Source: a virus. Taken from it: a stretch of 29,472 nt of DNA. Location: positions 1 to 29,472 of the IMG/VR virus record IMGVR_UViG_3300027668_000067; one strand, given 5' to 3'. Numbering within the stretch: position 1 is the first letter of the stretch; each line of letters starts with the position of its first letter. A model generated the notes under the pieces. It had not been told where the DNA came from. It saw only the letters and a list, made by a program, of their open reading frames with translations, and did not search any database. The position numbers were made by a program, and so were the translations under genes. Shown piece after piece: positions 1-29,472 of this stretch.

Positions 1-39
1 GCCAAAGAATATAAAGCAGCAGGAGGAGGTTACAAATGA
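1..39 (+). CDS. C-terminal fragment of a cut-off upstream gene
   Basis: An open frame enters from the window edge and ends at TGA 37-39, giving the last 12 residues (AKEYKAAGGGYK). The stop overlaps the ATG of the next gene in an ATGA arrangement, and the strong AGGAGGAGGT ribosome site of that gene lies inside these last codons. This tight coupling is normal in this genome and is the main reason to believe the frame is real. The product cannot be recognised from 12 residues. The position suggests a virion-associated gene at the end of the late rightward operon. Confidence 0.5.
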   Translation, partial: AKEYKAAGGGYK

Positions 40-209
40 AAGGTGTTAAGCATTATAAAAAAGACGGTACTGAGCACAAGGGTTCTAGTCACAAGATGTC
101 TGACGGCACTCTACACACTAATAAATCCCACACTAAAACCAGTGTAAAACTATTTCATTTAAAAGACTTGTCTACTAAAGCTAAGGTGAAAGCTACAGGT
201 AAAAAGTAA
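36..209 (+). CDS. Small basic phage protein (57 aa)
   Basis: Begins at ATG 36, directly after an AGGAGGAGGT Shine-Dalgarno sequence at 21-30, and ends at TAA 207-209, sharing one base with the next start. The protein is rich in Lys, His, Ser and Thr (starts MKGVKHYKKDGTEHKG; later DGTLHTNKSH). There is no signal peptide, membrane segment or cysteine. Small proteins with this KDGTEHKG / DGxLHTxKxH look occur in marine phages; this is recalled from family resemblance, not searched. It lies with two other small basic proteins at the end of the rightward operon, so a minor virion or DNA-associated role is possible but unproven. Confidence 0.75.
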   Translation: MKGVKHYKKDGTEHKGSSHKMSDGTLHTNKSHTKTSVKLFHLKDLSTKAKVKATGKK

Positions 210-451
210 TGGCACTAGCTAAGTCTCAAAAGTCTTTAAAGAAATGGACAGGGCAGAAGTGGACTACGCCTTCCGGTAAACCCAGTGGAAAAACAGGTGA
301 GGTATATGCGCCTGCTAAAGCTATAAAGAAACTTCAGTCTACTGCCGCAGGTACAAAGAAACTGGCTGCTGCCAACAAGAAGAAACGCGCTGCAACTGCT
401 GCTGGAAAGCAATACGCCAGCCACGGCCTACATAAAGGGAGAAAGAAATAA
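209..451 (+). CDS. DUF5872-like small basic protein
   Basis: An 80-residue, very lysine- and alanine-rich protein. The N-terminal part (AKSQKSLKKWTGQKWTTPSG, residues 3-22) followed by TGEVYAPAKAIKKL (29-42) matches the pattern I know from DUF5872 proteins of phages and large DNA viruses, where SLKKWT/QKW and a TGERYLPxxAI motif are typical. The second half is a run of Lys/Ala helices (AANKKKRAATAAGKQ). Function is unknown; the strong positive charge suggests binding to DNA or RNA, perhaps within the particle. The start ATG overlaps the previous stop and the stop overlaps the next ATG, so the three small genes are probably translationally coupled. The family assignment is from memory of motifs. 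Confidence 0.75.
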   Translation: MALAKSQKSLKKWTGQKWTTPSGKPSGKTGEVYAPAKAIKKLQSTAAGTKKLAAANKKKRAATAAGKQYASHGLHKGRKK

Positions 452-741
452 TGCCAGTTAAAAAAGATTCTCGTTTAACCAATGCAGGAGTAAGCGGCTA
501 TAACAAACCAAAGCGCACATCGAAGCACCCGAAGAAAAGCCATGTGGTTGTTGCAAAGGAAGGGGATAAAATTAAGACCATCCGCTTTGGAGAGCAGGGA
601 GCCAGCACAGCGGGTAAGCCTAAAGCTGGAGAGTCAGATAAGATGAAAGCTAAACGAGCCAGCTTTAAAGCCCGTCACGGTAAGAACATCAAGAAAGGAA
701 AGATGTCAGCAGCGTACTGGGCTGATAAAGTTAAGTGGTAA
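451..741 (+). CDS. Conserved basic phage protein, DUF6321-like
   Basis: A 96-residue lysine-rich protein. Residues 31-52 carry HVVVAKEGDKIKTIRFGEQG and the C-terminus carries KARHGKNIKKGKMSAAYWA before DKVKW. The arrangement IRFGxxG ... FKARHxxNxxKxKxSxxYWAxKxKW is a pattern of small phage proteins that I associate with DUF6321 (moderate certainty). No function is established. It is the last gene of the rightward block and its TAA lies only 2 bases from the stop codon of the convergent leftward operon, leaving no room for an ordinary hairpin terminator between them. Confidence 0.75.
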   Translation: MPVKKDSRLTNAGVSGYNKPKRTSKHPKKSHVVVAKEGDKIKTIRFGEQGASTAGKPKAGESDKMKAKRASFKARHGKNIKKGKMSAAYWADKVKW

Positions 742-743
742 GA

Positions 744-968
744 CTAGTATATAGATTGTAGTTCTGTTTCTATATCTTCATGTAAGTCTTCAAGTTTAAG
801 TTTAGCGACTCTAATTATCTGACGCATGAGAATAACATCTTTAGGGCTGAACACTTTAGAAAGGTCTTTATCGGGAATGCCGGACATTTCTGTCACGACA
901 TCCCCTTTAGTATTGATAAGGACACTAAAGCTTATAATATTAGCTTCAGACGATTTCACACGCACCAC
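744..968 (-). CDS. Hypothetical protein, last gene of the leftward operon
   Basis: Up to 74 residues, unrecognised. The sequence has a beta-like first half (IISFSVLINTKGDVV), a middle with PDKDLSKVFSPKDV, and an amphipathic helix at the end (LMRQIIRVAKLKLEDL). The longest reading starts at GTG 968; further GTG codons at 965 and 959 are alternatives, the last having an AGGTGG sequence just upstream. All of them overlap the end of the ribonucleotide reductase gene (stop at 946), which suggests coupled translation. It might be an RNR accessory factor by position, but nothing in the protein shows this. Confidence 0.6.
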   Translation of the reverse strand: MVRVKSSEANIISFSVLINTKGDVVTEMSGIPDKDLSKVFSPKDVILMRQIIRVAKLKLEDLHEDIETELQSIY

Positions 969-2826
969 CTACACAGGCTAGTTCTTGAGAACCTGTAGTA
1001 TTATCTTCCTGTTCAAACTGTTCTAAGTCCTTCCAGTCCACACCTTTCGGCATCGCTGCTACTAGTTCTTTGTACTTCTCAGCAGTGATGTCTTCATACG
1101 GAGCTTGTTGATATACATGGTCACTGAATGGCAACAAACTGATACCGCTACACAGGTCAAAGTTATCCCATATCCACTGTGCTATCTGCAAGAACTCGCT
1201 GTCCGTATAGTATACAGTGATAGATGGCTTGTGTTCGCACCAGTGATTCTGGTAAGCCTTCCAAAGTGCTAACTGCTCCATAGCTCCTACCTGAGATACG
1301 GTCACACTAGACTTAGGAGCCTTTACAGGGAAGCTAAACACAGCAGAAGAAGGACTCATTACATCCTGCTCTACAGGAAACCCTGCTTGATCCATGAACT
1401 CTGCAAGTGGGTCTTTCTTATCGCTACGTACTCTGCGAATGTAATACTCAGAGAAGCGAGGATGGATACCACTAGCAGAATCGACAAGCTGAGATACAGT
1501 ACCGCTAGGCTTAACGCATGTAATAGCCGCAGACTGACTAATGCCGAGCTTAGAAGCCCACTTCTTATTTGTTTCCACACATACATCTCGTACTGCCTCC
1601 AACCATACTGCAAGCTTAGGTGAATCACCTTTACTCATAATGGCGTGATCCATAATGCCTGTCATGCTAACACCTAATAGTGCCTCTTCTTCGGTGTTCT
1701 TCTTCCAACAGTTCCGTAAGTATCTAAAGTCTGTGAGTGTTGCTTGCAGCGTACCGATGATAGAAGCCATCTCAGCTTTTTCTGTAAGGGTCTCAAGGGT
1801 ATCGTTTGAACGCACAACAATCTCTGACAGGTTACAGAACTGATTGCTGCGTAGAATGATCTCAGAGCAAGGGTTAGTACCGAAGTCCTGCTCTGCATCT
1901 CTACGTCCGTTACGTGCTGCAATCTTCTGTGCTGCTACACGGCTAAAGATACCGCGCTCACCTGCCTTAGACTCATACATGTTCTGCATCTCACCTAAGA
2001 AAGCCTCGAAGTCTGGCTTCTCTGTGTACGCTACGCTGTTGTTAGCCAACCTACGATGACCTTCTAGCTCCCACCAGTTACCACTCTTAGCTTTAGCCAT
2101 ACGAGGATCAGAAAGATTAGAGAGGCTGATGAGTGCTGAACGTCTAACGCCACCTACAACAACAATGTCTGCAATCTTACATACAACATCATGGCACTCT
2201 AAGCTGTTTAACTTACGACCTGCTGCTTTCTGGAATATCTCAATGCAGAAGTGGAACAAATCTACTAGTGGCTCTGGCCCTGATGCACGACCACCAAAGG
2301 TTTTAAGTCTTGCACCTGCTGGACGAACCCTGCTGATGTCCCACTGAGGTATCTTACCTGCGTACAGCATAGCAATAAGCTCACGAAACGCAGAAGCCCA
2401 GCCAATCTTGCTGTCACTAATGACAATGACGCTGTCTGTCTTGTGAAAGGTCTCAGCTACTACTGGCAACTTAGTAATAAAGTTACGCTCAACGCTAAAG
2501 CCTACGCCTGTGCCACACATCAACACATACATCAGCTCATCAAAGCTGCGCGGTGAGTCAATGGCGAGGTAGCTACAGTTAAATCCTGCTACGTTGTCTT
2601 TATCTAACGCTACTCCTGCTGTCATCATGCAGCGCATAGAAGGCATAACGTCTAAGTTATGTATAGCCTTGTAAAGCTTTCCGGCTACCTTGTCATCTAT
2701 CTGGCCTCGCTCTGTCCAGAAGTCTACATATCTTTGTACTGTCTCTGCCCATGTCTCGCGTCTACCTGCTTCAGGTATCCATCGTGCGTATCTGCTCTTG
2801 TGTATAAACTGTTGATACTGATCCAT
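946..2826 (-). CDS. nrdJ: Class II (adenosylcobalamin-dependent) ribonucleoside-triphosphate reductase
   Basis: Reduces ribonucleotides to deoxyribonucleotides for phage DNA synthesis, using a radical generated from coenzyme B12. Its 626 residues are somewhat shorter than the monomeric Lactobacillus leichmannii type (about 739). Key residues align with that enzyme: C84 in FNCSYL (C119), C320 and E322 in NPCSEIILRSNQFC, C331 (C408, E410, C419, with identical spacing), and the C-terminal shuttle pair C618/C623 in CVGGAC (C731/C736, same spacing). Other motifs are GTGVGFS near 105, GVSMTGI and CVKPSGTVSQ. No small subunit or activase is encoded nearby, as expected for class II. The ATG overlaps the stop of the HTH gene upstream by one base. 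Because the enzyme needs cobalamin, the host must make or import B12. Confidence 0.95.
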   Translation of the reverse strand: MDQYQQFIHKSRYARWIPEAGRRETWAETVQRYVDFWTERGQIDDKVAGKLYKAIHNLDVMPSMRCMMTAGVALDKDNVAGFNCSYLAIDSPRSFDELMYVLMCGTGVGFSVERNFITKLPVVAETFHKTDSVIVISDSKIGWASAFRELIAMLYAGKIPQWDISRVRPAGARLKTFGGRASGPEPLVDLFHFCIEIFQKAAGRKLNSLECHDVVCKIADIVVVGGVRRSALISLSNLSDPRMAKAKSGNWWELEGHRRLANNSVAYTEKPDFEAFLGEMQNMYESKAGERGIFSRVAAQKIAARNGRRDAEQDFGTNPCSEIILRSNQFCNLSEIVVRSNDTLETLTEKAEMASIIGTLQATLTDFRYLRNCWKKNTEEEALLGVSMTGIMDHAIMSKGDSPKLAVWLEAVRDVCVETNKKWASKLGISQSAAITCVKPSGTVSQLVDSASGIHPRFSEYYIRRVRSDKKDPLAEFMDQAGFPVEQDVMSPSSAVFSFPVKAPKSSVTVSQVGAMEQLALWKAYQNHWCEHKPSITVYYTDSEFLQIAQWIWDNFDLCSGISLLPFSDHVYQQAPYEDITAEKYKELVAAMPKGVDWKDLEQFEQEDNTTGSQELACVGGACEIV

Positions 2827-3041
2827 TAGTTATTCTCCTCTATAAAATACTCAGCTATATGACATTCTTCAGACCAACGGTTGATTACTTTAAATGTCCT
2901 CTTATTTATTGTGTGTCCTTCCTTTTTTAGTTCGTAGATTCTTGCGGCTAGTCGCGTAATCCCTAAGTCACGAAAAGAATCTAATGTTGTGAGTGTCTTT
3001 CCACTTTCTAACCAATCTAATACTCTGTGTGCTTGTGTCAT
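2826..3041 (-). CDS. Small helix-turn-helix protein
   Basis: A 71-residue protein resembling small winged HTH domains of the HTH_39 kind: VLDWLESGKTLTTLDSF (7-23) followed by ITRLAARIYELKKEGHTI (28-45), where the second helix is the presumed recognition helix. The remainder (FKVINRWSEEC) would be the wing and tail. Such proteins are common in phage genomes, often next to metabolic genes; roles in regulation are presumed, not shown. The start has AAAGGA (minus strand) about 10 bases upstream. The stop shares a base with the RNR ATG, so it is co-transcribed and probably translationally coupled with RNR. Confidence 0.8.
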   Translation of the reverse strand: MTQAHRVLDWLESGKTLTTLDSFRDLGITRLAARIYELKKEGHTINKRTFKVINRWSEECHIAEYFIEENN

Positions 3042-3054
3042 TAGCTATTTTCCT

Positions 3055-3144
3055 TTAAGTTGAGTGTGCTAGAAAAGCACCTACTCCAAAACATACGGCA
3101 CAGAATACCACATACATAGCTGCGTGTCTAATAAAATCGTACAT
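3055..3144 (-). CDS. 29-aa single-span membrane peptide (putative)
   Basis: A short open frame, ATG 3144 to TAA 3055, whose ATG overlaps the TGA of the DUF3310 gene by one base. The peptide has a short polar start (MYDFIRHAA) and then a continuous hydrophobic stretch (MYVVFCAVCFGVGAFLA), enough for one membrane span, ending in HST. It fills the otherwise empty gap between the DUF3310 gene and the HTH gene exactly, which supports coding. Function is unknown. Confidence 0.5.
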   Translation of the reverse strand: MYDFIRHAAMYVVFCAVCFGVGAFLAHST

Positions 3145-3512
3145 CAGTCTTCTTCAATACTGTCTATAAGTTTCTGCAAGTACCACTGAGCTTTCTTTGT
3201 GTCCTCTAAAGCTTTTCCCTTATAGGACATCCTCCAAAGATATTTGAGGCAGTTACCTTTTAAGTAACCTTCAAAGGCTTCAACGGACATGCTTGCCTTG
3301 ATAGCTTCGATACATTCTACGCCGCCTGCATTGTAATGAGCTGGCTTGTTAACGACATCTTCGCTATGAGCTTCAAGCATTCTGTTATCCATTCTGTCTT
3401 TCTCTTCTTCTGCTGCTTCAACATAACGATTGATTATGGTATCGCGGTGGTCGCTCTCTCTGTTACGTATCCTATCCCAATCAAATCTTGTTGCGTCATT
3501 GAGTCTGTCCAT
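3144..3512 (-). CDS. DUF3310 protein, T7 gp1.7-like nucleotide kinase family
   Basis: 122 residues from ATG 3512, preceded by AAGGA at 8-base spacing; a longer reading from ATG 3530 adds only six residues and has no clear ribosome site. The C-terminal half is a clear DUF3310 domain: NKPAHYNAGGVECIEAI (55-71), FEGYLKGNCLKYLWR (80-94), and KALEDTKKAQWYLQKLI (100-116). T7 gp1.7 of this family phosphorylates dGMP and dTMP, so a role in deoxynucleotide supply beside RNR is plausible; many DUF3310 proteins are uncharacterised. The N-terminal 50 residues are highly charged and probably helical, unlike the minimal domain. Confidence 0.85.
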   Translation of the reverse strand: MDRLNDATRFDWDRIRNRESDHRDTIINRYVEAAEEEKDRMDNRMLEAHSEDVVNKPAHYNAGGVECIEAIKASMSVEAFEGYLKGNCLKYLWRMSYKGKALEDTKKAQWYLQKLIDSIEED

Positions 3513-3654
3513 CTGTAGTTTCCTTCTCATGCTTGTTTTTAGTCAGCAAGTATTGCTTAGTTGATTTTAATTTAGAAGTCGAAGTAATCTTTTTAAACTT
3601 CTTCTTCCTCTCAAACCTATCGCGTCTTTCATCTTTGCGAGTACCTTCAGTCAT
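3496..3654 (-). CDS. Small lysine/arginine-rich protein (52 aa)
   Basis: Starts at ATG 3654, overlapping the last 8 bases of the endonuclease I gene, and ends at 3496, overlapping the start of the DUF3310 gene. The product is extremely basic (MTEGTRKDERRDRFERKKK; then STSKLKSTKQYLLTKNKHEK), without cysteine or hydrophobic core, so it is probably disordered or nucleic-acid binding. It fills the gap between two certain genes in the same direction, which is the main support. No family recognised. Confidence 0.55.
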   Translation of the reverse strand: MTEGTRKDERRDRFERKKKFKKITSTSKLKSTKQYLLTKNKHEKETTDGQTQ

Positions 3655-4117
3655 CGAAGGTTTCTCTCTTCTCCGCATTGATCCAGCTATCGGGGATACT
3701 ATCTTCGCTATACCACCTGAAGTCATTAGCACTTGCCCACTCACCGTGACTTCTTTTAGTGCCATCCTTACGCCTCTTAGCTTGAGGCATTGGAGCACTG
3801 GGGTTTGCAAAAAGAAACACTAACTCAGTGTCTTCAGGTAATGTTTTCTTTATCCAGATATACTTGCTGAACTCAGCGTAGTCCCAGAACCTTCCTTTAG
3901 CTTCAAGCAAAATCTTCTTGCCCTCCACCTCTTTAACAAAATCAGGTTCGTACTTATGTTCTATCGTGTACTCTACCTTGTCTGTATGGAAACTCCAGTT
4001 GTCTAGTATGCCTGAGTGAAGCTCATACTCCCAGTTAGAATCATAGCCTTTGACTACATCTTTTTCTACTGGTCGTTTGATACGGGCTTTGCGGTATCCT
4101 TTCTTAAAGTTTTTCAA
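3647..4117 (-). CDS. Endonuclease I, Holliday junction resolvase (T7 gp3-like)
   Basis: A 156-residue PD-(D/E)xK nuclease that in T7 resolves branched DNA and helps degrade host DNA. Catalytic residues: E30 in SNWEYEL, D59 in YEPDF, and E72-x-K74 in LEAKG, in the same order as T7 E20, D55, E65, K67. Downstream the family's KGRFWDYAEF, LVFLFANPSAPM and a KRSHGEWA / IPDSWI ending resemble T7 gp3. The only usable start is TTG 4117, since the next methionine is at about residue 110; TTG overlaps the stop of the 56-aa gene (TTGA), and GAAGGGAG lies upstream. It sits beside polymerase, nuclease and GIY-YIG genes, as expected for a replication/recombination module. Confidence 0.93.
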   Translation of the reverse strand: MKNFKKGYRKARIKRPVEKDVVKGYDSNWEYELHSGILDNWSFHTDKVEYTIEHKYEPDFVKEVEGKKILLEAKGRFWDYAEFSKYIWIKKTLPEDTELVFLFANPSAPMPQAKRRKDGTKRSHGEWASANDFRWYSEDSIPDSWINAEKRETFDD

Positions 4118-4284
4118 TGTAGTTGTGACTCCCTTCTTTCAAGCTCTGCTTCAATTAAATACTGAAGGTCTACTAAGAAACGCTTTTCAATTTCACAGAT
4201 ACTATTATCGCTATTATAAAGAAAGCTGCCAACAGCAACAATCATAGCTTCAATACTTAACCCTGAGACTTGTTCGCTTTCCAT
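4114..4284 (-). CDS. Hypothetical 56-aa acidic helical protein
   Basis: ATG 4284 lies inside the end of the 97-aa gene (overlap 28 bases) and the TGA at 4114 overlaps the TTG start of endonuclease I. The protein begins MESEQVSGLSIEAMIVAVGS and ends with a charged helix (EIEKRFLVDLQYLIEAELER), so it is probably all-helical. A second in-frame ATG at 4245 would give 43 residues. There is no recognised family. Exact tiling between two good genes and coupling overlaps at both ends support it. Confidence 0.6.
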   Translation of the reverse strand: MESEQVSGLSIEAMIVAVGSFLYNSDNSICEIEKRFLVDLQYLIEAELERRESQLH

Positions 4285-4550
4285 TGCACTAGCTCCAAAT
4301 TAATATCTTGTATGGTTAAGGCGGGGAAAATTTTAAGAAGCTGATTAATCTTCTTAGCTACCCACTTAGGGTGATAAGCGTTTAACCGCATTTTTCGGTG
4401 TACATAGATGTGTGTTTGCTTCGGCATAAAAGACATGTAGTTACCTGTGTTTATCTTTGCTGCCTCCTCTGGCTCCAATAGTGTATGAAGCCAGTCAACT
4501 AATAGAACTGTCGATTGCTTTCTAATAGCCTTTGCTTTCTTGCCGTTCAT
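4257..4550 (-). CDS. Hypothetical protein (97 aa)
   Basis: A basic protein (MNGKKAKAIRKQSTVLLVDW) with a helical, tryptophan-containing body and a C-terminal helix (ALTIQDINLELVQWKANKSQ). The segment MPKQTHIYVHRKMRLNAYHP (42-61) is rich in His and Arg and could contact nucleic acid, but no family is recognised. The ATG overlaps the stop of the RecB/Cas4-like nuclease gene by 4 bases (ATGA), so the two are coupled, suggesting a linked role in DNA processing. That functional link is inference only. Confidence 0.75.
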   Translation of the reverse strand: MNGKKAKAIRKQSTVLLVDWLHTLLEPEEAAKINTGNYMSFMPKQTHIYVHRKMRLNAYHPKWVAKKINQLLKIFPALTIQDINLELVQWKANKSQG

Positions 4551-5401
4551 AGATACTCCTCAACTTTAGGTTCAGCTACAACTTCTGTAAGGTAAGCTAA
4601 GCCATTTGAATACTTGAATGTCCTAAGACCTGCTCCATCGTTGGAATCGCTGTGACATTTATACTTATACTTACACCAGCTACAGCCCTTTGCAAGCTTC
4701 ATGTTTCCTTTCTTGCCATCTGGTATGGGATCGTAACACAAAGCTGGTGGGATGTCCAGCTCAAGAGCAGGTAAAAGCTCATCTATTCTAGTATCTATGT
4801 TAGGTTTATCTAGGTCATCAGGGAGATACATACACAGCTCACCGCTCTCTTTGTTTAGAACTAAGAACCCGCCCTTGTCTGTACCCTCTGCCTTCTCATA
4901 GCCAGCAAGCTGACCTAAGTACCCAAAGGGATCATCCTGCGCTAGTCTACCGTCACGAAACTTATTGAATGCAAAGCGAGAGGCGGTCTTAACATCTACT
5001 ACCTCACCGTTTATCTTGCAGTCCATGTGTCCGGTGATGCCCTGAACTACAACTTCTTTCTGTTCGTCAGTAACTTTATGTCCAGCCATGCGAACTAGCA
5101 TCAATACAATCTCTTCTAGCAGATGACCGTACAGGAACTTGATTTGTGTTGCACCATCAATACCTCCACGACCTTCAGGGTCTCTCTTCTCGTACCATAA
5201 CTGACGAGAAGGCTTGCCAACATTAGACATACGAACAGTGAAGTCCGTATTTCTTTTGCGAGGTGTAGCCCAATCCATGAGCGCAGCTCTCATCCCTACC
5301 ATAGTCTTATCTATGTCTGCTTCAGTCAACGGAAGAGGCTTGCCTTCTGAAAGCATTTCTAGTTCTTGATATATGTCAGATACTACTGTTGATAGTGTCA
5401 T
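4547..5401 (-). CDS. RecB/Cas4-type PD-(D/E)xK exonuclease
   Basis: 284 residues. The nuclease core is visible as G92-H93 (YGHLLEE), D127 in GHMDC, D136-x-K138 in VVDVKTAS, and Q164 with Y168 in QLAGYE: the RecB-family arrangement H...D...DxK...QxxxY. Near the C-terminus C240, C243 and C249 form C-x2-C-x5-C (GCSWCKYKYKC), the spacing found in the iron-sulphur clusters of Cas4, AddB and Dna2. The usual N-terminal partner cysteine is absent: where Cas4 has a CPRxLYYE-like motif, this protein has KPSRQLWYE at 63-71. The likely role is 5'-3' or end-processing exonuclease in replication and recombination, comparable in place to T7 gp6, though unrelated in fold. Polarity cannot be told from sequence. 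Confidence 0.88.
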   Translation of the reverse strand: MTLSTVVSDIYQELEMLSEGKPLPLTEADIDKTMVGMRAALMDWATPRKRNTDFTVRMSNVGKPSRQLWYEKRDPEGRGGIDGATQIKFLYGHLLEEIVLMLVRMAGHKVTDEQKEVVVQGITGHMDCKINGEVVDVKTASRFAFNKFRDGRLAQDDPFGYLGQLAGYEKAEGTDKGGFLVLNKESGELCMYLPDDLDKPNIDTRIDELLPALELDIPPALCYDPIPDGKKGNMKLAKGCSWCKYKYKCHSDSNDGAGLRTFKYSNGLAYLTEVVAEPKVEEYL

Positions 5402-5882
5402 CGTTCTCGCCTGTATATGCTTGTATAACTTGTTTAAGTACAGAGGTGCGTTCTTTAAACCACTCTCCTGCTCTCTCTATGCCTGACTCATCTAAGACTG
5501 CGTGGATACCTTTCTCTGCTTCTCTGCGATCTTCAAAGTGTTTGCAGTATTCTACCCTATAATCTCTCATAGGTGAAGAGGTTTGGAAAGCATTACACCT
5601 GTCATAAGCATCAATAGCCATACCTACTTTCTTCCAGTCCTTCCACGCTGGGTTAGAGATAATATATACATAGCCAGTAGAGACATAATCAAAGGCATGT
5701 AATGCTTTATCGCCAATGTGTTTAGCTATCATGCGGGAGCCTGCTGTCCCAGCTTTAATATGATTAACAATCCTTAGATTGTCAGTGCAAGGCTTACATT
5801 TAAAATAAGACTTAGCTGGAAAAGAAGGATACCAGTTTGTAGGTACGACTAACTCATCGTTACATATAGTACATGTTTTCAT
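5376..5882 (-). CDS. Zinc-finger plus GIY-YIG (T5orf172-like) nuclease-family protein
   Basis: 168 residues. The N-terminus holds two CxxC pairs (C4/C7 in CTICN and C29/C32 in CKPC), a likely zinc ribbon. Residues 70-143 resemble the T5orf172/MUG113 branch of the GIY-YIG superfamily: GYVYIISN (70-77), KVGMA (85-89), a helix RCNAFQTSSP (95-104), an acidic helix REAEKGIHAVL (120-130) supplying the presumed catalytic glutamate, and GEWFK (139-143). GIY-YIG proteins cut DNA; in phages they act as homing or host-DNA nucleases, so the exact job is open. The gene's last 26 bases overlap the start of the RecB/Cas4-like nuclease gene. There is no sign that it interrupts another gene as a free-standing homing element would. 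Confidence 0.8.
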   Translation of the reverse strand: MKTCTICNDELVVPTNWYPSFPAKSYFKCKPCTDNLRIVNHIKAGTAGSRMIAKHIGDKALHAFDYVSTGYVYIISNPAWKDWKKVGMAIDAYDRCNAFQTSSPMRDYRVEYCKHFEDRREAEKGIHAVLDESGIERAGEWFKERTSVLKQVIQAYTGENDDTINSSI

Positions 5883-5893
5883 ATCAGTTACCT

Positions 5894-7672
5894 TTAGTGT
5901 GTTTCACTCCAGTTGTCCCCGACTTTATATTCTCCGTCTAGAGGACAGTTTAAATTAAGGATACAACCTGCTTCCCTAATAGCTTGAACACCTGCCTTAC
6001 CAACGTCTACTGCGTCATCAAGGTGACACTCAATCTGCCACTCATCGTGTACGTTAGCTACGAACTTAGCGTCCCAACCCTGCTTCTTTATTTTCTGATC
6101 TAGAATAATCAAAGCCTGCTTCATCACGATTGCTCCTGCTCCTTGCAACAAAGTATTTAATGCAGCATGGTCTGACCGGACAGTAAGCTTACGACCATCT
6201 AGGGCTTTAACGAATCCGCTTTTAGCTTCTCTTTGTACTCGTCCTGTAAGAGCTTTAAATGATGGGAGATTATCAAAGAATGATTGTCTAAGCTCTTTGC
6301 CACCTGCTCTACCTCTTCCAGCCACTGAGCCGAGTTTTGCATCTCCAGCTCCGTAAAGGAGGGCATAGATGAAAGTTTTTGCCTGATCTCTTGATTCAAG
6401 TCCTGCAAGTTTTTGATTAGCGGTGTGAATGTCTCCGTTAAGGATTTCATTTGTATAGCCCTCGTCATTTAAATAGTGTGCCAACATTCTTAGTTCCAGA
6501 CCTGACGCATCAATACCTACAAGCCTATAGTCTTCTGGTACAGTCCAGCAAGACCGACAGTCCTCGCCATATGGTGACTTGCTGCTAGGAATCTGAGCCA
6601 TGTTAGGATGTGAGTGCGTCATTCTAGATGTCACTGCACCATTAGGATTAACGTAGCCATGTACTCTACCAGTGTCCTCGTCTAGCTCCTTGATCCAACT
6701 CTTAGTCTGGGCTAAACGCTTCTGGAACATAAGGTATCTAGCAATCATTGCAGCTTGTGGAATGTTCTTAACCCTGCTGAGTGTTGCCTCATCTACAATA
6801 GGCTGACCTGTTGGTGTATGTTTCTTAGGCTTCCAGCCAAAACCAATTAAGTAATCGCCAATCTGCTTACGAGAACCTAAGTTAAAGGGCGTGACAGTAT
6901 CTCTAGTTACAGGTGGGCTGCCGTTGGTTAGACCCTTGACCATCTTTGCGTACTCCTCAGTGCTGAGTCGAACACCGCTACCGTGCTGATCCTTAGCTGT
7001 CTTAGCTATTGCTCCTGCTTTTGTAAGCTGTGGAGTAAGCACCTGAGTTGTGATCGTGGGGGTGAACACCGTCTGTACTTCTGCCTCTAGATCGTGGAGC
7101 TTAGTTTCAAACATAGCCATAAGACTCATTACTTTCTCAACGTCTAACACAAAACCATTAGTGCGTTGCTGGTCTACAATCTTAGCCACTGCATGTTCTA
7201 TCTGCACTGACTGAGGTGTGAAACCACGGCTCTCAATCTTTAAAGCATTATAAACTTTATAGTTAAGCATCACATCACGCTTACAATACTCTAACATCTC
7301 AGGTGTATAGGCTTCCCATGCATCTTCTTGCTCACCGAAAGTTCCTTTAGTGAATCCTAAGCGATAGCCCCAGCCCTCTAGTCCGTGGTTACCTTCACGG
7401 GTAGGCTTGAACAAACGAGATAGCACTAAGGTATCTACTACTTTCTTTTCAGATAAATCAATACCTGCAATCCTTTCGATAACAGGTATGTCATATCCAA
7501 TTACATTGTGACCGATCAACTTGTTGGCTGCTGCAAGCATCGCATAGCCTTCATCTAACTGTGTGTTGTCAAATGTAAACACATCCTGTGTGTCTACATC
7601 TAAAGCTACAATACAAAATACTTTGTCTGGCTCAAGGCCGTTAGCTTCGATGTCAAATATTAAATTACTCAT
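5894..7672 (-). CDS. Family A DNA polymerase with 3'-5' proofreading domain
   Basis: The phage replicase, 592 residues. Exonuclease: D7/E9 in FDIEANGLE (Exo I), D61 in GHNVIGYD (Exo II), D133 in EYCKRD (Exo III). Polymerase: motif A D388 in VGIDASGLE, motif B RDQAKTFIYALLYG with K432 and Y436, motif C D543 in VHDEW. Y436 is the position of E. coli Pol I F762 and T7 Y526; the tyrosine form is typical of T7-like virulent phage polymerases. The protein is about 110 residues shorter than T7 gp5 (704) and the thumb shows no obvious thioredoxin-binding insertion. The ATG overlaps the primase-helicase stop by 4 bases, coupling the two replisome partners. Confidence 0.97.
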   Translation of the reverse strand: MSNLIFDIEANGLEPDKVFCIVALDVDTQDVFTFDNTQLDEGYAMLAAANKLIGHNVIGYDIPVIERIAGIDLSEKKVVDTLVLSRLFKPTREGNHGLEGWGYRLGFTKGTFGEQEDAWEAYTPEMLEYCKRDVMLNYKVYNALKIESRGFTPQSVQIEHAVAKIVDQQRTNGFVLDVEKVMSLMAMFETKLHDLEAEVQTVFTPTITTQVLTPQLTKAGAIAKTAKDQHGSGVRLSTEEYAKMVKGLTNGSPPVTRDTVTPFNLGSRKQIGDYLIGFGWKPKKHTPTGQPIVDEATLSRVKNIPQAAMIARYLMFQKRLAQTKSWIKELDEDTGRVHGYVNPNGAVTSRMTHSHPNMAQIPSSKSPYGEDCRSCWTVPEDYRLVGIDASGLELRMLAHYLNDEGYTNEILNGDIHTANQKLAGLESRDQAKTFIYALLYGAGDAKLGSVAGRGRAGGKELRQSFFDNLPSFKALTGRVQREAKSGFVKALDGRKLTVRSDHAALNTLLQGAGAIVMKQALIILDQKIKKQGWDAKFVANVHDEWQIECHLDDAVDVGKAGVQAIREAGCILNLNCPLDGEYKVGDNWSETH

Positions 7673-9360
7673 AGCTCTTCTTCTCCAGTGAACTCATCGC
7701 CTTCAATGTCTAGTAGTTCTTTAAGTCTACCTGTCTCCTGCTCATACAACAAGCTGCATGCAACACCGACATCACCAGTGTATCTAGACTTCAACACCCT
7801 GACCTTAGTGGTCGATGCCTCAATAGCATCCTCTGATTGTTGGTTACGCTCCAAAGATATAACGCAGTCAGATAGCTGAGCAATACTCTGCGATCCTCTG
7901 AGGTGTGATAGCCCTGTCTCGATACCGTTCTCATGTCCACGGTTACCTTCAACTCTACGGAGGTGGGACACTAGGATCATACCGCAGCCTGTCTCTTCTA
8001 CTAAAGTTCTTAGCCGATGCATGATGCCGTCAATAGCTTTACGCTCGTCTTGTTCTAGCGTAGAGAGTACTAACATGTGGAGGTGATCAACTACAATCCA
8101 CTTACAGTCCAGACCTATTATCATGTACCGCAGCTTACTAAAGATGTCATCAATGTTATTGACACCGTGATGAGCATGAATCCAGACACGCCCCTCGTTC
8201 TCTCCCATAAATACTTTCTTAAAGAAACCATCTAACTGGTCATCAGTGAACTTAGACTTAACACTATCGAGGTGTAGCTTAGAGTTAGCTTCGACTGCCA
8301 TGATACCTTCAGCGGTACGAGACCAGTTCTCCTCAAGGGCTACGACACCTACGTTGTCATCAGTATGTTCTATCAACCAGTGCTCTATCTCTCTGGTGAC
8401 AGATGACTTACCTAGACCTGTACCACCAGTAAGAGTTACTAGCTCACCAGATCGTAAGCCTTCTAGCTTTCTGTTGAGACCGAACCACGGATAGGGTATA
8501 GCTTCTTTCTTATTGTTGCGGAGTTCTTGATAGGCTGATAGCTGCTCTGATAGATTCAGAACACCGGAAGGTGTATAGACTTTTGAATCCCAGAAGCAAC
8601 TAACATAAGCAGCATGTCTACCTTGACGTAACATATCGTTAGCATCTTTGTAGTCTACAGGTAGTGACATGATCTTAGCTTTGCGGGGTGTTAATAACTT
8701 TGCTATCTCTATCGCTGCTTCCTTGCCCTGTTTATCATTATCAAAGTTAATGACCACTGACTCGAAAGATTCTAGATACTCAAGGTTATCTTTAACATCA
8801 CGAACACCTCCATGTGCTCCTGACTTTATAGATACTACAGGCCACTTGCTACCCATCAGCTCATACGCTGCCATCGCATCGCATTCACCTTCTACTAAAG
8901 TTATAAACTTACCACCTGCCTTGAAGATATGCTCTCCAAACAGACCTACTTCTTTAGCACTACCTGTCCATCCAAACTTCTTATCCTGTTTCCTAATCTT
9001 AGTAGCTGCTAACTCATGTCCATTGTAGTAAGGGTAGTGGTGGTTCTGTATCTTATCGCCATTCATTGTAGACTTAACGCCATACTTCTTAGCTGTAGCT
9101 AGGCTTATCTTACGGTCAGTCAGTTCGTTAAAGGATGCTGCGCTGTGTTGAGATGAATATGTATTACTGTCTTCCATCTTACTGTTCCTTTGATACACTT
9201 CAAAGTCCGTTATGGTATCTGTTTGTTGTACTTCCGATGTACTGTAGTCTTTAAAAAACTTAGCGCAGCTAAAACAAAAACCTGATCCGTCTTCGTTAAT
9301 TCCTACTGCATCTGAACTATCACATTCTTTACAAGGCTGTTGTGTTTTAACAAATGCCAT
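7669..9360 (-). CDS. Bifunctional DNA primase-helicase (T7 gp4-like)
   Basis: Unwinds the fork and makes primers; 563 residues, almost the T7 gp4 length (566). Zinc-binding domain: C10, C13, C29, C32 (C-x2-C-x15-C-x2-C, the T7 spacing). TOPRIM: E157 in LVEGECDA and D207/D209 in NFDND. RecA-like helicase: Walker A GGTGLGKSS (312-320, K318), Walker B WIVVDHLHML with D425, H465 in LVSHLRR, and an arginine-containing SHLRGSQS motif near 488. The acidic C-terminal tail (DIEGDEFTGEEEL) matches the T7 tail that contacts polymerase. Met62 has its own ribosome site, so a helicase-only short form is likely (see the separate entry at 9177-9191). The gene overlaps the polymerase ATG. Confidence 0.96.
   Translation of the reverse strand: MAFVKTQQPCKECDSSDAVGINEDGSGFCFSCAKFFKDYSTSEVQQTDTITDFEVYQRNSKMEDSNTYSSQHSAASFNELTDRKISLATAKKYGVKSTMNGDKIQNHHYPYYNGHELAATKIRKQDKKFGWTGSAKEVGLFGEHIFKAGGKFITLVEGECDAMAAYELMGSKWPVVSIKSGAHGGVRDVKDNLEYLESFESVVINFDNDKQGKEAAIEIAKLLTPRKAKIMSLPVDYKDANDMLRQGRHAAYVSCFWDSKVYTPSGVLNLSEQLSAYQELRNNKKEAIPYPWFGLNRKLEGLRSGELVTLTGGTGLGKSSVTREIEHWLIEHTDDNVGVVALEENWSRTAEGIMAVEANSKLHLDSVKSKFTDDQLDGFFKKVFMGENEGRVWIHAHHGVNNIDDIFSKLRYMIIGLDCKWIVVDHLHMLVLSTLEQDERKAIDGIMHRLRTLVEETGCGMILVSHLRRVEGNRGHENGIETGLSHLRGSQSIAQLSDCVISLERNQQSEDAIEASTTKVRVLKSRYTGDVGVACSLLYEQETGRLKELLDIEGDEFTGEEEL
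9177..9191 (-). promoter_or_regulatory. Internal ribosome site and ATG for a short helicase form
   Basis: Inside the primase-helicase gene an in-frame ATG (9177-9175, codon 62) is preceded by AAAGGA (minus strand, 9191-9186) at 8-base spacing. T7 gene 4 has the same arrangement, producing the zinc-domain-less 4B protein from codon 64. A product starting here would lack all four zinc cysteines but keep TOPRIM and helicase domains. The site is seen in sequence; use of it is inference. Confidence 0.6.
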
Positions 9361-9364
9361 TGTT

Positions 9365-9589
9365 TTATTCCTCTATAAGTGTAGCTTTCCCTGCTACTAT
9401 AGCCTCTTCCTTTAGATGGGGTTTAAGTTTGTCCATCAGTGTAATACCTGACGCGCTGTATAGTGTTGAAGTTAATTGTGATTCTTTAAGTCTCTTAGTA
9501 TTTTCGGAAAGGACAGAGAAAATACTCTGCCCCTCCGAAGATAAGAGATCGACATTATAATAAACACCGTCCATCTCAACTGTATTCAT
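9365..9589 (-). CDS. Hypothetical protein between SSB and primase-helicase
   Basis: 74 residues, unrecognised with confidence. It starts MNTVEMDGVYYNVDLLSSEG, a short beta-hairpin-like opening (xVxxDGxxYxxDxLS) also seen in DUF6447-like small phage proteins, and continues as helix (FSVLSENTKRLKESQL; LMDKLKPHLKEEAIVAG). The ATG overlaps the SSB stop (TAATG) and the stop lies 4 bases before the primase-helicase ATG. Its fixed place between two replisome genes makes a replication accessory role possible, but this is only positional. Confidence 0.7.
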   Translation of the reverse strand: MNTVEMDGVYYNVDLLSSEGQSIFSVLSENTKRLKESQLTSTLYSASGITLMDKLKPHLKEEAIVAGKATLIEE

Positions 9590-10017
9590 TACAGTTCATC
9601 CTCCATCCCTGAGTCTAGTGCGTCAAACTCTGCACCGTCTGGAGTACCGACCTCAATTAAGTCGATGACTTGCATAGCTTGAAAGTCTAGACCTTTAAAG
9701 ACCTGACCTTTCCATGTTGATTCCCATTCCTTGTACTGAACTCTAACATTAGAACCATTACCGACACGGGCATCTAGCTGATTCTTCTGAGCATCAACTA
9801 GCTTAGGAGCTTGTCGAACCATTCCATTGGGGCCATTGACTTTACGCTTGATGACAATAGCTGGGCCTTCATCCATGTGCTTGATAGTAAAGCCACGCTG
9901 TTCAAAGTCATCTGCCACTGCTTGATCTACAACTAAGTTAACCGAATACACTGGCTCGAAAGTAGTGTTAGGAGTTGTTACTGCTGCCCAGTATGCTGAG
10001 CCTTGTAGTATTGCCAT
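9589..10017 (-). CDS. Single-stranded DNA-binding protein (T7 gp2.5-like role)
   Basis: 142 residues. It begins with ILQGSAYWAAVTTPN and a beta-rich body (FEPVYSVNLVVDQ; PAIVIKRKVNGPNG; NVRVQYKEWE; FKGLDFQAMQVIDLIEV), consistent with an OB fold of the phage SSB type. It ends in an acidic tail (DALDSGMEDEL), as in T7 gp2.5 and bacterial SSB, where the tail contacts replication partners. Length and place just upstream of the primase-helicase fit. It is the first gene after a sigma70-like promoter at 10054-10083, so it may be made at high level. I infer the role from tail, fold pattern and position; direct motif identity is modest. Confidence 0.8.
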   Translation of the reverse strand: MAILQGSAYWAAVTTPNTTFEPVYSVNLVVDQAVADDFEQRGFTIKHMDEGPAIVIKRKVNGPNGMVRQAPKLVDAQKNQLDARVGNGSNVRVQYKEWESTWKGQVFKGLDFQAMQVIDLIEVGTPDGAEFDALDSGMEDEL

Positions 10018-10053
10018 GATAATATACCTATTGGTGTGGTTGATTGAAGTTGC

Positions 10054-10083
10054 ATTGTAACATATCTAAATATTAATTGTCTA
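10054..10083 (-). promoter_or_regulatory. Sigma70-like leftward promoter before SSB
   Basis: Minus strand: TAGACA (10083-10078), 18-base spacer, TACAAT (10059-10054) within TGTTACAAT. The same TGTTACAAT box occurs in the promoter at 12119. It would drive SSB, primase-helicase and polymerase. Start site would be near 10047. Confidence 0.5.
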
Positions 10084-10425
10084 TTTATTTCCTACTGTAT
10101 CTCGATCAATAATATCTTCTTCTTTAACAAAGATACCATCTACCATCATACCTTTACGATCTTTAATATCTTGATAGGCATGATCAATACAATCTTTTAG
10201 AGACAAGTTGTGTCTGACAGCGATGTTGATTAGCACCACGATGATGTCACCGATGTCATCAATGGGTGTCTGCCCTTTACAGATACTATCGGACAGCTCA
10301 CCTAACTCTTGTATTAATTTAAGCACCTGATCCTTGTCGCTGGAACCGTGTATTAAGTTCCTTGCTACATGCCATGACACTACGTTCTGAATTGAAAGCT
10401 CTATGCCTCTGTTTTCTTCTTGCAT
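10081..10425 (-). CDS. MazG-like nucleotide pyrophosphohydrolase
   Basis: 114 residues with the all-alpha NTP-PPase pattern: E40 and E43 in QELGELSD, then D57 and D60 in DDIGDIIVVL, giving the metal-binding ExxE...(D/E)xxD signature. The following segment INIAVRHNLSLKDCIDHAYQ and KDRKGMMVDGIFVKE is typical of MazG-like phage proteins. These hydrolyse nucleoside triphosphates; in phages proposed roles are cleaning the nucleotide pool or altering host (p)ppGpp-linked signalling, neither shown here. A strong AAGGAGG ribosome site precedes the ATG and is formed by the end of the previous gene. Confidence 0.88.
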   Translation of the reverse strand: MQEENRGIELSIQNVVSWHVARNLIHGSSDKDQVLKLIQELGELSDSICKGQTPIDDIGDIIVVLINIAVRHNLSLKDCIDHAYQDIKDRKGMMVDGIFVKEEDIIDRDTVGNK

Positions 10426-10426
10426 G

Positions 10427-10621
10427 TTAGACCTCCTTCATATCTAGCACTGTGTCGTGCTCAGTTTTATCAATGATGTATTGTATTACAGCTTGCTCTC
10501 TTACATTGTACATGGAACAAGCTGTACTCAGTGGGACTTTACCTTCAGTAACATCTACTGCTGCCTTAGCTGTAGCCATAGACTCAGGGCTAGGATTACC
10601 TTGTAAACTTTCTGCAAACAT
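10427..10621 (-). CDS. Small HTH-like hypothetical protein
   Basis: 64 residues from ATG 10621, which has TGAGG five to six bases upstream; a reading from ATG 10642 would add seven residues but overlaps the previous gene and lacks a ribosome site. The segment TAKAAVDVTEGKVP (18-31) followed by STACSMYNVREQAVIQYI (32-49) has the spacing of a helix-turn-helix of the resolvase/Psq kind (helix, turn around Tyr38-Val40, second helix). This is inferred from pattern only. The stop provides the ribosome site of the MazG gene. Confidence 0.65.
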   Translation of the reverse strand: MFAESLQGNPSPESMATAKAAVDVTEGKVPLSTACSMYNVREQAVIQYIIDKTEHDTVLDMKEV

Positions 10622-10628
10622 ATTAACC

Positions 10629-10829
10629 TCAGAGTAGCGCATAAATAATAACAGTGAGTACTACACCGGACGCAAAAATTAAACCATTACGAGCAGCTAG
10701 TGTTAGACGATGGTTGAAACGGTGTGCAGCCCTGTCAAGTATCTGAACTGTCCACACCTTTAGTCTCAACGAGATGTTTAAGCAGGCCGACTTCATCCAT
10801 TCGATGCTTACGTTTATCTTTTCTTTCAT
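10629..10829 (-). CDS. Putative 66-aa protein with C-terminal membrane span
   Basis: ATG 10829 is preceded by AGAGG at 6-base spacing. The protein starts MKEKINVSIEWMKSACLNIS, continues with a basic amphipathic part (RLKVWTVQILDRAAHRFNHR) and ends with a hydrophobic segment (LIFASGVVLTVIIYALL, 50-66), suggesting a tail-anchored membrane protein. It overlaps the neighbouring MADPTHGGKGD gene by 95 bases in another frame, which lowers confidence, but the second half is not covered by any other gene and has a clear ribosome site. Confidence 0.5.
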   Translation of the reverse strand: MKEKINVSIEWMKSACLNISLRLKVWTVQILDRAAHRFNHRLTLAARNGLIFASGVVLTVIIYALL

Positions 10830-10944
10830 GTTGAACCTCTTTAAATTGCTGGTTAAAAATGCGATCAAAATTGTCGCCATAAGTTTTACTGTCCTTTACT
10901 CTAGACCTATCACCTTTACCGCCATGTGTTGGGTCAGCCATCAT
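10735..10944 (-). CDS. Small charged phage protein (MADPTHGGKGD type)
   Basis: 69 residues. The N-terminus MADPTHGGKGDRSRV followed by YGDNFDRIF resembles short phage proteins I have seen with (M)DPTHGGKGSxxR...YxxNWDxIF. The rest is hydrophilic and highly charged (VQHERKDKRKHRMDEV), without cysteine or membrane segment. Start could be either of two adjacent ATG codons (10944 or 10941). The ATG overlaps the stop of the 67-aa gene upstream by 4 bases. Function is unknown. Confidence 0.65.
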   Translation of the reverse strand: MMADPTHGGKGDRSRVKDSKTYGDNFDRIFNQQFKEVQHERKDKRKHRMDEVGLLKHLVETKGVDSSDT

Positions 10945-11144
10945 TCATGCTCCTGATAACAGACACCAAAACTAATTAAGATAAGGGGTAAGGATATAAG
11001 TATACCCTCAAACTCTGCTACCTCTAAGTCTTCACGACCCCTCCTGCTTATCCAGACAGGCCGTGAGTTAGCAAACTCTAAGTCAAGCCCCACCCCATTT
11101 CTAAACTCAATGGTTAGGGACTGCCCAAATAAATCTATTGTCAT
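10941..11144 (-). CDS. Hypothetical protein (67 aa)
   Basis: Starts MTIDLFGQSLTIEFRNGVGL, followed by FANSRPVWISRRGREDLEVA and a hydrophobic C-terminal half (FEGILISLPLILISFGVCY) that could be one membrane span. AAGGCGG lies upstream of the ATG. It tiles exactly between the DUF932 gene (stop at 11146) and the next gene, with which it overlaps by 4 bases. There is no family recognised. Confidence 0.6.
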   Translation of the reverse strand: MTIDLFGQSLTIEFRNGVGLDLEFANSRPVWISRRGREDLEVAEFEGILISLPLILISFGVCYQEHE

Positions 11145-11145
11145 A

Positions 11146-12093
11146 TCATGCCGCCTTCATAAAGTTATTGTTTCTAATAGCAGTTCTAATTAACTGATGT
11201 CTCTGATGCTTAACTGCTGCGATGTTACCTGATGTACCTTGTCTAACTGTCCCACCATGTGAAGACCAGTCAGTCATAGCATTATACACTGCCCAGTAGT
11301 TAGTACCTAAACGCTTTCTATATACTTGAACGTACTTGTTCCAGATATATTCTAAGCTGCTACTTTTTCTAGGCATATCTGATAGAACCATATCGCCCTG
11401 AGTGATCCCGCTTTCTATTAGACTTAAAGCTGAGCTGCACTTCAATGCTTCAGCAAAGAATTTAAATGCTGCTTGATCAGTGACTGATGTATCTATCCAC
11501 TGTAACCACAGGTCTCTCTCTTTATGGAACACATCCATAGCTTTAGTGATTGCTCTACCGCCATGCTCAATGTCTAGTGACTGTGTATGCTTAGCTTTAT
11601 ACACTGCTACCTCACCACCTACAAAGACTTGTAAGTTTGTACAAGCACTCTGAATAGCTGCTGCGCTAATCATAAACGGCCATGTACCATCGAAGGATGT
11701 TATAGCTAGAAGGCTCAGAGAAGCTGTGTCACCATCTCCAGTTTGATATGTATGCTCTGGTAAACGGTACTGAACAAAGGTTCTAGAGCCATCGTGTGAC
11801 GATCTGATGGTCTCCTGCATTCCATTAATTGATAGGTCTGAACGCTCAATAATGTTTCGAGTAGTATCAATCATATGCTTAGGAGGGACAGCCTTGTAAC
11901 CATGACCATGAACACCTAGCTCTTGACCTGTATCTGTACGATAGATAGCAGCCTTAGAACTAGGGAACTCTGTGCCGTCAGCATAATAAACTAAGGGTGA
12001 TGTAGCTATATCAAAGTCAGCTGATCCATAACCTCCAGCTCTTATATTGTTTAGTGCTGTGTTGTTTGCAAACATCGGTGTAATATTATTCAT
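11146..12093 (-). CDS. DUF932 phage/plasmid-like protein
   Basis: 315 residues. Features of DUF932: YRTDTGQELGVHGHGYKAVP near 50-69 and later a basic block with RAITKAMDVFHKERDLW, followed by NYWAVYNAMTDWSSHGG. DUF932 proteins are common in phages, plasmids and mobile elements; their function is not established, and roles in replication or recombination have been only suggested. GAGG precedes the ATG, and a sigma70-like promoter lies 26-55 bases upstream, making this the first gene of a possible sub-operon running through MazG. Confidence 0.88.
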   Translation of the reverse strand: MNNITPMFANNTALNNIRAGGYGSADFDIATSPLVYYADGTEFPSSKAAIYRTDTGQELGVHGHGYKAVPPKHMIDTTRNIIERSDLSINGMQETIRSSHDGSRTFVQYRLPEHTYQTGDGDTASLSLLAITSFDGTWPFMISAAAIQSACTNLQVFVGGEVAVYKAKHTQSLDIEHGGRAITKAMDVFHKERDLWLQWIDTSVTDQAAFKFFAEALKCSSALSLIESGITQGDMVLSDMPRKSSSLEYIWNKYVQVYRKRLGTNYWAVYNAMTDWSSHGGTVRQGTSGNIAAVKHQRHQLIRTAIRNNNFMKAA

Positions 12094-12118
12094 TGTGGAA
12101 CCTCATTAATTAATTTTA

Positions 12119-12148
12119 ATTGTAACACAAAAACCATTTGGACAACAA
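12119..12148 (-). promoter_or_regulatory. Sigma70-like leftward promoter before DUF932 gene
   Basis: Minus strand TTGTTG (12148-12143), 18-base spacer, TACAAT (12124-12119), preceded by TGT as in the promoter at 10054. It lies in the only 100-base gap of this part of the operon (12094-12198), which otherwise holds just a 15-codon frame of no clear meaning. Confidence 0.45.
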
Positions 12149-12198
12149 CTACATTATCTTTATAATGCTTTTAAGGTCTTTAAGATACTTGTTCATTC

Positions 12199-12366
12199 TT
12201 ATTCATTACCTTCAGTAGGATATACATAAGTATCCTCTAAATCTTTAAAGGTTAAAGTATCTTCAAAGCATTTAATACACATTTCATCACTGTTAATATG
12301 GTCGATGTAGTTCCTTAAACATAAAGAACAACTTAAAATTCTTGCACTACTGTCTGATCTCATCAT
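12199..12366 (-). CDS. Small zinc-knuckle protein (55 aa)
   Basis: ATG 12366 (or the adjacent ATG 12363) overlaps the end of the 70-aa gene upstream; TAA at 12199-12201. Cysteines C13, C16, C30 and C33 form CxxC-x13-CxxC (SCSLC ... MCIKC), typical of a zinc ribbon. The acidic C-terminus (FKDLEDTYVYPTEGNE) follows. Such micro-proteins are often nucleic-acid or protein-binding, but the role is unknown. Confidence 0.65.
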   Translation of the reverse strand: MMRSDSSARILSCSLCLRNYIDHINSDEMCIKCFEDTLTFKDLEDTYVYPTEGNE

Positions 12367-12559
12367 CGTTCACTACCTCTATAGGTGCTAGCTCTACTAA
12401 ATGTTCGTTGTATTTCGGGTAACTTCGGTTAACTTCTGCGAACTTCAAAGCTTCTTCAGGACTAGATGCTGCAACATCTATATAGTAACCACTTACTTTA
12501 CCCATTAGTACTTTGTAAGTCTCTATCTTTTCTTCTGTGTCTATTTGTTTAAAGCTCAT
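12347..12559 (-). CDS. Hypothetical protein (70 aa)
   Basis: Start chosen at ATG 12559 (MSFKQIDTEEKIETYKVLMG), which overlaps the previous gene by 11 bases; a longer reading from 12595 lies mostly inside that gene. The sequence KVSGYYIDVAASSPEEALKF followed by AEV has a beta-strand then helix pattern with SPEEAL, common in small phage alpha/beta proteins that carry a short DUF-type fold (a domain of the kind VxVxAxSxEEAxxxA). No function is assigned. Confidence 0.65.
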   Translation of the reverse strand: MSFKQIDTEEKIETYKVLMGKVSGYYIDVAASSPEEALKFAEVNRSYPKYNEHLVELAPIEVVNDDEIRQ

Positions 12560-12851
12560 GGATTGCCCTATTGTGTGGGTTATAGTTCTGATCAATAGAC
12601 ATTGGTGCTTTTCTTAGCCACTCGTCCATCATCCTTGTACTCTTATCTGGTAGCATTGTTATTGGTGGCCTAACATATACTAAAGCTAGGAAGGCATCGT
12701 CTAATTCTACATAGCTATGACGCTTCAGCCTAGTATGTAATGTATTATAATTAACACCACTGACCTCCGCTAATTGTTTTAAGTTATACCAGTCACCTGA
12801 TACTAGCTGTGGGTTATCACCGAAGTACTGGTGCAATACAAAGTCTACCAT
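12549..12851 (-). CDS. Helix-turn-helix DNA-binding protein (100 aa)
   Basis: Residues 23-44 (NLKQLAEVSGVNYNTLHTRL) are a textbook HTH: first helix LKQLAEVSG, turn, recognition helix YNTLHTRLKR. The N-terminus MVDFVLHQYF and the C-terminal portion (DEWLRKAPMSIDQ) are not recognised. It probably regulates phage or host transcription; the duplicated promoter/operator elements upstream in this operon (14.26 and 15.91 kb) are possible targets, but this is a guess. The ATG overlaps the stop of the 40-aa gene. Confidence 0.75.
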   Translation of the reverse strand: MVDFVLHQYFGDNPQLVSGDWYNLKQLAEVSGVNYNTLHTRLKRHSYVELDDAFLALVYVRPPITMLPDKSTRMMDEWLRKAPMSIDQNYNPHNRAIHEL

Positions 12852-12973
12852 TATTTATCTCCTAAATAAGTTATTATATAGTAAGGGCTGTATGCCTGTC
12901 CAATTTTATGTGCATCTTCTAGTGTTGAGGCGTACTGAGTACAGCCTGATTCGTCCCAATCAATTGCCCACAT
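12851..12973 (-). CDS. Small hypothetical protein (40 aa)
   Basis: ATG 12973 to TAA 12851, sharing one base with the next ATG (TAATG) and starting 2 bases after the upstream stop. The product MWAIDWDESGCTQYASTLED, then AHKIGQAYSPYYIITYLG, looks like a compact beta-alpha-beta peptide. Perfect tiling supports it. Function is unknown. Confidence 0.6.
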   Translation of the reverse strand: MWAIDWDESGCTQYASTLEDAHKIGQAYSPYYIITYLGDK

Positions 12974-12975
12974 AG

Positions 12976-13512
12976 CTATCTCTCCACTGTTACTTTAAAG
13001 TCTACCGCATCTATCTCAGTGCGAACTGCATCGACAATGAATTCTTCTACGCTGTCTCTCACTGTAGATATAACATCACCTAAGTCTATATCTTCATCAG
13101 CTTTTTGTTCTAATTCAGAGATGCGATACTCATGGTCATCGCCCTGACTGTCAAGAGTTTCAGCTAAACGCTCAACGTCATGTATACTAGATTCTACATC
13201 CTCTACTGTAGATTCTAATGACTCTAAGCGTTGAGATATATTGATTTGGTTCAGGCCATCAAAAGAATTATCTTCATCGAGACCCATCATCTGCCTCTCT
13301 AAGTCTGCAATTCTATTAGCGTCACGGATATGTATAGCTTCTGCCTCACCATAGAGATGATGCAGCGCCTTGTTCTCTTCTTCTACCTGTTTAACATCCT
13401 GCATTAGCTGTTCTATCTTCAACCATTTAGGATCACCTGTCTCTGATGATGCTATCTTCGCCATTATTCTATCATCTACCCATGCTTCTATTACTTCGAT
13501 TAAAGTTTTCAT
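12976..13512 (-). CDS. Long acidic coiled-coil protein
   Basis: 178 residues from ATG 13512, which overlaps the TGA of the zinc-ribbon gene (ATGA) and has GGAG about 9 bases upstream; a TTG at 13527 would add five residues. The middle is heptad-like coiled coil (residues about 40-140: VKQVEEENKALHHLYGEAEA; ADLERQMMGLDEDN; QRLESLESTVEDVESSIHDV; RISELEQKADED). It ends with a hydrophobic helix (VEEFIVDAVRTEIDAV). No enzyme motif. Similar coiled-coil proteins occur in phage early regions with unknown roles. Confidence 0.8.
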   Translation of the reverse strand: MKTLIEVIEAWVDDRIMAKIASSETGDPKWLKIEQLMQDVKQVEEENKALHHLYGEAEAIHIRDANRIADLERQMMGLDEDNSFDGLNQINISQRLESLESTVEDVESSIHDVERLAETLDSQGDDHEYRISELEQKADEDIDLGDVISTVRDSVEEFIVDAVRTEIDAVDFKVTVER

Positions 13513-13616
13513 AGTTTGTATCTCCAATTAGGATTTAGTTTTATCCAGCAAGCTGCACAAATGTACAGCCCCCTGTCTTTTACATCAGCTACTTTGCCAC
13601 AGCTACACTTAACCAT
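13509..13616 (-). CDS. 35-aa zinc-ribbon micro-protein
   Basis: ATG 13616 directly follows the stop of the 204-aa gene and the TGA overlaps the coiled-coil ATG. Cysteines at 4, 6, 20 and 23 (VKCSCGK ... YICAACW) form C-x1-C-x13-C-x2-C, a minimal zinc ribbon, with a basic C-terminus (KLNPNWRYKL). Tight tiling and ordered cysteines argue that it is coding. Function is unknown. Confidence 0.6.
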   Translation of the reverse strand: MVKCSCGKVADVKDRGLYICAACWIKLNPNWRYKL

Positions 13617-14231
13617 CTATTCGCCTATCAAGTAGCTATAGTGTACTTCACTTACATGGTAAGCATCTTTCCACTTAGTAGATTTAGTAGCTAGGAAACT
13701 ACACCAGCTATTCCATAGATTTTCTGTGCCATATTCATGACATATCTGTACATAGTTCCTAACCTTTTTCTTGTTAGCTTCTAAACCCTTTGTAGTCTTA
13801 GGATTTTTAAGCAGTACAAATTCTTTAGCATCTAAACTATACATCTTTAAGTTATGGCTATCCATGCATCCAACTAAACCTGCTGTTAACTGACACATAA
13901 ATCCTGCTTTAGCCATACCTAATCCATCAACTCGAAGGAATATTTTCATCAGGCTCATAGCTTTACTAGCATCTGTCTTACTGCTATTAATAACAGCCAT
14001 AACTTGAGCATACATCTTATGCTTGTTAGCTTGTAAGTAAGTGTAAGTTTTCTTTTTACCTCCCCAAAGGGACTTAGCTTCTAATCTATTAGCACGAACA
14101 TCTACTAACTGTTTACCTATATTTAACCACGGCTGTCTGATACTAAGGACGGTCATTAAAGCTACATCAGCTAAATTATCTGCTGATACCTGTGAGTAAG
14201 CTTGAACTGCTGTTGCATGAATTTTGTACAT
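13617..14231 (-). CDS. Unknown protein with helix-hairpin-helix/glycosylase-like segment
   Basis: 204 residues, basic. No family is certain. Residues 99-124 (LRVDGLGMAKAGFMCQL, then TAGLVGCMDSH) resemble the helix-hairpin-helix and following Asp of HhH-GPD DNA glycosylases (L-x-G-x-G-x-x-x-A ... V-D-T-H), with D124 in the place of the catalytic aspartate. The lysine spacing differs from endonuclease III and no iron-sulphur cysteine cluster follows. It may therefore be a DNA-binding relative rather than an active glycosylase. It is the first gene behind the promoter at 14262-14290, so it heads a second early transcript. The fold is inferred from pattern only. Confidence 0.6.
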   Translation of the reverse strand: MYKIHATAVQAYSQVSADNLADVALMTVLSIRQPWLNIGKQLVDVRANRLEAKSLWGGKKKTYTYLQANKHKMYAQVMAVINSSKTDASKAMSLMKIFLRVDGLGMAKAGFMCQLTAGLVGCMDSHNLKMYSLDAKEFVLLKNPKTTKGLEANKKKVRNYVQICHEYGTENLWNSWCSFLATKSTKWKDAYHVSEVHYSYLIGE

Positions 14232-14261
14232 AAAACACCTCGTTTGTTTTTGACGTTTTCA

Positions 14262-14290
14262 AAGCTACAGGGAAGTCGATCAATTGTCAA
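14262..14290 (-). promoter_or_regulatory. Leftward promoter, copy 2 of the duplicated element
   Basis: Minus strand TTGACA (14290-14285), 17-base spacer, TAGCTT (14267-14262). The -10 box continues into TAGCTTTGAAAACGTCAAAA, and a 21-base block (14248-14268) is identical to one in the promoter at 15913. Inside it TTTGA-AAACG-TCAAA (about 14249-14263) is an inverted repeat covering the expected start site, as an operator would. Confidence 0.7.
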
Positions 14291-14329
14291 CCGCTTTCCC
14301 TGTGCATTATGCTGTTGTGAAAGAGCGCA

Positions 14330-14446
14330 TCATATGTCATACAACACAAGTAACTCTAACAGGGACAGCGATGTATAGCAAACAATCGCAATAAATATAA
14401 GCTCCGATACTTTAGTTATCAATAAATTACTATTAAACTTTCTCAT
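14330..14446 (-). CDS. 38-aa membrane micro-protein (putative)
   Basis: ATG 14446 has GGAG at 6-base spacing inside the end of the 62-aa gene and terminates at TGA 14330. After MRKFNSNLLITKVSE comes a strongly hydrophobic stretch (LIFIAIVCYTSLSLLELLVL) suited to one membrane span. It lies just upstream of the promoter at 14285. Function is unknown. Confidence 0.5.
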   Translation of the reverse strand: MRKFNSNLLITKVSELIFIAIVCYTSLSLLELLVLYDI

Positions 14447-14618
14447 TTTCTACTCCAAATATTCTATTAGTCATAGTTTTGTCAGCTATTGTTGCGCTAA
14501 CATCTATCAAATCCATTAAAATTCTACGGTCATTGTGATCAATGTTTAAGTTATATACCCAATCGTATAAACCTTTAAAGGTTTTTATATTATTTACATT
14601 AACTTCAGATAGTTTCAT
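14433..14618 (-). CDS. Hypothetical protein (61 aa)
   Basis: Best start is ATG 14618 (MKLSEVNVNNIKTFKGLYDW), with an alternative ATG two codons earlier. The protein is a mainly helical, hydrophilic small protein ending in SATIADKTMTNRIFGVENEK. It overlaps the preceding gene by about 14 bases. Its DNA includes a 14-base palindrome AACCTTTAAAGGTT at 14571-14584, possibly by chance. No family is recognised. Confidence 0.6.
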   Translation of the reverse strand: MKLSEVNVNNIKTFKGLYDWVYNLNIDHNDRRILMDLIDVSATIADKTMTNRIFGVENEKV

Positions 14619-14850
14619 TATCATATCTCCACTCTAAGTTAAACACTGAAGGGAAGAACTCTCTATTCCAATCTGAACGCTTTAAATCTTGAACCCATAC
14701 CCTCCCAGTACTACTAGGTTTATGAGGCGGTGAACCCCCCATAACTATCCATGTATCACTACTAGTGCTACTAGTTACTAGCTCTCTGTCATCTACTGGT
14801 AGCCCTGTTTTTTGATGCACTAAAGTATAGCCCTGCTTTATAATAGTCAT
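14605..14850 (-). CDS. Hypothetical protein (81 aa)
   Basis: Begins MTIIKQGYTLVHQKTGLPVD, then a serine/threonine-rich linker (VTSSTSSDTWIVMGGSPPHK) and WVQDLKRSDWNREFFPSVF. The pattern of short strands around conserved-looking Gly, Trp and Pro suggests a small beta barrel (SH3-like), an impression only. The ATG overlaps the stop of the 76-aa gene. Function is unknown. Confidence 0.65.
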   Translation of the reverse strand: MTIIKQGYTLVHQKTGLPVDDRELVTSSTSSDTWIVMGGSPPHKPSSTGRVWVQDLKRSDWNREFFPSVFNLEWRYDNETI

Positions 14851-15080
14851 TATACTATTCCTTTTAATTTATTATTTAATCTATCTAATTCTAAAACCAG
14901 AGACTCAAGGCTTCCATCATGCTTATAGATATGTATATCCTTTTTCTTCCGGTCATAGTAACAACATTCTATCTCATCTTTTATCTCTGATAAATCATAT
15001 GATCCGAACTCATCATACCAGTTCTCATCACCTGTTAATTCTATATCTGATAGTACATATAAAGTATAATAATTTTTCAT
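14850..15080 (-). CDS. Hypothetical acidic protein (76 aa)
   Basis: Starts MKNYYTLYVLSDIELTGDEN and has an acidic middle (YDLSEIKDEIECCYYDRKKK) and a helical end (LVLELDRLNNKLKGIV). The sequence around its start (GAGGTGACAGC before ATGAAAAAT) closely resembles that of the next gene upstream, suggesting a duplicated ribosome site. The ATG overlaps the previous stop by 4 bases. Function is unknown. Confidence 0.65.
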   Translation of the reverse strand: MKNYYTLYVLSDIELTGDENWYDEFGSYDLSEIKDEIECCYYDRKKKDIHIYKHDGSLESLVLELDRLNNKLKGIV

Positions 15081-15292
15081 GCTGTCACCTCATCTAAATT
15101 ATGGAGGGGGTGCTTAACATATTCCACCTGATCGTAAGCTATGCCGTTAGCAACCCTAACAGCGTTTTCAAAGCCATAAACTGTGCAAATAAACTCTGAA
15201 TTATTACCGTCCTCATCTTGCCAATATAGGCAATGTTGAGCTGATTTAGTGCCATACACTACCGATATTGTATTATGAATGATATTTTTCAT
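15077..15292 (-). CDS. Hypothetical protein (71 aa)
   Basis: Starts MKNIIHNTISVVYGTKSAQH and continues CLYWQDEDGNNSEFICTVYG, then FENAVRVANGIAYDQVEYVK. The strand-strand-helix pattern with an acidic turn is typical of small phage alpha/beta proteins, but no family is recognised. It is preceded by GAGGTTACAGC and lies just beyond the hairpin at 15339-15352. Confidence 0.65.
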   Translation of the reverse strand: MKNIIHNTISVVYGTKSAQHCLYWQDEDGNNSEFICTVYGFENAVRVANGIAYDQVEYVKHPLHNLDEVTA

Positions 15293-15338
15293 TATGCTGT
15301 AACCTCACCTATAAATTATATTATTAATAGAAATTAAA

Positions 15339-15352
15339 CGCCATCCTTGGCG
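15339..15352 (-). terminator. Short hairpin with imperfect U-run after the first early gene
   Basis: CGCCA-AGGA-TGGCG on the minus strand followed by TTTAATTTCTATT, 17 bases beyond the stop of the 160-aa gene. A 5-bp GC-rich stem with a broken T tract suggests a partial terminator that would make the first gene more abundant than those downstream. Confidence 0.5.
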
Positions 15353-15369
15353 ATGATTATAATTCTATT

Positions 15370-15852
15370 TTACTTGCTCAGGATAGCTAGGATCGCATCG
15401 AGCTTCGAGTCAACCTCTGAAACTTTATTCTCAAGGTCAGTGATCCGGCCATTCATCTTCATAGCTACGCTATTTATTGGGGCAGATTTCTTCGGTGCAG
15501 CCTTCGGCTTCTTAACATCTAAAGCTATCTCGGCTTGCTCAACCGTTTGAGCCTTCGGCTTGACTTTCTTAACAGCCTTCGGCTTGACTTTCTTAGCAGC
15601 CTTCGGCTTTCGGATCAATGAAAGGAACTGAACTGGTACAACCTGATGCTCTCTGAAGTCACTGACTTCACCGTGAGTCATGTAAGAATCCTGATCGCCA
15701 TAGAATTTATTAATCACGGCGTTAAAAACTTTAGTCAATCCGTATCTCTCCGAAGGAGAGGTTGCATGGATATTTGCAAAGTGGCAAGCCACTCCGTAGC
15801 TCTGCTTAGGGGTTGCAATTCGGTTGCTGTCGATCATTTGGAAAGCATTCAT
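15370..15852 (-). CDS. First early gene: KPKA-repeat, coiled-coil protein
   Basis: 160 residues, no recognised family. Residues 1-80 form a globular-looking part (starts MNAFQMIDSNRIATPKQSYG; includes EVSDFREHQVVPVQFLS). Residues 81-123 are a Lys-Pro-Ala linker with four KPKA units at 8-residue period (KPKAAKKV, KPKAVKKV) resembling histone H1 or TolA/FtsK-like basic linkers. Residues 133-160 are a short heptad coiled coil (ITDLENKVSEVDSKLDAILA) that would oligomerise the protein. The combination suggests a multimeric DNA-binding protein. It is the first gene behind promoter 15913-15941 and downstream of the long leader, so it is probably made very early. Function is unknown. Confidence 0.8.
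   Translation of the reverse strand: MNAFQMIDSNRIATPKQSYGVACHFANIHATSPSERYGLTKVFNAVINKFYGDQDSYMTHGEVSDFREHQVVPVQFLSLIRKPKAAKKVKPKAVKKVKPKAQTVEQAEIALDVKKPKAAPKKSAPINSVAMKMNGRITDLENKVSEVDSKLDAILAILSK
15500..15608. repeat. Tandem GCCTTCGGCTT repeats within the first early gene
   Basis: The core GCCTTCGGCT occurs at 15500, 15551, 15575 and 15599. The last three are a 24-base tandem array (21 of 24 positions identical between 15551-15571 and 15575-15595), encoding the 8-residue KPKAxKKV unit. Such arrays expand and contract by slippage. Confidence 0.8.
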
Positions 15853-15912
15853 GTTGTATCACCTTATTTCGATTGAGGCCGAAAGTGGCCGGTTGTCGTT
15901 TTGACGTTTTCA

Positions 15913-15941
15913 AAGCTACTGGAATGCCGAAACGATGTCAA
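15913..15941 (-). promoter_or_regulatory. Leftward promoter, copy 1 of the duplicated element
   Basis: Minus strand TTGACA (15941-15936), 17-base spacer, TAGCTT (15918-15913), then TGAAAACGTCAAAA. The 21-base block 15899-15919 is identical to 14248-14268. The inverted repeat TTTGA-N5-TCAAA overlaps the predicted start site, so a repressor or activator could act here. It would drive the 160-aa gene at 15852. Confidence 0.7.
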
Positions 15942-16044
15942 CAACTTTCTAGCGCGCGATTTTACTTTGTAAAACATGCGAAGAAAGCGTGTGTGATGCA
16001 AGGCACACGAGGAAGACACTGGATGGATGAACAGTTATCGTGGG

Positions 16045-16109
16045 CGCGGTAATGATATTACTGATGCGCGATAAAGAATTTCAATGTGATCGCGGTAATG
16101 ATATTACTG
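16045..16109. repeat. Two 19-base direct repeats with internal inverted repeat
   Basis: CGCGGTAATGATATTACTG occurs at 16045-16063 and 16091-16109, start to start 46 bases. Each contains GTAAT-GAT-ATTAC, and flanking GCGCG sequences can extend the stem. The arrangement is iteron-like or a pair of protein-binding sites. Confidence 0.8.
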
Positions 16110-16130
16110 CGCGGATGAGCAACGACCATT

Positions 16131-16147
16131 AAGACTTTTAAAGTCTT
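16131..16147. repeat. 17-base palindrome, copy 1
   Basis: AAGACTTTTAAAGTCTT: perfect 8-base arms around a central T. Identical copy at 16418-16434 and one-base variant at 16364-16380. Confidence 0.85.
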
Positions 16148-16152
16148 TAAAG

Positions 16153-16229
16153 CGCGAGAGTGAATTAATTTGAAGCCGTCTTTCCCTTCGGGAAGGTAAT
16201 CTTCAAAGGTTTTTTGGTTATCTCTCGCG
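16153..16229 (+). terminator. Nested multi-stem structure with T6 tract
   Basis: Three nested inverted repeats: CGCGAGAG/CTCTCGCG (16153-16160 with 16222-16229), TTTGAAG/CTTCAAA (16169-16175 with 16201-16207) and CTTTCCC/GGGAAGG around TTC (from about 16180). The middle stem is followed by GG and T6 (16210-16215), the form of a rightward intrinsic terminator; the outer stem then closes over the T tract, so the two folds may compete. No rightward promoter was found for it to serve. Confidence 0.55.
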
Positions 16230-16267
16230 GGTGATAATCAGAGATTATTTAATCTGCTAAGTCTCTG

Positions 16268-16305
16268 AAATCCTTTAGGATTTTTAAAGAGATTCTAAAG
16301 AATCT
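16268..16305. repeat. Pair of small adjacent hairpins
   Basis: AAATCC-TTTA-GGATTT at 16268-16283 and AGATTC-TAAA-GAATCT at 16290-16305, both 6-bp stems with TAAA-type loops. Beyond them AAAGTCTC and AAAGTCTTC (about 16308-16325) are complementary to GAGACTTT and GAAGACTTT (about 16355-16371) in interleaved order, permitting alternative folds. Confidence 0.65.
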
Positions 16306-16363
16306 TAAAAGTCTCTAAAGTCTTCTTACTTCGTAAACCAGTGCTAAGACTCTGGAGACTTTG

Positions 16364-16380
16364 AAGACTTTAAAAGTCTT
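16364..16380. repeat. 17-base palindrome, copy 2
   Basis: AAGACTTTAAAAGTCTT: the same 8-base arms with a central A instead of T. Confidence 0.85.
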
Positions 16381-16417
16381 TATGTGGGTGATGGGCTTGA
16401 CAGGCTATAGAATCTAT

Positions 16418-16434
16418 AAGACTTTTAAAGTCTT
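16418..16434. repeat. 17-base palindrome, copy 3
   Basis: AAGACTTTTAAAGTCTT, identical to copy 1. It is followed 2 bases later by the first G7 tract. Half-related CTTTAAAG motifs recur at about 16530-16548. Confidence 0.85.
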
Positions 16435-16436
16435 TA

Positions 16437-16488
16437 GGGGGGGCAGGTGGCCATGGGGGGGTACTGGGTATATATATACATGCATATA
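16437..16488 (+). other. G-rich tract next to alternating AT tract
   Basis: Two runs of seven G (16437-16443 and 16455-16461), two GG pairs between them and GGG at 16466-16468 could fold as a G-quadruplex on the + strand. Directly after comes TATATATACATGCATATACA (16469-16488), an alternating purine-pyrimidine sequence prone to unwinding or Z-form. Structure is seen; folding is inference. Confidence 0.55.
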
Positions 16489-16636
16489 CATTTTGCAGGG
16501 GAAATGGTTGTATACTAGATAGCGCCGCAGCTTTAAAGACTTTAAAGGGTAAACAAGAAGCTTAGACACCGCTACAAAAGGCTTTAAAACGGGGAGATAG
16601 ATGAACACACATACGTGGCTACTAAATCTATGTATG

Positions 16637-16652
16637 TAACCCGGTGGGGTTA
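16637..16652 (-). other. 5'-end hairpin of the long leftward transcript
   Basis: TAACCC-CACC-GGGTTA (minus strand) sits where the promoter at 16658-16686 should start transcription (about 16651), so the RNA would begin with a 6-bp stem-loop. Such 5' hairpins protect messages from decay; alternatively it may be an operator. Confidence 0.5.
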
Positions 16653-16657
16653 ATATG

Positions 16658-16686
16658 ATTATAGGGTCGTATGAGCACTTTGTCAA
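16658..16686 (-). promoter_or_regulatory. Perfect-consensus sigma70 leftward promoter
   Basis: Minus strand TTGACA (16686-16681), 17-base spacer, TATAAT (16663-16658): all twelve consensus bases. Predicted start near 16651, giving an approximately 800-base leader before the first gene at 15852. The -10 is preceded by CCC, as in the rightward partner. Confidence 0.85.
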
Positions 16687-16716
16687 TGAACAATTAAACT
16701 ATTTACACGTATCTAC

Positions 16717-16745
16717 TTGACAACACCCCGTATTCGCCCTATAAT
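16717..16745 (+). promoter_or_regulatory. Perfect-consensus sigma70 rightward promoter for the late operon
   Basis: TTGACA (16717-16722), 17-base spacer, TATAAT (16740-16745), start near 16752, 24 bases before the terminase ATG. It is back to back with the leftward promoter, with 30 bases between the -35 boxes, so one regulator could control both. It implies that host polymerase transcribes structural genes. Confidence 0.88.
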
Positions 16746-16775
16746 GTATATATATAATAGAGAAAGACTATCATC

Positions 16776-17174
16776 ATGTCCAACAAGAAAGAACTAACAA
16801 CCAAACAAGAAGCATTTCTAGAACATCTAGTATCTTGTGGAGGGGATGCTAAGCATGCAGCAGGTCTCGCAGGCTATGCTGAGAGCAGTTACCCCGCAGT
16901 TGTTAAGGCTTTAAAGACAGAGATACTAGATGTAGCTACAAATATACTAGCGCAGAGCGCACCTAAAGCTGCTTTAAAGCTTGTAAGTATCATGGACAGT
17001 GCAGAACCTATCCCACAAGCTAACATGCGTATACAAGCAGCACAGACCATTCTAGACCGTGTAGGCTTAGGCAAGACAGATAGACTAGATGTTACCGTTA
17101 ATACTGCTGGTGGTTTGTTTATACTCCCCGCTAAAACAGAAACAGTAATAGAAGGTACTTATGAGGAGGTCTAG
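16776..17174 (+). CDS. terS: Terminase small subunit
   Basis: 132 residues. The N-terminal LTTKQEAFLEHLVSCGGDAK (7-26) and AAGLAGYAESSYPAVVKAL (28-46) are the HTH DNA-recognition domain of the Terminase_2 type, where a TxKQExFxxxxxxxGGDxxxAA pattern is characteristic. The central region (ANILAQSAPKAALKLVSIMD-like helices) would oligomerise, and the end is the presumed large-subunit contact. It recognises phage DNA and directs packaging by the large subunit encoded two genes on. First gene of the late operon, directly after the consensus promoter. Confidence 0.9.
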   Translation: MSNKKELTTKQEAFLEHLVSCGGDAKHAAGLAGYAESSYPAVVKALKTEILDVATNILAQSAPKAALKLVSIMDSAEPIPQANMRIQAAQTILDRVGLGKTDRLDVTVNTAGGLFILPAKTETVIEGTYEEV

Positions 17175-17385
17175 TAGTACTATCCCGTTTGGATACGAAC
17201 TAGATGAAGCAGACATGGCATTGCTTACTCCCGTTCCAGAGCAACTAGAAGCTCTAGATAAAGTTATACCTATGATTAGAGACCAGACCTTATCTTTACG
17301 AGAAGGTGCTTTGTTCCTAGAGTTTGAAACTGGAAGAAGTCTTTCTCACATGGGCTTAAAGAAGATAGTTGAAAAGCGAACATGA
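17161..17385 (+). CDS. Conserved small protein between terminase subunits
   Basis: 74 residues. MRRSSSTIPFGYELDEADMA then PVPEQLEALDKVIPMI and, near the C-terminus, SLREGALFLEFETGRSLSHM followed by GLKKIVEK. The last part reads as a helix-turn-helix: such IPFGYxxD...SLREGAxxLxxxTGRxISHxGLKK proteins lie just before (or fused to) the large terminase in several marine phages, as I recall. A packaging-associated DNA-binding role is inferred. The ATG overlaps the terS stop by 14 bases with AAGG upstream, and its stop overlaps the terL ATG by 4 bases. Confidence 0.8.
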   Translation: MRRSSSTIPFGYELDEADMALLTPVPEQLEALDKVIPMIRDQTLSLREGALFLEFETGRSLSHMGLKKIVEKRT

Positions 17386-19061
17386 GTGATTGGGATGTTA
17401 ACCCCGACAACTACGCAAAGGATGATAGCGGAGAGTTCATACTCAAAGTAGATGGAACCCCGCGTAAGAAGTCAGGAAGAGCCAAAGGTTCTAAAGGTCG
17501 TGGATACACCTACCACTCCGAGACCAAAGCTAAGATGGATGCAAAGAGAGCAGTAAGAGAAAAACAAAAGAAACTCAAAGCAGCTCAAAGCAAAGTAGAT
17601 AGCTACAAGCAAAGCATCAAAACTACTAACAAGACATTGAATAAGCTTAAAGGCAGTTCCACAACTGGCAACGTCTTAGAAGCTCCAGAGCTGAATGCAC
17701 TCCCCGCAGCCTTAGCACAAGAAGCACAAGAGGACGTTATCTTCAAGGCCAACGAAGGCCCACAAGAAGACTTCCTCGCAGCAAGCGAGACAGACGTTCT
17801 GTACGGAGGAGCAGCAGGAGGCGGTAAGTCCTACGCCATGCTTGTAGACCCGCTTAGATACGCTCACAGGGCTGCTCACAGGGGTCTAATCATAAGACGC
17901 TCTATGCCAGAACTACGAGAGCTTATAGACAAGAGTCGTGAGCTGTACCCAAAAGCCTTTCCGGGCTGCAAGTACAAAGAAGTAGAGAAGCTGTGGAACT
18001 TCCCCAGCGGAGCTAAGATAGAGTTTGGATTCCTTGAGCGTGATGCAGATGTATACAGGTATCAGGGACAAGCATATAGCTGGATAGGGTTTGACGAGAT
18101 CACACACCTACCCACAGAGTTTAGCTGGAACTACTTAGCGTCACGGCTACGAACTACAGATTCTGAAATTGTACCTTACATGCGTTGTACAGCAAACCCC
18201 GGCGGCATCGGGGCAACGTGGGTAAAGAAGCGTTACATTGATCCACAGCCTGCTAACACTTCTTTTGAAGGCGCTGATGGTTTAACAAGAAAGTTTATAC
18301 CAGCACGATTACAAGACAATCCTTTCTTAGCACACGATGGACGCTACGAGAAGATGCTAAATGCTTTGCCGCCTACACAGCGTCAACAGCTACTAGACGG
18401 TAATTGGGATGTTGCAGAAGGTGCAGCATTCACAGAGTTCAACCCTATTGACCATGTCATAACGCCTTTTGAACTGCCCCTGCACTGGGAACGTACAAAG
18501 GGAATTGACTATGGTTATGCATCAGAGAGTGCTTGTGTGTGGGGTGCAGTTGATCCCAGCGATGGCACACTGATCATATATAGAGAATTGTATAAGAAAG
18601 GATTGCTCGGTACTGAGTTAGCAGATATGTTAACCAATATGGAGATGGGTGATCCCTTCAGCGTAGGTGGAGTTCTAGACACAGCTTGTTGGAGCAGAAC
18701 TGGAACCACAGGCCCCACAGTAGGTGAGACACTGCAAAGAGCAGGCCACAAGCTAAGAAGGGCTGACAAGAATCGCATACAAGGCAAAATTCAAATCCAC
18801 GAATACTTGAAGATCACGCAAAGCGGTAGGCCACGAATCCAAATATTTAATACTTGCCCGAACCTGATACGCGAACTTCAAAGTATTCCTCTGGATAAAT
18901 CTAATCCCGAAGATGTTAATACACACGCTCCTGACCATGCATACGATGCACTAAGATATTTGATCATGGCAAGACCGCGTATTAACGACACAATGAGTCA
19001 GATGAGACAGCTAAGCAGAGAGAAACATTTCGAGCCTATTGATTCGACTTTTGGATATTAA
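17382..19061 (+). CDS. terL: Terminase large subunit
   Basis: The 559-residue DNA-packaging motor. ATPase: Walker A GGAAGGGKS (142-150, K149), Walker B WIGFDEITHL with D238 and catalytic E239, and a motif III-like RCTANPGG near 269-275. RNase H-like nuclease: D376 in KGIDYGYAS, D433 in VLDTA and D518/D522 in DHAYDALRY, the metal-binding aspartates. The first 120 residues are a basic Lys-rich extension with coiled-coil character (REKQKKLKAAQSKVDSYKQS), unusual compared with minimal terminases. It translocates DNA into the procapsid through the portal and cuts it into genome lengths. Confidence 0.96.
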   Translation: MSDWDVNPDNYAKDDSGEFILKVDGTPRKKSGRAKGSKGRGYTYHSETKAKMDAKRAVREKQKKLKAAQSKVDSYKQSIKTTNKTLNKLKGSSTTGNVLEAPELNALPAALAQEAQEDVIFKANEGPQEDFLAASETDVLYGGAAGGGKSYAMLVDPLRYAHRAAHRGLIIRRSMPELRELIDKSRELYPKAFPGCKYKEVEKLWNFPSGAKIEFGFLERDADVYRYQGQAYSWIGFDEITHLPTEFSWNYLASRLRTTDSEIVPYMRCTANPGGIGATWVKKRYIDPQPANTSFEGADGLTRKFIPARLQDNPFLAHDGRYEKMLNALPPTQRQQLLDGNWDVAEGAAFTEFNPIDHVITPFELPLHWERTKGIDYGYASESACVWGAVDPSDGTLIIYRELYKKGLLGTELADMLTNMEMGDPFSVGGVLDTACWSRTGTTGPTVGETLQRAGHKLRRADKNRIQGKIQIHEYLKITQSGRPRIQIFNTCPNLIRELQSIPLDKSNPEDVNTHAPDHAYDALRYLIMARPRINDTMSQMRQLSREKHFEPIDSTFGY

Positions 19062-19093
19062 AACAAACCCATAATTAAAAAGAGAGAATAAAT

Positions 19094-19669
19094 ATGTCAA
19101 CAGCTACAGGACAAGTAAACATCCGCAAGAACATCAATGACGCAGCTATCGCTTCAGATGTTCGTCTTTTGTCAGAGCGCGTAGGCGCAGAAGTAACCGT
19201 AACTACAGCTACTATTGCTGTAACAGACGATACACACACTGACGTAACCTTTGTACAGCCTGCTGGAACAATCATCCGTAACTTGATTGCTACTCCTGCT
19301 GGCAACCTCGTTACTGGAGGAAGCAGCGGCAATGACGTAGACTTTAGTTTAGGTACGGCTGCTGGTGGTGGTCAAATTATTGCAACTGAAGCAATCATGG
19401 ATGATGGCGGCTCTGCTGTAACATGGGCTGCTAAAGCTCCTTTGTATTTGATCAAAGAGTCACACGGTCATGCAGCTAACCAATTTGTTACTACTTCAGT
19501 AACTGCTGGTGTTGTAGGCGGCCCAGCTACTTCAGAAGCTATTGTAATTGCAAGCACTCTGTACTCTGCTGTTGATCGTACATTGCATGCGCGACTCACT
19601 CCAATTGGTGCTGACCTCGCTACTGCCGCAACAACTGTTACATACACCGTTCAGTTTCAAGCTATCTAA
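19094..19669 (+). CDS. Putative virion protein between terminase and portal
   Basis: 191 residues, Thr/Ala/Val-rich and beta-predicted. It starts MSTATGQVNIRKNINDAAIA and contains VTTATIAVTDDTHTDVTFVQ, GNLVTGGSSGNDVDFSLGTA and IVIASTLYSAVDRTLHARLT. Proteins with this TATLAxTDDTH...PAGTxI...LHxRLTPI look occur in marine phage structural operons; they may be head decoration or fibre-like, but no function is proven. It has its own terminator-like hairpin after it (19687-19719), consistent with high-level, separately ended transcription. Confidence 0.75.
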   Translation: MSTATGQVNIRKNINDAAIASDVRLLSERVGAEVTVTTATIAVTDDTHTDVTFVQPAGTIIRNLIATPAGNLVTGGSSGNDVDFSLGTAAGGGQIIATEAIMDDGGSAVTWAAKAPLYLIKESHGHAANQFVTTSVTAGVVGGPATSEAIVIASTLYSAVDRTLHARLTPIGADLATAATTVTYTVQFQAI

Positions 19670-19686
19670 GTTAAATCAGTAATACA

Positions 19687-19719
19687 CCTGCCCGATTCTT
19701 AGGATGACGGCAGGTTTTT
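19687..19719 (+). terminator. Intrinsic terminator after the 191-aa virion gene
   Basis: CCTGCC ... GGCAGG (19687-19692 with 19709-19714), a 6-bp GC-rich stem with a 16-base loop, followed by TTTTTC. As the operon continues, it is probably partial. Confidence 0.65.
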
Positions 19720-19732
19720 CTGGAGAACAAGA

Positions 19733-20104
19733 ATGAAAAAACAAAAGTATAGTAATGGTTCTTTAGTTGCTAGAAAAGATTTCAAAGGTGTTGGAAGTAT
19801 TACAGGTTCTGCACAAGGCAATCAAAACTACACTTCTGGAAGCGTTACAGCTAGAACAAAAATAGGTGGAGCAACAGTTTCCGCAGACATGTTTAAAGAT
19901 TCTAAAGGTACTACAGGCTCTAGTTACAGCATTAACAAGCAACTTCCAAAGAATAAGTCAGTAAATGCTTATAGTAATAAAGGCGGTAGCGGTGCTTCTG
20001 TTTCAAAGACATTTAAGCGTACTGGAATTACAGTAAGGGCTGGAGTCAATAAAAACGCTGGCGGTCAACTTAGCGGCAACATGAGTATTCAAAAGCCCCT
20101 CTAA
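19733..20104 (+). CDS. Gly/Ser-rich beta-repeat hypothetical protein
   Basis: 123 residues with a ribosome site CTGGAGAA upstream. Alternating strands of about 10 residues, e.g. GSLVARKDFKGVGSITGSAQ, SGSVTARTKIGGATVSADMF, and SGASVSKTFKRTGITVRAGV, have the regular small/polar alternation of a repetitive beta structure; there is no cysteine. Unrecognised. The position immediately before the portal suggests a virion or assembly component. Confidence 0.7.
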   Translation: MKKQKYSNGSLVARKDFKGVGSITGSAQGNQNYTSGSVTARTKIGGATVSADMFKDSKGTTGSSYSINKQLPKNKSVNAYSNKGGSGASVSKTFKRTGITVRAGVNKNAGGQLSGNMSIQKPL

Positions 20105-20115
20105 AGGAAAGTTAA

Positions 20116-22302
20116 ATGAACGAAGAAAATACATTATTCGATAACGCTAACGAACTCTACTTTAAATCTGTAGAGGGAGAGAGCGGTCTAGAGATGAATC
20201 TAGAAGACGATGTGCGTTCTCGTTTTGTAGGCTTAGTAATGGATCGCTTTGCAGATGCTGAAAGCGCAAGAGAACACGATGAAGCAAGATGGCTACGAGC
20301 CTACCATAACTTCCGTGGACTATATGGAAAGAACGTAAAGTTCAGAGAGTCAGAAAAATCTAAAGTATTTATCAAAGTAACTAAGACCAAAGTACTAGCA
20401 GCATTTGGACAGCTAGTAGACGTTATTTTTGGAACAGGTAAGTTCCCAATAGGCGTTAAAGAAACACTTATTCCTGAAGGCGTTGCAACGTATCAACACC
20501 TTGACATGACTCCGGGCATTGAAACAAGCCAGAGCGCACCAAAGCCTCAAGAAGAAAAGACAGAAAAAGTAAACCCTTTTGATGTTGGCTACGAAGGTGA
20601 TGGCAAAGTACTAAAGGCTGGAGCAACATTCTCAAGCGGTGAGTCTGCTTTTGAAGAAGCAGTTAAGAAAGGAATAGAAGAAGGCAAGTTAAATTTTGCT
20701 AATGGCCCTTCTCCTGATCCTCAAGTATTAGAAATGTCTCCAGCTAAAGATGCTGCAAGACACATGCAAAAACTTATTCACGATCAAATTGAAGAGTCTA
20801 ATGGTTCTTCAGAACTACGGAATGCATTATTTGAAGCAAGCTTATTCGGCACAGGAATTGTTAAAGGCCCATTTAACCACAACAAAACTATTGGACGTTG
20901 GAACAAAGATGAAGAAACTGGCGAGCGCAATTATTCTCCTCTCAATGTTCGTGTTCCACGGATTGAATTTGTCAGTATATGGGACTTCTTCCCCGATCCC
21001 AGCGCCACTACGATTGATGAATGTGAGTACACCTTCCATCGCCACAAGCTCAATAAGTCACAGCTAAGATCATTATCAAAGCTACCATACTTTAACAAAG
21101 ACGCTATACGCGAATGTTTGATGATGGGGCCAAACTACACAGAGAAAGACTACGAGCACGAGCTGAAAGACGATGCTAGAACAGATGACTATGGTTCTGG
21201 TCAGTTTGAAGTGTTAGAATATTGGGGAATCATGGACGCACAGTACGCCCGTGAAGCTGGAATGGAACTTCCAGATGAAGTGGATGATTTAGATGAAGTA
21301 CAAGTTAATGCATGGATTAGTAATGGCAAGCTACTCCGCTCAGTTATTAATCCTTTTACTCCATATAGACTGCCCTATAATGCCTTTAGTTACGAGCGTA
21401 ACCCTTATAGCTTTTTCGGTATTGGTGTGGCCGAAAATATGGATGACTCGCAACAAATAATGAACGGCCATGCACGTATGGCTATTGATAACCTTGCACT
21501 GAGTGGTTCCCTTGTATTCGATGTTGACGAATCTGCTTTGGTGGGTGGACAGTCAATGGATATATACCCCGGCAAGGTGTTTAGAAGGCAAGCAGGGATG
21601 CCCGGACAGGCGATTCACGGAGTGAAGTTCCCTAACACATCACAAGAAAACATGATGATGTTTGACAAGTTTCGTCAGCTTGCAGATGAACAGACAGGTA
21701 TTCCTAGCTACTCTCACGGTCAGACAGGCGTACAGAGCATGACACGAACTGCTTCTGGTATGTCTATGCTACTGGGTGCAGCAAGCTTAAACATTAAGAC
21801 AGTCGTAAAGAACTTAGACGATTTCTTGTTGAAGCCTTTGGGTCAAGCTTACTACCAGTGGAACATGCAATTCTTTGAAGGCGATCTGGCTATTGAAGGC
21901 GATTTAGAAATTAGAGCAATGGGTACTAACAGCCTGATGCAGAAAGAAGTACGTAGCCAGCGATTGACTATGTTTCTTCAGACCGCACAGAATCCTGCCA
22001 TTGCACCGTTCGTTAAAATCTCTAAGATCGTTAGTGAGCTTGCTTACAGCCTTGATCTTGATCCCGATGAAATACTTAATGATCCTGAAGAAGCTGCGAT
22101 CATGGCCCAAATTATAGGAGCACAGAATGCTGGACAAGCAAATGGCAGCGAGGCTGTCCCCGCTGGTGAGCAACCCGGAACTATGGGTGGCGTTCAAGGA
22201 GCACCTCAACAACCTCAAGATGTTGGAGTTACAGGCACTGGCGGTGGCAACATCGGAACTGGAAATGTTCCGCAAGCAGGGGAAAGTGAGTTCTCTGGGT
22301 AA
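20116..22302 (+). CDS. Portal (head-tail connector) protein
   Basis: 728 residues; forms the dodecameric DNA gate at the capsid vertex. Recognised by size, by position after the terminase, and by sequence: RWLRAYHNFRGLYGKN (58-73), KTKVLAAFGQLVDVIFGT, the PxVEFVSIWDFFPDPSAT-like segment, and NPFTPYRLPYNAFSYERNPY followed by GIGVAENMDDSQQIMNGHAR, typical of large podovirus portals. The C-terminal approximately 55 residues are low-complexity Gly/Gln/Pro (GGVQGAPQQPQDVGVTGTGG) and lie over a second reading frame (22127-22357) that encodes a helical protein. AAAGGA precedes the ATG. Confidence 0.93.
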   Translation: MNEENTLFDNANELYFKSVEGESGLEMNLEDDVRSRFVGLVMDRFADAESAREHDEARWLRAYHNFRGLYGKNVKFRESEKSKVFIKVTKTKVLAAFGQLVDVIFGTGKFPIGVKETLIPEGVATYQHLDMTPGIETSQSAPKPQEEKTEKVNPFDVGYEGDGKVLKAGATFSSGESAFEEAVKKGIEEGKLNFANGPSPDPQVLEMSPAKDAARHMQKLIHDQIEESNGSSELRNALFEASLFGTGIVKGPFNHNKTIGRWNKDEETGERNYSPLNVRVPRIEFVSIWDFFPDPSATTIDECEYTFHRHKLNKSQLRSLSKLPYFNKDAIRECLMMGPNYTEKDYEHELKDDARTDDYGSGQFEVLEYWGIMDAQYAREAGMELPDEVDDLDEVQVNAWISNGKLLRSVINPFTPYRLPYNAFSYERNPYSFFGIGVAENMDDSQQIMNGHARMAIDNLALSGSLVFDVDESALVGGQSMDIYPGKVFRRQAGMPGQAIHGVKFPNTSQENMMMFDKFRQLADEQTGIPSYSHGQTGVQSMTRTASGMSMLLGAASLNIKTVVKNLDDFLLKPLGQAYYQWNMQFFEGDLAIEGDLEIRAMGTNSLMQKEVRSQRLTMFLQTAQNPAIAPFVKISKIVSELAYSLDLDPDEILNDPEEAAIMAQIIGAQNAGQANGSEAVPAGEQPGTMGGVQGAPQQPQDVGVTGTGGGNIGTGNVPQAGESEFSG

Positions 22303-22357
22303 TTTAGAACAGCTAAAAGAACAAATAAAAGAAGCTAAACAGAGAATTGAGGACTAG
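22127..22357 (+). CDS. Small helical protein overlapping the portal tail
   Basis: 76 residues in a different frame, sharing 176 bases with the portal gene. It reads as well-formed amphipathic helices: LSPLVSNPELWVAFKEHL then NNLKMLELQALAVATSELEM and LEQLKEQIKEAKQRIED. The pattern (PLVxNxxLWxAxxEHLxNLKxLExQxLxVATSExEMFRxQGK) resembles proteins found after portal genes in marine phages. The portal frame here is low complexity, which suggests the portal tail grew over this gene. Probably a virion assembly component. Its stop is 3 bases from the next ATG. The exact start could be ATG 22127 or ATG 22142. Confidence 0.75.
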   Translation: MLDKQMAARLSPLVSNPELWVAFKEHLNNLKMLELQALAVATSELEMFRKQGKVSSLGNLEQLKEQIKEAKQRIED

Positions 22358-22360
22358 AAA

Positions 22361-23161
22361 ATGCCAAAAAGTTTAATGAAAAAAGAAGACATGACCATTC
22401 AAGAAATGGAAGCAAAGAGTCAAGCGTGGATAGATAAAGATAACGCTGCTAGAAAACTAGATGCTCCTTTTTCAAAAGAAGAAATAGAAAAAATGGATGA
22501 GCAACACGCTCAAGACGAAATGGATCGTAAGATGAACGAAGGCTACAACCGCTCACGTAAGTCTATGGGTGGCAAGATGAAGTATGCTGAAGGCTCAATG
22601 CTTATGCCACCAGAAATGGAAATGGAAGAAGACATGCCTGTCGATACTTACGACAACATCCCAGAAGACGAGATGGCAGCCGCAGAATCTTCACAGCTTC
22701 CAGACGATGCAATGGAAGACAGCTACCTAGAGTTTGTACTTACTGAATCTTTAGAAGCAGATGATCAAGAATATTTAATGAGCGTTCTAGAAACAGATGA
22801 GCGTTTAAGCAGCATCTTTGACAAAGTTATGGATGTCGCAGGAGAATTCTCAGGTGAAGGGGAAGTAGACGGCCCCGGCACAGGAGTATCAGATTCGATT
22901 CCCGCAAGGTTATCGGATGGTGAATTTGTTTTCACCAAAAAGGCTACCGATCAAATGGGCGCTGATCAGCTACAAACTATGATGGACGAAGCTGAGAAAG
23001 CCTATGACGGTGGTTTAATGAAGAAAGCGTTCGGTGGACTAACTCTTGATCCCATGCAAGATGAGAAAATGATGTATGGTGGGGAACAGATGAAGTCAAC
23101 GCAAGATGACCTGAGAAAACAAATGCTCAGTGCTAACCGCATGCCGAGTGTACTGAAATAA
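22361..23161 (+). CDS. Acidic, Met-rich virion or assembly protein
   Basis: 266 residues, highly acidic and methionine-rich (MPPEMEMEEDMPVDTYDNIP). The best signature is at about 169-190: VDGPGTGVSDSIPARLSDG followed by EFVFTKKA, a motif I know from phage structural proteins (GPGTxTSDSIPAxLSDGEFV) near tape-measure or internal proteins. The rest is helical and charged, with a glycine-containing KAFGGL near the end. Position between portal and scaffold suggests an internal or assembly factor; function is unknown. Confidence 0.78.
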   Translation: MPKSLMKKEDMTIQEMEAKSQAWIDKDNAARKLDAPFSKEEIEKMDEQHAQDEMDRKMNEGYNRSRKSMGGKMKYAEGSMLMPPEMEMEEDMPVDTYDNIPEDEMAAAESSQLPDDAMEDSYLEFVLTESLEADDQEYLMSVLETDERLSSIFDKVMDVAGEFSGEGEVDGPGTGVSDSIPARLSDGEFVFTKKATDQMGADQLQTMMDEAEKAYDGGLMKKAFGGLTLDPMQDEKMMYGGEQMKSTQDDLRKQMLSANRMPSVLK

Positions 23162-23208
23162 GGCCACTTCATTAATTTGAACCCCTTATTATTTTAATTA
23201 ACCTAAAG

Positions 23209-23264
23209 GCTACCTTGAAGTATCGAGACCCTGTGTTGAACGCGAACAATACAGCTACCTTGAA
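23209..23264 (+). repeat. Direct repeat in the leader before the scaffold gene
   Basis: GCTACCTTGAA occurs at 23209-23219 and 23254-23264 in the 135-base gap 23162-23296. No convincing promoter or hairpin is seen with it; a regulatory or residual-duplication meaning is open. Confidence 0.5.
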
Positions 23265-23296
23265 AAGACTGACAAGCCCCTACAGGAGTGTGACAA

Positions 23297-24148
23297 ATGT
23301 CTCAAGCAATGGACGAAGTAACTGAAGAACAAGCTAACCCCTATAATTCTCGTAAAGACTGGCACGTTGATGACGCACCTAGTCGAGGAGATGCAGGAGG
23401 GTTATTCTACGCAGAAGAACCTAAATCTAAGGCTACCCGCCAACAAGCGGCCCCTCAAGAAGAAGGAACTCCTGAAAAAGGAACCAATTATAAAAAACGA
23501 TATGATGATTTAAAAAAGCACTATGATCAGAAAATTGCAACCTTTAAGCAGAAAGAACAAGAACTTACAGCAGCAGCAATAGAAAGGCAACCAGCCTATG
23601 CTCCGCCTAAGACAGTTGAAGAGCTTAATAATTTTAGAGAGCAATATCCTGATCTGTATGAAACTGTGGAGACTGTAGCTTACCAACAAGGTGAACAACA
23701 GATGCAAGCTTTAAAGCAGAAAATGTCTGTCCTTGAAGAAAGGGAAACAGCCGTTCAACGCAGAGAAGCTGAAGAAACTCTAAAGTCTCGTCATCCTGAT
23801 TTTGATGAGATACGAGGAGATGACAGATTTCATGCATGGGCTACAGAACAGCCTGAAGCAATTCAAAGCTGGATTTATGAAAACCCTGATAATGTCGCTT
23901 TAGCTATCAAAGCTATTGATCTTTATAAAATGGAAACTGGAATCAGTTCTAAACCCAAAGCTAAAGGAAAACAGTCACAACCTAAATCTTCAGCAGCAGA
24001 TTTTGTTTCTACTAAAACAACTAGTGTAGACACAAAACAGCCGAAGATTTGGACTCAACGGGAAATCTCTGCCCTTACCATGAATCAGTATGATAAATAC
24101 GAAAGCGAGATTGATGACGCTGTCATGGAAGGTAGAGTAATACCATAA
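23297..24148 (+). CDS. Scaffolding protein
   Basis: 283 residues, hydrophilic and mostly helical, directly before the major capsid gene as is standard. Coiled-coil regions include YKKRYDDLKKHYDQKIATFK (about 65-84) and the 125-160 segment (QQMQALKQKMSVLEERETAV). A Lys-rich linker (SSKPKAKGKQSQPKS) precedes the C-terminal domain IWTQREISALTMNQYDKYES, whose helix ending in EIDDAVMEGRVIP is typical of scaffolds that bind coat protein. AGGAGTG lies upstream of the ATG. It should direct procapsid assembly and then leave. Confidence 0.88.
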   Translation: MSQAMDEVTEEQANPYNSRKDWHVDDAPSRGDAGGLFYAEEPKSKATRQQAAPQEEGTPEKGTNYKKRYDDLKKHYDQKIATFKQKEQELTAAAIERQPAYAPPKTVEELNNFREQYPDLYETVETVAYQQGEQQMQALKQKMSVLEERETAVQRREAEETLKSRHPDFDEIRGDDRFHAWATEQPEAIQSWIYENPDNVALAIKAIDLYKMETGISSKPKAKGKQSQPKSSAADFVSTKTTSVDTKQPKIWTQREISALTMNQYDKYESEIDDAVMEGRVIP

Positions 24149-24177
24149 TCTAATTTGTCTTTTAAGGAAAACATAAC

Positions 24178-25167
24178 ATGGCTTTTAACGTATCCGATGC
24201 ACTATTTGAACAAGGCACAGACACCAACGGTAACTTTGGTAATTCTGTCTCTGGTCAAAATAACTCATTCTTCCTCCCGAAAGTTTACTCAAAGAAGGTT
24301 CTAAACTTCTTCCGTAAATCTTCTGTTTGTGAAGCTATTACTAATACTGACTATGCAGGTGACATTACTGCGTTTGGTGATTCTGTAAAGATTATCAAAG
24401 AGCCAGTAATTACCGTAGTCAACTATGAGCGCGGTGCAGATGTAACTAAAACAGCACTTACCGATCAGGAAACTACTTTGGTTGTTGACACAGCTAACGC
24501 CTTTAAGTTTATTGTAGATGACATTGAAACTTCTATGTCTCACGTTAACTTTAAAGAAGTTGCTGCTTCATCTGCTGCTTACGCTTTGCGTGACGCATTT
24601 GACGCAGGTGTTATTGCTAAGATGATCGCTGGTGTTTCAGCTTCAAGCCCTAACCACATTCTAGGTAGCGACAATGCTACTGACCTTGCTGCTGGTACTT
24701 TTGACGGCACTGGTAACCTAGACATTGGTTTCGGTACTAACGAGCACGATCCTCTAGACCTAATGGCATACATGGCGCGTCTACTTGACGAGCAAGATGT
24801 CCCTGAAGAAGGTCGTTGGTTCTTAGCTCCACCGAGCTTTTACGAGCAGTTAGGTCAGTCAAGCTCTAAGCTTATGTCTGTTGACTTTAACGCTGGTCAA
24901 GGTTCTATCCGTAACGGTCTAGTATCTACTGGTAAGCTACGTGGCTTTGACATGTACAAGTCTAACAACATTGCTACTCCTAGCAACGCAGCGGGTCAGG
25001 TAGTTTGTGGACACATTAGTTCTACAGCTACTGCACAGACCATCACAAGCACTGAAGTCCTCCGTGACCCAGATAGCTTTGGTGACATCTGTCGCGGCTT
25101 GCACGTTTATGGTGCTAAAGTATTACGTCCTGAAGCAATGGTTTCAGCGTTCTACGGTATCGACTAA
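24178..25167 (+). CDS. Major capsid protein
   Basis: 329 residues, presumably HK97-fold. Start region (MAFNVSDALFEQGTDTNGNF; FFLPKVYSKKVLNFFRKSSV) and the following ITAFGDSVKIIKEPVITVVN, then NAFKFIVDDIETSMSHVNFK are characteristic of podovirus coat proteins. The later RWFLAPPSFYEQLGQSSSKL and GLVSTGKLRGFDMYKSNNI match the A-domain and conserved strand region of T7/P22-like coats. It follows the scaffold gene with an AAGGA ribosome site and is followed by a terminator-like hairpin, consistent with very high expression. Confidence 0.93.
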   Translation: MAFNVSDALFEQGTDTNGNFGNSVSGQNNSFFLPKVYSKKVLNFFRKSSVCEAITNTDYAGDITAFGDSVKIIKEPVITVVNYERGADVTKTALTDQETTLVVDTANAFKFIVDDIETSMSHVNFKEVAASSAAYALRDAFDAGVIAKMIAGVSASSPNHILGSDNATDLAAGTFDGTGNLDIGFGTNEHDPLDLMAYMARLLDEQDVPEEGRWFLAPPSFYEQLGQSSSKLMSVDFNAGQGSIRNGLVSTGKLRGFDMYKSNNIATPSNAAGQVVCGHISSTATAQTITSTEVLRDPDSFGDICRGLHVYGAKVLRPEAMVSAFYGID

Positions 25168-25182
25168 GTAAGTACTGAGAGA

Positions 25183-25209
25183 AGGGGGTGTAAAAGCCCC
25201 CTGATCTTT
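25183..25209 (+). terminator. Intrinsic terminator after the capsid gene
   Basis: AGGGGG-TGTAAAAG-CCCCCT (25183-25202) followed by GATCTTT. A strong 6-bp stem with a short T tract; probably partial, as tail genes follow. Confidence 0.6.
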
Positions 25210-25220
25210 AAGGAGATATT

Positions 25221-25397
25221 ATGCCTTTAGTAGGAAGTAACACAAAGCCTGTAATGATCAAAGGCGCAAAGAAAGGAAAAAACTTAGGAGATACAGGGAG
25301 CTGGTACAAACCTGAGAACAAAGAAAAATATGAAACAAATTGGGACGCAATCTGGGGTAAGAAAGAAAGCCCCGCAACTAAATCAAAGGCAGTATAA
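25221..25397 (+). CDS. Small basic protein after the capsid gene (58 aa)
   Basis: ATG 25221 follows AAGGAG, TAA ends at 25397, and the next gene begins 4 bases later. Lys-rich and Trp-containing: MPLVGSNTKPVMIKGAKKGK, then GSWYKPENKEKYETNWDAIW. The YxxNWDxIWG-like end recalls small phage proteins such as the one at 10735-10944. The role is unknown, perhaps a minor head or tail component. Confidence 0.7.
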   Translation: MPLVGSNTKPVMIKGAKKGKNLGDTGSWYKPENKEKYETNWDAIWGKKESPATKSKAV

Positions 25398-25400
25398 CTA

Positions 25401-26171
25401 ATGGCAACAACCTTCTTAGATTTAACAAATGAACTCTTGCGAGAGTTGAATGAAGTTGCGCTGACCTCTGCTACTTTTGCTGCTGCAAGAAGCGTACAAC
25501 AACACGCTAAAGATGTTATCAACAGAGCTTATTTTGACATAGTTAATTCTGAACCACAGTGGCCTTTTCTAGCTGTCGCTGAAAGTGGAACTTCAGACCC
25601 CATGTACGGCAATGTATATGTAGAGACAGTAGCAGGTACACGTTGGTACGAGTTAAAACCTGCCAGCTCTAACACTACAACAGATTATAATTCTATAGAT
25701 TGGGACAACTTCTTTCTCACTACTGTAGGAGTAACAGATGAAGTAGCTCCTTTTACAGCAAGTAACTTAGGCTTTACTTCTATTGACGAGTGGAAAACTT
25801 ATCGCAGAGTCGCAGAAAACTTAGACGATGCAGACGCACAACAACACGGTCAACCGACCCACGTAATACGTAGTCCAGATTCTCGAAAGTTTGGACTTAG
25901 CCCTATCCCTGATAAAAAATATCGTACATGGTTCTATGCATGGGCTGCACCTGCAAGACTATCTGCACACGGTGATACTCTTTTATTTGCTGATGTTTAC
26001 TATCCTGTATTGCTTGCAAGAGCTAGATACTACATGTGGCAGTTTAAAGACAACCCGCAGTCAGCCGCTTTTGCTCTAGATGATTATAAGAAAGGACTAC
26101 GCAGCATGCGTTCTAATCTTGTTGAGCCTGTGCCAACTAACATGGTAGATGACAGAATGAGGTTTGTTTAA
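25401..26171 (+). CDS. Head-tail adaptor / tail tubular protein A-like
   Basis: 256 residues. Opens with TFLDLTNELLRELNEVALTS, a helix pair typical of the T7 gp11 / P22 gp4-like connector class. Continues with VINRAYFDIVNSEPQWPFL, a loop-rich region (VAPFTASNLGFTSIDEWKTY) and C-terminal LLARARYYMWQFKDNP. This organisation (helical bundle with loop insert) suits an adaptor sitting under the portal. Placed after the capsid gene and before the larger beta-rich tail protein as in T7-like genomes. Assignment is by pattern and position. Confidence 0.8.
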   Translation: MATTFLDLTNELLRELNEVALTSATFAAARSVQQHAKDVINRAYFDIVNSEPQWPFLAVAESGTSDPMYGNVYVETVAGTRWYELKPASSNTTTDYNSIDWDNFFLTTVGVTDEVAPFTASNLGFTSIDEWKTYRRVAENLDDADAQQHGQPTHVIRSPDSRKFGLSPIPDKKYRTWFYAWAAPARLSAHGDTLLFADVYYPVLLARARYYMWQFKDNPQSAAFALDDYKKGLRSMRSNLVEPVPTNMVDDRMRFV

Positions 26172-27772
26172 TGGCTGCTTCACAACCCTTTGGTATTTCA
26201 TGTAAGGGCGGGTTAAATACTAACCTAAACCAACTTGAAATGTTAGGACAGCCGGGATTTGCCACAGAGCTTTTAAACTTTGAGGTCGATCCCGATGGCG
26301 GTTATAGACGCATAAATGGCTATTCTGCTTTTGGTAATAACCGACCCAATTCAAATACACCTGTACTAGGCTTAGCTGTCTATGCTGATGGTCTTATTGC
26401 ATGTACAGGAACAGATATTTTCTTTACGCTTGAAGGAACTACATGGATACAAATTAATAAAGCAAGCGTAGCAGGCGGTGGAGATAACTTCTCTACATTC
26501 AATGGTCGATCAACACTCACAAGAACAAATCAAAAACAGTGTTCAATCGAGATTTTTGAAGGCAACGAAGAATACGGACAGGTTCTGATATGTGATTCAC
26601 AGAACAAGCCGTTCTTATTTAAAATGACAGGCTCTGGTGCATTATCAGGCCGAACTTATTTTGCAGAAGAAGTGACTGTAAGCGGAACAACTGCGCCCTC
26701 TTTCGGAGTTATTCACGACAAGCACTTTGTTACTGCGGGGTCTCCTACGGCTAAAAACACTATTTATTATAGTGCTACGTTAGACCCTTCTTCTTTTTCA
26801 GGAACTGGTTCTGGTAACATTGCTATTGATGATCAAGTAGTCGGACTTAAAAGTTTCCGAACAGACTTAATTGTCTTCTGTAAGAACAGTATCTATAAGT
26901 TGATAAACATAAACGACTCACAAAACATTGCTGTTGTACCTATTGCTAAAAACGTAGGTTGCTTGAGCCACCACAGCATTCAAGAAATTGGCGGTGATCT
27001 GGTGTTTTTAAGTCCAGATGGTATTCGATCTATTGCAGCAACGGCCCGTATTGGTGACGTTGAGTTAGGATCAGTAAGCAGACAGATACACTCTGTAACC
27101 TCTACAATCGCTAAAGACATTGATGATTTTGTTATTACAAGTTGTGTATTGCGTAGACGCTCTCAGTATAGATTGTATTATTCTACAGTAGGTGGGCCTA
27201 TTGAAAATGCTAAAGGCATTATTGGAACTTTAACTCAGAACGGTTTTGAGTGGGCTGAAACAAAAGGAATACAGTGTTCGTCTATCGTATCTGATTTTAG
27301 TTCAGCCGGAGTTGAAAAACTTCATCACGGTGATAAGAACGGGTTTATTTATAATCACGATTCAGGTAACTTTTTTACATCCGAAGCGTCTGCATTTAAC
27401 ATTGAAGCTAAATATACTACACCGTTTTTAGACTTTGGAGATGTCGGAACTAGAAAGACTATGAAGTACTTAAAGCTTTCTGTTTCTCCTGAAGGCGTAC
27501 TTGCTCCTACACTTAGAACTCAATATGACTTTGTAGACGTTGATGTTTCACAGCCTGCGGATATAGTATTACTAGGTATTCCTCTCCCTCCTATTTTTGG
27601 AACTGCTGTTTTTGGAAGTGCTATTTTTGAAGGCACTAATGATCCAATGGCTCGACAAGTTCTTGAAGGTAGTGGACACACTGTCAGTTTCCAAATTAGA
27701 ACAGAGGATCAAAATCCTCCTTACTCAATAAATGGTTTATATATAAATTACGTGCCATCAGGCAGGAGATAA
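26171..27772 (+). CDS. Tail hub / tubular protein B-like (P22 gp10-like)
   Basis: 533 residues, beta-rich, no transmembrane segment. It starts ASQPFGISCKGGLNTNLNQL, followed by LLNFEVDPDGGYRRINGY, the beginning seen in phage stabilisation/tubular tail proteins. Repeating blades (GLAVYADGLIACTGTDIFFT; GVIHDKHFVTAGSPTAKNTI; IEEIGGDLVFLSPDGIRSIA-like) suggest a beta-propeller. It closes the tail tube below the adaptor and holds fibres. The ATG overlaps the previous stop (TAATG), so the two tail proteins are coupled. Assignment is by pattern and gene order. Confidence 0.8.
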   Translation: MAASQPFGISCKGGLNTNLNQLEMLGQPGFATELLNFEVDPDGGYRRINGYSAFGNNRPNSNTPVLGLAVYADGLIACTGTDIFFTLEGTTWIQINKASVAGGGDNFSTFNGRSTLTRTNQKQCSIEIFEGNEEYGQVLICDSQNKPFLFKMTGSGALSGRTYFAEEVTVSGTTAPSFGVIHDKHFVTAGSPTAKNTIYYSATLDPSSFSGTGSGNIAIDDQVVGLKSFRTDLIVFCKNSIYKLININDSQNIAVVPIAKNVGCLSHHSIQEIGGDLVFLSPDGIRSIAATARIGDVELGSVSRQIHSVTSTIAKDIDDFVITSCVLRRRSQYRLYYSTVGGPIENAKGIIGTLTQNGFEWAETKGIQCSSIVSDFSSAGVEKLHHGDKNGFIYNHDSGNFFTSEASAFNIEAKYTTPFLDFGDVGTRKTMKYLKLSVSPEGVLAPTLRTQYDFVDVDVSQPADIVLLGIPLPPIFGTAVFGSAIFEGTNDPMARQVLEGSGHTVSFQIRTEDQNPPYSINGLYINYVPSGRR

Positions 27773-27775
27773 GAA

Positions 27776-29472
27776 ATGGCAGGATCAAATTATACACGAC
27801 AAAGCAGTTTTGATGATGGCGATGTAGTAACGGCGGCGTTATTTAACGATGAGTACAACAAACTCTTAAATGCTTTTGTCTATGCTTCTACAGGAACCAC
27901 TGGACACCAACATGATGGTGGAGCTGGTGAAGGTGGAAACATTGAAATTATTGGTGATCAAGATTTTTTAAATAAAATTTTAGTTGACAGCACTAACAAC
28001 CGCTGGGGCTTCTATGTTCAAGTAAGCAGCGGAACCGTGGAGCAGATACGCATTCAAGACGGTGCAATTGTACCTGTAACAGATAATGATATTGATCTGG
28101 GTACAACCTCACTACAGTTTAAAGATGCATTCATTAATGGCACACTGGAAGCTGATGCAATAACAATAGCTGGTATTACGCTTTCAGAAACTATTGCAGA
28201 TACTGTAGGCGCAATGGTATCAAGCAACACTGAAACAAACATCACAGTATCTTATCAAGACGCTGACAATACCTTAGACTTTGCAATTGGGACACTAAAT
28301 CAAAGCACTACCGGAAACGCTGCAACAGCTACTGCGCTTGCTACAGCCCGAACAATCCACGGTGTATCATTTGACGGCACAGCTAACATTGACTTAGCTG
28401 AAGTCATTTCAGACACCGTAGGCGCAATGTTTAGCGGCAACACTGAAACAGGTGTAACTGTAACCTATCAAGATAGTGACAACACTATTGACTTAGTAGT
28501 TTCTGGGTCAGCAGATACAACAGGTAATGCAGCAACTGCTACAGCACTTGAAACTGCTAGAACTATTGGTGGTACTTCGTTTGACGGTTCTGCTAACATT
28601 GCTGTTGGATTAGCTGCTACAGCTACTGCACTTGCTACAGCCCGAACTATTGGTGGAACTTCTTTTGATGGCACTGCTAACATCGCTGTTGGATTAGCTG
28701 CTACAGCTACAGAAGCTGCAAACGTAACAGCCGTTGCAAACAACACCGCAAATGAAACTGTATTTGTTACTTTTGTAGATGGCGCTACAGGAACACAAGG
28801 AATTGAAACTGACACAGACTTAACATACAACCCTTCCACAGGCTTGTTAGGTTTTGTAGGTGTTTCAGGTACTGGTGCAGTTAAAGTACCCGCTGGTACA
28901 ACAGGCCAACGTCCTACCGCAGCAGCAGGTCAATTACGGTATAACTCCACTACAGGTAAGTTTGAAGGCTACACGGATTCGTGGGGAGACATCGGAGGCG
29001 GCGAAGCTACTTTTACTTTGAATACTATGACAGGCGATGGAAGCGACACAACGCTTACTATGTCTGTAACACCTGCTTCTGAAAACTCAATACAAGTGTA
29101 CTTTGATGGTGTGTATCAACATAAAGATACCTTTAGCTTTAGCGGGACAACACTTACTTTTAGTACAGCTCCTGCAAGCGGAGTAAAAGTAGAAGTGATG
29201 GTTATCTCTACTGTCCTTGCTTCTACAACTCCGGGCGATGGTACAGTAACTCTTGCTAAGATGGCTCAAAACTCTATTGATAGTCCACAGTATGTTGACG
29301 GCTCAATAGACACAGCACATTTAGCTGATGACGGAATTACAAGTGCTAAACTAGCTCACGCTCTTGATGTTGTAACTTCAGTAAGTGTAGGTGGCGCGAG
29401 TAACGGTGTAATCCTAACACAAGGCGATATAGCCCTTAAAAATGGTGGAACTAGGTCAACAGTTAAGTTCTA
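27776..29472 (+). CDS. Tail fibre/spike protein, cut by the window edge
   Basis: Starts at ATG 27776, 3 bases after the previous stop, and stays open to the end (565 codons visible). The N-terminus (SNYTRQSSFDDGDVVTAALF; ASTGTTGHQHDGGAGEGG) looks like a virion-attachment domain. Then come two ISDTVGAM / NTET / YQDxDNT units (nt 28196-28300 and 28406-28500) and three ATARTI-GG-SFDGTANI units (nt about 28320, 28530, 28617), a repetitive beta shaft. Later YNSTTGKFEGYTDSWGDIGG is a motif of phage tail fibres. It would contact the host receptor; the C-terminal receptor domain lies outside the window. Confidence 0.88.
   Translation, partial: MAGSNYTRQSSFDDGDVVTAALFNDEYNKLLNAFVYASTGTTGHQHDGGAGEGGNIEIIGDQDFLNKILVDSTNNRWGFYVQVSSGTVEQIRIQDGAIVPVTDNDIDLGTTSLQFKDAFINGTLEADAITIAGITLSETIADTVGAMVSSNTETNITVSYQDADNTLDFAIGTLNQSTTGNAATATALATARTIHGVSFDGTANIDLAEVISDTVGAMFSGNTETGVTVTYQDSDNTIDLVVSGSADTTGNAATATALETARTIGGTSFDGSANIAVGLAATATALATARTIGGTSFDGTANIAVGLAATATEAANVTAVANNTANETVFVTFVDGATGTQGIETDTDLTYNPSTGLLGFVGVSGTGAVKVPAGTTGQRPTAAAGQLRYNSTTGKFEGYTDSWGDIGGGEATFTLNTMTGDGSDTTLTMSVTPASENSIQVYFDGVYQHKDTFSFSGTTLTFSTAPASGVKVEVMVISTVLASTTPGDGTVTLAKMAQNSIDSPQYVDGSIDTAHLADDGITSAKLAHALDVVTSVSVGGASNGVILTQGDIALKNGGTRSTVKF

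Follow-up and report, generated by a model that had tools for sequence, protein, structure and literature searches.

We find that the gene-free DNA between the divergent early and late operons of a marine phage is probably, judging from its sequence and that of its relatives, a one-per-genome control region, conserved in a very abundant phage group and serving as a replication start or an early/late switch. Our preferred interpretation, to which we assign a probability of about 0.5, is that the cluster would combine an origin with an early control region in a single-copy, cis-acting DNA module at the early/late junction; on the best reading, this module is previously undescribed. Sequence analysis establishes the anatomy of the region, the conservation of its core, its one-per-locus occurrence, its promoters and the linkage of its palindromes to gene A, the first early gene; binding by protein A, opening of the core and the start of replication there are what we infer. 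A preliminary description of positions 16045–16488 had named a candidate replication origin or master switch: the label fits, but the sequence does not tell the two apart and does not single out an origin. Most of the evidence comes from features absent from that description, namely the two promoters, the conserved core and gene A with its linkage to the palindromes.

The window (the whole stretch analysed, positions 1–29,472 of IMGVR_UViG_3300027668_000067) is a fragment of about half a genome. It comes from a marine phage that is distant kin to HTVC103P-type pelagiphages. The left half reads leftward and encodes RNR, an endonuclease, a Cas4-type exonuclease, a PolA-type DNA polymerase, a primase-helicase and a gp2.5-like SSB, and the right half reads rightward and encodes the small and large terminase subunits, portal and capsid. 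The closest isolates by TerL are the Pelagibacter phages HTVC115P, HTVC103P and HTVC104P (61–64% identity), followed by CRP roseophages and HMO-2011 (47–50%); no DNA-level similarity to annotated phages was found. These affinities agree with the unclassified 'group IV' phages (PMC8528129), which are related to the HTVC103P type. Two further early-side reading frames were noted, namely a DUF932 protein in the early operon (11146–12093, Pfam E 5.5e-22) and a 100-aa ORF (12549–12851) with a weak, below-cut-off match to HTH_8 (Fis family), possibly a further DNA-binding protein.

Anatomy of the cluster and its promoters

The elements listed in the preliminary description were all recovered. Two exact 19-bp direct repeats (CGCGGTAATGATATTACTG, + strand) lie at 16045–16063, where the repeat includes GTAAT-GAT-ATTAC, and at 16091–16109; exact copies occur in only a few close relatives. 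The 17-bp palindrome AAGACTTTWAAAGTCTT, composed of 8-bp arms around a free central base, is present in three exact copies, as AAGACTTTTAAAGTCTT at 16131–16147 and 16418–16434 and as AAGACTTTAAAAGTCTT at 16364–16380, and no other match within two mismatches was found in the 29.5 kb. The triple-nested inverted repeat (16153–16229) is formed by outer arms CGCGAGAG (16153–16160) and CTCTCGCG (16222–16229), middle arms TTTGAAG (16169–16175) and CTTCAAA (16201–16207), and inner arms TTCCC (16182–16186) and GGGAA (16190–16194); with its TTC apical loop and T6 tract (16210–16215), it is terminator-like for rightward RNA. Its inner stem recurs in several relatives at an equal distance from the core, with the TTC loop kept and the stem bases changed. 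Further perfect palindromes occupy 16137–16151, 16268–16283, 16290–16305 and 16531–16547 (CTTTAAAGACTTTAAAG), and the two G7 runs (16437–16443 and 16455–16461) and the alternating AT tract TATATATATAC (16469–16479) are likewise present. An upstream copy of the TGTAWACYAG box, CGTAAACCAG (16332–16341, + strand), corresponds to conserved AAACTAG columns in the alignment of relatives. The functional unit runs beyond the originally assigned end at 16488, to ~16547 with the core and to 16745 with the promoters.

Several of these elements exceed chance. Seven palindromes with arms of at least 7 occur in 520 nt, as compared with a mean of 0.23 when the region was simulated with a first-order Markov model (maximum 3 of 300), and four have arms of at least 8 versus 0.07 simulated. 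Ordinary intergenic clutter, in which terminators and AT-rich palindromes share no common function, is therefore very improbable: one terminator-like hairpin does point right, but palindrome density is ~30 times expectation, conservation exceeds that of synonymous sites, and the palindrome sites are missing elsewhere in relatives. The earlier characterization as a dense cis-element cluster with repeated sites, more than termination would explain, is upheld by the occurrence of the palindrome in relatives and by the neighbouring core.

Two divergent consensus sigma-70 promoters, both TTGACA-17-TATAAT (12/12), stand at the right edge of the cluster with their −35 boxes 30 bp apart. The early promoter PL (16658–16686, − strand) is kept in relatives and in HTVC103P and HTVC115P. 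PR (16717–16745, + strand), directed toward the late genes and their first member, terS (terminase small subunit; 16776–17174, + strand, PHROG_2538 E 2e-5), is kept as far as HMO-2011 and CRP-13, and is perfect in HMO-2011, CRP-2 and CRP-13. Since the first leftward ORF starts at 15852, the position of PL predicts an untranslated leader of ~800 nt (15853–16651, − strand) that would hold the whole cluster; its start site is likewise predicted from the promoter. A hairpin with arms AACCC and GGGTT (16638–16651, − strand) would form at the 5′ end of the leader RNA and falls in a block conserved in relatives, consistent with a function. An extra promoter within the core was considered and rejected, as no convincing −35/−10 pair was present.

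Other features of the leader side were observed. A stretch of ~50 bp occurs twice in the window (14249–14298 and 15900–15949, 78% identical), the copy at 15900 carrying a leftward TTGACA element ahead of an early gene; this may be a secondary early promoter present in two copies. In many relatives, gene A is immediately preceded by a long perfect hairpin with 18-bp arms, e.g. TTAGTATCTCCATAACCT(TTTAT), which lies ~380–390 nt left of the core in six of them (L068, L069, L074, L078, L175 and L196) and similarly in L130 and L116. In L069, a second hairpin adjoins the long one and overlaps the ribosome binding site. These hairpins may regulate how A is translated or how the RNA is processed.

A single conserved core at the early/late junction

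Alignment of the leaders of 32 diverse relatives delimited a conserved core at 16441–16547, with the order GGCAGGTGGCCAT, G/C tract, TATATATAYAC...ACATTTT, ~13 nt and TGTAWACYAG. In the window it consists of a left block GGGCAGGTGGCCAT (16441–16454, + strand; mean pairwise identity 0.78 across relatives), the G/C tract (16455–16468), an AT block TATATATATACATGCATATACATTTTGC (16469–16496, + strand; 0.82), which is part of the scan pattern, and the box TGTATACTAGATAG (16509–16522, + strand; 0.86), and it is closed by the palindrome CTTTAAAGACTTTAAAG. Mean pairwise identity is 0.72 over the whole core, 0.82 in the AT block and 0.86 in TGTAWACYAGATAG, as compared with 0.49 at TerL four-fold degenerate sites and 0.40–0.58 in the remaining leader of the same genomes. 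Scanning with a gapped core pattern retrieved more than a hundred stretches from IMG/VR and none from 257 Gb of bacterial and archaeal genome sequence. Each of 207 core loci (130 distinct; from metagenomic contigs, not independent) carries one core and none carries two, so the region behaves as a single conserved non-coding site per locus.

The core appears to act as DNA. The G/C tract has G on the + strand here and C on the + strand in many relatives, swapping strands at one fixed place as if the strand were irrelevant, and among ten predicted RNA pairs in the core only one shows a compensatory change, with almost no covariation energy. These two properties argue against a function as early leader RNA (for instance an antiterminator, a riboregulator or a small early RNA), which we consider quite improbable. 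Transcripts from PL are predicted to span the whole cluster, and the 5′ hairpin and the nested hairpin, with its UUCG-type loop and T6, are RNA-like; however, no Rfam match was found, and the core is kept in HMO-2011-type phages that have no visible leader promoter.

We next describe the core outside the near relatives, using a profile built from 94 cores and run against isolate phage genomes. It matched HTVC103P (E 9e-5), CRP-1 (0.0016), HTVC115P (0.0027) and HTVC104P (0.0036), and weakly HMO-2011 (0.14); with more records, CRP-603 (0.0067), CRP-2 (0.08) and CRP-345 (0.36) were added. HTVC103P, HTVC115P and CRP-1 each yielded one match above background. In the pelagiphages, CRP-1, CRP-603, CRP-2, CRP-345 and HMO-2011, the match falls at the divergent early/late junction in a constant orientation to the early and late genes; the diverged core spans different hosts and different replication gene sets. 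A similar arrangement was seen by eye in CRP-345 and, without score support, in CRP-9, CRP-13 and CRP-207. The best profile match in CRP-13, at 28930 (E 0.19), lies inside a coding region, whereas its junction site was visible only by eye, and weak scores alone are accordingly not proof. No core was found at the junction of HTVC033P, CRP-3, CRP-235 or CRP-738, the annotated gap being short in the last three.

In the divergent region of HTVC103P, HTVC104P and HTVC115P, the homologous core is accompanied by TGTWAACTAG boxes, a PL/PR pair and adjacent terS as in the window, and in HTVC103P every box is confined to the divergent intergenic region. Unlike the window, these three phages have lower G+C and a low core score (E 1e-4 to 6e-3), and neither AAGACTTTWAAAGTCTT palindromes nor gene A were seen in them. 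The corresponding region of HMO-2011 and the CRP phages resembles the window in the place and orientation of the diverged core, in a PR-like promoter 157–272 bp away and, in most, in lineage-specific palindromes; it differs in that the terminase genes are several kb off, the palindromes are different and no PL was seen at this place. HMO-2011 and CRP-1 differ further in having a separate primase and a DnaB-like helicase.

What chiefly speaks against a packaging initiation site (pac or cos), whose repeats would be TerS binding sites, is the distance to the terminase genes (~4.7 kb in CRP-1, ~8.5 kb in HMO-2011): the core follows the junction and not the terminase. Such a site would account for the position of terS, 195–465 nt beyond the core in 127 of the 127 loci of this group where terS is visible, and for the many contigs that end within the leader; yet these ends are scattered over ~1 kb with no fixed terminus. 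The repeats just upstream of terS recall lambda cosB or a P22-type pac, but in HMO-2011 and the CRP phages the element is not found alongside terS, and we regard packaging as improbable. Among IMG/VR relatives, contig ends pile up 0.5–1.5 kb before TerL and 10–12 kb after it, which suggests population-level variation or assembly breaks. An attachment site was also rejected, as HMO-2011 and CRP-1 have their integrase well apart from the core, 5–7 kb into the early genes.

Palindromes and gene A

Gene A (15370–15852, − strand), the first gene of the leftward early operon, encodes a 160-aa protein that is a candidate binder of the palindromes because their presence tracks the gene. Relatives were collected via TerL and typed by their first leftward gene as A-type or as an unrelated B-type; many stayed untyped, as contig ends pile up in the leader. 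Among the 43 typed relatives, the palindrome (within one mismatch) was present in 26 of 26 A-type and 0 of 17 B-type loci, and it was missing also in four relatives with neither A nor B. This split occurs even where TerL is 98–100% identical, with the window and L008 being A-type and L007 and L009 B-type. After dereplication (16 A and 10 B), A leaders contained 23 exact palindromes and B leaders none, and no exact copy was found outside the leaders in the A loci. The preliminary description had proposed a search of syntenic relatives, with absence of the palindromes counting against it; the palindrome occurs at the same place in dozens of them and nowhere else in their flanks.

Searches that started from other features gave a consistent result. 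When contigs were sought by the palindrome alone, those bearing a terminase also encoded A, 141–408 nt off, where the contig was long enough; L142 and L151, with a remote A look-alike at most, are exceptions, and L119 has a marginal look-alike. Half of the contigs retrieved by this bare pattern had neither terminase nor A and were set aside as probable chance matches in a huge AT-rich collection. In the core-selected set, the exact palindrome was paired with A in 36 of 37 loci, the exception again being L142, while 25 loci, in which A is mostly diverged, lack the exact palindrome and some of these carry another perfect palindrome instead. Thus the palindrome implies A, but A does not always come with this palindrome. 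Since the gene and the palindromes are neighbours, recombination could have moved them together and so produced part of the association. A functional link is nevertheless favoured, because the exact 17-mer persists while the identity of A drops to ~20–40%.

We infer that protein A binds DNA. Its AlphaFold2 model comprises a helical domain (residues 10–80, pLDDT above 90), a disordered basic linker rich in Lys, Pro and Ala, and a C-terminal coiled-coil helix. No family match was obtained, Foldseek returned nothing from PDB or BFVD at E ≤ 0.001, the best VIA-align Z of 4.1 was uninformative, and no relation to any initiator was detectable.

Other lineages carry other palindromes at the same place. 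Two copies of TGTGATCACA occur in each of CRP-1 and CRP-13 and four in CRP-603, and GTTTAANNTTAAAC is present in the leader of CRP-9 and CRP-13; in the complete CRP-1 and CRP-13 genomes, the CRP palindromes are confined to the early/late junction region. The box TGTWAACYA[GC] is likewise junction-confined in HTVC103P (three copies), CRP-1 (two) and CRP-13 (one), and has further copies elsewhere in HMO-2011 and the window. As read from these sequences, the combination of a constant core and interchangeable palindromes is what an origin whose initiator sites vary by lineage would show, and a regulatory hub would show it too. The junction of CRP phages (L301, L305, L306, L298 and L212) also carries TTGTGATCACAA, which resembles CRP/FNR-family sites and is perhaps read by a host regulator.

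Possible roles in replication start and early/late control

Several sequence properties bear on the origin. At 30 bp the AT core is among the 1.6% most easily unwound segments, but at 60–200 bp it falls only in the top 12–16%, and the cluster is not the most readily melted part of the window, 14.4–15.3 kb being less stable. GC skew, which had been proposed as a check, lends no independent support, because it is confounded by the gene orientation that it tracks. The cumulative minimum falls on the early side, 0.4–1.3 kb away from the core; the two clear maxima fall at the convergent gene switch and not opposite the core, and three maxima found where the rotated array begins are artefacts of net skew. 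A skew switch independent of gene orientation is not strictly required of a phage origin. The leader contains no DnaA box (no TTATNCACA, nor TTATCCACA with one mismatch) and no exact IHF consensus site. No O/P or other known initiator was found among the scanned early proteins of the window, itself about half a genome. As established for T7, phages with a T7-like PolA and a fused primase-helicase need no dedicated initiator, a further point against the origin reading.

The cluster might instead be a transcriptional master switch without an origin, in which A and other factors bridge the palindromes and core, silence PL after the early phase or delay PR, with the divergent promoters competing. 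We hold this to be possible, though doubtful. The two perfect promoters back to back would suit it, as would the 157–272 bp between core and PR wherever PR is recognised and the nature of A, a first early gene product with a basic linker and coiled coil as in bridging DNA-binding proteins. However, the palindromes are 100–520 bp downstream of the PL start, clear of both PL and PR, HMO-2011 and the CRP phages keep the core where PL is not seen, and consensus promoters would need no upstream activating core.

For the combined origin and early control region, we propose the following sequence of events. Host RNA polymerase would begin at PL and read through the conserved core, whose AT block is flanked by the G/C tract and TGTAWACYAG boxes. 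Protein A, as the first product of the PL transcript, could bind the flanking palindromes in dimeric or higher oligomeric form, and the A–DNA complex might open the core or hold it open. The opened core would then be a loading site for the phage helicase-primase and polymerase, with the PL RNA possibly acting as primer. More tentatively, and with less confidence than we place in the module itself, HTVC103P-type and HMO-2011-type phages may share an undescribed origin class, in which a universal core (G/C tract, AT block and TGTWAACCA box) is combined with a swappable palindrome array and its cognate DNA-binding protein, e.g. A.

HMO-2011-type phages have been described as dominant in the ocean and widely distributed there (PMC9038755). 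We found no such element described in the papers examined on HTVC103P-type pelagiphages, nothing on replication start or early/late separation in that on HMO-2011-type phages, and no described origin in either type. One short conserved element, at a constant place in phages that infect SAR11, SAR116 and Roseobacter, is a direct experimental target, and the swap of palindrome and protein A is a natural test of protein-to-site matching.

The proposed combined module shares features with two known types of origin and differs from each. As in lambda-type origins with O-protein iterons, repeated palindromic sites, several copies of one palindrome, adjoin an AT-rich block, predicted transcription runs through the region, and the palindrome sequence shifts between lineages with the adjacent protein. 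Unlike lambda, the window has no O or P homologue and A is a candidate binder only, the sites are irregularly spaced and lie outside the initiator gene, and unwinding is predicted only. As in the T7 primary origin, the early side opens with a promoter that reads through an AT-rich block, and the window encodes a PolA-type polymerase, a gp4-like primase-helicase and a gp2.5-like SSB; unlike T7, the window has no identified phage RNA polymerase, it has palindromic sites and A in addition, and its core is far more conserved.
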